Positions 1 to 64,000 of a stretch of DNA of 64,000 nucleotides are shown piece by piece. The translations under genes were made by a program, and so were the position numbers. The DNA comes from an uncultured Clostridia bacterium. GTDB taxonomy: Bacteria; Bacillota; Clostridia; Oscillospirales; Ruminococcaceae. The notes below the pieces were generated by a model. It was not told the origin of the DNA, ran no database searches, and saw nothing but the letters and a program-made list of their open reading frames with translations. Location: contig CANQWC010000004.1 of assembly GCA_947627455.1 (NCBI GenBank), forward strand, positions 35,159 to 99,158, read 5' to 3'. Each line of letters begins with the position of its first letter. Position 1 is the first letter of the stretch.

Positions 1-316
1 CCGAGGCATTCTCCCATATAAGGGCGGTCCTGCCGTCAATGTCGCCGACATGGGCGCCCGTATCCTCGGTCGCCGAAACATAGTCAGCGCCCATTACGGT
101 AATTTCGCCCGACGGCCTTGGGTCGTTTTCGTGCTTGTCATGGTATGCGCCGTAGGTTCGCTCGCGGTTTTCGTCGTCGATAGACTGGGCCGAGGTGTCA
201 TGAGGCACTTCCGCATCGGCAACAGTATCGTCGGCGTAAATCTGAGCTAATGTCGGCACCGTCATCGCCAAAACCAAAATAAGCGAAATCAAGCGCCTGA
301 ACATTCTGTCTTTCAC
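1..316 (-). CDS. Secreted/envelope protein, N-terminal part only (runs off left edge); signal peptide, possible carbohydrate-binding-like region
   Basis: Open frame on minus strand from GTG at 316 (RBS AAAGGTGG): VKDRMFRRLISLILVLAMTVPTLAQIYADDTVADAEVPHDTSAQS...GDIDGRTALIWENAS; not in ORF track because truncated/GTG start. Confidence 0.75.
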   Translation of the reverse strand, partial: MKDRMFRRLISLILVLAMTVPTLAQIYADDTVADAEVPHDTSAQSIDDENRERTYGAYHDKHENDPRPSGEITVMGADYVSATEDTGAHVGDIDGRTALIWENAS

Positions 317-381
317 TGTAAATCCACCTTTCCGTTGAATTTGGAGTGCGTATATATTCTCCGATTGGGTTATAAAGAGAT

Positions 382-1344
382 TTATTGAGCTTTGTGGATA
401 TAGATGCGCTCATTTTCAAGGTCGAGGTCGGCCTTGACCTTTGACCCGCCCTTAATTTCAAGGGCGTCGAGGTAGTCTTTCGGAATCTGGAGCCTTCCCG
501 TTCTGTCGAGAACGACGAGCTCCTCGGAAACCTCGGCCGCTGCGGCGGCTTCGGCGTCGCCTTCGTCCCAGCCTTTGGACTCGCTCATTATCTCGGCGTG
601 AGATTTTTTGATTATCTCGCTCGAGGTTCGGCCGTCGCGGATCGCGATGACTCGGTCGATCTGCTTCGCAAGCCTGAGATCGTGGGTGACGATCACGACC
701 GTTACTCCCCTGTTTTTATTTATATCTTTGAATACCTGTAAAAGCTGGTCTGATGTTTTGGTATCGACCGAACCCGTGGGCTCGTCGGCCAAAAGTATCG
801 CGGGGTCGTTCGCGAGGGAAATCGCTATCGCGACCCTCTGCTGTTCGCCGCCCGACATCTGGTCGAGGCGGGAATTGAGCCTGTTTGAAAGCCCGACGGC
901 GTCCAAAAGCTCGAGAGCTTTTTCGTGGCGCTGTTTCTGCCCTTGGAGGAGCATCGGAAGCTCGACATTCTGGACGGCGGTGAGGTAGGGCACAAGGTTT
1001 CGCGCGTTGTTCTGCCATACGAAGCCGACAGTGTTGCGCTTATAGATCATGTAGTCCTCTTCGGTGAATTTCAAAAGATTTCGCCCGTTCACCGTGAGGG
1101 TGCCCGCGGAGGGTTTGTCGAGCCCTCCCAACATGTTCAGAAGCGTGGACTTGCCGCTGCCCGAAGTTCCGACTATCGCGACAAGCTCGCCCTTTTTAAT
1201 CTGGAGATCAAGGCCCTGAAGCGCGACGACTTCGATTTTGTCGGTCTTGTAGATCTTGACGAGGTTTTCACATTCGATCGCGTATTCGCTTTCGGCGATG
1301 AGCTCCTGCTCGTGTTCAAGCTTTGCCTTTTTCTTTTTATTCAA
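382..1344 (-). CDS. ABC transporter ATP-binding protein (MacB/LolD type) with C-terminal AbrB/SpoVT-like domain
   Basis: Walker A GTSGSGKST, signature LDQMSGGEQQRVAIA, Walker B ILLADEPT; C-term VVLDRTGRLQIPKDYLDALEIKGGSKVKADLDLENERIYI resembles an AbrB swapped-hairpin. TTG at 1344 overlaps the upstream gene's stop; track start is 1389. Confidence 0.88.
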   Translation of the reverse strand: MNKKKKAKLEHEQELIAESEYAIECENLVKIYKTDKIEVVALQGLDLQIKKGELVAIVGTSGSGKSTLLNMLGGLDKPSAGTLTVNGRNLLKFTEEDYMIYKRNTVGFVWQNNARNLVPYLTAVQNVELPMLLQGQKQRHEKALELLDAVGLSNRLNSRLDQMSGGEQQRVAIAISLANDPAILLADEPTGSVDTKTSDQLLQVFKDINKNRGVTVVIVTHDLRLAKQIDRVIAIRDGRTSSEIIKKSHAEIMSESKGWDEGDAEAAAAAEVSEELVVLDRTGRLQIPKDYLDALEIKGGSKVKADLDLENERIYIHKAQ

Positions 1345-2014
1345 CGATCTCACCGTCCTCAAGCGTGTAGACGCGGTCGGCAATTTCAAGCAGGCTGACG
1401 TCGTGGGTGGTCATCACGATGGTCATGTGCTCATCGAGCACAAGCCTCTTGAAAAGCTCGACGATATGGTGGCTTGTTCCCGAATCAAGCTCGGCTGTAG
1501 GCTCATCGGCAAAGATTATCTTCGGCTCGTGGGCCAGCGCCCTTGCGATCGCGACCCTTTGCTGCTCGCCGCCCGAAAGCTCGCCGGGGCGGTGGTGCAT
1601 TCTCTTCGCGAGGCCGACCTCTTCAAGGCACTTGGTTACGCGCTCCTGCCGCTTTTCAAGCGGGAAGCCCGCAAGCCGCAGCCCGAAATCGACATTTTCA
1701 TAGGCGGTCATCGAGCTCATCAGGGCGACGCTCTGAAAAACAAAGGCCATTTGGTATCGGCGAATTTCGTCGCGCTCGCGGTCGGAGAGCTTCGTGAGGT
1801 CGTTGCCGTCGAAGATTACCTCGCCCGAGGTCGGGCGGTCAAGCGCGCCGAGCATGTTTATCAGCGTTGTTTTGCCCGAGCCCGAGCGGCCTTTGAGGAT
1901 CGTGAGTTTGCCCTCGGCCACATTGATATTTACGCCTTTGAGGGCGTGGACCACGCTTCCGTCGCCGATGACAAAATCGCGGGTGATGTTGGTTGCTGTC
2001 AAAAGTTCTGCCAT
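1337..2014 (-). CDS. ABC transporter ATP-binding protein (MacB/LolD-like)
   Basis: Walker A GRSGSGKTT, LSGGEQQRVAIARAL, ADEPTAELD; start MAELL after AGGAAAA rather than track start 2047. Confidence 0.92.
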   Translation of the reverse strand: MAELLTATNITRDFVIGDGSVVHALKGVNINVAEGKLTILKGRSGSGKTTLINMLGALDRPTSGEVIFDGNDLTKLSDRERDEIRRYQMAFVFQSVALMSSMTAYENVDFGLRLAGFPLEKRQERVTKCLEEVGLAKRMHHRPGELSGGEQQRVAIARALAHEPKIIFADEPTAELDSGTSHHIVELFKRLVLDEHMTIVMTTHDVSLLEIADRVYTLEDGEIVE

Positions 2015-2383
2015 TTTTCCTCCGAAGAAAATTTGTGCAGGTTGCACAAAAAGGGGTGCTAAACGCTCAAAACGACTTTAAGCAAATACTTTTTCTCATG
2101 ATTCGCACAAAACCAAGAAAAAAATATTTGCTTTAAACCGATGATATTAAATTAAGATTTCAAAATCTTTGTTGTCATTATTATACCAAAGTGAGAGGCA
2201 TGTGTCAAGAGCAATCACACAATTTCCACAAAAAAATATTTTTGGGGAGGCAGGACGGCTATATGTTGTGGGCGGGAGAGGAGGAAGGGCGAGATGTGAG
2301 GGGGAAGGGGAATTTGCCGAGTGAGGGGGAATGGCTGGGGGCAGCCCGCGAATCACCGCAAAACATTACTTTTTATTATTATC

Positions 2384-2450
2384 GGGGGCACCCTGCGGGT
2401 TCCCCCGAACCCCCTCCGCATGGGCCGCCGAGCGGGGCTCGGCGGCGGGA
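2384..2450. repeat. Dispersed intergenic repeat, copy C (GGGGCACCCTGCGGGTTCCCCCGAACCCCCTCCGC...GGCCGCC...CTCGGCGGCG)
   Basis: Near-identical to 9732-9805; core GGGGCACCCTGCGGG also at 9683-9697. Confidence 0.7.
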
Positions 2451-2844
2451 AATTTTTGAGCTGGCGCTCAAAAATCGGGGGAACCCCCGACGAGGGTTCA
2501 AACGATGCCCTATCCATCTACGGGTAGGGAACGTTTGTCAGCATCGTTCTGCAAAGGCTTACGCCTTTGCCCAACTTTTGTGATAACTGGCGCCCGCTGA
2601 ACAGATTTTCGCTCCCCTTCCTGCGTTTCGGGGAGTGTCCCATCTGCCCACATTTAAGCCCAAAGCAGTTAATGGAAAGCGTTTAGTAACGGCGAATCAC
2701 AAAGCAAAAATTTTTTATAATGTGGTCGTTTGGGACACTCCCGCGTTTCGCTTACGCTTTTAAAAAGAGCACGCTTGGGCGCGTGCGGTCAACATGGTTT
2801 GGACTTCAACGTTAAGGTGCGCAGCTCTTGTCAGAGCTGCGTGT

Positions 2845-2884
2845 CATAAGGGGACGCCCTCTCTTTCAGGGCGTCCCCTTTTTC
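2845..2884 (+). terminator. Strong GC hairpin plus T-run
   Basis: AAGGGGACGCCCT-ctctttc-AGGGCGTCCCCTTTTT. Confidence 0.7.
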
Positions 2885-3002
2885 AAAACAATTCACTGAA
2901 TTGTTTTTCAATTCACCCCTTGCGGAGCGCACTACGTATGGGGTTTCGCGACTGCGGTCGCGACGAGGGGCGCCGCCCCCTCGACCCCCGCAAGCCTTTT
3001 GA

Positions 3003-3127
3003 GAAAAGGCTTGAGCGAAAACTTTTTGGTTTTGACAGGTAAGGCCGACTTTGAGAGGCTTGAGCGAAAAGTTTTTGATTTTTGACAGGTAAGGCAGTTT
3101 GAAAGGCTGGCGAAAACTTTTTGGTGG
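3003..3127. repeat. About 2.5 imperfect tandem copies of a ~49-bp unit
   Basis: GAAAAGGCTTGAGCGAAAACTTTTTGGTTTTGACAGGTAAGGC / GAGAGGCTTGAGCGAAAAGTTTTTGATTTTTGACAGGTAAGGC / GAAAGGCTGGCGAAAACTTTTTGG. Confidence 0.7.
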
Positions 3128-3137
3128 TGAGGAAAAT

Positions 3138-3178
3138 AAAAGCGCCCCCGACTGTCTGCATCAGTCGGGGGCTTTTAA
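3138..3178 (-). terminator. Bidirectional-looking terminator downstream of the surface-protein gene
   Basis: AAAAGCgCCCCCGACTG-tctgcat-CAGTCGGGGGCTTTT. Confidence 0.75.
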
Positions 3179-3214
3179 CCGCGTTTGCGGTTTATCCTTC
3201 TTTAATAGGAGGAA

Positions 3215-4930
3215 TTAGTGCTTCTTGCAAACTACTGCAGCAGCAGCAGCGACGAGCATCGGGACAACCGCGAGAGCAACACCTGTGGTGGGGTTCTGCT
3301 CGGGCTCAGTGTCGCCAACGTTGATATCTCCGCCGTCAACATCGCCGACGTTGACGTCATCGCCCTGACCTTCGCCACCTTCGGTAGCTTGGTCAACGGT
3401 CTCGGTCTCTTTGGGCTCGTCAGGAGTCTCGATTACATTGAGGTAGACGTTGGTAGCGAAAGCACCAAGGCTGTAAGCATTGTTCTTAATTGTAGTAATC
3501 TCGTCCTCATCAGCAATACCATCACCGTCGGTGTCAGTCCAATTATAGAAATTCTTGGGGAAGACAGAGCCGCCAGCAGCGTAACGGATAGGCGAGTTCT
3601 TGTAGTAAGCCCAAACAGAGCCAGTGGTTACGTCGATGGTAGGAGCGGAACCGTACTTGTTCCAGCTGATGTTACCGAGCGAGCCAGAGTCGCCAGCCCA
3701 AGAGCCAACAGTATAACGGCTGTCCATAACGGTGGTGTCGTAGAGCTCAACAGTCTCGAAGATAGCGAACTCATCGTTGTATGCACCGTACATGGTGTCG
3801 TAGAGATACTCGACAGGAACCTCGAAGACGAGCTTGTCGGTAGGCTCTTCAACATGGCAGGTGGAAACGAGCTTTCTGTAGCCCTCATAGAACATCCAGA
3901 GGTCGCCATTGCTACCAGTGGTATCCTGAACATAAGGAGCCTGAGTGCGGCCATAGAGGCTGTAGGTTGCTACGCCAGCGATGGTCTTGTCGAGCTCGAC
4001 AACGAGCTGAACCTTCTCAGCGCCGTAGAGGTAGCCACGGTTCTCAATGTTGTGGTCCCAAGTGAGGGGGTTAGCAACAACATAGTTAGGATCGAAGACC
4101 TTGCCGGACGCGTCCCAAACGTAGCCGTTCTTGTCAACCAAGTTAGTATAAGCCTGATCGGCGTCACCAGAAACGAATTCCCAAGAAGAAGTGGAAGACT
4201 TATCCTGAGTGGAAGAGCACTTCCAACCGTTCAGATAGTAAACAGAGTGAGGAACGGGCTCATACTGCTGAGTCTCTGAATTGAAGGTCTTGTACTGAAC
4301 CTTGCAGACACCGCCGTAGATGGAGTTGAGGAACTCGGCAGGATCAGCCCAACCGATATCAACGCCGTACTGGTTGGTGTGGGAGAAGCCATTACCAATT
4401 CTCCAAGCCTGGTATTCGCCACTCATGCTGAATTCAGCAACGAGCTTGATGGAGTTGATAGCGCCGAAGGTCTGAGTCTGAGGAATAGTGGTCCACTCAG
4501 TGGTGTTTACATAGTTGTGGGTGAAAGCACCGAAGTTAATCTGCTGAGTGTAGGTTGCGAGAGTGGTGTCGCCCCATGTGCCAGTAACAACGTTACCGTT
4601 GGAAGCAGGGGTAGAACCCTTCTTGAGAAGAGGCTGGATAGCCCACTTAGTGCCGTTTACAATGATATTCCAGTTGATATCAATTGCATCATTGCCAAGC
4701 TCAGCGAAACCGCCGCCGAGGTTGGTAGGAAGAGTAAGGTCGAAAGCATCATACTGAGTGCCCCAACCGTACTGAGTGTAAACAGGAATGTCGATTTCGA
4801 GAGTCATGCCAGTGCTTGTGCTGGTAGTAGCGTGAACAAGCGGAATCTGGTGATCTGCGAAAACAGTGACGGCCATTGCAGAGAGGGCCATCGCGACAGC
4901 CAGAACGACTGCCAGAATTTTCTTTGCCAT
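3215..4930 (-). CDS. Secreted surface protein with signal peptide, Ca-binding-type DTDGDGIADEDE motif and C-terminal NPTTG + TM + KK sorting-type tail
   Basis: MAKKILAVVLAVAMALSAMAVTVFA...; ...NPTTGVALAVVPMLVAAAAAVVCKKH; perfect AAGGAGG RBS; consensus promoter upstream. Confidence 0.85.
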   Translation of the reverse strand: MAKKILAVVLAVAMALSAMAVTVFADHQIPLVHATTSTSTGMTLEIDIPVYTQYGWGTQYDAFDLTLPTNLGGGFAELGNDAIDINWNIIVNGTKWAIQPLLKKGSTPASNGNVVTGTWGDTTLATYTQQINFGAFTHNYVNTTEWTTIPQTQTFGAINSIKLVAEFSMSGEYQAWRIGNGFSHTNQYGVDIGWADPAEFLNSIYGGVCKVQYKTFNSETQQYEPVPHSVYYLNGWKCSSTQDKSSTSSWEFVSGDADQAYTNLVDKNGYVWDASGKVFDPNYVVANPLTWDHNIENRGYLYGAEKVQLVVELDKTIAGVATYSLYGRTQAPYVQDTTGSNGDLWMFYEGYRKLVSTCHVEEPTDKLVFEVPVEYLYDTMYGAYNDEFAIFETVELYDTTVMDSRYTVGSWAGDSGSLGNISWNKYGSAPTIDVTTGSVWAYYKNSPIRYAAGGSVFPKNFYNWTDTDGDGIADEDEITTIKNNAYSLGAFATNVYLNVIETPDEPKETETVDQATEGGEGQGDDVNVGDVDGGDINVGDTEPEQNPTTGVALAVVPMLVAAAAAVVCKKH

Positions 4931-5022
4931 AGTGTTTTCCTCCTTAAAAAATTAGGATATGGTTTTCATCCCTATACGGGTATAGGAATTTTGGTTTGTC
5001 TCGGGAATCCAAGACGCAATCA

Positions 5023-5051
5023 AGTATAGCACCGAAAGAATAATTTGTCAA
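5023..5051 (-). promoter_or_regulatory. SigA-type promoter of surface protein gene
   Basis: Minus strand TTGACA-N17-TATACT. Confidence 0.8.
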
Positions 5052-5232
5052 CCCTTTTCCAGATTTATTTCTTAAAAAAGGTAATTCGGCGCCGAAAGCT
5101 GCTCTTTGCTTCCCGCTGTTCAAATAGTGTCGATGAGAACGAAAATTGTTGCAAAAAATTTCAGAAAAATTTCAATTTGTGAAGAATGCACAAGCGGCGG
5201 ACGAAAATCGCCCACCGCTTTGGAATAAATGA

Positions 5233-6798
5233 CTACTTCGCGAAGTCGACCGCACGGGTCTCGCGGATAAGGTTGACTTTGATCTGCCCCGGGTAGTCCA
5301 TTTCCTGCTCGATCTTCTGGGAGATCTCGCGGGCGACGATGACCATTTGCTCGTCGTTGACTTTTTCGGGGACGACGAGGATTCGGACCTCGCGCCCTGC
5401 CTGAATCGCGAAGGATTTTTCGACGCCCTCGAAGCTTGAGCAGATCTCTTCAAGCTTTTCGAGGCGCTTGATGTAGTTTTCGAAGTTCTCGGAGCGCGCG
5501 GCGGGCCTTGCGGCGGAGATGGCGTCGGCTGCCTGAACAAGCGCCGCGATGACGCTGTGGCACTCGACGTCGCCGTGGTGGGCCTCGATAGCGTGAATGA
5601 TGTCGGGGGATTCTTTGTATTTTTTGCAGACGTCTACGCCGATCTGGACGTGAGAGCCCTCGATCTCATGAGAAAGAGCCTTGCCGATGTCGTGAAGAAG
5701 ACCTGCGCGGCGGGCAAGAGTCGGATCGACGCCGAGCTCGGAAGCCATCATGCCCGCAAGGTGGGCAACCTCGATGGAGTGGTTCAGGACGTTCTGGCGG
5801 TAGCTTGTGCGGTAGTGGAGGCGGCCGATGAGCTTGACGAGCTCGTGGTTGAGGCCGTGGATATTGGCCTCAAGAACGGCGCGCTCGCCCTCCTGCTTGA
5901 TCACCTGCTCGACCTCGCGGCGGGCCTTATCGACCATTTCTTCGATGCGGGTCGGGTGGATTCGGCCGTCCTGAATCAGGCGCTCAAGCGCAATTCTCGC
6001 GACTTCGCGGCGGACGGGATCGAAGCAGGAAAGGGTGATGGTCTCGGGGGTGTCGTCGATGATGAGGTCGACGCCCGTGAGCTGCTCGAGAGCGCGGATA
6101 TTGCGGCCCTCGCGGCCGATTATGCGGCCCTTCATCTCGTCGTTCGGGAGAGGAACGACGCTTACGGCCGACTCGGAGACCTGATCGGCGGCGCAGCGGG
6201 CGATCGCAAGAGAGATATACTGCCTTGCCTTGGCCTCGCACTCCTCCTTGATCTGCTGTTCGTAATTCATTATTCTGACGGCCTTTTCGTGGGTGAGGTC
6301 GTCTTCAAGCTGCTTTAAAAGGTATTCCTTTGCCTGATCGACGGTGAACTGAGAAATTCTCTCGAGCATCTCGATCTGGCCCATGCGGACCTTCTCGGCC
6401 TCCTCAAGCTTTTCATCGGCCTGAGCAAGCTTTTGCTGGACAAGCTCGTTTTTTCGGTCGAGGCTGTCAAGCTTCTTGTCGAGGGTCTCCTCCTTCTGCT
6501 GAACCCTGCGTTCCTGACGCGAAACCTCGGATCGGCGCTCTTTTATTTCGCGCTCGGCTTCCTGACGGGCTTTGTAGATCTCGTCCTTGGTTTCGATGAT
6601 TTTTTCTTTTTTAAGTGAATCGGCGTTCTTTTTGGCTTCTTCGACTATTCGCTCTGCCTCTTGCTCCGCCGAACCTATTTGTGCTTCTGCTTTTTTCTTT
6701 CTGTCATTATATCCGATCTTGTAGAAGACTATTCCCGATATAACCGCGGCCGCAACCGCGACCAAAAGCAGTATGATGTCCAATATAGGCATCGACAT
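5233..6798 (-). CDS. rny: Ribonuclease Y
   Basis: N-terminal TM, long coiled coil, KH ([15 protein letters not shown]) and HD (LLHDIGKA) motifs. Confidence 0.97.
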
Positions 6799-6979
6799 TC
6801 TCCTTTCATTAAAAAATTTTCAAAAAGCTTTTATCCGTAAATCTATAAGATAACAGAACATATAGGCATACTGATGCATATACAGATATATTTTATACTT
6901 GTTTTTCGCTGATGTCAAGGATATTTTTTTACATTTTGTATATTTTCTTAAAAAATTTTGGGGAAGCGGAGTTTTCGGC

Positions 6980-7008
6980 TTGACAAAAACGCAAAGGTGT
7001 GGTATCAT
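6980..7008 (+). promoter_or_regulatory. Promoter of T-box leader
   Basis: TTGACA-N17-TATCAT. Confidence 0.7.
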
Positions 7009-7019
7009 CAGTAAAATTA

Positions 7020-7240
7020 AAAACGTTGAAGGGAAGCCCGCCAACGGATTTTTTCAGAGAGCGCCGCAGCGGTGAAAAGGCGCATGTTCCGAATCGGCAG
7101 GAGTTTAAGCTCCGAAAAGGGTACCGCCCCCGAGTGCGCCCAATCAGCGCCGTCGCCCGCGTTAAGGGAGCAGAGTTATAAATTCGGGTGGAACCGCGAT
7201 TCTGTCGCCCCGTGAGCCAAAAGCTTGCGGGGCGTTTTTG
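7020..7240 (+). promoter_or_regulatory. T-box riboswitch leader (probably Thr-specific)
   Basis: AGAGAGC...GGTGAAAAGG stem I motif; T-box GGGTGGAACCGCG at 7186-7198; terminator CGCCCCG...CGGGGCGTTTTT 7206-7239; possible ACC specifier at 7123-7125; thrS downstream. Confidence 0.9.
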
Positions 7241-7272
7241 TTTCCCCCTGTCATCAAAGAGGAGGATTTTCG

Positions 7273-7743
7273 ATGAACGATTTATTTTGCGGCTTATTCA
7301 GCCGTCAGCCCGAAAAAGTGATCTGCGGGGATTACTACTACGATACCGACGCCGACGGCGCTTTTGAAAATGTTACAAGCTACATCGGGGTTTCTTCAAC
7401 GCGGGCGGGCAAAGAGGGCCAGATAAAAACGCTGAGAGAAATCCACCGAGTTTTAAAAGACGGCGGCAGGTTTGTCGCCATCGAAAGCGACGGCTGGGCG
7501 GATATTGAAGCGGTCAAAAAGGTCTATGCTTCGTGGGACCCGCCGTTGTGGAAGCCGTATGACGACGAGCCGAGTGAAACATGGAAAGAGAAATTTGTAA
7601 GGTGCGGATTTGAAATCGAAGCCTGCGATAAGTCGTACTATCACAAATGGGATAAAACCGACAACGAGTTCGGCAGACAGGCAGAGCGCGTGGGTATCGA
7701 TATAGGAGACATCACCACGCTGTATGTTTTGAGAAAAATATAA
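7273..7743 (+). CDS. Short class I SAM methyltransferase-like protein (possibly partial domain)
   Basis: IKTLREIHRVLKDGGRFVAIESD motif typical of the C-terminal half of MTases; RBS GGAGG before ATG 7273. Confidence 0.6.
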   Translation: MNDLFCGLFSRQPEKVICGDYYYDTDADGAFENVTSYIGVSSTRAGKEGQIKTLREIHRVLKDGGRFVAIESDGWADIEAVKKVYASWDPPLWKPYDDEPSETWKEKFVRCGFEIEACDKSYYHKWDKTDNEFGRQAERVGIDIGDITTLYVLRKI

Positions 7744-7768
7744 TACTATATAAATAGGAGGAAATTTT

Positions 7769-9532
7769 ATGAAAGTAATTTATTCTGACGGAACGGTCGG
7801 CGAGTGCGCTCAGGAGGAAGAGCTTCACGTTCTGAGGCACTCGGCGGCGCATATCATGGCGCAGGCGATATCTCGCCTTTGGCCGAACGCAAAATTCGCC
7901 TACGGGCCCGCCAACGAGACGGGGTTCTATTACGACGTCGACCTTGGCGATGAAACCGTCGGCGAGGAGGACCTTCAGAAGATCGAGGCGGAGATGAAGA
8001 AGATAACAAAGGAAAATCTTCCCATCAAGCCGTTTATTCTTCCGAGGGAGGAAGCCGTCGCCTATATGAAGGAGCGCGGGGAGATCTATAAGGTCGAGCA
8101 CATCGCTGACCTGCCCGAGGACGCAGTTATAAGCTTCTATAAACAGGGCGACTATGTGGACATGTGCGTCGGGCCGCATATAACCTATACTAAAGGCCTC
8201 AAGGCGTTCAAGCTTACCGCGGTTTCGGGGGCTTACTGGAAAAACAACAAGGAAAACAAGATGCTCACGAGAATCAAGGGCACGGCGTTCAGGACTCAGC
8301 AGGAGCTTGACGACTACCTTAAGATGCTCGAAGAGGCCGAAAAGCGCGACCATCGCCGCATCGGCAAGGAGATGGGGCTGTTTATGCTCGCGGACGAAGC
8401 CCCGGGATTCCCGTTCTTCCTTCCGAAGGGAATGGCTATCAAAAACGCGCTCATCGACTATTGGCGCGAAATTCACACCCGCGATCACTATGTTGAGGTT
8501 CAGACGCCGATGATAATGAACCGCCACCTCTGGGAGACCTCGGGACACTGGGATCACTATAAGGACAACATGTATTCGACCGTCATCGACGACGAGATTT
8601 ATTGCGTCAAGCCGATGAACTGCCCGGGCGGGGTTATGGTCTATAAATCGCAGCCTCATTCGTATCGCGACCTGCCGATGAGAGTCGGCGAGCTCGGGCT
8701 TGTTCACCGCCATGAGCTTAAGGGCACTCTGCACGGGCTCTTCCGCGTCAGATGCTTCACTCAGGACGATGCGCACATCTTCATGACAAGAGACCAGATC
8801 ACCGACGAAATTATCGGCGTTGTGAACCTCATCGACGAGGTTTACAAGAAATTCGGGTTCAAATACGCGGTTGAGCTCTCGACAAGGCCCGAAAACTCGA
8901 TGGGCTCGGACGAGGACTGGGAAGCCGCAACCAACGGGCTTATCCATGCGCTTGAAAAGCTCGGGCTGCCCTATACCGTCAACGAGGGCGACGGCGCGTT
9001 CTATGGGCCGAAGATTGACTTCCACATCGAGGACTGCCTCGGAAGATCTTGGCAGTGCGGCACCATTCAGCTTGACTTCCAGATGCCGCTCAACTTTAAC
9101 CTTGAATACATCGACCAAAACGGCGAAAAACAGCGCCCGATTATGATTCACCGCGTTGTTTTCGGCTCGATCGAGAGATTCATCGGAAACCTCATCGAAC
9201 AGTTCGCGGGGAAATTCCCGACTTGGCTCGCGCCTGTTCAGGCAAAGGTGCTGCTCGTCTCGGAAAAATGCGCGGACTACGGCAACAAGGTCTATGAGGC
9301 GCTCCGCGCGGCAAGGGTCAGGACGGAGCTTGACGATCGCAACGAGAAGATCGGGTATATGATCCGCGAGGCGCAGGTCGTCGACAGGGTGCCGTATATG
9401 GTTATCGTCGGGCAGAAAGAGGCCGAGGATGGCACGGTGTCGATAAGGCGGCTCGACTCGACCGCCAACGAGACGATGAAGTTGGAAGAGTTTGTTGAGA
9501 GGATCACGAGGGAGATAAGGGAGAGGGTGTAA
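7769..9532 (+). CDS. thrS: Threonine--tRNA ligase, lacking most of the N-terminal TGS domain
   Basis: LRHSAAHIMAQAI, catalytic motifs MNCPGG, FRVRCFTQDDAHIF; RBS AGGAGG; only ~20 aa before the HSAAH motif. Confidence 0.96.
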   Translation: MKVIYSDGTVGECAQEEELHVLRHSAAHIMAQAISRLWPNAKFAYGPANETGFYYDVDLGDETVGEEDLQKIEAEMKKITKENLPIKPFILPREEAVAYMKERGEIYKVEHIADLPEDAVISFYKQGDYVDMCVGPHITYTKGLKAFKLTAVSGAYWKNNKENKMLTRIKGTAFRTQQELDDYLKMLEEAEKRDHRRIGKEMGLFMLADEAPGFPFFLPKGMAIKNALIDYWREIHTRDHYVEVQTPMIMNRHLWETSGHWDHYKDNMYSTVIDDEIYCVKPMNCPGGVMVYKSQPHSYRDLPMRVGELGLVHRHELKGTLHGLFRVRCFTQDDAHIFMTRDQITDEIIGVVNLIDEVYKKFGFKYAVELSTRPENSMGSDEDWEAATNGLIHALEKLGLPYTVNEGDGAFYGPKIDFHIEDCLGRSWQCGTIQLDFQMPLNFNLEYIDQNGEKQRPIMIHRVVFGSIERFIGNLIEQFAGKFPTWLAPVQAKVLLVSEKCADYGNKVYEALRAARVRTELDDRNEKIGYMIREAQVVDRVPYMVIVGQKEAEDGTVSIRRLDSTANETMKLEEFVERITREIRERV

Positions 9533-9580
9533 GGCCTGAACCGCAGCGGCGCTTAAAGTCCCTAAAGCTCGTGATACAGC

Positions 9581-9635
9581 TATTATAAGGTATCCCCCGT
9601 GCTCGTGTTAGAGAGTGCGGGGGATACTGTTTTTA
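9581..9635 (+). repeat. Palindromic intergenic repeat unit 1
   Basis: TATTATAAGGTATCCCCCGTGCTC...GAGTGCGGGGGATACTGTTTTTA. Confidence 0.65.
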
Positions 9636-9731
9636 GGCGCCTCACTCGCGCTAAGAGTTGGAAATAGCAATAAAATAGAAACGGGGGCACCCTGCGGGAA
9701 GTAATATACTGCTGCCAATTTGATTAGACTC

Positions 9732-9805
9732 GGGGCACCCTGCGGGTTCCCCCCGAACCCCCTCCGCTACTGGCCGCCTCGCAAGCTCGGCGGCGTGCTC
9801 GCCAA
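9732..9805. repeat. Dispersed intergenic repeat, second copy of the 2384-2450 element
   Basis: CGGGGCACCCTGCGGGTTCCCCCCGAACCCCCTCCGC...GGCCGCC...CTCGGCGGCG. Confidence 0.7.
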
Positions 9806-9858
9806 AAAATTTCGCATAGCTGATATTTTATCCCCGCCCGAACCGCCCTGCTGCCCCC

Positions 9859-9897
9859 TATTATAAGGTATTCGGCTAACGCCGAATGCTATTTTTA
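9859..9897 (+). repeat. Palindromic intergenic repeat unit 2
   Basis: TATTATAAGGTATTCGGCtaacGCCGAATGCTATTTTTA. Confidence 0.7.
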
Positions 9898-10074
9898 ACC
9901 ACCTCTCCCCCGTAGGAATATAGCGCAAAAGGAAAGATAGCAACGCCCCCTCCCCTCGAGGGGAAGGGGCTGGGGGTGGGGTGATAGCGACGCCCAAAAC
10001 TTTGAAATAAAGGTCACATTTATCAGCGTCGCTGCGAGCCCGCCTGCGGCGGTCTCCAAAAATGGGCGGAGCGG

Positions 10075-10130
10075 TAAGGATAGCATACCCCGAGCGAGCG
10101 GACGCGAGGTCGCGGGTATACCTTATAATA
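10075..10130 (-). repeat. Palindromic intergenic repeat unit 3
   Basis: Minus strand TATTATAAGGTATACCCGCGACCTCGCGTCCGCTCGCTCGGGGTATGCTATCCTTA. Confidence 0.7.
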
Positions 10131-10258
10131 GGGCAACGACAGCTATGAACAGTTGGGACGTCGGGCAGCAGTTAATCAAATCTTAATCTTTTTCGCTTGA
10201 CACCGATATGGCTAAAGTGTTAAAATAGTTAAAAAGCTTGGTTGCGGAGTGGTTCAAT

Positions 10259-10927
10259 ATGAAAAAGCCGTTGAAGGCGGCAATCGCGGCCCTCGCGGGG
10301 ATAGCGGCGGCAGGGCTTTGCGCTATGCTCGGGATAAACGCGTATGTCAAAAATTCTGTTTCTGATATGATAGTAACATCGGAGGGCGCAAAAGATTTCG
10401 ACGCCGACTGCATCGTCATACTCGGCTGCAAGGTCAAAGAGGACGGGCAACCGTCGGATATGCTTCGGGACAGGCTTCAGCGCGGCATTGAGCTTTATAG
10501 GCTCGGAGCGGCGCCGAAAATAATCATGAGCGGCGACCACGGCAGGAAAAATTATAACGAGGTCGGCACGATGAAACAGTACGCCGTCGAGGCGGGCGTT
10601 CCGTCGTCTGACGTTTTTATGGATCACGCGGGGTTCTCGACATATGAAACCGTATATCGCGCTAAGGAGATCTTCGGGGCGAAAAGGGTCATCATCGTGA
10701 CCCAGAAATATCACCTCTACCGAGCGCTTTATATCGCGAAAAGCCTCGGGCTTGACGCTGTCGGCGTTGATTCGGACCTTGAAACATACCGCGGGCAGCT
10801 TAAAAGAGACGTAAGAGAAGTCCTCGCGAGGTGCAAGGACTTTGCCACATCGATAATCAAGCCGAAACCGACATATCTCGGCGAGGCTGTTCCCGTCAGC
10901 GGAGACGGAGATATCACTAACGATTAA
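10259..10927 (+). CDS. SanA/YdcF-like DUF218 family membrane protein
   Basis: CIVILGCKVKEDGQPSDMLRDRLQRGIELY...IIMSGDHG...YHLYRALYIAK. Confidence 0.85.
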   Translation: MKKPLKAAIAALAGIAAAGLCAMLGINAYVKNSVSDMIVTSEGAKDFDADCIVILGCKVKEDGQPSDMLRDRLQRGIELYRLGAAPKIIMSGDHGRKNYNEVGTMKQYAVEAGVPSSDVFMDHAGFSTYETVYRAKEIFGAKRVIIVTQKYHLYRALYIAKSLGLDAVGVDSDLETYRGQLKRDVREVLARCKDFATSIIKPKPTYLGEAVPVSGDGDITND

Positions 10928-10944
10928 AATAAGGAGGTATTTTT

Positions 10945-11916
10945 ATGTGCACGGCTGTATCATTCAAAACGCATGACCACTACTTCGGCAGAAACCTTGA
11001 CCTTGAATTTTCATATCACGAGACGGTCACGGTCACGCCGAGAAACTTTCCGCTTAAATTTCGCGAGGCGGGTGAGGTGAACTCTCACTTCGCGATGATA
11101 GGCATGGCGTTCGTTCAGGAGGGCTACCCCCTTTATTACGACGCCACCAACGAAAAGGGCCTCTCGATGGCGGGGCTTAACTTCCCGACGTTCGCCGACT
11201 ATAAGCCCGTCGAAGAGGGCAGGGACAACATCGCGCCCTTTGAATTCATTCCGTGGATTCTCTCGCAGTGCTCAACCGTCGCGGAGGCGAGAAAGCTTTT
11301 GGCGAGAATAAACATCGCGAAAATAAATTTCAGCGAACAGCTTCCCGCATCGCCGCTTCACTGGATAATCTCGGACAGAGATGAATCGGTGGTCGTCGAA
11401 TCCGTCAAAGAGGGCCTCAAAGTCCACGACAACCCCGTCGGGGTGATGACAAATAACCCGCCGTTTGACTATCACCTTCTCAACCTCGGCAACTACCTCA
11501 ACTCGACAAGAGAAGAGGCCGTAAGCAGGTTCGCCGACAGCTATGAGATCAAACCGTTCAGCAGGGGAATCGGCGGGTTCGGAATACCCGGCGACCTTTC
11601 GAGCGCTTCAAGATTCGTCAAGGCGGCTTTCACAAAGCTTAACTCGGTCTGCGGAGAATCGGAGGGCGAGAGCGTCAGCCAGTTCTTCCACATTCTCGGG
11701 TCGGTCGATCAGCAAAAAGGCTGCTGCCGAGTCGGTCACGACTTTGAGTACACTATCTATTCAAGCTGCTGCAACACCGACACGGGCGTTTACTACTACA
11801 CCACCTATGACAACAGCAGGATCACCGCGGTGGACATGCATCGCGAAAACCTCGACGGCGCCGAGATAAAAAGCTATCCGCTTATCGAAGGCCCGCAGAT
11901 ACATTATCAGAACTGA
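10945..11916 (+). CDS. bsh: Choloylglycine hydrolase family protein, probable bile salt hydrolase
   Basis: Catalytic Cys2 (MCTAVSF), FGRNLDLEFSY, YDATNEKGLSMAGLNFP, GVMTNNPPFDYHLLNL. Confidence 0.9.
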   Translation: MCTAVSFKTHDHYFGRNLDLEFSYHETVTVTPRNFPLKFREAGEVNSHFAMIGMAFVQEGYPLYYDATNEKGLSMAGLNFPTFADYKPVEEGRDNIAPFEFIPWILSQCSTVAEARKLLARINIAKINFSEQLPASPLHWIISDRDESVVVESVKEGLKVHDNPVGVMTNNPPFDYHLLNLGNYLNSTREEAVSRFADSYEIKPFSRGIGGFGIPGDLSSASRFVKAAFTKLNSVCGESEGESVSQFFHILGSVDQQKGCCRVGHDFEYTIYSSCCNTDTGVYYYTTYDNSRITAVDMHRENLDGAEIKSYPLIEGPQIHYQN

Positions 11917-11917
11917 G

Positions 11918-11963
11918 CAAAGCCCGCCCCCGTCATGAGCATCGGGAGCGGGCTCGCTTTTAT
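11918..11963 (+). terminator. Terminator after bsh
   Basis: AGCCCGCcCCCG...CGGGaGCGGGCT followed by T-rich. Confidence 0.65.
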
Positions 11964-12344
11964 ATATTATAAACCACTTCTTCGATTAGAAGATAGAAGT
12001 TAGAAGATAGAAGATAGAAGATAGAATTTAGAATTTTAATAATAGAGAATGGGTGTGCGGGATTGACACTCCCCTATTATATTAGACGACAAAAAGAGGC
12101 AAAAGGTTTCGGAATAATTTAAATTTTTTCTCATTTAATTATACCCCCCCCCGCACGGATTTTGTCAAGGGGGTGGGAGGGATTTTTTGAGATTTTTTAT
12201 GCCCGACGTGAAAATATACCGCATTTATGTTGCGCATCGGAAGAAAAATTAAACTTTGCCGAAACCGCTCGGCGCATTTTGTCGGATAGTATAATGAAGA
12301 GACCCGCTCGGAAGGGGAAATGCTTTTTGAAAACATCGACATAA

Positions 12345-12373
12345 TTGACAAGTTATGGATTTTATTGTATAAT
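12345..12373 (+). promoter_or_regulatory. SigA-type promoter
   Basis: TTGACA-N17-TATAAT. Confidence 0.8.
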
Positions 12374-12456
12374 GTTTAAGCATAAAAAATATTTGCGGGT
12401 GCAATAATTCGGCCCGCTGATTCGTATTATATATGCATAACAAAAATAAAGGAGCT

Positions 12457-13533
12457 ATGAAAATGAAAAAAATAATTGCAATTCTTTTGGCGCTTGCGAT
12501 GACGCTGTCGCTTGCGGCATGCGGTAAAACCGAAGACAACTCGGACGCGAGCCCCGACGGCACTGTTGCGGAAACCCTGCCCGTTTGCACCGACACCGAA
12601 CCCGTTGAGGTAGAAGAAGCTGTCGACGAAAACCCGCTTACAGGCGCTGTCGACGCAATCGCGCGGGTTTGGAACGCATACGCCGAGGAAGATAAGTTCA
12701 TGACCTTCGGCGGCGACTATAACGAGGAAAATCAGGTCGAAAACGCGCCCGGGGTTCACAACATCGCGACGGAAGACGACGCGGCGGGGCTTGACAGCGC
12801 GGTAGGCTTCCCTGCGGGAATGATCGACAAAATAAGCGAAGCCGCGGCGATGCGCCACATGCTCAATGTCAACACCTTCACCTGCGGGGCTTACGCCGTA
12901 AACAGCGCCGACGACGTCGACGCGGTATGTCAGGGGATTCGCGACAGCCTTATGAACCGCGCCTATATGTGCGGCTGGCCCGAGGTCCTCTTCGTGATGA
13001 AGCTGCCGAACAACTTCGTTATGAACGTTTTCGGCGCGCGCGACCTCGTCGAGAAGTTCGTCGACACCGCAAAAGAGGTCTACGGAGACGGGCTTGAGGT
13101 CTACTGCGAAGAGGATATGTCCGAAGCAGGCGGCGACAACACCTTTGCGATTCCCATTGACGGCTTGCCGCTTGCCGACTCAAATATCGGCGGTCTTCTT
13201 GATGAGACGCCCGAAGAGGGAGATAATTTGCCCGGCGGAAGTCTCCTGCCTTTGGGATCGGTTCCGCCCGAAAACGAGTATCTCAGAAGCTATTTTGACG
13301 AGATGGAGCAACTTTTGGGTGGCTGGCGCGACGAGGGAAAATTCGGGATAAACAAGCTCGGATTTGACCTTACCCTGCCGAGAATAGATATCGTCATAGC
13401 GACGGATTCAGACGCAGAGGCGCTGAAAAACGAACTTATATCAATGGGCGATTATTCCGAGGAAATTCCGTATTATAACGAAGACGTTATCCGCATAACG
13501 ATAGGCGAGCATTTCCCCGCCGATATGCAATAA
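12457..13533 (+). CDS. Lipoprotein of unknown function
   Basis: MKMKKIIAILLALAMTLSLAACGK lipobox; RBS AAAGGAG. Confidence 0.8.
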   Translation: MKMKKIIAILLALAMTLSLAACGKTEDNSDASPDGTVAETLPVCTDTEPVEVEEAVDENPLTGAVDAIARVWNAYAEEDKFMTFGGDYNEENQVENAPGVHNIATEDDAAGLDSAVGFPAGMIDKISEAAAMRHMLNVNTFTCGAYAVNSADDVDAVCQGIRDSLMNRAYMCGWPEVLFVMKLPNNFVMNVFGARDLVEKFVDTAKEVYGDGLEVYCEEDMSEAGGDNTFAIPIDGLPLADSNIGGLLDETPEEGDNLPGGSLLPLGSVPPENEYLRSYFDEMEQLLGGWRDEGKFGINKLGFDLTLPRIDIVIATDSDAEALKNELISMGDYSEEIPYYNEDVIRITIGEHFPADMQ

Positions 13534-13573
13534 GGCGACCCCTGCCCCTCACGACGGAAAATAAGGTAAAAAT

Positions 13574-14977
13574 ATGGTCTTTTCAAGCATACCCTTTCTG
13601 TATTATTTTCTGCCCGCGGTGATACTCGTTTATTTTATATCGCCGAGGCGGCTTAAAAACGCGGTGCTGCTTGCGTTCAGCGTTCTGTTTTACGCATACG
13701 GCGAGCCGCGCTTTGTTTGGTTTATGCTTATCGCGATTGCCCAAGGCTATATCTTCGGGCTGCTCATCGAAAAATTCAGGGAGAAAAAAAGGCTTCGCAG
13801 GCTGTTTACCTTTCTCTCCTGCGCGGTGAGCGTCGGGCTTCTTATCTACTGCAAATACGCCGATTTCTTCATCGAAAACTTCAACGCGCTGACGGGGCTT
13901 TCGCTGCCGCTGCTCAAAATCACCCTGCCGATCGGCATAAGCTTTTATACCTTTCAGATACTCAGCTATACCGTCGACGTCGCGAGGGGGACGGTGCCCG
14001 CTCGCAAAAACCCTATCGACCTCGGCGCTTATGTCGCGATGTTTCCTCAGCTTATCGCGGGGCCGATAGTCAGGTATTCGGACATCGCGGAACAGCTTGA
14101 CAGCCGCGTTCACTCGTTTGAAAAGGCCGCCGAGGGCGCAAGGCGGTTCGCCGTCGGCCTCGGCAAAAAGGTTTTGATAGCAAATCAGCTTGGCGAGCTC
14201 GTTTCGGTATATAAGGCCTCGGGCGACAGGTCGGTGATGTTTGTATGGCTTTACGCGGCGGCGTATGCTGTCCACATCTACTTCGACTTTTCGGGGTATT
14301 CGGATATGGCCATCGGCCTCGGGAAGGTGTTCGGGTTCGATTTTCCCGAAAACTTCAACTACCCGTTTATATCAAAGAGCGCGACGGAATTCTGGCGGCG
14401 CTGGCATATGACCCTCGGGAGCTGGTTCAGGGACTATGTTTACATTCCGATGGGCGGCAACAGGGTGTCAAAGCCGAGGTGGCTTTTTAACATCTTCACG
14501 GTGTGGTTTCTGACGGGCTTCTGGCACGGCGCGGATTGGACATTCATCGTCTGGGGGCTTTTCTTCGCGGTTCTTTTGATGCTTGAAAAGCTTTGGGGGC
14601 TTAAGTACCTTGAAAAGCTCCGTGTGCTGCCTCATCTTTATAAAATTCTCTTCGTGACGGTCAGCTTTGTAATCTTCGACGCGGCTTCGCTCGGGGGAGC
14701 GCTTAAAACAATCGGCGAGATGTTCGGGCTCGGCGGGCTGCCGCTTGTTTCGGCCGAGGCGGTTTATAACCTCAGAAGCTATGCGGTGATACTCGCGCTC
14801 GGGATAATCGGCTCAACGCCGCTCATTAAAAAGGTTTTCGTGAAAATATCGGGGAACAAGGTCGGAGAAAGAATACTTTCTGTCGGCGAGCCGCTCGCGA
14901 TAATCGCGCTGTTCGCGGTCTCGACGGGGTATCTTGTCGACGGCTCGTTCAACCCGTTCTTGTATTTCAGATTTTAG
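13574..14977 (+). CDS. MBOAT family O-acyltransferase (AlgI-like)
   Basis: MVFSSIPFLYYFLPAVILVYF; multi-TM; RRWHMTLGSWFRDYVYIPMGGNR; TGFWHGADWTFIVWG. Confidence 0.95.
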   Translation: MVFSSIPFLYYFLPAVILVYFISPRRLKNAVLLAFSVLFYAYGEPRFVWFMLIAIAQGYIFGLLIEKFREKKRLRRLFTFLSCAVSVGLLIYCKYADFFIENFNALTGLSLPLLKITLPIGISFYTFQILSYTVDVARGTVPARKNPIDLGAYVAMFPQLIAGPIVRYSDIAEQLDSRVHSFEKAAEGARRFAVGLGKKVLIANQLGELVSVYKASGDRSVMFVWLYAAAYAVHIYFDFSGYSDMAIGLGKVFGFDFPENFNYPFISKSATEFWRRWHMTLGSWFRDYVYIPMGGNRVSKPRWLFNIFTVWFLTGFWHGADWTFIVWGLFFAVLLMLEKLWGLKYLEKLRVLPHLYKILFVTVSFVIFDAASLGGALKTIGEMFGLGGLPLVSAEAVYNLRSYAVILALGIIGSTPLIKKVFVKISGNKVGERILSVGEPLAIIALFAVSTGYLVDGSFNPFLYFRF

Positions 14978-14989
14978 GAGGGGCGCGGA

Positions 14990-16078
14990 ATGAAAAAGTT
15001 TAAAAATATTGCCGTGGTGCTCCTCTGCGGGGCGTGGATATTCGGGCTCTGCGCTTGGGGACTGATATCGCCCGACGGCGAAATCTCGGCCTCTGAACGG
15101 CGAAAGCTTGCGCAGTTCCCCGAGATGTCGGCGGAAAGCCTGCTCAGCGGGAAATTCACATCGGATTTTGAAAAATATTCGGCGGATCAGTTCCCGCTTC
15201 GCGACGGCTTCAGGGGCGTAAAGGCGCTCTCGGAATTTTATATCTTCAGACAGCTTGACTCGAACGGGATTTATCTTCGCGATGGGTATATCTCAAAAAC
15301 CGAGTACCCGCTTCGGGAAGAGGCCGTTGATTCGGCGATAAAAAAGTTTGATTGGATTTATCAAAACTGCCTCGAAAACAGCGGAGATATCTACCTCTCG
15401 ATAATTCCCGACAAGAATTATTTTCTTGCCGAGGGGTATCCGCACCTTGACTATGACAGGCTCATCTCAAAGGTCAGGGAGGGTATGCCCTTTGCGGAGT
15501 ATATCGATATCTTCCCGACACTTGATATCGGCGACTATTACAGGACCGATACGCACTGGCGGCAGGAGAAAATTCTTGACACCGCGAAAGCCCTCGCCGA
15601 GGGAATGGGGGTAGAGCTTTCGGAGGAATATACCGTAAACGAGCTTGAGAAGCCGTTTCGCGGGGTTTATTACGGCCAGTCGGCGCTGCCATTTAAATCT
15701 GATAGGCTCTGCTATCTTGACAGCGAGATCTTCGACAGCGTGAGCGCGTTTGACTTTGAGGCGAACGGGAACATCGACGTGTATACCCTCGAAAAGGCCG
15801 ACGGGAACGACCCGTATGAAATCTTCCTCAACGGGCCGCGCTCGCTCATCGTGATGGAAAACCCGAACGCCGAGACCGACAAAGAGCTCATCGTTTTTCG
15901 CGATTCGTTCGGCTCGAGCATAGCGCCGCTTTTGGCGGAGGGGTATAAAAAAATCACGCTGGCGGATATAAGATATCTGCCGAGCGGGAATTTAAAACGG
16001 TTTGTGAATTTTGATGGCGCGGACGTGCTGTTTCTTTACAGCACACTGGTGCTCAACAACGGCGAGACGCTTCAGTGA
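14990..16078 (+). CDS. DHHW/AlgJ-like SGNH-type protein (partner of MBOAT)
   Basis: Signal anchor; SASERRKLAQFPEMS; SADQFPLRDGFRGVK; YYRTDTHWRQ; VFRDSFGSSIAPLL. Confidence 0.88.
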   Translation: MKKFKNIAVVLLCGAWIFGLCAWGLISPDGEISASERRKLAQFPEMSAESLLSGKFTSDFEKYSADQFPLRDGFRGVKALSEFYIFRQLDSNGIYLRDGYISKTEYPLREEAVDSAIKKFDWIYQNCLENSGDIYLSIIPDKNYFLAEGYPHLDYDRLISKVREGMPFAEYIDIFPTLDIGDYYRTDTHWRQEKILDTAKALAEGMGVELSEEYTVNELEKPFRGVYYGQSALPFKSDRLCYLDSEIFDSVSAFDFEANGNIDVYTLEKADGNDPYEIFLNGPRSLIVMENPNAETDKELIVFRDSFGSSIAPLLAEGYKKITLADIRYLPSGNLKRFVNFDGADVLFLYSTLVLNNGETLQ

Positions 16079-16081
16079 AGC

Positions 16082-16489
16082 CTACCGCGACAGGGTTTTT
16101 ATGAAAAACATCTCGAGGGGCTCGCTCGGAAGCAGAAGCGCACCGCATTCGGTATAGCCGATTTTTCGGTAGAAAAACTGAGCCTGTTCGTTCGATTGGG
16201 TCGAGGTCAAAACTTGGCGATGGCCAGCCTTTGACATCTCGCTCTCCCAGAATGAAACAAGCGCGGCGCCGAGGCCCCTGCCCCTGTAATCGTCAAGAAT
16301 ATAAAGCATGTTCATGAACGGGATAATATCCCAAAAAAGGCCGAAACGAAGCCAGCCGACAAGGGCGCCGTCCTGATGCATGACCAAAACCCGATTGGCA
16401 GAGATGACGCTTTTAAGCTCGGCTTCGGAGATGTGCCTGTCGAGCTCTTTCAGGGCGGCAAAGTCGCTTATATCGGCGTATCTTATCAT
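16082..16489 (-). CDS. GNAT family N-acetyltransferase
   Basis: LDDYRGRGLGAALVSFWE acetyl-CoA motif. Confidence 0.88.
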   Translation of the reverse strand: MIRYADISDFAALKELDRHISEAELKSVISANRVLVMHQDGALVGWLRFGLFWDIIPFMNMLYILDDYRGRGLGAALVSFWESEMSKAGHRQVLTSTQSNEQAQFFYRKIGYTECGALLLPSEPLEMFFIKTLSR

Positions 16490-16501
16490 AATATCACCAC
16501 G

Positions 16502-17050
16502 TTACCTGCGCTTTAAAAACTCTCTGAGCTTTTGGCCGAGAAGTGAGGCGCAGGCGATTTTTATTCCGTCGCCGATTAAAAACGGGACGACGCAGAGCAT
16601 CAGCGCGGGAATTATCTTCGAGCCCGTGAGAATGCAGTACCAGCCCGTGCCGAGGGCATAGAGCACCGCGGTGCCGACCGCCATTCCGACGGGACAGGCC
16701 CACGGCTTTTTGAATTTATCGGCGAAAAGGCCCGTTATCGCGGCGCAGGGGATATAGCCGACAAGATAGCCGCCCGTGGCGCTGAAAAGCCGCTGGATTC
16801 CGCCCGAAAAGCCAGAAAAAACGGGCAGGCCGACAAACCCGAGCATCAGATATATCGCGACGGCAACAGACGCCCTCTTTGCGCCGAGGGCCGCGCCCGC
16901 AAGATATACCCCGAAGGTCGCGAGGGTTATCGAGATCGGGCCGATGGGCACCGCAAACGGCGATATCACGCACAAAAGCGCCGCAAAGAGCGCCGTCAGG
17001 GTGATGTCTTTGGTTCTGGCTTTGTTATCTGTATTAAGCATTTGTTTCAC
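16502..17050 (-). CDS. bioY: Biotin transporter BioY (ECF S component)
   Basis: ALFAALLCVISPFAVPIGPISITLATFGVYLAGAALGAKRASVAVAIYLMLGFVGLPVFSGFSGG. Confidence 0.93.
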   Translation of the reverse strand: MKQMLNTDNKARTKDITLTALFAALLCVISPFAVPIGPISITLATFGVYLAGAALGAKRASVAVAIYLMLGFVGLPVFSGFSGGIQRLFSATGGYLVGYIPCAAITGLFADKFKKPWACPVGMAVGTAVLYALGTGWYCILTGSKIIPALMLCVVPFLIGDGIKIACASLLGQKLREFLKRR

Positions 17051-17058
17051 CTTATGAG

Positions 17059-17256
17059 TTAATTTTCGGCATATTCAAGCCGAATATTTTGGTCGGGCTG
17101 CTCCTCGCCCGAAACAGTGACGGCCTCGGGAGGGCTGTTTGAAAATCGCAGGCCGACAGAAAGCATCACGGCGGCGAAAACAAGCATCGCGAAAAGCCTC
17201 AGAACATAGAACATCGCGGCGAGAAGACCCACCGCGATTTTTTCAGACCTCCGCAT
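17059..17256 (-). CDS. Small single-TM protein, 65 aa
   Basis: MRRSEKIAVGLLAAMFYVLRLFAMLVFAAVMLSVGLRFSNSPPEAVTVSGEEQPDQNIRLEYAEN; overlaps 3' end of pheA. Confidence 0.55.
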   Translation of the reverse strand: MRRSEKIAVGLLAAMFYVLRLFAMLVFAAVMLSVGLRFSNSPPEAVTVSGEEQPDQNIRLEYAEN

Positions 17257-18376
17257 AGTTGCCGAGGAACTTGAAGCTCTCGCAGGACTGCTCGAGGCTT
17301 TCGAGCAGAGCGGCGACCTTGGGGTCGCGGACTGAGCCCTGCATCTCGAAGAAGAACATGAACTCGAAATCGTGGCCGACGATGGGGCAGCTTTCAAGCT
17401 TTATCAGGTTGATCTCGAGCGCGGTGAGCTTTGCAAGAATCTCATAGAGCGCGCCCGGGCGGTGCTTCAGCGCGAGGATAAGGCTTATCCTGTCCGCCCC
17501 CGGGTAGATTTCGGGCTCGCGGGAGATGCAGATGAAGCGGGTGTAGTTGTTGTCGCTGTTCTGAATGTCCTTGGCGATCGGGACGAGGCCGTAGAGCTCG
17601 CAGGCGGAGTGAGAGGCTATCGCGGCGATGTCGCCGAATTCGGAACGCGCGGCAAGCTCGGCGGCCATCGCGGTATTCGCGCAGGGGACGACCTTTACCC
17701 TGTCGCCGAGGCCTTTTAAGAATTCCGAGCACTGGCCGAGAGCCTGCTCGTGCGAGCGGATCTCGCGTATTTTGTCGAGGGTCGCGCCCTTTTGGGCCAG
17801 AAGCTCGTGGCGGACAAAGAGCCTTTCGCTTCGCACTATTTTGACGTTCTTGCGGTTCAAGAGGTCGTAATTCGCCCTTACAGAGCCGTTTGAGCTGTTC
17901 TCGATCGGCACGACGCCGAATCGGCAGAGGCCGCTTTCAACCGCGTCGAAAACCGCCTCGAAGCTCTTGAAGAAGATGAGATTGCCGCGGGGGAACATTC
18001 GGTCGGCGGCCATCTGGGCATATGCGCCCTCGACGCCCTGAACCGCCACCGTTCCTGTCTGGGGAAACTCGCCGCAATTCAGGGAAAGCGCCTTTGTGAC
18101 CTCGCCCCTGACCGCGCCGCCGTAGGGCGAACGCGTCTCGCGGTAAGCGCGGCCGAGCTCGAAGAGATATGTATAGAAGCGGTGAATAAACGGCTCAAGG
18201 CTGCCGCTGTTTTCGCCCGCCCACTTCAAAAGCCCGCGCTCGCGGGACTTTATCTCGGCAGGGGTGAGCGCGCCGCTTTTAACGGCGAGATCCGAAAGCT
18301 CCATCCTCTTTAAAATCAGGGGCAGGAGCTCCTTGTCGAGGCTGTCGATTTCGTTTCTTATTTCGTTAAGCTCCAT
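17243..18376 (-). CDS. pheA: Bifunctional chorismate mutase/prephenate dehydratase
   Basis: CM-II N-terminus, PDT motifs (VEGAYAQMAA, VPIENSSNGSV), ACT domain (KHRPGALYEILAKL). Confidence 0.95.
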   Translation of the reverse strand: MELNEIRNEIDSLDKELLPLILKRMELSDLAVKSGALTPAEIKSRERGLLKWAGENSGSLEPFIHRFYTYLFELGRAYRETRSPYGGAVRGEVTKALSLNCGEFPQTGTVAVQGVEGAYAQMAADRMFPRGNLIFFKSFEAVFDAVESGLCRFGVVPIENSSNGSVRANYDLLNRKNVKIVRSERLFVRHELLAQKGATLDKIREIRSHEQALGQCSEFLKGLGDRVKVVPCANTAMAAELAARSEFGDIAAIASHSACELYGLVPIAKDIQNSDNNYTRFICISREPEIYPGADRISLILALKHRPGALYEILAKLTALEINLIKLESCPIVGHDFEFMFFFEMQGSVRDPKVAALLESLEQSCESFKFLGNYAEV

Positions 18377-18391
18377 TTTTTGAACCTCCGT

Positions 18392-19375
18392 TTATCCCCT
18401 GATCTTTTCGGCGAGAGCGCCGAATTTTTCGGGCTTTAATGATAGAGGGCCGTCGCACATGGCGTGCTCGGGGTCGTTGTGAACGGTGACTATAACGCCG
18501 TCGGCGCCCGCGGCTATCGAGGCCAGAGCAAGCGGCTCGACAAGGGTATATTTTCCCGAGGCGTCGGACGGGTCGGTCAAAACGGGAAGATGGGAGAGCT
18601 GTTTGAGCATCGGAACAGCGGTTATGTCAAGATTGAACGCGACAGAGCTCTCAAACGTTCTGATTCCGCGCTCGCACAAGATGACATTCGGGTTGCCGCC
18701 GTTCATTATGTATTCGGCGCTCATCAAAAGCTCTTCATAGGTGGCGCTCACGGCGCGCTTTAAGAGAACGGGCTTGTTCATCGCGCCGAGGGTCCTTAAG
18801 AGCTCGTAGTTGCGCATGTTTCGCCCGCCGACGATTATCAGGTCGACGTCGGTGAAAAGCTCAGACTGAGAGGGGTCGGCGATTTCGGCCGCTATCGGAA
18901 GCCCCGAGGCCCTTTTCGCCGTCACGAGGAGCTTTACACCCTCCTCACGAAGACCTTGGAAGGAATAGGGCGAGGTGCGGGACTTGAATGCCCCGCCCCA
19001 AAGGATATCTGCGCCGAGGGCCGAGAGGGTTTTTGAGAGCGGGATTATCTGCTCCTCGGATTCGACCGAGCCCGGGCCCGCGATTATCACCTTTTTATCG
19101 CCGCCGATTTCAACCCCGCCAACGTTTATCACGCTGTCGGTCGGGTGGAATTTTCGGTTCGCGCACTTATAGGGCTCCTGAACGCGCCTTACCGCCTCGA
19201 CGATATCGAGGGCGGAAATCAAGTCGATATCAAGCGCCGACGTGTCGCCGACAAGCCCGAGGATAGTCTGTTGGGCGCCGACGGTGGTCTGAACGCTTAT
19301 GCCCTTTGATTCGAGCCATGTCATCAGCCCGCGAAGCTGGGCCTTGTCGGGGTTTTGTTTGAGAATTACAACCAT
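18392..19375 (-). CDS. aroF: 3-deoxy-7-phosphoheptulonate synthase
   Basis: IIAGPGSVESEEQ, GGAFKSRTSPYSFQGL, LCERGIRTFE; N-terminal ferredoxin-like extension. Confidence 0.95.
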   Translation of the reverse strand: MVVILKQNPDKAQLRGLMTWLESKGISVQTTVGAQQTILGLVGDTSALDIDLISALDIVEAVRRVQEPYKCANRKFHPTDSVINVGGVEIGGDKKVIIAGPGSVESEEQIIPLSKTLSALGADILWGGAFKSRTSPYSFQGLREEGVKLLVTAKRASGLPIAAEIADPSQSELFTDVDLIIVGGRNMRNYELLRTLGAMNKPVLLKRAVSATYEELLMSAEYIMNGGNPNVILCERGIRTFESSVAFNLDITAVPMLKQLSHLPVLTDPSDASGKYTLVEPLALASIAAGADGVIVTVHNDPEHAMCDGPLSLKPEKFGALAEKIRG

Positions 19376-19381
19376 TTTCTG

Positions 19382-20152
19382 TCACTCGTAATCGACGACG
19401 TTGACCCAGTTGAGCAGGAACTCGCGCTCCTTCTCTTTTTCTTTTACCGACTGGGAAGCCGCAACTATCGGCATCCACTTTTGGACATACTGCTTTGCGG
19501 TGTCGGATTCCTTGCAGAAGAGGTCGAGATATTTCTTTGCGGTGTCGAACCTGCCCTCAAGGCAGAAGAGAAGATAGGTTCGGGCGGCGTCTGCCGAGGC
19601 GTTGCCTTGGGTCGCGTGGGCCCAGTCGATGATGTAAAGCTCGCCCGATTCGGAGACTATTACGTTAGACGGGTTGAAGTCGCCGTGGCAGACCTTGTTG
19701 TGCTTCGGCATGCCGTCGAGACGGACATGGAGCTCGTATCTTGTCGTGGCGTCGAGGCGGGCCTGAGATATCTTTGAATTCATTTTGTCTTTGAGCTTGT
19801 TGAGCATCGGGCAGGTGTGGCTCTGGACAGAGATCTGAAGCTCAACGAAGGTTTTAAGGTATTCGTCCTCTTTCTCGGGGTGCTCGGCCATAAGCTCGGC
19901 AAGGGTCTTGCCCTCGATATATTCGGCGACGATCGCCCAGCGGCCGTCGACAGTCGTGACCTCAAGAAGCTTCGGCATTTTAATGCCTGTCTCCTCGATT
20001 CGGGCGTGGTTGAGGGCTTCGTTGAGGATAAGCGCCTTTGAATAGCCCTCGACAAAAAGCTTTATGCAGCGGTCGCCGTCGCGATAGACGGTTTTGGTCG
20101 GCCTTTCGGCGATTATTTCAGCATTATTGAGATTCATCATTCTTCGCTCCAT
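19382..20152 (-). CDS. Phosphotransferase (APH/choline kinase-like)
   Basis: VCHGDFNPSNVIVSESGELYIIDWAHA Brenner and DW motifs. Confidence 0.88.
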   Translation of the reverse strand: MERRMMNLNNAEIIAERPTKTVYRDGDRCIKLFVEGYSKALILNEALNHARIEETGIKMPKLLEVTTVDGRWAIVAEYIEGKTLAELMAEHPEKEDEYLKTFVELQISVQSHTCPMLNKLKDKMNSKISQARLDATTRYELHVRLDGMPKHNKVCHGDFNPSNVIVSESGELYIIDWAHATQGNASADAARTYLLFCLEGRFDTAKKYLDLFCKESDTAKQYVQKWMPIVAASQSVKEKEKEREFLLNWVNVVDYE

Positions 20153-22752
20153 TTTCTGCCGTAATAGGCGTCAAGATACATTTTCTTAATCTCGCTCATC
20201 AGAGGATACCTCGGGTTCGCGCCCGTGCACTGGTCGTCGAACGCGTTCTCGACCATGTCGTCGAGCCTGTCGAGGAAGTCCTTTTCATCGGGGGCATAGT
20301 CGCGGATAGTCGGCTTGATGCCGATCTTCTCCTTAAGCTCGTCGATGGCCTTTATGAGGCTTTCGACCTTTTGGGCGTCGTCGCGGCCCTTAAGACCGAG
20401 GGCTTCGGCGATCTCGGCATATCTTCTCTGCGCGTGGGGATAGGCATACTGAGGGAAGGTGCCCATCTTTGCGGGGGCTTCGGCCGAGTTGAAGCGGATA
20501 ACCTCGTCAATTAAAAGCGCGTTGGCGATTCCGTGGGCGATGTGATGATAGGCGCCGAGCTTGTGGGCCATCGAGTGGCAGACGCCGAGGAAAGCGTTCG
20601 CAAAGGCCATGCCCGCCATAGTCGCGGCGTTGGCCATTTTTTCGCGGGCGAGGGCGTTTGTGCCGTCGTTGTAGGCGATCGGGAGATATTCAAAGATGAC
20701 CTTCAAAGCCTGAATCGCGAGGCCGTCGGTATAGTCGGTGGCCATCACCGAGACATAGGCCTCGAGCGCGTGAGTGACCGCGTCGATGCCCGAGGCGGCG
20801 GTAAGGCCCTTCGGGGCGGTCATGTGGAAATCGGTGTCGATTATCGCCATGTCGGGCAGGAGTTCGTAGTCGGCAAGGGGATATTTCACCCCTGTTTTTT
20901 CGTCGGTGATTACCGCGAACGGAGTGACCTCAGAGCCTGTTCCCGCAGAGGTCGGGATCGCGGCAAAGTAAGCTTTTTCACCCATCTTCGGGAAGGTGTA
21001 GACCCTCTTTCTTATGTCGGAGAAGCGCATCGCCATATCGGCAAAATCGGCCTCGGGGTGCTCATAAAGAACCCACATTATCTTTGCGGCGTCCATCGCC
21101 GAGCCGCCTCCGAGCGCGATTATAAGGTCAGGAGCAAAGTCGGTCATCGCCTTGGCGCCCGATTTTGCGGAGGCAAGTGTCGGGTCGGGCTCGACATCAA
21201 AGAACGATGTGAACTTAAGCCCGAGCTCGTGAAGTTTATCTTCAATCGGCTTGGTGTAGCCGTTTTTGTAGAGGAAGCTGTCGGTGACTATGAACGCGCG
21301 CTTTTTGCCCGAGTGCGCAAGCTCTTCAAGCGCGACGGGCAGGCAGCCCTGCTTTATATAGACCTTTTCGGGTGCGCGGAACCAGAGCATATTCTCTCTC
21401 CTTTCGGCGACGGTTTTAATGTTGAGAAGATGTTTTACGCCGACATTCTCGGATACCGAGTTGCCGCCCCATGAGCCGCAGCCCAGAGTAAGCGAGGGGG
21501 CGAGCCTGAAGTTGTAAAGGTCGCCGATGCCGCCGTGGGACGACGGAGTGTTCACCAAAATTCGGCAGGTCTTCATTCGCTCGGCAAACTCGTGAAGCTT
21601 TTCGCCCTCGGTCGCGGTGTTGAGGTATATCGACGAGGTGTGGCCGAAGCCGCCGTCGGCGATGAGCCTTTCGGCCTTGGCGAACGCGTCGTGAATGTCC
21701 TTGGCTTTATACATCGCGAGGACGGGGGAGAGCTTTTCGTGGGCGAATTCCTCCGAGAGCTCGACGCTCTCGACCTCGCCGATTAAAATTTTTGTCGACG
21801 GCGGAACCTCGACCCCGCAGAGCTTTGCGATGGTCGGGGCGGTCTGTCCGACTATCTTTGCGTTGAGCGCGCCGTTGATTATCATTGTGCGGCGAACCTT
21901 GTCGGTCTCCTCGGGAGAGAGGAAGTAGCAGCCGCGCTTTTTGAATTCCTCTTTGACGGCGTTGTAGACGCCCTTGAGGACGATTACCGATTGCTCCGAA
22001 GCGCAAATCATTCCGTTGTCAAATGTTTTGGAGTGGATTATCGAGTTTACAGCGAGTAATATATCGGCGGTGTCGTCGATAATCGCGGGGGTGTTTCCCG
22101 CTCCGACGCCGAGCGCGGGCTTGCCGCTTGAATAGGCCGATTTTACCATTCCCGCGCCGCCCGTCGCAAGGATTATATCGGCCTCGCGCATTAAAAGATT
22201 GGTCATCTCGAGGGTGGGAATGTCTATCCAAGAGATGATGCCCTCGGGGGCTCCCGCCTCGACAGCGGCCTCAAGAACAATTTTAGCCGCCTCGATAGTC
22301 GACTTCTTCGCCCTAGGGTGGGGGCTGATGATGATTCCGTTGCGGGTCTTTAACGAGATGAGCGTCTTGAAAATCGCGGTTGAGGTCGGGTTGGTGGTCG
22401 GAATCACCGCTGCGATGACGCCGATAGGCTCGGCGATTTTCATCACGCCGCCCGATTTATCCTCCTCGATGACGCCGCAGGTCTTGACGTTTTTATACTG
22501 ATTGTAAATATATTCGCTCGCGTAGTGGTTCTTGATGACCTTGTCCTCAACAACGCCCATGCCCGTTTCCTCTACCGCCATTTTTGCGAGCGGGATTCGC
22601 TGACGGTTGGCGGCCGTCGCCGCGGCAAGGAAGATTTTATCGACTTCCTCCTGAGAATACTCGGCGAAGCGCGCCTGCGCCTCACGGACGCGCTTTAAAG
22701 CTTCTTCAAGCTTCGGAACGCTGTCGACGGTTTCATAGTTTCTCTTTTCCAT
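20137..22752 (-). CDS. adhE: Bifunctional acetaldehyde-CoA/alcohol dehydrogenase
   Basis: ALDH half plus Fe-ADH half (GTGSEVTPFAVITD, HALEAYVS). Confidence 0.97.
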   Translation of the reverse strand: MEKRNYETVDSVPKLEEALKRVREAQARFAEYSQEEVDKIFLAAATAANRQRIPLAKMAVEETGMGVVEDKVIKNHYASEYIYNQYKNVKTCGVIEEDKSGGVMKIAEPIGVIAAVIPTTNPTSTAIFKTLISLKTRNGIIISPHPRAKKSTIEAAKIVLEAAVEAGAPEGIISWIDIPTLEMTNLLMREADIILATGGAGMVKSAYSSGKPALGVGAGNTPAIIDDTADILLAVNSIIHSKTFDNGMICASEQSVIVLKGVYNAVKEEFKKRGCYFLSPEETDKVRRTMIINGALNAKIVGQTAPTIAKLCGVEVPPSTKILIGEVESVELSEEFAHEKLSPVLAMYKAKDIHDAFAKAERLIADGGFGHTSSIYLNTATEGEKLHEFAERMKTCRILVNTPSSHGGIGDLYNFRLAPSLTLGCGSWGGNSVSENVGVKHLLNIKTVAERRENMLWFRAPEKVYIKQGCLPVALEELAHSGKKRAFIVTDSFLYKNGYTKPIEDKLHELGLKFTSFFDVEPDPTLASAKSGAKAMTDFAPDLIIALGGGSAMDAAKIMWVLYEHPEADFADMAMRFSDIRKRVYTFPKMGEKAYFAAIPTSAGTGSEVTPFAVITDEKTGVKYPLADYELLPDMAIIDTDFHMTAPKGLTAASGIDAVTHALEAYVSVMATDYTDGLAIQALKVIFEYLPIAYNDGTNALAREKMANAATMAGMAFANAFLGVCHSMAHKLGAYHHIAHGIANALLIDEVIRFNSAEAPAKMGTFPQYAYPHAQRRYAEIAEALGLKGRDDAQKVESLIKAIDELKEKIGIKPTIRDYAPDEKDFLDRLDDMVENAFDDQCTGANPRYPLMSEIKKMYLDAYYGRKWSEE

Positions 22753-22782
22753 AAAACTCCTCCTAAAAAATTATCGAAATTA

Positions 22783-23322
22783 TTATGTCAGCTCGCGCGA
22801 GTCGTACCGATTGCCATCGAGCGAAGTCCAGTCAAGGGTGCTGCCCTCCCAGAGAATAAAGCCCTTGGGGCTTCCCTCCTTCGGAATCGACACCGAGCCG
22901 GGGTTTGCGAACAGAACGCCGTTTTTAACTGTGTTGTCGGGAACATGGGTGTGCCCCGAAAATACCGCCTTGATCCCGCCGAGCGCAAGCCTCTCCATGT
23001 CCTTATGGCCGTGGATCGCAAGCGCCGCGACGACGCCGTTATAAATAAGCGCGGTCTCGGACATCATGGGAAAGTTCAGAACCATCTGGTCGACCTCGCT
23101 GTCGCAGTTGCCCTTTATGCAGATGATTCGGTCGGCGTAGGCGTTGAGCATGTCGGCGACGGCCTTGGGGTCATAGCCCTCGCATAGGCCGTTTCTCGGG
23201 CCGTGGTAGAGGATATCGCCCAAAAGCAGAAGCTTTTCGGCGCCCGAGGCGTCGAAGCGTTCAAGAAGCCTTCGGCAATATTCGGCCGAGCCGTGGATAT
23301 CCGAAGCTATCATTATTTTCAT
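22783..23322 (-). CDS. YfcE-like metallophosphoesterase
   Basis: MKIMIASDIHGS, LLGDILYHGPRN, GNCDSEVD, FSGHTHVP. Confidence 0.93.
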   Translation of the reverse strand: MKIMIASDIHGSAEYCRRLLERFDASGAEKLLLLGDILYHGPRNGLCEGYDPKAVADMLNAYADRIICIKGNCDSEVDQMVLNFPMMSETALIYNGVVAALAIHGHKDMERLALGGIKAVFSGHTHVPDNTVKNGVLFANPGSVSIPKEGSPKGFILWEGSTLDWTSLDGNRYDSRELT

Positions 23323-23423
23323 ATTTTCACCCCTCGCCCGCCTGCTTATACATATTACAGTATATCAGAAACCCGCGTTAAAGTCAATAAACCCGCGATG
23401 TTTCAGCATTTGCTACAAAAAAA

Positions 23424-23456
23424 TCCGACTTAGCAATCGCGAAGTCGGAATTTTTA
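23424..23456 (-). terminator. Terminator downstream of 23457-23942
   Basis: TCCGACTT-agcaatcgc-GAAGTCGGA with flanking A/T runs. Confidence 0.65.
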
Positions 23457-23942
23457 TCACTCTGAGCCGCCGTCAAGAGCGCTGCTTTTTATCTCGCCCA
23501 AAATTCTGGCGGCCTCGGGGCTGTTTGAGTCTTCTCTGAGAAGTTTTAACGCCGAATAGATCTCGTCGGCATAAGGCATCATCGCCTCACGGTTGATGAG
23601 CATGGCCTCGGAAACCGCGTAGCAAACGCTCGCAACTGCGGGGTCGGCGTCGGAATGGAGCTTCGGGTTGACGTCGGCGCGAATGTCCGACTCGGTCACC
23701 AGCACCGAAAAGGCGTGAAACTGCTCGGCCGCGGCGTTCCAGTCGCTGAGCTTGCCGCTCTCGAGGTAATCCTCAAGATCATCGGCGGCATAGATAAGGT
23801 GGCTTTCGTAGTAGACCTTGTTCCACCTGATGTATTTGTTGAGGTCGATTTTCGTCGACAGCCAGAGTATGCAGAAAATTATCGCGACAAAAAACCAAGC
23901 AAGAAGCATCAGCTTGCCCTTGGTCGACTTTGAAATCTTCAT
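23457..23942 (-). CDS. Membrane-anchored protein of unknown function
   Basis: MKISKSTKGKLMLLAWFFVAIIFCILWLSTKIDLNK...; start after AGGTC RBS-like. Confidence 0.7.
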   Translation of the reverse strand: MKISKSTKGKLMLLAWFFVAIIFCILWLSTKIDLNKYIRWNKVYYESHLIYAADDLEDYLESGKLSDWNAAAEQFHAFSVLVTESDIRADVNPKLHSDADPAVASVCYAVSEAMLINREAMMPYADEIYSALKLLREDSNSPEAARILGEIKSSALDGGSE

Positions 23943-23964
23943 GGCTGACCTTTCCGCAAAACGC

Positions 23965-23992
23965 TTGACAAAGATGAAATGTGTGGTATAAT
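23965..23992 (+). promoter_or_regulatory. Promoter of small RNA 1
   Basis: TTGACA-N16-TATAAT; near-identical to 24117-24144. Confidence 0.8.
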
Positions 23993-23998
23993 ATAAGC

Positions 23999-24094
23999 AG
24001 CGAGGAGACCCGACGGGTCGCTGAACGGCAAGGAACAAATGTCAGATTATACTGACAAGAGCCGTTTGTGGATCAGACAAACGGCTTGTTTTTA
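23999..24094 (+). ncRNA. Candidate small RNA 1 (orphan antitoxin-like)
   Basis: Promoter just upstream; hairpins GACCC-gac-GGGTC, GTCAG-attata-CTGAC; terminator AGCCGTTTGT-ggatcag-ACAAACGGCT-TGTTTTT; no ORF. Confidence 0.65.
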
Positions 24095-24116
24095 TGTCGG
24101 AGCTCGAAGCTGCCCC

Positions 24117-24144
24117 TTGACAAAGCCGAAATGTGTGATATAAT
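24117..24144 (+). promoter_or_regulatory. Promoter of small RNA 2
   Basis: TTGACA-N16-TATAAT. Confidence 0.8.
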
Positions 24145-24150
24145 ATAAGT

Positions 24151-24233
24151 AGCAAAGAGCTGATTTGGCTCAGCTAAGTTTAACAGTTACAAAAAGCAAC
24201 CGCCACTTTGGAAGAGCCGGCGGTTACTTTTTT
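24151..24233 (+). ncRNA. Candidate antitoxin RNA (type I TA), convergent with the 23-aa ORF
   Basis: 5' hairpin AGCTGA-tttggc-TCAGCT; terminator AACCGCC...GGCGGTTACTTTTTT shared in both directions. Confidence 0.65.
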
Positions 24234-24295
24234 ATGGTTTTGAATATTTCAAGAATGATAAAAGCCAAAACAACTATAAGTATCAATTCTTCCAT
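24224..24295 (-). CDS. Candidate type I toxin, 23-aa hydrophobic peptide MEELILIVVLAFIILEIFKTIKK
   Basis: ATG at 24295, SD AAGGGGGTGG, consensus promoter 24347-24375 minus, stop at the base of the shared terminator. Confidence 0.65.
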   Translation of the reverse strand: MEELILIVVLAFIILEIFKTIKK

Positions 24296-24346
24296 TCGCT
24301 GCCACCCCCTTTCGGGGCTTTACCGCATCAGCTCTCTGCTGAAAGA

Positions 24347-24375
24347 ATTATACAATATATTTTTATTTTTGTCAA
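24347..24375 (-). promoter_or_regulatory. Promoter of candidate toxin mRNA
   Basis: Minus strand TTGACA-N17-TATAAT (perfect consensus). Confidence 0.8.
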
Positions 24376-24377
24376 TT

Positions 24378-24412
24378 AAAAGCCCCCGCATGCATCGAGG
24401 GCTTTTTTACAT
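24378..24412 (-). terminator. proS terminator
   Basis: AAAGCCCTC...GGGGGCTTTT. Confidence 0.65.
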
Positions 24413-25855
24413 TTAATAGGCCTTGCCCCAAACGACCATGCAGGTCGCGGGCTTGCCGCAGCAGACGCATTTGTCGTCTATCTGCTCCTGATCAAAGGGT
24501 ATGCAGCGCGAGCCTGCGCCCGTGAGCTCTTTGACCTTTTTCTCGCACTCTTCGTTGCCGCACCACATCGCCTTGACGAAGCCGTCGCCCTTTTCGGCGA
24601 GAGCGGCGTTTATCTCATCGACCGACTTGCAGGCGTAGGTCCTGCGCTCGCGGTTTTCAAGGGCTTTCTGATACATTCCGTCGTGAACCGCCTGAAGCCG
24701 CTCGTTTACGCGCTCGACAAGCTCATCGAGAGGTATAAAGGTCTTGTTGCGGTTGTGCCTTTCAACGGCGACGCAGTGGCCCTCTTCAATATCCCTCGGG
24801 CCGATCTCAATTCTCAGCGGAACGCCCTTCATCTCATACTCGGAATATTTCCACCCGGGCGACTGCTCGGAGTCGTCAAGCTTTACCCTCAGCCCCGCGG
24901 CCTTGAGGGTCTCGTAGAGCTCGTTCGCCTTTTCGAGGACGCCCTCTTTATGCTGGGCGACGGGGATTATCACAACCTGAATAGGCGCGACGGCGGGCGG
25001 AAGAACAAGGCCGTTGTCGTCGCCGTGGGTCATTATTATCGCGCCGATGAGGCGGGTGGTCACGCCCCATGAGGTCTGGTGGGGGACGCATACCGTGTTG
25101 TTCTTGTCGGTATAGGTGATGCCGAAAGCCTTTGCGAAGCCGTCGCCGAAATAGTGCGAGGTGCCCGCCTGAAGCGCCTTGCCGTCATGCATAAGCGCCT
25201 CGATGGCGTAGGTCGAGACCGCGCCCGCAAACTTGTCGCTCTCGGTCTTCTTGCCCTTGATGACAGGCATCGCGAGGGCCTGCTCGCAGAAATCGGCATA
25301 GACGTTTAACATTCTCTCGGTCTCTTCGATCGCCTCCTCGGCGGTGGCGTGGATAGTGTGGCCCTCCTGCCACAAGAACTCGCGCGAGCGCAGGAACGGA
25401 CGGGTGGTCTTTTCCCATCTCACAACCGAGACCCACTGGTTATAGAGCTTCGGGAGGTCGCGGTAGCTATGAACAATGTTCGCGTAGTGCTCGCAGAAAA
25501 GCGTCTCAGAGGTCGGGCGGACGCAGAGGCGCTCTTCAAGCTTCTCGTTTCCGCCGTGGGTGACCCACGCAACCTCGGGCGCGAAGCCCTCGACGTGGTC
25601 TTTCTCTTTATTCAGCAGGCTCTCGGGAATGAACATCGGCATACAGACGTTCTCGTGGCCGAGCTCCTTGAATTTTGAATCCAGAATCTTCTGCATGTTC
25701 TCCCATATCGCGTAGCCGTAGGGGCGAATGACCATGCAGCCCTTGACCGAGGTGTATTCGATCAGCTCCGCCTTTTTTACTATGTCGGTGTACCACTGCG
25801 CAAAATCCTCGTCCATTGAGGTTATCGAGGCAACCAATTTCTCGTTTTTAGCCAT
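24413..25855 (-). CDS. proS: Proline--tRNA ligase (type 3, short form)
   Basis: [37 protein letters not shown]. Confidence 0.96.
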
Positions 25856-25891
25856 AATTTTCAATACTCCTTGTGATATTTATTTTGATTA

Positions 25892-26074
25892 TTACTCTTT
25901 GTCATCTTTATCTTCCACCCTTTCGGGTCGCGGCTCCTCGGGAGGCTGACCCTCTTCGGCAGATTTTCTATGACTGTCGATGAATTTCGCAAGCTTCGGG
26001 GTCAGAAGAATCAGAACATAGACACCCGCCAAGAGTATGAACAGCTTGAGAAAGAAGACTCCCCATACGCCCAT
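25892..26074 (-). CDS. Small membrane protein
   Basis: MGVWGVFFLKLFILLAGVYVLILLTPKLAKFIDSHRKSAEEGQPPEEPRPERVEDKDDKE. Confidence 0.6.
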   Translation of the reverse strand: MGVWGVFFLKLFILLAGVYVLILLTPKLAKFIDSHRKSAEEGQPPEEPRPERVEDKDDKE

Positions 26075-26118
26075 TTCAAGCGCCCCTTTCTTTTTGGCAA
26101 ACACTTTTAAACACTATA

Positions 26119-27612
26119 TCACAATTTTTCGCCGATTGCAACTGTTTCATCGGACTTGATGCGCTTCATTTCGTTTAAGACCTGCAAGCCTATCGGCAGG
26201 GCTATCACAAAGGCGAATGCGTCGGCGACGGCTTGTGCAAGCTCGATGCCCAAAAGCGGTTCGGCGCCGAAGAGCTGAACCACAAGCGGCAGAAGCAGCA
26301 CCGACGGCAGGAACGTGAGCCCCTGCCTTGTCATCGCGACTATTGTTGCGCGGCCCGTCATTCCGATGTTCTGGAGCATCATGTTCGAGAGCGTCACCCA
26401 AGACATCAGCGGGAAGACGGCAAGCTGAGCGCGAAGGGTGAACGCGGCTATCTGCTGGGCGGCGTCGCTTGAGCCCGCTATCGCGGCGGTTATCGGCTTC
26501 GCGAAGATAATTCCGACCGCCGAGAGACCTATCAGCGCGACAAAGCTGAGCCTGAAGCAGAAATAATACGCCCTGCGGACGCGGTCATAAAGCTTCGCGC
26601 CGTAGTTGAACCCGCAGACGGGCTGGAAGCCCTGCCCGAAGCCTATCAGCGCCGACGAAGCGAAGTTCATCAGCTTTGAAACGCCCGTCATCGCGGCCTG
26701 AACGGCGTCGATCATCTCGCCGCCGTCGACATAAATTCCGACCGCGTGGTTTAAAACCGTCGTGGCGATGCTGCCGAGACCCTGCCTTACAAGCGAGGGC
26801 AGGCCGCCCTGAATTATGCCCTTGAAGTAGTAGGGCTTGAAAGAAAAGTTTTTGAGGTTTATCTTGATGTTGTCGCTGAGGCGTATGCCGACAGATAGAA
26901 CCGCAAAGCTTACTATCTGGCTTACGCCCGTCGCGAGGGCCGCCCCGCCGACGCCCATTCCCGCGCCGAAGGGCATTGTTATAAGCCCGCCGAAGAGCGA
27001 ATTGCCCTTGCCGTAGATCAGCAGCGGGTCAAGTATTACGTTTAAAATCGAGCCCGAGGTCAGGCCGAGCATCGCGAAAAACGCGTTGCCCTGCATTCTG
27101 AGCTGGTTGTTCATCACGATAGCGCCCGTCATGAACGGTGCGGCGATGAGTATCCAGCCCATGTAGTCGGCGGTCGCGGCAGAGGTGGCCTCGGTCTTTG
27201 CGCCGAGAAGAGTTATCAGCGGGTTCTTGAACAGAAGCCCGAAAACGCATATCGCGAGACCGAAAATAACCGCATAGCCGAAGCCCGCGGCGGCCATTTT
27301 TTCGGCGTCGGCATAGTCTCTTCGGCCGAAAGCGCGGGAGATGTAGTTTCCCGAGCCGTGGCCGCAGAAGAACCCGAAGGACTGTATTATCGCCATCAGC
27401 GGGAAGACTATTCCGACGGCGGCAATCATCGAGTCGCTTTCAAGCTGGCGGACAAAGAACGTGTCGGCAAGGTTATAGAACGAGGTTACGAGCATGCTTA
27501 TTATCGTCGGGACGGCAAGCTTTGCGACGAGCTTCTCGACGGGCTCGGTGGTCATTCTCTTGAATTTTGCGTCTGATGCCGCCTGAGTTGCGGCGGAGTT
27601 TGGGTTTGCCAT
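26119..27612 (-). CDS. MATE family efflux transporter
   Basis: 12-TM MatE; PVEKLVAKLAVPTIISMLVTSFYNLADTFFV; FGQGFQPVCGFNYGA. Confidence 0.95.
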   Translation of the reverse strand: MANPNSAATQAASDAKFKRMTTEPVEKLVAKLAVPTIISMLVTSFYNLADTFFVRQLESDSMIAAVGIVFPLMAIIQSFGFFCGHGSGNYISRAFGRRDYADAEKMAAAGFGYAVIFGLAICVFGLLFKNPLITLLGAKTEATSAATADYMGWILIAAPFMTGAIVMNNQLRMQGNAFFAMLGLTSGSILNVILDPLLIYGKGNSLFGGLITMPFGAGMGVGGAALATGVSQIVSFAVLSVGIRLSDNIKINLKNFSFKPYYFKGIIQGGLPSLVRQGLGSIATTVLNHAVGIYVDGGEMIDAVQAAMTGVSKLMNFASSALIGFGQGFQPVCGFNYGAKLYDRVRRAYYFCFRLSFVALIGLSAVGIIFAKPITAAIAGSSDAAQQIAAFTLRAQLAVFPLMSWVTLSNMMLQNIGMTGRATIVAMTRQGLTFLPSVLLLPLVVQLFGAEPLLGIELAQAVADAFAFVIALPIGLQVLNEMKRIKSDETVAIGEKL

Positions 27613-27641
27613 TTTATGACCTCTTTTGTTTTTGTGATGTC

Positions 27642-29243
27642 TCAGGAAAGCGAGCGGATTAGCCCCTTGAAGCCGCCCCGCCTGAATACCTCTTTATAAT
27701 AGCCGACCTCTGAGAAGATGAGCGAGTCGATGGCCCTCATTCCCAAAAGCTCGACGGGAGCGCGGTCGTCGGTCATCACAAGCCCGCCCGAGGTGTATTC
27801 CTCAAGCCCCGAAAGAATCGTCTCCATCAGAGATTTCAGCTCGGGGTTCTGCTCGAGCGCGACGTTTTCGGACATTCTTTCTTTAATTCCGACGCCGTTT
27901 GCGGCGAAGAGCTCGACATTTGAAGAGCGGGTGACGTCGACGGTATATACCTCGTCAAAAACTTCAGAGACGGTGTCGCTAAGGTGGGAATTTATTCCGC
28001 CCTCGCCGCCCGATTTCATGTTCATGTTCATGACCATCACGCCGCCGTCGTTGAGGTGATCTCTTACCAGCGTGAAGAATTCGACGGTGGACATCTGAAA
28101 GGGTATCGTGATGTCCTGATAGGCGTCGACCATTATGATGTCGTAGGTCTTTTCGACCGCGTTGAGATAGGCGCGGCCGTCATAGAGCTCGACATGAACC
28201 GACTCGGGGAGCTCGAAGTATTCCCTCGAAAGGTCAATTATTTTTTCGTCGATCTCGACGCCCTCAAAATTCAGGTTGTCAAAATATCGCGAGCACTGGG
28301 TGGCATAGGTGCCCGTGCCCATTCCGAGGATAAGAACATCGAGGCTGTCGCGCTCGTGAACCCCAGCCATGTAGGGCGCGGCCATCGCGTAATCGTAGTA
28401 CATTCCGGTCAGCCCGCCCGATTTTTCGAGCATCGACTGGACGCCGAAAAGAACGTTTGTCGAGAGGATCACGGCGTTGTCGTCCTCGGTGACCTGCAAA
28501 TAGTTATAGACCGACTCGCCCTCATATTCGATGTCGTCCTGCCAGAATGCGAACGAGCCCGTCGCGCCGAAAATGCAGCAGACTATCGCGGTGACGGTCG
28601 AGACCGCAACGCTTACGAGCCTGCGCCGCTCGCTGAGAAAATATATCGCGGAAAGAAGAAGGAGAATGCCCGCGAAGATGAGAAACGTCGCCGAAGTGCC
28701 GACGGCGGGGATGGTCACAAAGGTGGGCACAAACGTGCCGATGATGCTGCCGATTGTGTTTGAGGCGTTGAGCAGGCCGACGGTTCGGCCGCTGCTGTCA
28801 AGGCTGTCGACGGTGTATTTCACGAGCGACGGGGTGACTGTTCCGAGCAAAAAGAGCGGAAAAACGAACACGACCATGCATGCGACGAACGCCGCCCATA
28901 TCAGAAGATTTGAGTTCACGGCAAAGATCATTATGCCCGAGATGCCGACGATGACAAATCGCCCCAAAACGGGTATCGCGGCAAGCCATATCGCGGAAAT
29001 AAGAATTCTGAAATAAAGCCTGTCGGGGTTGGGGTTCTTGTCGGCGGTGCGCCCGCCATAGATGTTCCCGAGCGCCATCGCGATCATTATCGTGCCGATG
29101 ATTATTGTCCAGACTATCTGAGACGAGCTGAAATAGGGGGCCAAAAGCCTCGACGCGCCGAGCTCGACCGCCATGACCGACATTCCCGCAAAGAATTCGG
29201 TCAGATAGAGATAGACCTTGTTTTTCAGAATTTTTCCTTTCAT
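27642..29243 (-). CDS. Fused membrane/spermidine synthase-like protein
   Basis: N-terminal TM bundle plus SAM-fold half (VLILGMGTGTYATQCSRYF, IIMVDAYQD). Confidence 0.88.
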   Translation of the reverse strand: MKGKILKNKVYLYLTEFFAGMSVMAVELGASRLLAPYFSSSQIVWTIIIGTIMIAMALGNIYGGRTADKNPNPDRLYFRILISAIWLAAIPVLGRFVIVGISGIMIFAVNSNLLIWAAFVACMVVFVFPLFLLGTVTPSLVKYTVDSLDSSGRTVGLLNASNTIGSIIGTFVPTFVTIPAVGTSATFLIFAGILLLLSAIYFLSERRRLVSVAVSTVTAIVCCIFGATGSFAFWQDDIEYEGESVYNYLQVTEDDNAVILSTNVLFGVQSMLEKSGGLTGMYYDYAMAAPYMAGVHERDSLDVLILGMGTGTYATQCSRYFDNLNFEGVEIDEKIIDLSREYFELPESVHVELYDGRAYLNAVEKTYDIIMVDAYQDITIPFQMSTVEFFTLVRDHLNDGGVMVMNMNMKSGGEGGINSHLSDTVSEVFDEVYTVDVTRSSNVELFAANGVGIKERMSENVALEQNPELKSLMETILSGLEEYTSGGLVMTDDRAPVELLGMRAIDSLIFSEVGYYKEVFRRGGFKGLIRSLS

Positions 29244-29308
29244 TTATTTGCCGCCTTTCAAAAATTGCAGATAGGGCAATTATACTACAATGAAAAGGGA
29301 AAATCAAG

Positions 29309-29342
29309 ACCCGCCCGTTTCTTTTGAAACAGGCGGGTTTTT
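29309..29342 (-). terminator. Terminator
   Basis: GACCCGCCCGTTTC-tttt-GAAACAGGCGGGTTTTT. Confidence 0.7.
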
Positions 29343-29992
29343 CAGTTGTTTATCAAATACTCCCTCATCGCTTCAACGCTTTCGCAGATAGCGACAGCGC
29401 CTGCGGCTTCGAGCTCTTCGCGGCTGCCGTAGCCGTAGAGCACGCCGACGCAGCCGATGCCGTTCTGCCTTGCGCCGACAACGTCATAGTCGCGGTCGCC
29501 GATCATTACAGCCTCGGCGATATCCCGCGGGTTCAACAGCCTCAGCGCCCTCGCGATGACCTCAGCCTTGGTCATGTGCTCCTGATCGAGCGGAATGCCG
29601 ACAACGACGTCGAAATATTTTTTCAAATCAAAGTGCTCGAGAATTCTCTCGCAGAAAACCTCGGGCTTCGAGGTTGCGACGGCAAGCTTTTTGCCGCTCT
29701 TTTTGAGGGCTTCAAGGCACTCGGGAATGCCGCTGTAAACGGCGTTTTCATAGAGCCCCTTTTCCGAAAAATACTCGCGATAGACGTCTACCGCCTCCTC
29801 GGCCTTTTTCTCGGAGAACCCGCAGTAGCGCATAAACGACTCGATCAGCGGCGGGCCGACGAACTTTTCAAGCGTCTGCTGAGGAAGCTCCTCCAAGCCG
29901 TAGCGGCGCAGAGTATATTTTATTGAGTTGATTATTCCCGGCGCCGATTCGGTCATCGTTCCGTCGAGGTCGAAAAGAATATATTCAGCCAT
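29342..29992 (-). CDS. HAD hydrolase (phosphoglycolate phosphatase-like)
   Basis: LFDLDGTMTES; VATSKPE; MIGDRDYDVVGARQNG. Confidence 0.92.
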   Translation of the reverse strand: MAEYILFDLDGTMTESAPGIINSIKYTLRRYGLEELPQQTLEKFVGPPLIESFMRYCGFSEKKAEEAVDVYREYFSEKGLYENAVYSGIPECLEALKKSGKKLAVATSKPEVFCERILEHFDLKKYFDVVVGIPLDQEHMTKAEVIARALRLLNPRDIAEAVMIGDRDYDVVGARQNGIGCVGVLYGYGSREELEAAGAVAICESVEAMREYLINN

Positions 29993-30002
29993 AAAACCTC
30001 CG

Positions 30003-30614
30003 TCAGGCGGGGCCGAGCATCAGAAGCATGATTCTTCTTGCGATCTGCACCGCCGAGCGCATTTTTCCGACGTGGTCAAGATAAGGGTCGTCGCCCCAGC
30101 TCGGGTCATCAAAGCCGTCGACAGCCCTGCCCTCCCAAGTCGGATAGCCGCTAAGCGCCTGCTCCATCTGCTCGATATTCGCCATTTTGGGCATGTCGAG
30201 CCCAGCGGTTTTGAGGACGTTATTCGTGAATTCGGCGCAGGTAAAAGCCTTTGAGCGGTTGAACCTCACCCCGAAGAGATAGGAAAGCGCCGAGAAGAAA
30301 TTATAGACATATTCATCGCAGTGGTCGTTCATCGTGTTAATCATCTTCTCGACCGCAAAGTATGCGCTGTCGCTCAGCGGAACGGTCACGATCTTGACCT
30401 TTGTGCGCTGGCTCAGGGTATATCGGCAGGGCGATTCGACCGTGAAGCCGCAGATCAGCGGGTTGTGAAAATAAAGCCGCGAGAACGAATAGAACATCGA
30501 AAAATCGCTGTTAAGGCAGATCGAACAGTGGTTGTAGTCGTTTTTGGTCACAAATCTTATCATCTTCCCGATCTTTAAGTCGGTCGACGAAAAGATAACG
30601 TAAATATTCTTCAT
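30003..30614 (-). CDS. Papain-like/NlpC-P60-type (YiiX-like) hypothetical protein
   Basis: YNHCSICL and FTCAEFTNNVL Cys/His motifs; true start MKNIYVIFSS. Confidence 0.55.
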   Translation of the reverse strand: MKNIYVIFSSTDLKIGKMIRFVTKNDYNHCSICLNSDFSMFYSFSRLYFHNPLICGFTVESPCRYTLSQRTKVKIVTVPLSDSAYFAVEKMINTMNDHCDEYVYNFFSALSYLFGVRFNRSKAFTCAEFTNNVLKTAGLDMPKMANIEQMEQALSGYPTWEGRAVDGFDDPSWGDDPYLDHVGKMRSAVQIARRIMLLMLGPA

Positions 30615-30630
30615 TCTGTCTCCTATGTGG

Positions 30631-31857
30631 TCAGACGGTGATTTTTCTTGCTTCAAGATAATACCTCTTGTCCTGAGCGTGACCCATTGAGAAGGTCTTT
30701 CTCGGCAGGGCCCCATCGGCGATGACCGCGGGGAAGAGGTCTTCCTTTTTCATCGGCTCGAACTCGAAGCCGATAAGCCCCTCTTCCGATGCCAGCCTCT
30801 TAAGCGCGCCGCTGCCGTGAATATAGTCGATGTGGCCGCCGTTCTGCCTGATATAGTCGTCCAAGAACGCCTGAACGCTTCCGACCGAAAGCTTCGCGAG
30901 CGGGTCGCGTATATAAAGGTCGCGGACGGTATAGTTGCGGTGGATTCTGACCTTCTGGTCCGAGGGTATTCCGCTGAGGCCGAGGGCAAGCGACATCTCC
31001 ATGATAAGCTTATAGGGGTCGCCGACCTTGACTATTCTATGTATAGCCTCGAATTCAAGGGCGTCGCTATGAAGGTTGACTATCTCGCAGAGCGCCCACC
31101 TTGCGGGGTGAGAGGTCATATCCTTATCGGGGGTGTCGCGCTTGAGCTGTTCATAGTGCTCCTTTGCGGTCGCGAGCGAATGGTTGCCGTCGCCCATCGC
31201 AAAGAGCATCGGCGATTTTTCGCCCAAAGCCCCGAGCGCGGAATCGACCCGCTTTATCTCGCTGTCGCTCATTAAATACCCCTTGATGCTTCCGCCGCCC
31301 GCCATCAGCTTAAAGTCATAGAGCTTTTTCAGCGAATCGGCGGAAACAGGCTCGATAACGCTCATTTCGGGGTCGTCTATGAGAATCATTATATGCGGAA
31401 GCTCAAGCTTTGCATTCTTTCTGATTTCAAGCCTCGGGGGAATTCTGTCGACGACGGTCGCCTCGGTCGCCCTGACCTCTGAGGCGCTCCCCGCGCGGTA
31501 GTCATATTTTTCAAGGTCAACAGCGCCGACGATGCCCCGACGCACCTTTCCGTCCGACTGGGTGCGCTCGACATAAATCATCGAGTCTTTATACTCCTCA
31601 AAAATTCCCCTGTCAAGGTAATCGTCGATCGCGGAATTAACCGCGCCGATGCGGCTTTTCGTGTCGTCTCTTCCGAGATAGAGCTCAGGCAGAATCAGCC
31701 GAAGCGAAGAGGGCTCATCGCCGACCTCCGCCTCCACCCTCTGCCAATATTCGGGCTCCGAGGTATACTGGTCGCAGGCTATCACCGACCATTTTGTCAT
31801 ATCCCTGACTTTCGGCAAAAGTATATCTGCCGTTCTGAAAGCGGTTTTAAAGGTCAT
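30631..31857 (-). CDS. DUF1015 family protein
   Basis: WSVIACDQYTSEPEYWQRVE; MLFAMGDGNHSLATAKEHYE; HPARWALCEIVN. Confidence 0.9.
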   Translation of the reverse strand: MTFKTAFRTADILLPKVRDMTKWSVIACDQYTSEPEYWQRVEAEVGDEPSSLRLILPELYLGRDDTKSRIGAVNSAIDDYLDRGIFEEYKDSMIYVERTQSDGKVRRGIVGAVDLEKYDYRAGSASEVRATEATVVDRIPPRLEIRKNAKLELPHIMILIDDPEMSVIEPVSADSLKKLYDFKLMAGGGSIKGYLMSDSEIKRVDSALGALGEKSPMLFAMGDGNHSLATAKEHYEQLKRDTPDKDMTSHPARWALCEIVNLHSDALEFEAIHRIVKVGDPYKLIMEMSLALGLSGIPSDQKVRIHRNYTVRDLYIRDPLAKLSVGSVQAFLDDYIRQNGGHIDYIHGSGALKRLASEEGLIGFEFEPMKKEDLFPAVIADGALPRKTFSMGHAQDKRYYLEARKITV

Positions 31858-31875
31858 CTGAAATTCTCTCCCCTC

Positions 31876-34611
31876 TTAATTTTCATATCTTCCGCAGCAT
31901 TTTTTATATTTCAGACCGCTGCCGCAGGGGCAGGGGTCGTTGCGCCCGGGTTTTTTCTTTGATACCGTCCTCGTCGCCGAAACCGAGCCGTCCGAGCCCG
32001 TGTCCTCGGCCTTAAGAACCTGCTTTCTCTCGACGGGTGCGTTGGTGCGAAGTCTCAGGTTATAGAGCATTCTGACGGTATCCTCGCGAATTGAGGCGAC
32101 CATCGCGTCGAACATGTCGAAGCCCTCCATTCGGTAGGCCACAACAGGGTCGTGGCTGCCGTATGAGCGAAGCCCCATGCCCTTTTTGAGCTCGTCCATG
32201 TCGTCGATGTGCTGTTCCCACTTGCGGTCGACGACCTGAAGCAGAACCACCCTCTCGCACTCGCGAAGAATTTCGCTGCCGAGCTCTTTTTCCTTTTCTT
32301 CATAGCGCTTAAGAGCGGCCTCGCTGACCGTTTTGATGAGGTCTTCTCTTGAAAGCCCGTCAAGCTCCTGAGCGGAATAATTGAAGTCGCCCTCGACGGT
32401 GAACAGCCCCGCGAAGTGCTCTCTTAGGCCCGCAAGGTTCCAATGCTCGGGCTCGTCGCCCGCGATATAGGTGTTCACGCTGTCGGCGCAGAAGTCTGTT
32501 ATCATCTTGAGGATATAGTCTCTGAGGTCCTCGCCCTCCAAAACCTTTGTCCTCTGGCCGTAGATGATCTCGCGCTGGGCGTTCATTACGTCGTCATAGT
32601 TGAGGACGTTCTTTCTGATGTTGAAGTTGCGGCCCTCTACCTTTTTCTGCGATGACTCGATGACGTTTGAAAGCATCTTCGACTCAATCGGCATATCCTC
32701 GGGAATGGACATCGTGTTCATCAGCGCGGTTATCCTGTCGCCGCCAAAGAGCCTCATCAAATCGTCTTCGAGAGAAAGATAGAACCTCGACTCGCCCTCG
32801 TCGCCCTGACGGCCCGAACGGCCCCTGAGCTGGTTGTCGATTCTTCGCGATTCGTGCCTCTCGGTGCCGATGATAAAGAGGCCGCCCGCTTCCTTGACCT
32901 TCTTTGCCTTTTCCTTTATATCCGCCGAGAAGCCGTCAAGCAGGCTGCGATACTTCTCTCTCCCCTCAATGATGTCGGGGTCGTCGGTCTCCGAGAATCC
33001 CGTAATCTCATAGATCTGCTCGTCGTCATAGCCGAGCTTCACAAGCTCGCCCTTGGCGAGAAATTCAGCGTTACCGCCGAGCATTATATCGGTGCCTCGG
33101 CCCGCCATGTTGGTCGCGATCGTCACCGCGCCGAGCTGGCCCGCCTGAGCGACTATCTGGGCCTCGCGCTCATGATATTTCGCGTTCAGAACCTCGTGTT
33201 TAATGCCCTTTCGCCTGAGCATCGAGGAAAGAAGCTCAGACTTCTGAATCGATATCGTGCCGACGAGGACAGGCTGGCCCTTTTCGTGACATTCGGCTAT
33301 CTGCTCGATTACCGCGTTGAATTTTGCCTGCTCGGTCTTGTAAACAACGTCGGGGTGGTCCACCCTTATCATCGGCATATTTGTCGGAATGACTACGACG
33401 TCGAGCTTATATATATCGCGGAATTCGTTTTCCTCGGTTGCGGCGGTGCCCGTCATGCCCGAGAGCTTTTTATAGAGCCTGAAGTAATTCTGGAAGGTTA
33501 TCGTCGCGATGGTCTTCGACTCGCTCGCGACCTTGACGTTTTCTTTCGCCTCAATGGCCTGATGGAGACCGTCGTTAAAGCGGCGGCCGTACATAAGCCT
33601 TCCCGTGAACTCGTCGACGATGATGACCTCGCCGTCCTTGACCACATAGTCGATATCCTTCTGCATAACGCCGTTGGCCTTTATCGCGATGTTGATGTGG
33701 TGCAAAAGCGTTACGTTCTCTGAATCGGTGAGGTTCTCGACCCCGAAGGCTTTTTCGGCCTTTTCGACGCCTCTCTTTGTGAGGGTTGCGGTCCTCGCCT
33801 TTTCGTCGACGATGTAGTCGCCGTCATAAAGCGCGTCGGTATCTTCCTTGTTTTCGGTCTCGACCGTCACGGTTTTTCTGAGGGTCTTGGCGAACCTGTC
33901 GGCTTTCTGATAAAGGTCGGTCGAATCGTCGCCCTTGCCCGAGAGAATAAGCGGTGTTCTCGCCTCGTCGATGAGTATAGAGTCGACCTCGTCAACGATT
34001 GCAAAGGCGTGGCCGCGCTGAACCCTGTCTTTTTTATAGATCACCATGTTGTCGCGAAGATAGTCGAAGCCGAACTCGTTATTCGTGCCGTAGGTGATGT
34101 CGCAGTTGTAGGCTTCGCGGCGCTCGGCGGGGGTCTTCGAGTGAAGAATCACGCCGATGGAGAGCCCGAGGAAGCGATAGACCCTGCCCATCTCCTCAGA
34201 CTGGAATTTCGCGAGATAGTCGTTGACGGTGACGACGTGAACGCCCTCGCCCGAAAGCGCGTTGAGATATGAGGTGAGACAGGCGGTGAGCGTTTTGCCC
34301 TCGCCCGTTTTCATTTCGGCGATTCGGCCTTGGTGCAAAACTATCGCGCCGATTATCTGAACGGGGAAGGCGCGCTTTCCGAGAACCCTTGCGCCCGCCT
34401 CGCGGCAGACGGCAAGCGCCTCGGGCATTATGTCGTCGAGCGTTTCGCCGTTTTTGATGCGCTCTTTGAAAATTTCTGTCTGAGCTTTAAGCTCGGCGTC
34501 GCTCATCGGCTTATACTTGCCCTCAAGCTCCAACACTTTATTTTTTATCGGTTCGATCTTCTTGAGCTCGCGCTCGCTGTACGTCCCGAAAATTTTATCC
34601 ATGAGTCCCAA
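31876..34611 (-). CDS. secA: Preprotein translocase subunit SecA with C-terminal SEC-C zinc motif
   Basis: [45 protein letters not shown]. Confidence 0.98.
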
Positions 34612-34850
34612 TGCAAAACCATTCCTTTCATCGACATTTTATCAGCCGTTTTCGCAAAGATAAATATACAGATGTATTATAACTCATTTTCGCCCGCTTG
34701 TCAAATTAAGGTTTGGTAACAATTTTATGAATTTCTGATGAATAAAAAAGAGGCAGGGCGAAAGCAGCTTGGCGATATTGCAGTCGGCGAGAGGAAGCCG
34801 CCCGCTTCAGAGGCATAGAAGCCTGATATTCGCAGAAATTTTAAAATTTC

Positions 34851-34916
34851 GTGTCAGGTGTACTTGACACGCTCGGCAGAATCTGCTACAATGATGAAGT
34901 AAGGTAAACATGACAC
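34851..34916 (+). promoter_or_regulatory. Promoter with GTGTCA/TGACAC operator half-sites
   Basis: GTGTCA-N8-TGACAC overlapping -35 TTGACA (34864), -10 TACAAT (34887), third TGACAC at 34911. Confidence 0.7.
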
Positions 34917-34932
34917 GAAGCGGAGTGATGTT

Positions 34933-35139
34933 GTGAAAAACAGGGTAAGAGAGCTGCGAGAAGCGGCAGGCTTAACGCAAAAGGAGCTCGGGGAAAAGGT
35001 CGGTGTTTCCCGTCAGGCTGTCAACGCAATCGAAACAGAAAAGTTTGATCCTTCAATTTGGCTGGCGTATGACCTTGCAAAATATTTCGGTATACGCATT
35101 GAAGAATTGTTCGATTTTGAGAGGAGTACACGAAAATGA
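34933..35139 (+). CDS. XRE-family HTH regulator (YozG-like)
   Basis: MKNRVRELREAAGLTQKELGEKVGVSRQAVNAIETEKFDPSIWLAYDLAKYFG. Confidence 0.93.
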   Translation: MKNRVRELREAAGLTQKELGEKVGVSRQAVNAIETEKFDPSIWLAYDLAKYFGIRIEELFDFERSTRK

Positions 35140-35594
35140 AAATAATGAGGAATCCAAAGGTGAATGCCGCAATTATCTTAATAATTACCGCGTTTTACTC
35201 GCCGATATTTATTTCAGCATCGGGGCACATTGAGTTTGAACGCATGTTAAGTCATGCCGACACCCTAAACAATGCTTTCTGGAACGCATGGTCAGCTTTT
35301 TTGATTCAGGGTAATTTGAAGCATATCGGCTATGCTTATATTGTTTTGGCAGCTGCCATTGTAATTTTATCTTTCATCAGAAAACAAAATTATGACGAAT
35401 ATCAAATCGGCATTTTGAAAAAGGGATTTATTGTTTCGGGGATAGTAATGATATGCCTGTTCCCTGCGGCACTGTTGCTTGTTTTAAGTGACCCCAACTA
35501 CGCCATTGAAGCCCTCACGTTTCTTGTCGCCGTGCATTGGGCTGCGGTGCTGATTGCAGACTTGGCGTATGTAATAAAGTGGGGTAAAGGGTAA
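35136..35594 (+). CDS. Membrane protein, translationally coupled to HTH regulator
   Basis: 4-TM hydrophobicity; ATGA overlap with upstream gene. Confidence 0.8.
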   Translation: MKIMRNPKVNAAIILIITAFYSPIFISASGHIEFERMLSHADTLNNAFWNAWSAFLIQGNLKHIGYAYIVLAAAIVILSFIRKQNYDEYQIGILKKGFIVSGIVMICLFPAALLLVLSDPNYAIEALTFLVAVHWAAVLIADLAYVIKWGKG

Positions 35595-35643
35595 AATGAC
35601 ATGCTCAAGTAAAAAACGTGTTTCAATACACTCTTCTTTATAT

Positions 35644-35676
35644 GCAAAAAGCAGACGGGTTTCGTCTGCTTTTGCC
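35644..35676. terminator. Bidirectional terminator
   Basis: AAAAGCAGACGggtttCGTCTGCTTTT. Confidence 0.7.
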
Positions 35677-35728
35677 GTTTTATGCGGGCTGCCCCTAATG
35701 CCCTGCCGAGTTTAAAAATTCAGCCGAA

Positions 35729-36793
35729 TCAGGCGGTATCGCCGAGGCGCTGAATATAAAGCGACGCGTTCGGCGCACCGCCCGCCGAATCGGCAAGGGT
35801 AGCGACGCCCGCGGCGGCATCGACGGTGACAGCGCCCGAATAGGTGTTTCCGCTGTTCGGAAGCACTCCGCCCGCGACGGGTGCGCCGTTGAGATAAACG
35901 GTGAACTGACTTGCGGCGTCGGGCGATACGCTCGGCATCACAAGATAGGTGCCCGCTTCGGTGATGGTCGCCGAAGAGCCGTTCGGGGCAACGGTCACGC
36001 CGTTTGACGACGCGACGGTGTCAAAGGTCACGGGCGCCTGCGCCGCGACGGTCTGGGCGGCGGTGTTATAGACGCGTGCAAAAGCCGCGGTCGGCGAAAC
36101 ACCGTCAGCACCTGTTGCTCCAGTAGCGCCTGTTGCACCAGTAGCTCCAGTGGCACCAGTTGCTCCAGTAGCGCCCACTGCTCCGACTGCGCCTGCTGGG
36201 CCTGTCGCTCCCGTCGGGCCAGTAGGGCCAGTAGGGCCTGTTGGCCCCGTCGGGCCTATCGGGCCTGTAACGCTCAGACCGGCGGGTCCTGCTGCTCCTG
36301 CGGGGCCGGTCGCCCCCGTGGCGCCTGTTGCGCCGGTCGCACCAGTAGCGCCGACTGCTCCGACTGCGCCAGCAGGGCCTGTTGCACCCGTCGGGCCGAT
36401 AGGGCCAGTTGGCCCTGTAACGCCAGTAGCACCAGTAGCACCAGTCGGGCCTATCGGGCCTGTAATGCTCAGACCGGCGGGTCCTGCTGCTCCTGCGGGG
36501 CCGGTCGCCCCCGTGGTGCCTGTTGCGCCCGTAGCACCTGTTGCGCCCGTTGCTCCCGCTGCGCCCTGAGCGCCGACAGGTCCCTGAGGGCCGACAGCGC
36601 CAGTCGGTCCGATCGGGCCTTGGGGTCCTGTCGCACCTGTTGGGCCGATGGGGCCTGCAGGGCCTGTAACGCCTGTCGGGCCGATGACCATTCCGCCGCC
36701 GCACCCGCAGCCGAAACTGTATACGTTGGTGCCGTTCGGATAGCTGTTATTTGCGGCCGAGCTGCAGCCGCAGCCGCTGTTATTGTTTGCCAT
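35729..36793 (-). CDS. Collagen-like triplet-repeat (GXY) protein, BclA-like
   Basis: Long [10 protein letters not shown] repeats flanked by Cys-rich N-term ([11 protein letters not shown]...) and BclA-C-like C-terminal domain. Confidence 0.93.
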
Positions 36794-36959
36794 ATGGTTT
36801 TCCTCCCTGAAAAAGATTCCCGCAGAGTGCGGGTCGGTCTCGGAAGCGGGGGCTTATACAGGGCGGAGCCGAGCCCCCGCCTTCGGCGGGGTGCTGCGCG
36901 CCCCGCGGACGTCCCGTCCGCGGGCGGCTCCGCCCGCGTTTTCCCGCCCTTCCGAAGTT

Positions 36960-38042
36960 TTATCCTTCGCGCTCCGAGGCCCTCAGCCCCGCGAAATATT
37001 CGCGGTTGTGAAGAACCTCTGCACTGCGCGGATATATTTTTTCTGCAAGATCGTTGTATTTTTCCGCGAGCTTCCGCTCACCAAGGCGGTCGGCGATGAC
37101 GCAGAGCTGTAAATAGGGCACATACCCGCCGTAATCGGCATGAACAAACCCGCCGACAGCCGTTTTAAACTGCCTCGGCGCAAGCTCATACCAGAACCTC
37201 GCGAGGCCATACCGCCCTTTTTCCAAAGCCCTCCGCCCAAGCTCGCAGCAAAGATCCGCACGCGGCGGCCCGAGCGAAAGAGCGCGGTAAAGCGCATCCT
37301 CCGACTCCTCATCGCGGCCCGCCGCAGAGAGACACTGCGAAAGCTCATAAAACGCCGAAATCCTGTTTTCCGACCACGCGGCCGAATCCTCCGCGCAAAG
37401 CCGATACTGTTTTATTGCCTCATCTCGGCGGCCGACGGCGCAAAGCTCGCGGGCATAGTAATACCTCATTCTCGGCGAAAGCCCGCGGCCCTTCGCGATT
37501 ATTTTTTCAAATATCGCGATGTTTCTCCCGCCCGAGCCCTCTTTGAGCTTTTTGTGCGATACCGCCGCCCTGCCGTGAATGATCTTTCCGCGAGGCACGA
37601 TCGCCTCGTGAATTTCCCCCTCGAACCAAAAGCCTGCCCCCGCGCGAACTATCCTCTCGCGCTCATAGGAAAGAAGCACCCGCCCGTCGCCCGAAAACGC
37701 GACGTTGTAGGGCAGCATGACCATATCGGGCGAAAGCCTTTCAAGCGAGTCGATGAGCTCCCCGAAGAGCCCGTAATTATCGCCCTCGATGACGTCGTCG
37801 GCGTCAAGCCAGCAGAGATAGTCGCCCGAAGCCTTTGAGAACGCGAAATTCCTCGCCTTTGAAAAGTCATCCACCCATTTAAAGTCATAGACTTTATCGG
37901 TGAACCTTTCGGCGATGCTCTTCGTGCGGTCGGTCGAGCCCGTATCGACGATCACCGTCTCGTCAAAAAGCCCACGAACGCTCTCAAGGCACCTTTCAAG
38001 AACATCTTCCTCATCTCGGACTATCATACACAAGCTTATCAT
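36960..38042 (-). CDS. Family 2 glycosyltransferase with TPR-like C-terminus
   Basis: MISLCMIVRDEEDVLERCLESV, VDTGSTDRT, CWLDADDVI. Confidence 0.92.
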   Translation of the reverse strand: MISLCMIVRDEEDVLERCLESVRGLFDETVIVDTGSTDRTKSIAERFTDKVYDFKWVDDFSKARNFAFSKASGDYLCWLDADDVIEGDNYGLFGELIDSLERLSPDMVMLPYNVAFSGDGRVLLSYERERIVRAGAGFWFEGEIHEAIVPRGKIIHGRAAVSHKKLKEGSGGRNIAIFEKIIAKGRGLSPRMRYYYARELCAVGRRDEAIKQYRLCAEDSAAWSENRISAFYELSQCLSAAGRDEESEDALYRALSLGPPRADLCCELGRRALEKGRYGLARFWYELAPRQFKTAVGGFVHADYGGYVPYLQLCVIADRLGERKLAEKYNDLAEKIYPRSAEVLHNREYFAGLRASEREG

Positions 38043-38151
38043 CGCCCTGCTCCTTTCACGGGTGCTCAATGCCATAATATGCCCGACCGCCGCCCGCTGT
38101 TACCCCCGAAGCCCCGCCGAAAACAAAACCTGCGCAAAATTTTCAATTTCC

Positions 38152-38180
38152 GTTGATTATTTCTGAAAAGTGTGATATAA
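38152..38180 (+). promoter_or_regulatory. Promoter of rnf operon
   Basis: TTGATT-N17-TATAAT. Confidence 0.55.
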
Positions 38181-38241
38181 TTTTTTTGTATATTCAACGC
38201 GGAGCTGTTTTGTCCGCAAATTTTTTGAGGGAGGTCGGATT

Positions 38242-39573
38242 ATGCCCCTAAAGACGTTCAAGGGCGGCGTTCACCCGAAGGACCGCAAAGCCATGTCTGA
38301 AAATGCCCGAACAGTCAGGCTTGAGGCTAAGGGAGAGCTTACATACCTTGTCAACCAACATATCGGAGCGCCCGCAAAGCCTGTCGTAAGCGTCGGCGAC
38401 CGCGTTTTGGTCGGCCAGACGATAGCCGAAGCGGGAGGGTTTGTCTCTGCGCCCGTGTCGGCATCTGTCTCGGGAACGGTGAAATCGGTCGGAATGAGAA
38501 TGACCCAGTCGGGCGACGAGGCCTTTGCCATCGTCGTTGAAAACGACAACGAGTATGAGGCCGTAAGCGGCTTCGGCGAATACCGCGATTACACCGCTCT
38601 TTCAAAGGAAGAAATCCGCGAGATAATAAGGGCCGCGGGCATCGTCGGAATGGGCGGCGCGGGCTTCCCGACTTCTGTCAAGCTCGCCGTGAAGGACGAT
38701 TCCGCCATCGACCACATAATCTGCAACGGCGCCGAGTGCGAGCCCTATATAACCTGCGACTACCGCCTGATGCTTGAAAAGCCCGACGACGCCGTCACGG
38801 GTATGAAAATTCTTCTGAGGCTGTTTGAGAATGCCGTCGGCGTTTTCGGTATCGAAAACAACAAGCCCCACGGCATCGAGTCGCTGAGAAAGGCCTGCGA
38901 GGGCTCTGAAAAAATCTCGGTGGTGCCGCTTCTGAAAAAATACCCCCAAGGCGGCGAGCGAATGTTAATCCGCGCGATCACGGGAAGAAAGATAAACTCG
39001 AAAAAGCTCCCTGCCGACGCCGGCTGCGTCGTTGTGAACTATGCCACCCTCATCGCGATAGCCGACGCGGTAACAAAAAATATCCCGCTGATAAGGCGCG
39101 TCGTGACCGTTACGGGCGACGCCGTCAACACCCCGTCGAATTTCGACATTCCGATCGGAATTGCCGCTCAGGAGCTCATCGACGCTGCGGGCGGGTTCAA
39201 GGCCGACCCCGAGAAAATAATCTTCGGCGGCCCGATGATGGGCGCCGCGGTTTATACCGCCGATATCCCCGTCACAAAGTCGACCTCCTGCATTCTGGCG
39301 CTTTTGCATGACGAGACCGCGGGCCTCAACCCGACGGAATGTATCCGCTGCGGAAAGTGCCTTTACGCCTGCCCCGAACACCTCATGCCGATTCGGCTCA
39401 AAAACGCCGCCGACCGCCGCGATTATGCCGAGTTTGAGGCGTCGCACGGGCTTGAGTGCATAGGCTGCGGCTGCTGCACATATGTCTGCCCCGCGAAGAG
39501 AAGGCTGTCTCAGACAATAACCATGGCCAAGCGCTACGTTCTGGCCGAGAAGAAGAAAGGAGCGGCAAAATGA
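38242..39573 (+). CDS. rnfC: Electron transport complex subunit RnfC
   Basis: MPLKTFKGGVHP, VGMGGAGFPTSVKL, two 4Fe-4S motifs. Confidence 0.96.
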   Translation: MPLKTFKGGVHPKDRKAMSENARTVRLEAKGELTYLVNQHIGAPAKPVVSVGDRVLVGQTIAEAGGFVSAPVSASVSGTVKSVGMRMTQSGDEAFAIVVENDNEYEAVSGFGEYRDYTALSKEEIREIIRAAGIVGMGGAGFPTSVKLAVKDDSAIDHIICNGAECEPYITCDYRLMLEKPDDAVTGMKILLRLFENAVGVFGIENNKPHGIESLRKACEGSEKISVVPLLKKYPQGGERMLIRAITGRKINSKKLPADAGCVVVNYATLIAIADAVTKNIPLIRRVVTVTGDAVNTPSNFDIPIGIAAQELIDAAGGFKADPEKIIFGGPMMGAAVYTADIPVTKSTSCILALLHDETAGLNPTECIRCGKCLYACPEHLMPIRLKNAADRRDYAEFEASHGLECIGCGCCTYVCPAKRRLSQTITMAKRYVLAEKKKGAAK

Positions 39574-40520
39574 GCAAGACCCTCAACGTTTCGATCTCGC
39601 CGCATGTCCGCTCGCGGGAAACGACGGCGACGATAATGGCCGACGTCATCATCGCGCTGATACCCTCGATCGCCGTCGGCGTATATGTCTTCGGCGCGAG
39701 GGCTTTCGCGATAACGATGCTCTCGGTGGTCTCCTGCGTGGCCTCTGAGTACATATACGAAAAGCTCCTCAAAAAGCCGATAACCATAACCGACCTCTCC
39801 GCCGTGGTCACGGGCCTGATTCTGGCCGTGAACCTCTATTCGACCGCCCCGTGGTGGCTGCCGATTCTTGGCGGCGCGTTCGCGATAATCGTCGTGAAGA
39901 TGCTCTACGGCGGCATCGGCCAGAACATCATGAACCCCGCGCTCGCCGCGCGCTGCTTCCTGCTTTTGTCGTTTTCAAGAATAATGACCGACTATCCCCG
40001 CCTCGACGGCGTTTCTTCGGCGACGCCGCTGACCCTCGCGAAGGAGGGCGTTTACACACCTGTCCGCGATCTTCTGTTGGGCACCCATTCGGGCACCATC
40101 GGCGAGACCTCGGCGATAGCGATAATAATCGGCGCGGTCTACCTCTGCGCAAGGGGAATAATCAAGCCCCGTGAGCCGCTTTCGGTGATAATCTCGACGG
40201 GCGTATTCGTCACCCTCTTCAGCGTTATTCAGGGCAGGCCCGTCACCCTTGACTTCCTCGCCGTCCACATGCTCGGCGGCGGAATGCTCCTCGGCGCGGT
40301 GTTCATGGCTTCCGACTATACCACCACCCCCGTCACCCCTTGGGGTCAGGTGATCTTCGGCTGCTGCGTCGGCTTTATAACCGCGCTTATCCGCTGCGTC
40401 GGCGGCGGCACCGAGGGCGTTTCCTACGCGATATGCATTTCAAATATCCTCACCCCGCTCATCGAAAAGCTTACGATACCGACCCCGTTCGGCCTTAAAA
40501 AGGAGCGTGGCAAGAAATGA
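39570..40520 (+). CDS. rnfD: RnfD
   Basis: MSKTLNVSISPHVRS..., DGVSSATPL FMN site. Confidence 0.95.
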   Translation: MSKTLNVSISPHVRSRETTATIMADVIIALIPSIAVGVYVFGARAFAITMLSVVSCVASEYIYEKLLKKPITITDLSAVVTGLILAVNLYSTAPWWLPILGGAFAIIVVKMLYGGIGQNIMNPALAARCFLLLSFSRIMTDYPRLDGVSSATPLTLAKEGVYTPVRDLLLGTHSGTIGETSAIAIIIGAVYLCARGIIKPREPLSVIISTGVFVTLFSVIQGRPVTLDFLAVHMLGGGMLLGAVFMASDYTTTPVTPWGQVIFGCCVGFITALIRCVGGGTEGVSYAICISNILTPLIEKLTIPTPFGLKKERGKK

Positions 40521-41104
40521 ACCGTATAATCAAAGACACACTTTCTTTAGTCGCGATAACCCTTGTGGCGGGGGTCTGCCTTTCGTTCGTCCACGAGCTC
40601 ACCGCCGACACGATTCTTAAGGCCGAGGCCGACGAGCGCACCGCCTCTTACCGCGAGGTATTCCCCGCGGCCGCCGATTTCATAACCCCCGAGGGCGATG
40701 AAGATATCGGCAAAACGGTTTCTGTCGCGGGCGTCACCATCGGCGAATCGCTCTTCGCCGTCGATTCAGAGGGTAACGTCATCGGCTGCGTGATTTCCTC
40801 GACCTCTGCCAACGGCTACGGCGGCGATGTAACCCTCTCCGTCGGAATAGACCTTGAAAACACCGTCACGGGAATGACCGTCACCTCGATGTCCGAGAGC
40901 CCGGGCTTCGGCTCACACTGCCAAGACGAAGATTTTCAGGAGCAGTTCAAAGGCGTCAAAGGCGAGGTCACATACACCTCGGGCGGAAAATCTCAGCCGA
41001 ATGAGATCGACATGATAAGCGGCGCGACCTTTACCACCCGCGCCGTCACCGAAGCGGCAAACGGTGCGCTCGAATGTGCGCGCAGTCTTTTGGGAGGTGA
41101 GTGA
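40517..41104 (+). CDS. rnfG: RnfG
   Basis: IDMISGATFTTRAV FMN-binding motif. Confidence 0.95.
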   Translation: MNRIIKDTLSLVAITLVAGVCLSFVHELTADTILKAEADERTASYREVFPAAADFITPEGDEDIGKTVSVAGVTIGESLFAVDSEGNVIGCVISSTSANGYGGDVTLSVGIDLENTVTGMTVTSMSESPGFGSHCQDEDFQEQFKGVKGEVTYTSGGKSQPNEIDMISGATFTTRAVTEAANGALECARSLLGGE

Positions 41105-41105
41105 A

Positions 41106-41795
41106 ATGAAGGAAAATACCCCGTTGGAGCGCCTTTATAACGGCGTCATAAAAGAAAACCCTACATTTGTGCTGATGCTCGGCATGTGCCCGACCCTCGC
41201 GGTGACTACAAGCGCGGTAAACGGCGTCGGAATGGGTCTTTCGACCTGCGCGGTGCTGATGATGTCAAACCTCATCATCTCGATCCTCCGAAAATTCATT
41301 CCCGAGCGCGTAAGAATGCCCGCGTATATCGTCGTCGTCGCGAGCTTTGTCACGGTGGTCGAGCTTTTGATGCAGGCCTACGTCCGCTCGGTATACACCT
41401 CTCTCGGGCTCTATATCCCGCTGATAGTCGTCAACTGCATAATCCTCGGCAGGGCCGAAAGCTATGCGGGTAAGAACCCCCCGCTCGCTTCCTTCTTCGA
41501 CGGCCTCGGAATGGGCCTCGGCTTCACCCTCGCGCTGACGGTAATCGGCGCTCTTAGAGAGCTTTTGGGCACGGGCGAGATCTTCGGGTTCAGAATTATG
41601 CCCGAGTCGTTCGAGCCCGTCTCGATAATGATAATGGCCCCGGGCGCGTTCTTCGTCCTCGCGATTTTAACCGCCCTTCAGAACAGGTTCAAGGCCCCAT
41701 CGGCGACCAACCGAAGCGACAAATTCTGCTCGGGAAGCTGTTCGGGCTGTATGCAGAAAAACTGCGGCTTCCGCGAAAGGAGCGATGAGGAATGA
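41106..41795 (+). CDS. rnfE: RnfE
   Basis: LYNGVIKENPTFVLMLGMCPTLAVTTSAVNG. Confidence 0.95.
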   Translation: MKENTPLERLYNGVIKENPTFVLMLGMCPTLAVTTSAVNGVGMGLSTCAVLMMSNLIISILRKFIPERVRMPAYIVVVASFVTVVELLMQAYVRSVYTSLGLYIPLIVVNCIILGRAESYAGKNPPLASFFDGLGMGLGFTLALTVIGALRELLGTGEIFGFRIMPESFEPVSIMIMAPGAFFVLAILTALQNRFKAPSATNRSDKFCSGSCSGCMQKNCGFRERSDEE

Positions 41796-42376
41796 ACTTT
41801 CTTTCAACACTTTTTCTCGGCATAATCTCCGCGGCGCTTGTAAATAACGTCGTGCTGAGCCGATTCTTGGGCCTCTGCCCCTTCCTCGGGGTATCGAAAA
41901 AGACCTCTACCGCCCTCGGAATGGGCACTGCGGTCATCGCGGTAATAACCCTCTCGTCGGCGATAACCTATCTTATCGACCACTTCATTCTGCACGAGAA
42001 GCTCGTCTATCTTCGCACCATCGTCTTTATCCTGATAATCGCGGCGCTCGTCCAGTCGGTCGAGATAATACTCAAAAAGAAAATACCCTCGCTCTATAAG
42101 GCGCTCGGCGTTTATCTTCCGCTGATAACCACAAACTGCGCTGTTCTCGGCGTCGCAATCGACTCGGCCCAGAAAAACTATACTTTTTCCGAGACGATGA
42201 TCTATTCGATCGGCACCGCGGTCGGTTTTCTCATCGCGATAGTGCTGATGGCGGGTATCCGCGAAAGAATCGAGCACAACGATATCCCCGAGAGCTTCAA
42301 GGGAATGCCGATCGTCCTTGTTACGGCAGGGCTTATGGCGATTGCGTTCTACGGCTTCAAGGGCACGATAAGCTGA
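41792..42376 (+). CDS. rnfA: RnfA
   Basis: NNVVLSRFLGLCPFLGVSKK. Confidence 0.96.
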   Translation: MNFLSTLFLGIISAALVNNVVLSRFLGLCPFLGVSKKTSTALGMGTAVIAVITLSSAITYLIDHFILHEKLVYLRTIVFILIIAALVQSVEIILKKKIPSLYKALGVYLPLITTNCAVLGVAIDSAQKNYTFSETMIYSIGTAVGFLIAIVLMAGIRERIEHNDIPESFKGMPIVLVTAGLMAIAFYGFKGTIS

Positions 42377-42391
42377 GGAGGTGCGGCGAAA

Positions 42392-43183
42392 ATGTTAATG
42401 CCAATACTCATCGCCGCCGCTGTAATCGGCGTGATAAGCGTTATAATAGGTATAATTCTCGGCGTTCTTGCCGAAAAATTCAGGGTCGAGACCGACCCCC
42501 GCGAAGCCGAGGTCCGCGACTGTCTTGCGGGTTCAAACTGCGGCGGCTGCGGGTTTGCGGGCTGCGATGCCTACGCCCACGCGGTTGTTTTCGACAACGC
42601 CGACCCGACCCTCTGCCCCTCGTCGAATAAACATCAGATCGGCGAGATACTCGGCATTCACCTTGAAGACGGCGTGAGAAAATTTGCCGTCGTGAAGTGC
42701 TCGGGCGACTGCTCGAACACCAAAGAAAACTATTTCTACGGCGACGAGCGCGACTGCCGAATCGCCTATCTTGCCCCGGGTCATGGCGCGAAAAAGTGCG
42801 TCTACGGCTGCTGCGGGCTCGGCACCTGCGCTTCCGTCTGCCCCTATGACGCGATAAAGATAATCAACGGCCTCGCCCACATCGACCGCAAAAAGTGCAT
42901 GGCCTGCGGGCGCTGCGTTTCGGTATGCCCGAACAGGCTCATCGAAATAATTCCCGAGACCGCGCCCTATGTCGTCGGCTGCTCGTCAAAATCAAAGGGC
43001 CGGGACGTCAAGGCCGCCTGTTCTGTCGGCTGCATAGGCTGCGGAATGTGTCAGCGCGTCTGCGAGAGCGGCGCGATAACCGTCGAGAACAACCTCGCGA
43101 AGATCGACTGCACAAAGTGCACGGGCTGCGGCAAGTGCGCCGAAAAGTGCCCCTGCAAGATCATTCGTCCGAACGCGTCATGA
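42392..43183 (+). CDS. rnfB: RnfB, Fe-S cluster domain protein
   Basis: CLAGSNCGGCGFAGCDAYA plus multiple CxxCxxCxxxC. Confidence 0.96.
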   Translation: MLMPILIAAAVIGVISVIIGIILGVLAEKFRVETDPREAEVRDCLAGSNCGGCGFAGCDAYAHAVVFDNADPTLCPSSNKHQIGEILGIHLEDGVRKFAVVKCSGDCSNTKENYFYGDERDCRIAYLAPGHGAKKCVYGCCGLGTCASVCPYDAIKIINGLAHIDRKKCMACGRCVSVCPNRLIEIIPETAPYVVGCSSKSKGRDVKAACSVGCIGCGMCQRVCESGAITVENNLAKIDCTKCTGCGKCAEKCPCKIIRPNAS

Positions 43184-44148
43184 AAAGGCTTTTAATACCG
43201 CTTCTTTCGGCGCTGATACTTCTTTCGGGGTGCGCCCCGAAGAGGTTCGGCGCCGTTTATACCGATGTCTTCGACACCTTCACCGAGCTCACCGTCTACT
43301 GCGACACCGAAGACGAATTCAACGCCTGCTCTGCCGCCGCCCATGCCGAGCTCCTGCGGCTTCATGAGATTTTTGACATCTATAACACCTACGGCGGCCT
43401 AACCAACGCCGCCTCGCTGAATTCCGATCTCTCCGCCGACTGCCCCGACGAGCTTGTTGAGCTCATCGCGAGCGGAAAACAGTGGTATGAACTCTCGGGC
43501 GGAAAACTCAACATCGCGCTCGGAAGCGTTCTCTCGCTCTGGCACGACTGCCGCGAAAAGGGCGTTCTGCCCGATGAAAGCGAGCTCAAGGCCCGCGCCG
43601 AGCACTGCGCCATCGCCGATATTGTCATCGACGGCAATAATGTGAGCCTTTCCGACCCGCTGATGTCTGTCGACCTTGGCGCCGTCGCGAAGGGCTATGC
43701 CGCCCAAAAAACCGCCGAGCTTCTTACCGAGGCGGGGTTTGAAAACTTCGCCCTCTCGGTCGGCGGAAACGTCATCACCCGAGGCAAAAAGCCCTCGGGC
43801 AGATGGGAGATCGGCATTGAAGACCCCGACGGCGGCCTGCTCACAACGGTGAAGGTCTCGGGCGAGTCGGTGGTCACGAGCGGCGACTATCAGCGCTTTT
43901 TCGAGGTCGACGGCGTGAGGTATCACCACATCATCGACCCCGACACGCTCTACCCCGCGGGCCTCTGGCGCTCGGTGACGGTAATCAGCGAAAATTCCGC
44001 CGAGGCCGACGCCCTTTCGACCGCGCTCTTCTGCCTCGATGAGCAAAGCGGCAGGGCGCTCGCCGAAAAAATCAGTGCCGAGGCGATGTGGGTTGCCGCC
44101 GACGGCAGCATCGCCAAAACGGAGGGATTTTCCGACTATGAAAAATAA
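43180..44148 (+). CDS. apbE: FAD:protein FMN transferase lipoprotein
   Basis: MKRLLIPLLSALILLSGCAP lipobox; VDLGAVAKGYAAQKTAELL; YHHIIDPDTLYPA. Confidence 0.95.
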   Translation: MKRLLIPLLSALILLSGCAPKRFGAVYTDVFDTFTELTVYCDTEDEFNACSAAAHAELLRLHEIFDIYNTYGGLTNAASLNSDLSADCPDELVELIASGKQWYELSGGKLNIALGSVLSLWHDCREKGVLPDESELKARAEHCAIADIVIDGNNVSLSDPLMSVDLGAVAKGYAAQKTAELLTEAGFENFALSVGGNVITRGKKPSGRWEIGIEDPDGGLLTTVKVSGESVVTSGDYQRFFEVDGVRYHHIIDPDTLYPAGLWRSVTVISENSAEADALSTALFCLDEQSGRALAEKISAEAMWVAADGSIAKTEGFSDYEK

Positions 44149-44491
44149 GCGGCTTCTTTGCGATCTTCTCCTGATCCTTGCGATAGCGGCGCTCGCGGGG
44201 GCGATTTTTCTTCTGACAAGGCTTCCCTCGGGCGAGGAGGGCGAGGCTGTCGAGATAAGGATCGGCGGCGAGCTTTTCAAGGTTCTCCCCCTCGATACCG
44301 ACTCGTCGACCGACGTCGGCGGGCTCTGCACCGTTGTGATTGAAAACGGCGCGGCAAGGGTCTCGGAATCGACCTGTTCAAACCTTTTATGCGTAAACCA
44401 CCGCCCGATAAGCCGCTCGGGCGAATCCATCGTCTGCCTGCCCAACGGCGTGACCGTTCGGGTGAGCGGCGGCGCCGATTTCTACATATGA
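44138..44491 (+). CDS. NusG domain II-type membrane-anchored protein
   Basis: MKNKRLLCDLLLILAIAAL...CSNLLCVNHRPISRSGESIVCLPNGVTVRV. Confidence 0.85.
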   Translation: MKNKRLLCDLLLILAIAALAGAIFLLTRLPSGEEGEAVEIRIGGELFKVLPLDTDSSTDVGGLCTVVIENGAARVSESTCSNLLCVNHRPISRSGESIVCLPNGVTVRVSGGADFYI

Positions 44492-44499
44492 GGCCGCCC

Positions 44500-45009
44500 A
44501 TGAAAACATCGCGAAAAATCGCCCTTCTCGGGCTTCTGACTGCGCTCTGCTTCGTGCTTTCATATATCGAGTTTCTGCTGCCACTGCCGTCGTTCGGCGT
44601 GCCCGGGGTAAAGCTCGGCCTCGCCAATCTATGCGTAATGGCGGCGCTTTGGCTTGTCGGCGCAAAAGAGGCCGCGGCGATAAACCTCATAAGAATAATC
44701 CTCAACTGGGCGATATTCGGAAGCTTCACGGGGCTGTTGTACAGCCTTGCGGGCGGGTTTTTGAGTTTTTTGGCGATGCTCCTGCTGAAAAAATCGGGGC
44801 GCTTTTCGCCGATAGGCATATCTGCGGCGGCGGGCGCGCTTCATAACGTCGGCCAGCTTGCCGTCGCGATGCTCTTGACAGACGCCGCGGCATTGTGGTA
44901 TTATACACCCGTATTGATAATTTGCGGGCTTGCCGCGGGGGCGGTCAACGGGCTTGTTTTCTCGGCGATACTCTTACGGCTCCAAAGAAAGGAAAATCAC
45001 CATGAATAG
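44500..45009 (+). CDS. Gx transporter family / heptaprenyl diphosphate synthase component I-like
   Basis: ALLGLLTALCFVLSYIEFLLPLPSFGVPGVKLGLANLCVM. Confidence 0.88.
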   Translation: MKTSRKIALLGLLTALCFVLSYIEFLLPLPSFGVPGVKLGLANLCVMAALWLVGAKEAAAINLIRIILNWAIFGSFTGLLYSLAGGFLSFLAMLLLKKSGRFSPIGISAAAGALHNVGQLAVAMLLTDAAALWYYTPVLIICGLAAGAVNGLVFSAILLRLQRKENHHE

Positions 45010-45535
45010 ACAGATCAAGCTTTTATGCCTCTCCGCGATGTTTCTTGCGATAGGTCTCGCCCTGCCCGCCGTCACGATGCACATTCCCGAGATCGGAAAT
45101 ATGCTCTGCCCGATGCACATTCCCGTGCTTCTCTGCGGGCTGATCTGCGGCTGGAAATACGGGCTCGCGGTCGGCGCGATAACCCCGATTCTGCGAAGCT
45201 TTATTGCGGGAATGCCCCCGCTTTACCCCAGCGCTGTCGGCATGGCGTTCGAGCTTGCGGCTTACGGCGCGTCGGTAGCGATAATCTACTCGCTCTTTAA
45301 GAAGAAAAACTTAGCGGCGACATATATCTCTTTGGTTTCCGCGATGGTTATAGGCCGCCTCATCTGGGGAATCGCAAGAACGGTGATGTTCGGCGTCGCG
45401 GGAACGGAATTCAGCTTCACCATCTTCATCACGAGCGGCTTTGTTCAGGCGATCCCGGGGATAATCGTCCAGCTTATCCTTATTCCGATAATAATCGAAG
45501 CTCTCAAAAAGGCGAAAGCCCTCCCCGTAAAGTAA
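45002..45535 (+). CDS. ECF transporter S component
   Basis: LSAMFLAIGLALPAVTMHIPEIGNMLCPMHIPVLLCGLICGWKYGLAVGAITP. Confidence 0.88.
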   Translation: MNRQIKLLCLSAMFLAIGLALPAVTMHIPEIGNMLCPMHIPVLLCGLICGWKYGLAVGAITPILRSFIAGMPPLYPSAVGMAFELAAYGASVAIIYSLFKKKNLAATYISLVSAMVIGRLIWGIARTVMFGVAGTEFSFTIFITSGFVQAIPGIIVQLILIPIIIEALKKAKALPVK

Positions 45536-45541
45536 TAAGTC

Positions 45542-45570
45542 AAATGCCCCTATTTTCGGGGCATTTTTCA
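45542..45570 (+). terminator. rnf operon terminator
   Basis: AATGCCCC-tattttc-GGGGCATTTTT. Confidence 0.75.
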
Positions 45571-45697
45571 TCTTTACATTTTTCGCAACCGTCCTCGCAA
45601 CAAATATTTTTTGCCGAAGAGGTCGGGTTGGTTGACCGCAACCGACATTTTCTGATACAATCAACGCATAGACCAAAAAAGAAAGGAGCTGCGATAA

Positions 45698-46471
45698 ATG
45701 ACTATTGCAGACAGAATTTCCGAGCTCCGCCGCTCCCGCGCGATGTCTCAGGAAGAGCTCGCCGAGCTTGCGGGGGTATCCCGCCAGGCGGTGAGCAAGT
45801 GGGAAAGCGAGCAATCGATCCCCGACATGTATAACGTCGTGACCCTCAGCGAGATATTCGGCGTCACGACCGATTATCTTCTTCGCGGGGTCGAGCCCAT
45901 CGGCGAATACCCCGAAACCAAAAAGAGGCCCTCGGCGCCATATAACATCGTCGCGACGGCGCTTAACGTCATCGGCCTGATGGTCTCCTGCGGCATCTTC
46001 GCGATAACCGCCGATGAGGTTTCGTCGCTTGTGTGCTTTGTGTTCATGACCCTCGGCGTGATGACCTTCATGCTCGGCACGGTTAAGCTTCCCCGCCGCG
46101 ACCAGCTCACGAACGCCTGCTCGTTCTGGCGTGTGAACATCTGGGTGGTGCTGTTTTTCGCGATGTCGCTGATCTATAACGCCGCCCTGAAGCTTTATAT
46201 TTCGCCGTTTCCCCAGCTTCTCCCGACGACCTACATGAGCCTTTCGACGACAAAAGACCCCGTGCTCATACTAATCGGCAGGGGAGAGGTCGACGAAGTG
46301 ACCCGCGATTTTATCGTCTACACCGCGCCCGTGATCTTTGTCGTTGCCTATACCGTGCTCTGCGCCGTCGCGACCTATCTTTTCAGCTTAGCTATCCACA
46401 AAGCCAAGCTCGGCGAGCCGCTCTTCCGACGCCCCGAACCGCCGAAGCCTATCCCACCCGCCGAGCAGTAA
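45698..46471 (+). CDS. XRE-family HTH regulator with C-terminal TM domain
   Basis: ISELRRSRAMSQEELAELAGVSRQAVSKWESEQSIPDM. Confidence 0.93.
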   Translation: MTIADRISELRRSRAMSQEELAELAGVSRQAVSKWESEQSIPDMYNVVTLSEIFGVTTDYLLRGVEPIGEYPETKKRPSAPYNIVATALNVIGLMVSCGIFAITADEVSSLVCFVFMTLGVMTFMLGTVKLPRRDQLTNACSFWRVNIWVVLFFAMSLIYNAALKLYISPFPQLLPTTYMSLSTTKDPVLILIGRGEVDEVTRDFIVYTAPVIFVVAYTVLCAVATYLFSLAIHKAKLGEPLFRRPEPPKPIPPAEQ

Positions 46472-46565
46472 CCGCAAGAAGCGATTTAAAATTTTTCAAG
46501 AAGTGTTTTTCAAAAAGAGGGCGAAAGTCCTCTTTTTTGTAGATTTTTACAGGGAGGGTGAATTT

Positions 46566-46615
46566 AAAGGTATACCCGCGACCTCGCTCCGCTCGCTCGG
46601 GGTATGCTGTTTTTA
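46566..46615 (+). repeat. Palindromic intergenic repeat unit 4
   Basis: AAAGGTATACCCGCGACCTCGCTCCGCTCGCTCGGGGTATGCTGTTTTTA; matches minus strand of 10075-10130. Confidence 0.75.
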
Positions 46616-46825
46616 CCGCTCCGCACATGCGAGTCGGCCGCCAAACAACACGCATAAAAGCGCTTAGCCGAGCAAATATCTCATATAAGCGCATGTGCGT
46701 CGCTATCACCCCACCCCCGCCAAACTTTTGCTATGAATCAATTCTCAGCTCAGCCCCCGCCCCTCGAAGGGCGGGGGCATTGCTGTCTTTCCGTTAGCGC
46801 TATGTTTCGACGGGGGTGGGGTGAC

Positions 46826-46857
46826 TAAAAATAGCATGAGCGAAGCGAATACCTTTT
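46826..46857 (-). repeat. Palindromic intergenic repeat unit 5
   Basis: Minus strand AAAAGGTATTCGCTTCGCTCATGCTATTTTTA. Confidence 0.65.
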
Positions 46858-47125
46858 AAAAAGGGGTATTGCGGCTTTTCGGGTGGGTCTTTATTATCAC
46901 CCAGCTTTACACTATCAAGGCGCATCGCGGAGCCCGCGTAAGCGGGCTCCTATGAACGTAGTTTTTGCCCAAGAGGACGAGCAATCAATCGTTTACGATT
47001 GCGAAGCCCGATTGGCTACAAAAACCGTCTTTCATTCCCCTGCAAGGGGAGGGGCGTGGAAATTAGCCGCATATAACGCTTTAACCAATCGTCGCGAACC
47101 CCGTCCGACAGGAATCGTAACCTCA

Positions 47126-47209
47126 ATGGAAGCGCTATTTCTTGCCGCTCGCACTTCGCAGGCGTGAACTATTGCCCGCTCGTGCTTGCGGAGAAATAGC
47201 CACTTCCAT
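47126..47209. repeat. Inverted repeat in gene-free region
   Basis: ATGGAAGcGCTATTTC ... GAAATAGCcaCTTCCAT. Confidence 0.65.
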
Positions 47210-47565
47210 AGCAGAAGCGTTAAAACTATCTTTTCGCCTGCCCTCGGCGAGAACGATTGCCTCGGTTGGCTCAAAGAGTTTTAATCGCGTCTGCGCCCCA
47301 AAGCGCCCATACTTTTGCACCGCTCCACAACTCTGCCAAACCCGAACCTTCCCATCTCTCAACCACTTTCCGAGCGCTTTGACCGCAGCTTCTCAACCTG
47401 TCGACTGATCAAAGAAAAACTCCCGACAAGCGGGTGCAAAAAGGGGCCCCGAAAATGCGTAAGCATTTTTGGGGAAAAGGCGGAGCAGCGGAGCGAGTGA
47501 AGCGGCGATTTTGAAATGCAAAGCATGAAAAAAGCGCCGCAAGCGATACGAAGCTTGCGACGCCG

Positions 47566-47640
47566 TGGTCTGTCCGACAGGAATCGAACCTGCGCGCATG
47601 CGGTCGGAGCGCATTGCTCTATCCACTGAGCTACGGACAG
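47566..47640 (-). tRNA. tRNA-Arg(CCG), CCA encoded
   Basis: CTGTCCG TA GCTC AGTGGATA GAGC A ATGCG CTCCGAC CGCAT ... GCAGG TTCGAAT CCTGT CGGACAG ACCA. Confidence 0.93.
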
Positions 47641-47657
47641 TTATTCCCGCGGCAAGG

Positions 47658-48188
47658 TCAACCCCTGCCGCCGAGTTTTTTAGAAAAATACAGCACCAAA
47701 TCGTCGTCGTTACAGCAGTCCTCAAACTCGCCGCAGACCCTGTCGCGATACCAAACGCCGCTGCCGTCGGGCAGATACCCGCGCTTGCAATACATTCGCT
47801 GCGCGCTGCCATAGCCCGAGTTCAGCCCCACGCCGAGGCCGACCTCGTCCGAGAATTTCCCCGCGATCTCTTCCGCGATGTCCATAAGCTTCCCGCCGAC
47901 GCCTCTTCTGCGAAATTTTTCGAGAACCGCAAAGTCGACGATCATCGGCAGCCGCCCCGCGAAAGCGCCGTGCTCATATTTCGGGTAGACGCTGACATAA
48001 CCCGCGGGCTCGCCGCACCAATCGGCCGCAAGGCAAATCGCCCTGCCCTCTTCTCTTTCCGCGAGGCGTTTTTCGAGCTTCGACTCGTCGGCTTCCCAGC
48101 CCTGAGCGCGTTCGCCCTCGGCAAAGACCTTCGGGTCGCTCTCCGCCATGTCTCGGACGGTTATTTTGCCGTCAGAATAATATACCAT
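47658..48188 (-). CDS. GNAT family N-acetyltransferase
   Basis: LEKFRRRGVGGKLMDIAEEIA. Confidence 0.88.
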   Translation of the reverse strand: MVYYSDGKITVRDMAESDPKVFAEGERAQGWEADESKLEKRLAEREEGRAICLAADWCGEPAGYVSVYPKYEHGAFAGRLPMIVDFAVLEKFRRRGVGGKLMDIAEEIAGKFSDEVGLGVGLNSGYGSAQRMYCKRGYLPDGSGVWYRDRVCGEFEDCCNDDDLVLYFSKKLGGRG

Positions 48189-48226
48189 ATGTCAATTTCC
48201 TTTTTAATACTACAATTTGTATTGAT

Positions 48227-48775
48227 TTACAGTCCGAATTTTTCCTTGATAAGCCTTGCGGCCTCGCCCGCCGAGATATTTGTATTGTCGATTCTGAGGT
48301 AGTTTTCAAACCCCGTCTCATCGGGCAGGCTCTCGACTCGGCAGGTTTTTTCGTCATAGATAAGCGCCTCCGAGAATTCAAAATCGCGCTTGCTCGGCTT
48401 GTTTCTGAGCCGATTTTCGGTGCGGTTTCTCCTCAGCCGCTCCTCAAAGTCGGCGACAAGCTCGACAAGATAAACCTCTGCGCCGACTTTTCTGAAAATA
48501 TCCGCGACCCCGCGAATATATTCGCCGTCCCTCGGCGAAGAAAAATCCCAAATATAGGTAAAAACGAGCCCGTAATTTCCGCTCTTCGCGAACTCCTCAA
48601 AAATCACCTGCCGAAGCCTCGCTATCGCCTCCGAGTCATACCGCCCGAAGATCTCGGTCACAAGGTCGATGGTCATGTGGTTGTGAAACAGCCTCAGATC
48701 GGTCATTTTGCAGAGCTCCTGCCCGACCGTCATTTTTCCCGACGCCCCTCCGCCGATTATAATAACGAGCTTCAC
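48227..48775 (-). CDS. P-loop (AAA/shikimate kinase-like) ATPase
   Basis: MKLVIIIGGGASGKMTVGQEL. Confidence 0.75.
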   Translation of the reverse strand: MKLVIIIGGGASGKMTVGQELCKMTDLRLFHNHMTIDLVTEIFGRYDSEAIARLRQVIFEEFAKSGNYGLVFTYIWDFSSPRDGEYIRGVADIFRKVGAEVYLVELVADFEERLRRNRTENRLRNKPSKRDFEFSEALIYDEKTCRVESLPDETGFENYLRIDNTNISAGEAARLIKEKFGL

Positions 48776-50736
48776 TATCTGATCTTCGCCCCTGCGGGTG
48801 TGCTGCCGTCAAGGAAGCAAACCTTTGCCGAGCCGTCGGGCATATCCGCCGCGCAGATCATACCCTCGCTGAGCTCGCCCGCAAGCTTGGCGGGTTTAAG
48901 GTTCGCGACGAAGAGAACCGTCCTGCCGATGAGGTCCTCGGGCGAATACCATTTCGCGATGCCCGAGAGCACCTGCCTTCCGCCGAAGCCGTCGTCAAGC
49001 CTAATTCTCAGAAGCTTTTTCGACTTCTCGACCTTTTCGCAGGCCACAACTTTCCCCGCTCTGAGATCGGCCTTGAAGAATTCGTCGATGTCGATTTCGG
49101 GCGCTATCGGCGCGGGCGCTGTCTCTTCCGATGCGGTTTTCGCCGCCTCGGCAGCCGCTTTTGCCTTAGTCGCCTCCATCTCCGCGACAAGCTCGTCCAA
49201 AAGCTTCGGGTCTATTCTTGCGAAGAGCGGCTCGGCCTCGCCGACCTTTGTCCCCGCGACATATCCGCCGAAAGCGGCAAGGGTCTCAAAGTCGGTGATG
49301 TCGGTGTTAATCTGCGCGAGAATTTTTTTCGATGTCTCGGGGATTATCGGCGAGCAGAGAATGCCGATGAACCGAATCGCCTCTATAAGCTCGTAAAGAA
49401 CGGTCTGAAGCCTCGGCTTGTCGGCCTCGTTCTTCGCGAGGGCCCAAGGCGTCGTCTCGTCGATATATTTATTTGCGCGTCTCGCGAGGGCGATAACGTC
49501 CTCAACGGCGTCCGCAAGTCGGTAAGCGTTGACATGCTCGGTGAATTTCTTCGTCGCGCCAACGCATTTTTCCTCAAGGTCTCTGTCGGTGTCGTTCTTG
49601 TCCGACGGCGCGCCTACAACCCCGCCGAAGTATTTATTCACCATCGCGACGGTGCGGTTGACAAGGTTTCCGAGGGTGTTCGCGAGGTCGGTGTTATAGC
49701 GGTCGATGAAAGTCTCATAGCTTATCGAGCCGTCGGCGGCAAAGGGCATCTCCGAAAGCATGTAATAGCGAACGGCGTCGGCGCCGAAGCGCTTTACCAT
49801 CTCGCCCGCGTAAATGACGTTGCCCTTTGACTTCGACATTTTATCCTCGCCGAACAAAAGCCACGGGTGCGCGAAGATCTGCTTCGGCAGCTTTGCGCCG
49901 AGGGCCATCAGCCACGCGACCCAATAAATCGAGTGGAACCTCAGAATGTCCTTTCCGATGACATGCACGCAGTTTTCCCAATACTTTTTATAGTTCTCCG
50001 AGGGGTTCTCGGGGTCATACCCGAGCGCGGTGATATAGTTGTTGAGGGCGTCTATCCAGACATAGATGATGTGTTTCGGGTCGATGTCAACGGGCACGCC
50101 CCACTTAAAGCTTGTTCTCGTGATGCAGAAATCCTGAAGCCCGGGCTTCACGAAGTTGTTGAGCATCTCATTTTTGCGGCTCACGGGCTGAATAAAATCG
50201 GGGTTGTTTTCAAAGAAATCTTCAATCTGCTTCTGATATTTCGAGAGCTTGAAGAAGTAAGCTTCCTCCTTGGTTTTTCTCACCTCAGCGCCGCAGTCGG
50301 GGCAGCGCCCGTCCTTAAGCTGAACCTCGGTAAAGAAGCTTTCGCAGGGAAGGCAGTACCAGCCCTCGTATTCCGATTTATAGATATCGCCCTGCTCATA
50401 GAGACGGTCAAAGGCCTTTTGCAGGCACTTTTCGTGCTCCTCGTCAGTGGTGCGGATAAATTTATCATAGCTCACGTTAAGCCCGTCGATCTCGGCCCTT
50501 ATTGCCGCGGAAATGTTATCTACGTGCTGTTTCGGGGTAATATGCTGTTTTTCGGCCTCCTCTTCGATTTTAAGGCCGTGTTCGTCCGTTCCCGTGAGGA
50601 AGAAGACGTCATAACCCTGCATTCGTTTTGCCCTCGCGATTGCGTCCGCACAAACATGGTCGTACATATTGCCTATGTGCGGAAGCTTCGAGGCATAAGC
50701 AATAGCGGTTGTGATCAAATAGGGCTTTTTTGACAT
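48775..50736 (-). CDS. metG: Methionine--tRNA ligase with C-terminal tRNA-binding domain
   Basis: ITTAIAYASKLPHIGN, KMSKSKGN, C-term DLRAGKVVACEKVEKSKKLLRIRLDDG. Confidence 0.97.
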   Translation of the reverse strand: MSKKPYLITTAIAYASKLPHIGNMYDHVCADAIARAKRMQGYDVFFLTGTDEHGLKIEEEAEKQHITPKQHVDNISAAIRAEIDGLNVSYDKFIRTTDEEHEKCLQKAFDRLYEQGDIYKSEYEGWYCLPCESFFTEVQLKDGRCPDCGAEVRKTKEEAYFFKLSKYQKQIEDFFENNPDFIQPVSRKNEMLNNFVKPGLQDFCITRTSFKWGVPVDIDPKHIIYVWIDALNNYITALGYDPENPSENYKKYWENCVHVIGKDILRFHSIYWVAWLMALGAKLPKQIFAHPWLLFGEDKMSKSKGNVIYAGEMVKRFGADAVRYYMLSEMPFAADGSISYETFIDRYNTDLANTLGNLVNRTVAMVNKYFGGVVGAPSDKNDTDRDLEEKCVGATKKFTEHVNAYRLADAVEDVIALARRANKYIDETTPWALAKNEADKPRLQTVLYELIEAIRFIGILCSPIIPETSKKILAQINTDITDFETLAAFGGYVAGTKVGEAEPLFARIDPKLLDELVAEMEATKAKAAAEAAKTASEETAPAPIAPEIDIDEFFKADLRAGKVVACEKVEKSKKLLRIRLDDGFGGRQVLSGIAKWYSPEDLIGRTVLFVANLKPAKLAGELSEGMICAADMPDGSAKVCFLDGSTPAGAKIR

Positions 50737-51028
50737 GATTATCGTCCTTTCCGTTTCTATTGAGGCGCATTTGCGCACCCTTAATATTATACTGATTCTT
50801 GCGAGTTTGTCAAGACAGTAAAAAGAAATGATGTGGCCTAAACCGCCGCATCAAGAAGATAGAAGTTAGAAATCAGATGTCAGAGTTTCAAGGTGTCGCC
50901 TACGGCGACGGTTTTAAATGTTGAGGATAATGTGTGAGGAATAGACACTCCCAAAAGAAAACAGAAATAAGAGAGCAGATATCGGAATTTCAAAATATCA
51001 ACTGTGCTGACGGATATAATACAAATCA

Positions 51029-51053
51029 AAAAGGGGCGTCTGAGCGCCCCTAA
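51029..51053 (-). terminator. Terminator after DUF378 gene
   Basis: AGGGGCGtctgagCGCCCCT with A/T tract. Confidence 0.65.
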
Positions 51054-51061
51054 TTTGACCC

Positions 51062-51271
51062 TTATTCTTCAATCAATCTCGAATTCCTGAAGTAAAGCGA
51101 CACGCACCAGATCGCGCAGAGCGCCACTATCACATAGATTATTCTCGAGATCAGTCCCGCTGAGCCGCCGAACAGATAGGCAACAAGGTCGAATTTGAAT
51201 ATTCCGACAAGCCCCCAGTTTACGCCGCCCACGATCAGAAGAAACAAGGCTATTCTATCAAGTATTTTCAC
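51062..51271 (-). CDS. DUF378 small membrane protein
   Basis: ALFLLIVGGVNWGLVGIFKFDLVAYLFGG...VGLCAIW-like. Confidence 0.88.
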   Translation of the reverse strand: MKILDRIALFLLIVGGVNWGLVGIFKFDLVAYLFGGSAGLISRIIYVIVALCAIWCVSLYFRNSRLIEE

Positions 51272-51484
51272 TACTGACCTTCCTTTCCGAGGTTTTTCCC
51301 CAAAGGTTCTGACAGTTTTACCGACACATCGTTCGGCCGTCTTTATTTTTGGCTGTTTTTGCGATGTTTATACAGCGCCGCTTGAAAATGTCAAAAATTA
51401 TATTTACAAATCGCGAAATTTATTGTATACTCAAATCAGCGTATTATTCGCAGCTTTGAATTTTTTGAATCGGGAGGAATTTTT

Positions 51485-53926
51485 GTGAAATTCGGTTATT
51501 TCGACGATAAAAACAGGGAATACGTCATCACCAGCCCAAAGACGCCCTATCCGTGGATAAACTATCTCGGCAGCGACGGCTTTTTCGGCCTGATATCCAA
51601 CACCGCGGGCGGCTATTGCTTCTATCGCGATGCCCGTCTGCGCCGCATCACCCGTTACCGCTATAACAACGTGCCGATCGACATGGGCGGAAGATACTAC
51701 TACATCAACGACGGCGGAAACGTCTGGTGTCCGTCGTGGGCTCCCGTCAAGCGCGATCTCGAGAGCTATTCCTGCCGCCACGGAATGGGCTATACCGTCA
51801 TATCGGGCAGCTGTAACGGCCTTGAAGCCGAGGTCACGTTCTTTGTCCCCGTCGGCTTTAACGGCGAGGTCCACAAGCTCAGGCTGAAAAACACCTCGGG
51901 CCAAACGAAGAATTTCTCGCTCTACAGCTTTGTCGAGTGGTGCCTCTGGGACGCCAACGACGACTCCACCAACTTCCAGCGCAATTTCAGCACGGGCGAG
52001 GTTGAGATCGAGGGCTCGACTATCTACCACAAGACCGAATACCGCGAGCGCCGCGACCACTATGCCTTCTTCCACTGCTCCGAAAAAATTTCGGGCTATG
52101 ACACCGACCGCGACTCCTTTATCGGGCTTTACAACGGCTTCGACCGCCCCGACGCGGTATTTGAAAACCGCTCGCGCCAATCGTTTGCCCACGGCTGGTC
52201 GCCGATAGCATCCCATCACCTCGATATAACCCTCGAGCCAAACGCCGAAAAAGAAATAGTCTTTATCCTCGGCTATGTCGAGAACCCCGTCGACCAAAAA
52301 TTCAACCCCGACGGAACAATAAACAAAGACCGCGCCCACGCGATGATTGAAAAGCTCGGCGCGCCCGAAAAGGCCGACGCAGAGCTTGAAAAGCTCCGCG
52401 AATACTGGAGCGATCTTCTCTCGAAGTACACCGTCAGAACCCCCGATGAAAAGGTCGACAGAATGGTGAACATCTGGAACCAGTATCAGTGCATGGTGAC
52501 GTTCAACATGTCCCGCTCGGCTTCTTATTTCGAGAGCGGCATCGGCAGGGGAATGGGCTTCAGGGATTCCAACCAAGACCTTCTCGGCTTCATGCACCAG
52601 ATTCCCGACCGCGCCCGCGAGCGTCTTCTTGACCTCGCCGCGACCCAGATGCCCGACGGAAGCTGCTATCACCAATATCAGCCGCTCACCAAAAAGGGCA
52701 ACGGCGAGATCGGCGGAAACTTCTCCGACGACCCGCTCTGGATGATCCTTGCGGTCGCCCAATACATAAAAGAAACGGGCGACTACGGAATTCTCAAAGA
52801 ATCCGTGCCCTACGACAACGACCCCGCCCTCGCCCAGAGCATGATGCACCACCTCAAGATGAGCTATAAGCGCGTGGCCGAAAACCTCGGCCCCCACGGC
52901 CTGCCGCTCATAATGCGCGCCGACTGGAACGACTGCCTCAACCTAAACTGCTTCTCGACGGCTTCGGGCGAAAGCTTCCAGACCACCACCTCAAAAGACG
53001 GCAAGGTCGCCGAGTCTGTCTTTGTCGCCTGCATGTTCACCTTTATCGTCCCCGAGTATATCGAGCTCTGCCGCCGCGAGGGCCTTGAAGCCGACGCCGA
53101 AGAGGCCGAGGCTGCCGTCGCAAAGATGGCCGAGGCGGTAATGCGCGACGGCTATGACGGCGAGTGGTTTCTCAGGGCCTATGACGACTTCGGCAGAAAG
53201 ATCGGCTCAAAAGAATGCGAAGAGGGCAAAATCTTCATCGAGCCGCAGGGCTTTGCGGTGCTCTCGGGCCTCGGAAAGAAGCAGGGCGCCGACATCAGGG
53301 CGCTTGAAAGCGTCAAAAAATATCTCGACTGCGAGCGCGGCCTTGTGCTCCTGAACCCGTGCTACACCCACTATTATGTCGAGTACGGCGAGATATCCAC
53401 CTACCCCAACGGCTTCAAAGAGAACGCGGGCGTCTTCTGCCACAACAACGCGTGGATAATCTGCGCCGAAGCCTTCGTCGGCCACGGCGACAGGGCCTTT
53501 GAATATTGGTCGAAGATCGCACCCTCCTACTGCGAGGAGATCTCCGAGATCCACAAGACCGAGCCCTACGTCTACGCCCAGATGGTCGCGGGAAAGGATG
53601 CCCCGAAGGAAAAATTCGGCGAGGCCAAGAACAGCTGGCTGACAGGCACCGCCGCATGGAATTTCGTCGCGATATCTCAGTATATCCTCGGCATCGCCCC
53701 CGATTATGACGGCCTTAAGATCGACCCGTCTATTCCCTCCGACTGGGAGGGCTTCGAGGCGTCGAGGCTCTTCAGGGGCGCAAGGTACAACATCTCGGTC
53801 AAGAACCCCCAAGGCGTCTCAAAGGGCGTCAGGTCGATAGTCTGCGACGGCGTAAGGCTGAGCGGAAACGTTCTGCCAGTCTTCGAGGCTGGCTCCGTCC
53901 ACGAGGTCGAGGTTACATTAGGATAA
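51485..53926 (+). CDS. GH94 glycoside phosphorylase, probable cellobiose phosphorylase
   Basis: [78 protein letters not shown]. Confidence 0.95.
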
Positions 53927-53976
53927 GTCAAAACATAGCGCCTAAACCATATTCGCCTCACTGTAATTAAATCTAT

Positions 53977-54018
53977 GCTTTGATCGGGCAGGTTGTTGAA
54001 AACCTGCCCGATTTTTTA
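53977..54018 (+). terminator. Terminator of cellobiose phosphorylase gene
   Basis: ATCGGGCAGGTT-gttgaa-AACCTGCCCGATTTTTTA. Confidence 0.85.
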
Positions 54019-54101
54019 GTATGCGACTACGAAGCCATGGGTTTTGTCAACACTTTCAACACATTTTTCAACCGCAGAGGCATAAATACAGCCTGTAAAA
54101 C

Positions 54102-54150
54102 CCCAAAAACCCCGCCCAAGGCGCTGCCCGGGGCGGGGTTAGTTTTAATC
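54102..54150 (-). terminator. GC-rich terminator
   Basis: AACCCCGCCC...GGGGCGGGGTT. Confidence 0.7.
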
Positions 54151-54159
54151 AATAATTCT

Positions 54160-54432
54160 TCAATTTCTATGCCCGATCCAGTCATAAGCAAGGTCGAGCG
54201 CCTCAAAAAGGCTCGGCTTGACTGCGGTCTTTGTAATCCTCTGCATCACGGGGACGCTCTCATCTGTCAGCATTCTGTAAAGCTGAACCTTAGTGGCGGT
54301 CTCGGTCCCGCCGACGTCTTTTTTGCCGCTGAGCTGCATCATAACGACCTCGCTGTCGCCCATCGAGCCGTAATAAAGCTCATTGCCCTTGCGGACAAGG
54401 GGCAGGCCCCTGTACTCAAAATATTTTGCCAT
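54160..54432 (-). CDS. Conserved-looking hypothetical protein, 90 aa
   Basis: MAKYFEYRGLPLVRKGNELYYGSMGDSEVVMMQLSGKK...; RBS GGAGGAC. Confidence 0.7.
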   Translation of the reverse strand: MAKYFEYRGLPLVRKGNELYYGSMGDSEVVMMQLSGKKDVGGTETATKVQLYRMLTDESVPVMQRITKTAVKPSLFEALDLAYDWIGHRN

Positions 54433-54462
54433 AAAATGTCCTCCGTTTCTTTTGATGTTATT

Positions 54463-55935
54463 TTACCAGACTTCCTGAAGCTCGTCTGCGGTCGCGCCGT
54501 TCGCAAAAGCTTCAAGATTCTTGTGAAGAACGTTGAGATACCCTCTCGGCTGGCTGAACGACGTCTGCCCGTTAAGCTTAACCGCGACCCTGTTGTTGCC
54601 GATGTCATAGAATTCAAGGCTGTCGCCCTCTCCGTCGGTTCGCGAGAAGTAAATCGTCGCGATAAGCGAATCCTCGGGCGGGTCATCAAAGCAAAGGTCG
54701 TCTATCGGGCACTTGAGCATAAACTGATAGAGAATCTTGAAGTCATATTCTTCAAACCCCTTGCCGTTGAGTTCCCCCATGAGGTAAGCCTCCTCCATGT
54801 TCGGTTCAAGCTCAAAGTTATAGTCCGCGGGTTCGTCTAAGAATTTAATGTCGATCCCGTCGAGGGCATAAATGTAGTTTGAAGTCATCATCGTCGAGAG
54901 AATGTCAATGACTTGGAAGTTTACAAAAGGTATCTCGCTGATCCCGAAGGTATAGATGACGTCGATTCCCCTGTAATATGCGTAATACGATATCGGCTCA
55001 GAGGTCGGCTCGCCGTTCTGGTCGAGGGCATACGAAGCCACGTCTCCGATATCAAGGTGATAATTGCGAAGCTCTGCGTCAAGGTTCACGGTGCAGAACG
55101 GGTCGTCGAGGCCGTACTTCTCAAAGTCCTCTTCGGTCGGGTGAACCTTCACAACGTCCTCGGCGGTAAGCCCCCAAAGGCCGTAAACCACCGCTGTCGA
55201 GTTGGTGATGTCGAGATACGCGTATACAGGCGATATCATAACCTGGGCCGACGCCATCGTCACATCGTCGATAGAATACTTCTTGCTGTCGTCGATGAAA
55301 ATAACGTCATAGTCAAGGTCTTTTCTTGTGATTTCAAGTCTGTCGATGGTCGGCGCAACGTTGTTGTTCGTGATCTCATCGGTAACGGCGAGGCTCAGAA
55401 AGTCGCTCTCGTCGTAATAGAAATACCCCGAGCTGTTAGTAAGAACGGTGTAAACATCGCCCGAATCCTTAAGCCTGACATATCTCGAATCCCCGTCGGG
55501 CGCGTCTATCCCGAAGTATACGGTATACTCGGTGCCGTCCTTCAGTGTCACATCGCACGAGGCTTTCGGCGCGTCTTCCGCGAGGCCGTACTTGTCAAGA
55601 TTCTGCGCGTTCTCCTCAACAAGCGCCTCAGCGCTGATGGTCGCCGCGCACCTTGCGGCCGCGCCCATGATCGTCGAATTCTGTCTGAGGTCGCTGTATT
55701 CGTCGATGACAAACCCCTGAATTCCGTTTCTTATTGAAAACTCGCCCGTCTCATTTTTAATCGTGAGGTTCGCCACGCTGTCTCGGTCATAGCTTAAAAC
55801 CGAGATCTTCGCGCTCGTCGTTGTCTCTTCCTCAACCTCGTCTTTCGGCTGGGTGAGCATCAGAACAAGCAGCACGACCGCCATGCTCAGTATAAAAATC
55901 CCGATGACAAGAAGGTTTCTGACTCTTTTGCTCAT
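54463..55935 (-). CDS. DUF4340 domain-containing protein
   Basis: Single N-term TM; DGTEYTVYFGIDAPDGDSRYVRLKDSGDVYTV. Confidence 0.85.
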   Translation of the reverse strand: MSKRVRNLLVIGIFILSMAVVLLVLMLTQPKDEVEEETTTSAKISVLSYDRDSVANLTIKNETGEFSIRNGIQGFVIDEYSDLRQNSTIMGAAARCAATISAEALVEENAQNLDKYGLAEDAPKASCDVTLKDGTEYTVYFGIDAPDGDSRYVRLKDSGDVYTVLTNSSGYFYYDESDFLSLAVTDEITNNNVAPTIDRLEITRKDLDYDVIFIDDSKKYSIDDVTMASAQVMISPVYAYLDITNSTAVVYGLWGLTAEDVVKVHPTEEDFEKYGLDDPFCTVNLDAELRNYHLDIGDVASYALDQNGEPTSEPISYYAYYRGIDVIYTFGISEIPFVNFQVIDILSTMMTSNYIYALDGIDIKFLDEPADYNFELEPNMEEAYLMGELNGKGFEEYDFKILYQFMLKCPIDDLCFDDPPEDSLIATIYFSRTDGEGDSLEFYDIGNNRVAVKLNGQTSFSQPRGYLNVLHKNLEAFANGATADELQEVW

Positions 55936-55938
55936 CGC

Positions 55939-57507
55939 TTATTTATGCCTCCTTCTTACCCATACAAAGGTTCCGACGGCAAGCACCGCAACAGGAATAA
56001 TAAGCGCAAAGGTGAGGGTCAGTGCGCGGGTCTGCGAGGTCGTTATCTCGAAATTGCCCGCCGAGACCGACTTCGGGGTGATGGTAATTCCCTCCGATTT
56101 CCCCGTAAGCTCGTTGAGCATTGAGATGATAAAGTCGCCGTTGTTATAGTTTGCGCTGCGAATCACCGACGGCTCGATCATAAGCTCCGAGCCGATTGCA
56201 AGAACGTAGGTATAAGTTGAAATATGCGTGTCCTGATTGATTTTCTGCTGTTTTGCGAGCACCGCCGAGGCAAAGCTTCCGCGCTCGGTGACTTCGGCGT
56301 TCGCGTCGCCGCTGAGCGGCCTCAATTCACACGACGCGCTCGAGGTTATAAGCGTCTCGCAGGCATAAATCGCGTCGACGTCGTCAAACCTCGTCGTAAT
56401 CGCCCTCGCGTCGGGCGCAAGAATCATGCGGTCCCTGTTGGTAACGTCCGTGAGGTAATTATCCGTCGCGATGGTCTGAAGAGTATAGCTTCTCGGGGCG
56501 TTTTCGCCGCCGACGAGCTTATCGGTGTCAGTCTCGCTGATAAGCGCCCTCTCCACGGTGATGCCGTACTTATAGAGCAGCCCGTCAAGGTTCGGCGTCT
56601 CGGGCTGCATCGCCGAAGCGATATAGATAATGTGCTTCCCGAGCATTCCTCCGCCCTGAAGCCAATCTTCAAGCTTTGAGATCTCGCTGACGGTATAGTC
56701 AACCTTCGGCGCGGGAATCACCGCGATGTCGATGTCGTCGTCAAGCTCGCTTCCCTGAATGTCAACGCTCGTGATGATATACCCGTTGATGCTCAGCAGG
56801 TCGGTGAGGCCGCTCGCGTCGGCTTCGTCGGCGCCCGGGTAGGTCAGCACCGCCACGGTTATCGGGTTCGACTCGGTGACTGTCATTATCGCTGAGGTTA
56901 TCGCCTGCTCGGCGTTCGATTTAAGCGTTACCTGTCTTGCGTCCGCCGCCGCGGTGAAATAGCGGTGCGCATATTCCGCGCCGTATGCCGTTTTCATCTG
57001 CGCAAGATATGTCGCATAGTCGTCGGGTACATTTAAGATATCCGCCAGAGTGACTATCTTGACCCTTGAGTGTTCGCCGTTGTCAAGCTCAACGATTATA
57101 TCCCCCGAAGCGAGGCTCTGCGAATAGCTCGCGACAAAATCGGGGCTTGAAAGCAGGTCGATATACTTAACGCTGATGTTTCGGTTTTGCTGAGTATAGT
57201 TTTTCAGAAGCTCGACCGTCTGGGCGGTATAGTCGCTTATAACGCGGTAATCCTCCTCGGTCGAGAGAACGGTTATCGCGACGGGGCTGTCTATTCCCGA
57301 GATATATTCCGCCGATTCCTCCGAAACGGTGTAAATTCCGCCCGATGTCAGGTCAAGCGTTATCGGGAAGCGGTCGAACAGAAGCGTCGCAACAACGTTC
57401 ACCAAAACGATAGCCGCAATCACGAACACCGTGAGGGCGGTCGCGAACGAGCCGTATTTCAGGCGGCGCTTGTTTATATGCTTTTTGAAAAATTCCGATA
57501 TTTTCAT
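55939..57507 (-). CDS. GldG-type ABC-associated protein
   Basis: TM at both ends; VNVVATLLFDRFPITLDLTSGGIYTVSEESAEYISGIDSPVAITVL. Confidence 0.88.
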   Translation of the reverse strand: MKISEFFKKHINKRRLKYGSFATALTVFVIAAIVLVNVVATLLFDRFPITLDLTSGGIYTVSEESAEYISGIDSPVAITVLSTEEDYRVISDYTAQTVELLKNYTQQNRNISVKYIDLLSSPDFVASYSQSLASGDIIVELDNGEHSRVKIVTLADILNVPDDYATYLAQMKTAYGAEYAHRYFTAAADARQVTLKSNAEQAITSAIMTVTESNPITVAVLTYPGADEADASGLTDLLSINGYIITSVDIQGSELDDDIDIAVIPAPKVDYTVSEISKLEDWLQGGGMLGKHIIYIASAMQPETPNLDGLLYKYGITVERALISETDTDKLVGGENAPRSYTLQTIATDNYLTDVTNRDRMILAPDARAITTRFDDVDAIYACETLITSSASCELRPLSGDANAEVTERGSFASAVLAKQQKINQDTHISTYTYVLAIGSELMIEPSVIRSANYNNGDFIISMLNELTGKSEGITITPKSVSAGNFEITTSQTRALTLTFALIIPVAVLAVGTFVWVRRRHK

Positions 57508-57522
57508 TCCGTTCGCCCCCTT

Positions 57523-58227
57523 TTAAGACCATCTGCGGCGCTCAAGCACCCTGATCGTGAGGAAGAGGAAGATAACCGTCGCGCTTATAAAGAACAGAAC
57601 GTTTGAAAAGTCGAATATCCCGAATGTAAACGGGTTATATCTCTCCGAAAACGAAATCTCCGCGAATATCTTTGATATCCACCCGATGGGAATTATCGTC
57701 GCTATCGAGCCTATTAGGTAAAGCGCGAGCATACAGCCGAAGCCGCCAATCGCCGCAATAACCTGATTTTCCGTCAGCGATGAAATCAGAATTCCCACCG
57801 ATATATACGCCGCACCGAGAAGCAGCAGCCCCACAACGTTCCCGAGAACCGTCAGCCATGAAACCGTCCCGAAGAACGAAATCACTACCGCGTAAACAAG
57901 GGTCATGCCCACGCCGATGGCATAAATCAGCATCGCCGCAAGGAATTTCCCGACAACGAGCGCCGAAAGGCTTATCGGCGCGGTCAGAAGAAGCTGATCG
58001 GTCTTCTGGCGCTTATCCTCCGAGAGCGTGCGCATCGTTAAAATCGGTATGAGAACGAGCAGAACAAAGAACAGCGTCGAATACATCGCCGACATATCGG
58101 TCGAGCCGAAGCTCAGCGACGAAATGCTGAACAAAACCCCCGAGGCCGCAAAGAAAGCGGTCAGAAATATATAGCCTATCAGCGAGTCGAAATATGCGCG
58201 CACCTCGCGCTTTAAAACAGCTGTCAT
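57523..58227 (-). CDS. ABC-2 type permease (GldF-like)
   Basis: LKREVRAYFDSLIGYIFLTAFFAASGVLF; MRTLSEDKRQKTDQLLLTAPIS. Confidence 0.92.
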   Translation of the reverse strand: MTAVLKREVRAYFDSLIGYIFLTAFFAASGVLFSISSLSFGSTDMSAMYSTLFFVLLVLIPILTMRTLSEDKRQKTDQLLLTAPISLSALVVGKFLAAMLIYAIGVGMTLVYAVVISFFGTVSWLTVLGNVVGLLLLGAAYISVGILISSLTENQVIAAIGGFGCMLALYLIGSIATIIPIGWISKIFAEISFSERYNPFTFGIFDFSNVLFFISATVIFLFLTIRVLERRRWS

Positions 58228-59228
58228 TTTTCGGCCTCCTCACTGTTATAATGCTCCTCAAGGTCGTCGGCCTTGTCGGCAAGAAATTCGGTGACGCTCT
58301 CGCCCATCGTGAGCTTGAGGAATATATCCTCAAGCGAAAGCTCGCTCGAGCGCAGCCCCAAAATATACCAGTTTCGCGACATCAGCCTTCGGTTGAGCTC
58401 CCGCCTGATGTCCGTCCCCTCGACCGCCTCGATGTTATATTCCCAAACGCCCTTTTCGCGCTGAAGATCGGCTACCACCGAAACGACCCCGGGAATGGTC
58501 TGAACAAGCTTGATGACCTCGTCCTTCGGCCCGTCTATTCTCGCGATAAGCTTGTGGTCCGCAGTCAATTCCCGCGAGAGGTTATCCGCGGTGTCGTCGG
58601 CAACGATTTTCCCCTGATTTATAACGACGATCCTGTCGCAAACCGCCTGAACTTCCGAAAGAATATGCGACGAAAGAATTACGGTGTGGTTTTTGCCGAG
58701 CTTTTTAATGAGCGTTCTGATCTCTATTATCTGCTTCGGGTCAAGTCCGACCGTCGGCTCGTCAAGAATCAGAACGTTCGGGTTCCCGACAAGCGCCTGC
58801 GCAAGCCCGACGCGCTGTTTATAACCCTTTGAGAGGTTGTTTATCCGTCGGTTGAAAACGTTGTCTATCTTCACAAGCTCGCAGATTTCTTTCAAATGTG
58901 TATTCCTCGGAAGCTTGCACCCCCTGAGCTCATAGACGAAGTAAAGGTATTCCTTGACCGTCATATCAAGGTAGAGCGGCGGAAATTCTGGCAGATACCC
59001 GATCTCCCTTTTCGCGGCGATAGGGTCTTCGAGTATGTCGTGCCCGTTGATGAACGCCTCGCCCGAGGTCGAAGAAAGATACCCCGTAAGAATATTCATC
59101 GTGGTCGATTTCCCCGCGCCGTTCGGCCCGAGGAACCCGAGGATTTCGCCGTCGTTGGCCTTAAAGCTTATTCCCGCGACGGCAAGCTTGTCGCCGTAGG
59201 ACTTAACAAGATTTTTAACTTCAATCAT
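58224..59228 (-). CDS. ABC transporter ATP-binding protein (GldA-like)
   Basis: GPNGAGKSTTMNILTGYL; LSKGYKQRVGLAQAL; LILDEPTVGLDP. Confidence 0.94.
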   Translation of the reverse strand: MIEVKNLVKSYGDKLAVAGISFKANDGEILGFLGPNGAGKSTTMNILTGYLSSTSGEAFINGHDILEDPIAAKREIGYLPEFPPLYLDMTVKEYLYFVYELRGCKLPRNTHLKEICELVKIDNVFNRRINNLSKGYKQRVGLAQALVGNPNVLILDEPTVGLDPKQIIEIRTLIKKLGKNHTVILSSHILSEVQAVCDRIVVINQGKIVADDTADNLSRELTADHKLIARIDGPKDEVIKLVQTIPGVVSVVADLQREKGVWEYNIEAVEGTDIRRELNRRLMSRNWYILGLRSSELSLEDIFLKLTMGESVTEFLADKADDLEEHYNSEEAEK

Positions 59229-59247
59229 TTTTGCGGCGCCTCCTGAG

Positions 59248-60696
59248 TCAATTGCGAAGCATCTCTATCGAGCGTTTCATTCTTGAAAGCGTCTCGTCCT
59301 TGCCGATTATCTCGGCGACCTCGATAGCGCCGCCGGGGGTAAACTGCTTTCCGCTTATCGCGACCCTCACGGGCCAAAGAACATACCCGTTCTTGATCCC
59401 CATCTCGCCGATTAAATTAAACAGAGAGTCATGAAGCACATCAAAATTCCAATCGGTAATATTTTCAAGCACGGGCAGAACCTTTTCAAGAACCTCAATA
59501 GCCGTCTCGAGGTTGGTTTTCATCTTCTTGTTCTCATAGAGCGCGAGGTCATAGCTCGGCATCTCGTCGAAGAAGTCCACCTGATCGGGTATTTCCGAGA
59601 GAACCTCCGTCCTCGGCTGTAAAAGCGCCGCTATCTTCGCGATGTCGAAATCGCCCTTGCAGGTCTGCCTGATATACGGCTCGGCATATTCCGCGAATTT
59701 CTCGGGGCTCAGCGCCCTGATATATTCGCCGTTCATCGCCTTAAGCTTAAGCGGGTCAAAAATCGCGGGCGACTTTGAAAGCCCCGAAATATCGAACTCC
59801 TCGATAAGCTCAGGCAGCGAGAATATCTCCCTCTCGCCCTTCGGCGACCACCCGAGCAGCGCGATATAGTTGACAATCGCCTCGCTCAGATATCCCTTGT
59901 TGATGAAGTCCTCATACGAAGCGTCGCCGTCCCTCTTTGAGAGCTTGTGCTGCTTGTCGCGCATGATGTGCTCAACATGGATATATACAGGCTCTTCCCA
60001 GCCGAACGCCTCATACAAAAGCGTATACTTCGGCGCCGAAGCGAGGTATTCGTTGCCCCTGACAACATGAGTTATCCCCATCAGGTGATCGTCGACCACG
60101 TTCGCGAAGTTATAGGTCGGCAGCCCGTCGGTCTTAAGCAAAACCTGATCGTCGAGCGTAGAATTCTCAACGGTTATATCCCCGTACAAAACATCGTGAA
60201 AAGTCGTCGTCCCGTCGAGGGGCACCTTCTGCCGAATGACATAAGGCGTTCCCGCGTCGAGCTTCGCCTTAACTTCCTCGGGCGAAAGGTTGCGGCAGTG
60301 CCGATCATACATCGGGTTTACGCCCGAGGCCTCCTGAACGGCTTTAAGCTCCGCGAGCCTCTCCTTGTCGCAGAAGCAGTAATACGCCCCGCCGAGCTCT
60401 ACAAGCTTTTCGGCGTATTCCTTATAAATGCCCCTGCGCTCGGTCTGAATATAAGGCCCGTAATTTCCGCCGACGTCGGGCCCCTCGTCCCAGTCAAGCC
60501 CGACTGCCCTGAGCGTGCGATAGATGACCTCGTTTGCGCCCTCAACATAGCGTTCTTGGTCGGTGTCCTCGATCCTCAGAATAAATTTTCCGCCCGCCTT
60601 TTTGGCGATGCAGTAGGTAAACAGCGCGGTGCGAAGCCCTCCGATGTGAAGATAACCCGTCGGGCTCGGTGCAAACCTCGTTCTTACTTCGTTCAT
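59248..60696 (-). CDS. gltX: Glutamate--tRNA ligase
   Basis: RFAPSPTGYLHIGGLRTALF; KLSKRDGD. Confidence 0.97.
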   Translation of the reverse strand: MNEVRTRFAPSPTGYLHIGGLRTALFTYCIAKKAGGKFILRIEDTDQERYVEGANEVIYRTLRAVGLDWDEGPDVGGNYGPYIQTERRGIYKEYAEKLVELGGAYYCFCDKERLAELKAVQEASGVNPMYDRHCRNLSPEEVKAKLDAGTPYVIRQKVPLDGTTTFHDVLYGDITVENSTLDDQVLLKTDGLPTYNFANVVDDHLMGITHVVRGNEYLASAPKYTLLYEAFGWEEPVYIHVEHIMRDKQHKLSKRDGDASYEDFINKGYLSEAIVNYIALLGWSPKGEREIFSLPELIEEFDISGLSKSPAIFDPLKLKAMNGEYIRALSPEKFAEYAEPYIRQTCKGDFDIAKIAALLQPRTEVLSEIPDQVDFFDEMPSYDLALYENKKMKTNLETAIEVLEKVLPVLENITDWNFDVLHDSLFNLIGEMGIKNGYVLWPVRVAISGKQFTPGGAIEVAEIIGKDETLSRMKRSIEMLRN

Positions 60697-61559
60697 AGCT
60701 TTAAGCTCTCCTTTACTTTTGATATATCCCCAGCGACGGCCGCCCGAAGTTCCTCAAGCGAGCCGAAGCGCTTTTCTTCTCTCAAAAATTCCGCGAGCGC
60801 GACCTCCGCCCTCTCGCCGTAAATATCCCCGTCAAAGTCAATGAGGTGCGTCTCAATGACAATTTTTCCGTCCTCGTGAACCGTAGGCCTCGTGCCGATG
60901 TTCGTCACCCCCGCGAAGCTCCCCTCCGAGAGCTTCACCCGCGAGGCGTATACCCCTTTTTTCGGCAGCGCCCTTACCGTGTCGAAGCCTATATTCAGGG
61001 TCTTTATCCCCATCGAGGTGCCTATCCTGTCCCCGTGAATTATCTCGCCCTCAAAGCCGTATTCATATCCCAACAGGCGGTTTGCCTCTGAAATTTCCCC
61101 GCCCTCGATGAGTTTTCTTATCCTCGTTGTGCTGATCGCTTCCCCGCCGTCAAAAACCGTCGGAACAGCGACAGCCTCGATATTTTTCGCCGCGCAAAGC
61201 TCTTTAAGCTCCTTTGCTCCCGCCTTTGCGCCCTTTCCGAATCTGAAATTCTCCCCGCAGATAACTCTTAGGGCGTGAAGCTCTTTGTCGAGAATCCTGT
61301 CGACAAATTCCTCTGCCGATGTCTCCCTCAAAAGGTTGAAATCCCGCGATATAACTTCATCTGCCCCAAATTTAAGAAGCGTTTCCCGCTTTTTTTCGTC
61401 GGTCATCAAAAGCCCGCGTTCGCCCTTTGTGCTCATGCTCAGCGAGTCGAACGTGAAAACTATCCTCTCGCCTTTATGCTTCAAAAGCTCGCTCACGGCG
61501 CTCATATGCCCTCGGTGAAGGCCGTCGAACAGCCCGAGCAGAACGGTTTTTTCAGTCAT
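60693..61559 (-). CDS. ribF: Bifunctional riboflavin kinase/FAD synthetase
   Basis: GLFDGLHRGHMSAV; GTSMGIKTLNI; GVTNIGTRPTV. Confidence 0.94.
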   Translation of the reverse strand: MTEKTVLLGLFDGLHRGHMSAVSELLKHKGERIVFTFDSLSMSTKGERGLLMTDEKKRETLLKFGADEVISRDFNLLRETSAEEFVDRILDKELHALRVICGENFRFGKGAKAGAKELKELCAAKNIEAVAVPTVFDGGEAISTTRIRKLIEGGEISEANRLLGYEYGFEGEIIHGDRIGTSMGIKTLNIGFDTVRALPKKGVYASRVKLSEGSFAGVTNIGTRPTVHEDGKIVIETHLIDFDGDIYGERAEVALAEFLREEKRFGSLEELRAAVAGDISKVKESLKL

Positions 61560-62445
61560 TTTCCGTCTCCCACAAACTCTTGAGAACTCTCACCTCTCGG
61601 TCGGCCGCTTCGGCGAGCCCGAGAAATTCCGAACCTTCTGCGCGGTAAACCCCGTCGCCCGAAAAGCCCCTGATGCGCTCTCCGTCAAGCCTCACGCCGC
61701 TTTTGAACATTCTTTCCTGCGCCGCCGAAAGCTTCAGCTTCGGGTATTCCTCAAAGCACCGCTCGACCGAAAGAAGAGCCTTTCCGCCGCGCTCCGAAAA
61801 CGCCTCCGCGAACTCATCAATGCCCATGCATTCGCCGAACGAGAACCCCTGCGAATAGGTGCGAACAAGCGAGGTCATCGTCCCGAGCGTCCCAAGCTTT
61901 CTGCCCAAGTCGTCGATGAGCGTCCGCACATAAGTGCCCTTCGAGCAGCTCATTTCGATTTTTCCCGAGCCGCTCTCCCCGTCAAATTCCGAAAGCCTGA
62001 GCTCGAAAATCTCGATCTCTCTCAGCGGCCTCTCAACGGTCTTTCCCTCTCTTGCAAGGTCATAAAGCCGCTTCCCGCCGACCCTCACGGCCGAATACAT
62101 CGGCGGAATCTGGGTTATCTTCCCGACGAACCCCGAAAGCGCGCGTCTTACCTCTTCTTCCGAGGCCTTAACGCCGCTCCTCTCGGTTATATTCCCCGTG
62201 ATATCGAGCGTGTCGGTCGAAAACCCGAGCGAAAACCCCGCGGCATATTCCTTTTTGCGGTCTGGAATGATATCAATCGCCTTAGTCGCCCTGCCGACAA
62301 AAACGGGCAGAACCCCCGTCGCCATCGGGTCAAGCGTCCCCGAGTGCCCGATGCGTTTTATCTTCAAAATCCCGCGAAGCTTCGCCACAACGTCGAACGA
62401 AGTGAAACCCTCGGGCTTGTTTATCGGAACTACTCCGCTTATCAT
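61552..62445 (-). CDS. truB: tRNA pseudouridine(55) synthase
   Basis: GVVPINKPEGFTSFDVV; RIGHSGTLDPMATGVLPV. Confidence 0.96.
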   Translation of the reverse strand: MISGVVPINKPEGFTSFDVVAKLRGILKIKRIGHSGTLDPMATGVLPVFVGRATKAIDIIPDRKKEYAAGFSLGFSTDTLDITGNITERSGVKASEEEVRRALSGFVGKITQIPPMYSAVRVGGKRLYDLAREGKTVERPLREIEIFELRLSEFDGESGSGKIEMSCSKGTYVRTLIDDLGRKLGTLGTMTSLVRTYSQGFSFGECMGIDEFAEAFSERGGKALLSVERCFEEYPKLKLSAAQERMFKSGVRLDGERIRGFSGDGVYRAEGSEFLGLAEAADREVRVLKSLWETEND

Positions 62446-63392
62446 AGATATTTTTCCGCCGCTTTTGCGATGGCTTCGGCGGCATCTTCCGCCGTCCCCG
62501 AAAGTGTGCACCCCGCTGCGCGGACGTGCCCGCCCCCGTCGAAATTCGCCGCAATTGCCGAGGCGTCTGCCGTCACCGTCCTGACCGAAGCCTTGAACTT
62601 CTTCGGGTCGTCGGCCTGCTGCTTAAGGGTTATGCCTATCTCGACCCCCTCAACGGTCAGCGGAATCGCCGCAAAGCCGTCAAGGTCTGCCCTGTCGACG
62701 TTATAGCTGTCGATGATGTCGTTGGTGATGGTTATAAGGGCTATCCTGCTGTCGCCGAAGAATTTCATCGAGCCGATGACCTTCTGCTCTGCAAGAATTC
62801 TCCCCTTAGATTTTATCTGGAACATTTCGCGGTTTATCTCGGCCGCTTTTGCGCCGAATTCCTTCAAATCCGCTGCGGCGCGGTGCGCGTCGGGCGATGT
62901 ATTCTCATACATAAAACAGCCCGTGTCTGTCGCGATGCCCGTATAAAGGCAGTCCGCGATAAGCCTGCTCGGCTTTGCGCCCATAATTCTCAGAAGCTTA
63001 TACAAAATAAGGCAGGTCGCGCAGCTTTCGCCGTCGACATAGCTTTCTTTCGCGAACATTCTGTTTGAAATGTGGTGGTCGATGCAAAGGTCTATCCTGT
63101 CGGCATATCCCGAAAGCTCATCGCCCAAAAGCTTTTTGTCGGCGACATCTACCGAAATAACGCACTTCTCCTCAAAATCCATATCCGAGTACCCCTCAAA
63201 AAGATACCCGAATTTCTGAGGAAAGCCGTCCGAATTTTTGATGTTTGCTCGAACGCCGACGCTTCTGAGGTAATAGCAAAGCCCGAACCCCGCTCCGATG
63301 GTGTCGCCGTCTGGGCGAGCGTGTGTGAGGATAGTGACGTCGCTCACCTTTTTAATTCTCTCGGCAAGCTCCTCAAGGGTTTCAATTCTCAT
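62442..63392 (-). CDS. nrnA: DHH/DHHA1 phosphoesterase (NrnA-like)
   Basis: THARPDGDTIGAGFGL; DLCIDHHISN; GGGHVRAAGC. Confidence 0.93.
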   Translation of the reverse strand: MRIETLEELAERIKKVSDVTILTHARPDGDTIGAGFGLCYYLRSVGVRANIKNSDGFPQKFGYLFEGYSDMDFEEKCVISVDVADKKLLGDELSGYADRIDLCIDHHISNRMFAKESYVDGESCATCLILYKLLRIMGAKPSRLIADCLYTGIATDTGCFMYENTSPDAHRAAADLKEFGAKAAEINREMFQIKSKGRILAEQKVIGSMKFFGDSRIALITITNDIIDSYNVDRADLDGFAAIPLTVEGVEIGITLKQQADDPKKFKASVRTVTADASAIAANFDGGGHVRAAGCTLSGTAEDAAEAIAKAAEKYL

Positions 63393-63762
63393 CGCTTTGC
63401 TCCTCTCCGCTCTCCTCGGGAATATTAAGTTCTTTAAGCATTTTTGATATATGCGCGGAATACTCCGCCGAATCGTCGGCGACGAATCTCAGCTCAGGCG
63501 CCTTTCTGATGCCCAGAACGGCGACGATCTCGTGCCGCAGAAGCCCCGAGGCGCTCTCAAGCCCCTTGGTCGCCTCTTTTGCCTTTGCCATTCCGTCAAG
63601 GCTTGAAACATAAACCCTCGCCACCGAGCGGTCCCTCGAAACGTCAACTCTCACGACGGTAAGCCGCTCGGCGTTGATTCTCGGGTCTTTTAAGTCTCTG
63701 AGCTTTCCGCCGATGATTCTCTGAATATCCGACGCGAGCCGCGCGGACTTGAAATCAGCCAT
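63382..63762 (-). CDS. rbfA: Ribosome-binding factor A
   Basis: RLASDIQRIIGGKLRDLKDPRI; ELRFVADDSAEYSAHISKML. Confidence 0.95.
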   Translation of the reverse strand: MADFKSARLASDIQRIIGGKLRDLKDPRINAERLTVVRVDVSRDRSVARVYVSSLDGMAKAKEATKGLESASGLLRHEIVAVLGIRKAPELRFVADDSAEYSAHISKMLKELNIPEESGEEQSDEN

Positions 63763-63781
63763 ATTTTTTCTCCTTTACAGA

Positions 63782-64000
63782 TCATCGCGCCTCTTCGCTC
63801 ATGATATACCCCTCAAAGATATCGCCTTCCTTGAAGTCGTTGAACTTTTCAAGGGTGATTCCGCATTCAAATCCCGCCGCAACGTCGCGGACGTTGTCTT
63901 TAAATCTCTTGAGGCTCGACATCTTATCGTCGGCGATGATGATGCCGTCGCGAACAATTCTGACCTGATCGTTTCTCGAGATCTTTCCGTCAAGAACATA
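63782..64000 (-). CDS. infB: Translation initiation factor IF-2, C-terminal fragment (runs off right edge)
   Basis: [72 protein letters not shown]; synteny with rbfA; track listed a different frame. Confidence 0.95.

What the first reader, a model, noticed from the sequence alone, without database searches (positions are those of the whole stretch)
23960..24240. Tandem twin small RNAs from near-identical promoters; first copy looks like a toxin-less orphan antitoxin
CTTGACAAAGMYGAAATGTGTGRTATAATATAAG occurs at 23964 and 24116. Each is followed by a 5' hairpin and a terminator within ~95 nt. The distal ends also align (CGGCTTGTTTTTATG vs CGGTTACTTTTTTATG), which suggests duplication of the whole RNA gene. 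The first copy has no small ORF opposite its terminator; instead it abuts the second promoter. The 5' hairpin loops differ (GACCC/GGGTC vs AGCTGA/TCAGCT), as expected if target specificity diverged.
Basis: partly seen in the sequence, partly recalled or inferred. Interest (0 to 1): 0.68.

Follow-up and report, generated by a model that had tools for sequence, protein, structure and literature searches.

The report
Antidote RNA left without its toxin
Two small RNA genes sit in a row in a rabbit-gut Clostridia genome: the second is the antidote half of a tiny-toxin/antidote pair, and the first is an antidote whose toxin is still present at the same spot in related species but is missing here, an arrangement that recurs across the genus.

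Summary
The two promoters are real and far beyond chance. Copy 2 (A2) is the antitoxin RNA of a convergent type I toxin-antitoxin (TA) module: it shares a two-way terminator with T2, a 23-codon hydrophobic ORF on the other strand (24224-24295). Copy 1 (A1) is an orphan type I antitoxin. In four related species, including the sister species (A1 93% identical), A1 at the same gene address faces an intact small toxin-like ORF (T1). T1 was not found in this 99.4%-complete genome. A non-sister species has the same toxin-less A1 before A2/T2, so the toxin was probably lost at least twice. A1's first 60 bases are unchanged between the window and its sister, whose neighbouring genes match at only 62% of 4-fold sites. 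The arrangement is general: of 57 A2-type antitoxins in the genus, 9 lack a toxin, and all 9 lie 4-9 bases upstream of the next antitoxin promoter. Another genus shows an intermediate that keeps only the toxin's last codons. Expression and function were not testable. Three of the nine orphans have decayed, so lasting function is possible but unproven.

The parts
23965..23992 (+). Promoter of A1 (TTGACA, 16 bases, TGG-TATAAT)
   Evidence: 12/12 consensus; 33 of 34 bases as in sister species G024
23999..24095 (+). A1, orphan antitoxin RNA (start inferred from the -10 box)
   Evidence: R1 model 108 bits; fold z -4.3; orthologues in five species, four of them facing an intact T1 ORF
24007..24019 (+). 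A1 5' hairpin GACCC-GAC-GGGTC
   Evidence: One pair changes on both sides (G-C to A-U in G017)
24041..24056 (+). A1 middle hairpin GTCAG..CTGAC; on the other strand it may be the T1 mRNA terminator in species with T1 (inference)
   Evidence: One pair C-G to U-A in two species; minus-strand terminator-like site
24060..24095 (+). A1 terminator stem AGCCGTTTGT/ACAAACGGCT and U-run
   Evidence: Terminator scan; the window has a U-A pair where the other five have C/A
24096..24115 (.). Junction where the T1 ORF, leader and promoter are missing, compared with G024, G023, G017, G022
   Evidence: Sequence comparison
24117..24144 (+). Promoter of A2
   Evidence: 12/12 consensus; near-identical to the A1 promoter
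24152..24234 (+). A2, antitoxin RNA of the complete module
   Evidence: R2 model 69 bits, E 5.6e-14; terminator covariation
24157..24171 (+). A2 5' hairpin
   Evidence: Fold; helix 97.7% paired in 29 copies, but varying on one side only
24190..24234 (.). Two-way terminator shared by A2 and T2 mRNA (3' overlap, about 40 bases)
   Evidence: Inverted repeat with U-runs on both strands
24224..24295 (-). T2, ORF of 23 codons MEELILIVVLAFIILEIFKTIKK, putative membrane toxin
   Evidence: Conserved opposite A2-type antitoxins in many genus units; toxicity inferred
24305..24317 (-). CCCCGAAAGGGGG hairpin that holds the T2 ribosome-binding site
   Evidence: Predicted fold of the leader
24347..24375 (-). 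Promoter of T2 (TTGACA, 17 bases, TATAAT)
   Evidence: 12/12 consensus

Best explanation
A2 with T2 is a complete convergent type I TA module: T2 mRNA encodes a small hydrophobic peptide and hides its ribosome-binding site in a hairpin; A2 is transcribed towards it, shares its terminator and so is antisense to its 3' end, and duplex formation should block or destroy T2 mRNA (inferred). A1 is the antitoxin of a second, different module, A1/T1, that stands at this address in relatives. Here the T1 ORF, leader and promoter are gone between the A1 terminator and the A2 promoter, leaving an intact antitoxin gene (loss shown by comparison; deletion in a tandem array is the inferred event). A1 is probably still transcribed but has no cognate target in this genome. 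It remains almost fully antisense to the sister species' T1 mRNA, so it should still silence T1 if T1 re-entered (inferred).
For: Intact T1 opposite A1 at the same address in G024, G023, G017, G022; T1 absent from the window genome; A1 93% identical to G024 with its first 60 bases unchanged; A2 model with terminator covariation and T2-like ORFs opposite 47 of 57 genus copies; nine further A2-type orphans all directly upstream of the next promoter; partial-deletion intermediate in another genus.
Against: No expression or toxicity data. T1 and T2 match no curated toxin family. Five G024 toxin assignments were corrected by eye. Genomes are metagenome assemblies.
Confidence: 0.85

Rival explanations
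1. A1 is kept by selection as a working orphan: a standby antidote (anti-addiction RNA) against T1-carrying relatives, or a trans-acting RNA with a new target. This adds a present function to the same origin.
For: No change in the first 60 bases relative to G024, while 4-fold sites of neighbouring genes are 61.6% identical; the G028 orphan is no more divergent than paired copies; promoter and terminator intact; six of nine A2-type orphans look intact.
Against: The date of toxin loss is unknown; a loss in about the last fifth of the branch gives the same pattern. Three of nine A2-type orphans have a decayed 5' hairpin. No target was identified.
Confidence: 0.3
2. A1 is a young relic: the toxin was lost recently and the RNA gene is simply not yet decayed.
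For: Decayed orphans exist in the genus; T1 was probably lost independently in two lineages.
Against: G028 carries two toxin-less A1-type RNAs with intact stems, one no more divergent than paired copies.
Confidence: 0.5
3. The upstream orphan serves the next module in cis, for example by read-through that raises A2 levels or by shielding A2 from upstream transcription.
For: Orphans always lie directly upstream of another unit, 4-9 bases from U-run to the next promoter in the A2 type.
Against: The A1 terminator stem is strong and has one more pair than in G024; the position also follows automatically from toxin loss in a tandem array.
Confidence: 0.1
4. The two RNAs are a recent duplication of one RNA gene.
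For: Near-identical promoters and similar terminator tails.
Against: Bodies no more alike than shuffles; models do not cross-match; A1 is orthologous to A1/T1 antitoxins elsewhere.
Confidence: 0.04

Closest known systems
TxpA/RatA, BsrG/SR4 and related Bacillus type I modules; Hol-Tox peptides (PF16935)
   Same: Convergent genes, RNAs overlapping at their 3' ends, small hydrophobic peptide with a basic tail (PMC8167048). Some toxins opposite family-wide A2-like antitoxins come close to PF16935 (21.1 bits, cut-off 23.3).
   Different: T1 and T2 themselves have no significant Pfam or NCBIfam match; they are shorter (23-35 codons against 58-59 for YonT and TxpA); the RNAs have no Rfam family.
par locus RNA I/RNA II (Fst), Enterococcus
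   Same: Convergent RNAs with a common two-way terminator; short membrane peptide with a charged tail (PMC8167048). The ribosome-binding site of T2 is held in a 5' hairpin; that this also holds for RNA I is from my own knowledge.
   Different: par has direct repeats at the 5' ends, which make the two RNAs complementary; here the 5' ends match in the same sense and are not more complementary than swapped partners. No match to the Pfam Fst family.
C. difficile RCd antitoxins (e.g. RCd11, RCd12)
   Same: Convergent type I modules in Clostridia; RCd12 silences the non-cognate toxin CD0977.1 in trans and tolerates at least three mismatches (PMC7699646).
   Different: Prophage-borne duplications; no sequence relation to A1/A2 was tested or seen.
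Tandem ldr/rdl repeats and degenerate hok/sok loci, E. coli
   Same: Tandem type I copies; partly degenerate chromosomal loci (PMC4147584).
   Different: Different layout and toxins; the antitoxin-only copy abutting the next promoter is not described there.

Membership tests
Type I TA module (A2/T2) | Small hydrophobic peptide ORF | tested here: met
   T2, 23 codons, conserved opposite A2-type antitoxins
Type I TA module (A2/T2) | Antisense RNA gene with own promoter and terminator | tested here: met
   Perfect promoter; structure conserved with terminator covariation
Type I TA module (A2/T2) | Peptide toxic, RNA silences it | not testable with these tools
   No experiments
Type I TA module (A1) | Toxin ORF present in the same genome | tested here: not met
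   No T1 in the window genome; hence orphan antitoxin, not a TA module
Orphan type I antitoxin (A1) | Orthologous RNA faces an intact toxin in relatives | tested here: met
   G024, G023, G017, G022
Orphan type I antitoxin (A1) | RNA is expressed | not testable with these tools
   No RNA data; promoter intact
par/Fst | Complementary 5' ends of the two RNAs | tested here: not met
   Cognate complementarity no higher than swapped, p = 0.81; same-sense similarity instead
par/Fst | Fst-type peptide | tested here: not met
   No Pfam hit to Fst
Hol-Tox (PF16935) | Profile match of the peptide | tested here: not met
   T1, T2: none; relatives in other genera sub-threshold, best 21.1 against 23.3 bits
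Any Rfam family | Covariance model match | tested here: not met
   Nothing at gathering score; only chance-like sub-threshold hits

The most novel reading that the evidence does not exclude
Toxin-less antitoxins in these arrays are not debris but kept standby antidotes: lineages shed the toxin and keep the RNA, gaining lasting immunity to re-entry of that module, so that the array is a record of modules met before.
Probability: 0.25. Interest if true: 0.7.

Novelty: new variant of a known kind. Interest (0 to 1): 0.5.

Why it matters
It offers a comparison of one type I antitoxin with and without its toxin at a single address, so that 'what happens to an RNA antitoxin once its toxin is gone' becomes testable. 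It also points to an RNA-antitoxin superfamily with no Rfam model, with hits in 29 of 126 sampled genera of one Clostridia family (only part of the hits inspected, a few are ordinary terminators), and to mixed tandem arrays in which loss of the toxin with retention of the antitoxin recurs.

Tried and rejected
Whole-RNA duplication. Seed pairing of antitoxin 5' hairpins with toxin leaders: duplex energies no better than shuffles, cognate pairs no more complementary than swapped ones. Carriage by viruses: no T1, A1 or T2 relatives in viral contigs. A1 outside the genus by exact pattern: only chance-like hits, mostly in G+C-rich genomes; the model found distant tandem relatives in genus g59, among several ordinary terminators. 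A second T1 elsewhere in the window genome: none. A weak R2 hit at 29267-29342 looks like an ordinary terminator. A promoter for the neighbouring gene inside A1: a minus-strand TATAAT in the middle hairpin loop exists only in G000 and G024, so it was dropped. Literature on orphan type I antitoxins in such arrays: none found in the open library, which does not prove absence.

Full report
OBSERVATION. The two 34-base promoter segments are present at 23964 and 24116; none is expected by chance in the window. They are perfect sigma-70 promoters with a TG before the -10 box, and a third perfect promoter (24375-24347) fires from the other side. Copy 1 folds far better than its shuffles (z = -4.3), copy 2 moderately better (z = -2.5). 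Opposite copy 2 lies a 23-codon ORF, MEELILIVVLAFIILEIFKTIKK, whose GGGGG ribosome-binding site is held in a CCCCGAAAGGGGG hairpin; its last codons (KK, stop) are read from the antitoxin's U-run. No such ORF lies opposite copy 1.

WHERE IT IS. The window is from a 1.99-Mb, 99.4%-complete genome. Genus-mates that carry this locus are metagenome-assembled 'uncultured Clostridia' from samples labelled 'Lapin', which I read as rabbit. The locus lies between an uncharacterised ~161-codon gene (geneX, 23457-23942, no Pfam hit) and prolyl-tRNA synthetase (proS, 24413-25855).

COPY 2 IS A TYPE I ANTITOXIN. A covariance model of 29 copies (R2) is supported by compensatory changes in the terminator stem: 15 cells changed on both sides, none of 500 shuffles as high, and sliding the pairing destroys it; the 5' hairpin varies on one side only. 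In the 31 genus genomes it finds 57 forward antitoxin genes, of which 47 face a small ORF that reaches the terminator. For five of these, all in G024, the script's automatic pick is in the wrong frame; by eye in L183 the likely toxin there is VEEYLFYCLLLILIIELLNRFHKKK. One further unit (G022:C20:8541) has an ORF that lost its stop codon. Across 299 genomes of the taxonomic family, 48 genomes in 29 of 126 genera have hits. Of 26 family loci examined, most face peptides ending in KK or KKK, some close to Pfam Hol_Tox (best 21.1 bits, cut-off 23.3), while a few are ordinary terminators or lack a toxin. A2/T2 therefore belongs to a widespread convergent type I superfamily, similar in layout to TxpA/RatA and par/Fst (PMC8167048), without an Rfam model.

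COPY 1 IS AN ORPHAN ANTITOXIN. Strong A1 matches occur in five other species of the genus, always at the geneX-proS address. In G024, G023, G017 and G022 the RNA faces a toxin-like ORF T1, e.g. MTAFLEIVADVCSIIRFVLDLLIYISKREDKK, with its own leader and promoter. In the window genome and in G028 the ORF, leader and toxin promoter are gone and A2/T2 follows at once. A T1 profile finds it in those four genomes and not in the window genome; a loose single-sequence search also finds nothing there. G028 is only 76% complete, so its lack of T1 elsewhere is weaker evidence. G028 carries a further toxin-less relative upstream (A1b), and G022 has an A1b whose toxin ORF is deleted although a toxin-side promoter remains. 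A tree of three neighbouring genes groups the window genome with G024, which has T1, at 100% support and places G028 elsewhere, so the toxin was probably lost at least twice.

IS A1 STILL UNDER SELECTION? A1 of the window and of G024 differ at 4 of 89 compared sites and at none of the first 60, whereas neighbouring genes are 71-89% identical and 4-fold sites only 61.6%. By my estimate (Jukes-Cantor, about 0.27 substitutions per site on the window branch) about 16 changes would be expected in 60 bases under neutrality over the whole branch. Zero means either selection or a toxin loss in roughly the last fifth of the branch. In G028 the orphan is no more divergent from paired copies (0.19-0.21) than paired copies are from each other (0.09-0.23). 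This favours maintenance but does not prove it. The four differences from G024 lie in the terminator part, so A1 should remain nearly fully antisense to the sister's T1 mRNA; in C. difficile an antitoxin tolerates at least three mismatches in trans (PMC7699646).

NOT A WHOLE-GENE DUPLICATION. Outside the promoter, A1 and A2 are no more alike than shuffles (p = 0.15), and neither model detects the other copy. Promoter spacers of tandem neighbours average 0.72 identity, against 0.65 for other pairs in the same genome and 0.46 between genomes. Promoters are therefore copied or homogenised within genomes while TA bodies are exchanged (inference). The -35 side of the T2 promoter (TATTTTTGTCAATTAAAAG on the + strand) also equals the flank of the T1 promoter in G024, as expected if an A2/T2 body sits in an A1/T1-type frame (inference).

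THE ARRANGEMENT RECURS. Nine A2-type antitoxins without toxin were found in five species; each lies 4-9 bases before the next antitoxin's promoter. By eye, the orphan's terminator type differs from that of the complete unit that follows. Six look intact; three have a damaged 5' hairpin. In another genus (g59, G183:C141) a tandem pair shares an identical promoter, and the first copy is followed by only the last codons of the toxin, an intermediate of toxin loss. The simplest account is deletion inside mixed tandem arrays that removes the toxin but spares the antitoxin with its terminator.

UNEXPLAINED. In 16 complete modules the 5' ends of antitoxin and toxin mRNA resemble each other in the same sense much more than swapped partners do (22.8 against 13.7; none of 20,000 permutations as high) and are not more complementary (p = 0.81). 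par/Fst has the opposite geometry. The module is thus framed by inverted repeats that start near the two transcription starts. Gene conversion between the arms, or a shared 5' element, are both possible. The toxin-mRNA starts in that set were placed by a simple -10 box rule, and units where it clearly failed were left out.

LIMITS. There are no expression data; toxicity is inferred. All genus genomes seen by name are metagenome assemblies, although the toxin-less order is seen independently in two species. The literature search covered open-licence papers only.

Noticed in passing
L152-L171 (family units); window 24152-24341: Cognate antitoxin and toxin mRNA 5' ends are alike in the same sense (none of 20,000 permutations as high) and not more complementary (p = 0.81), so modules are framed by inverted repeats that co-vary within each module.
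   Followed up: partly
L179, L181, L183, L186, L187, L191, L196, L204: Nine toxin-less A2-type antitoxins, each 4-9 bases before the next antitoxin promoter; G027:C3 has two in a row.
   Followed up: yes
L219/L212 (G183:C141:2655-2939): In another genus a tandem antitoxin pair with identical promoters; the first copy keeps only the toxin's last codons.
   Followed up: partly
L032:1793-1990 (G022:C6): A1b with its toxin ORF deleted internally while the toxin-side promoter and start of the leader remain.
   Followed up: partly
L197 (G022:C20:8541-8624): MNENLY-type toxin whose stop codon reads GCA instead of TAA, so the ORF runs on.
   Followed up: no
L185 (G022:C23:15096-15742), L184, L194: Tandem arrays of complete modules with different toxin subfamilies but identical or near-identical antitoxin promoters.
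   Followed up: partly
L173 (G051:C63), L178 (G035:C21): Antitoxin-like genes in other genera with promoter and terminator but no facing small ORF.
   Followed up: no
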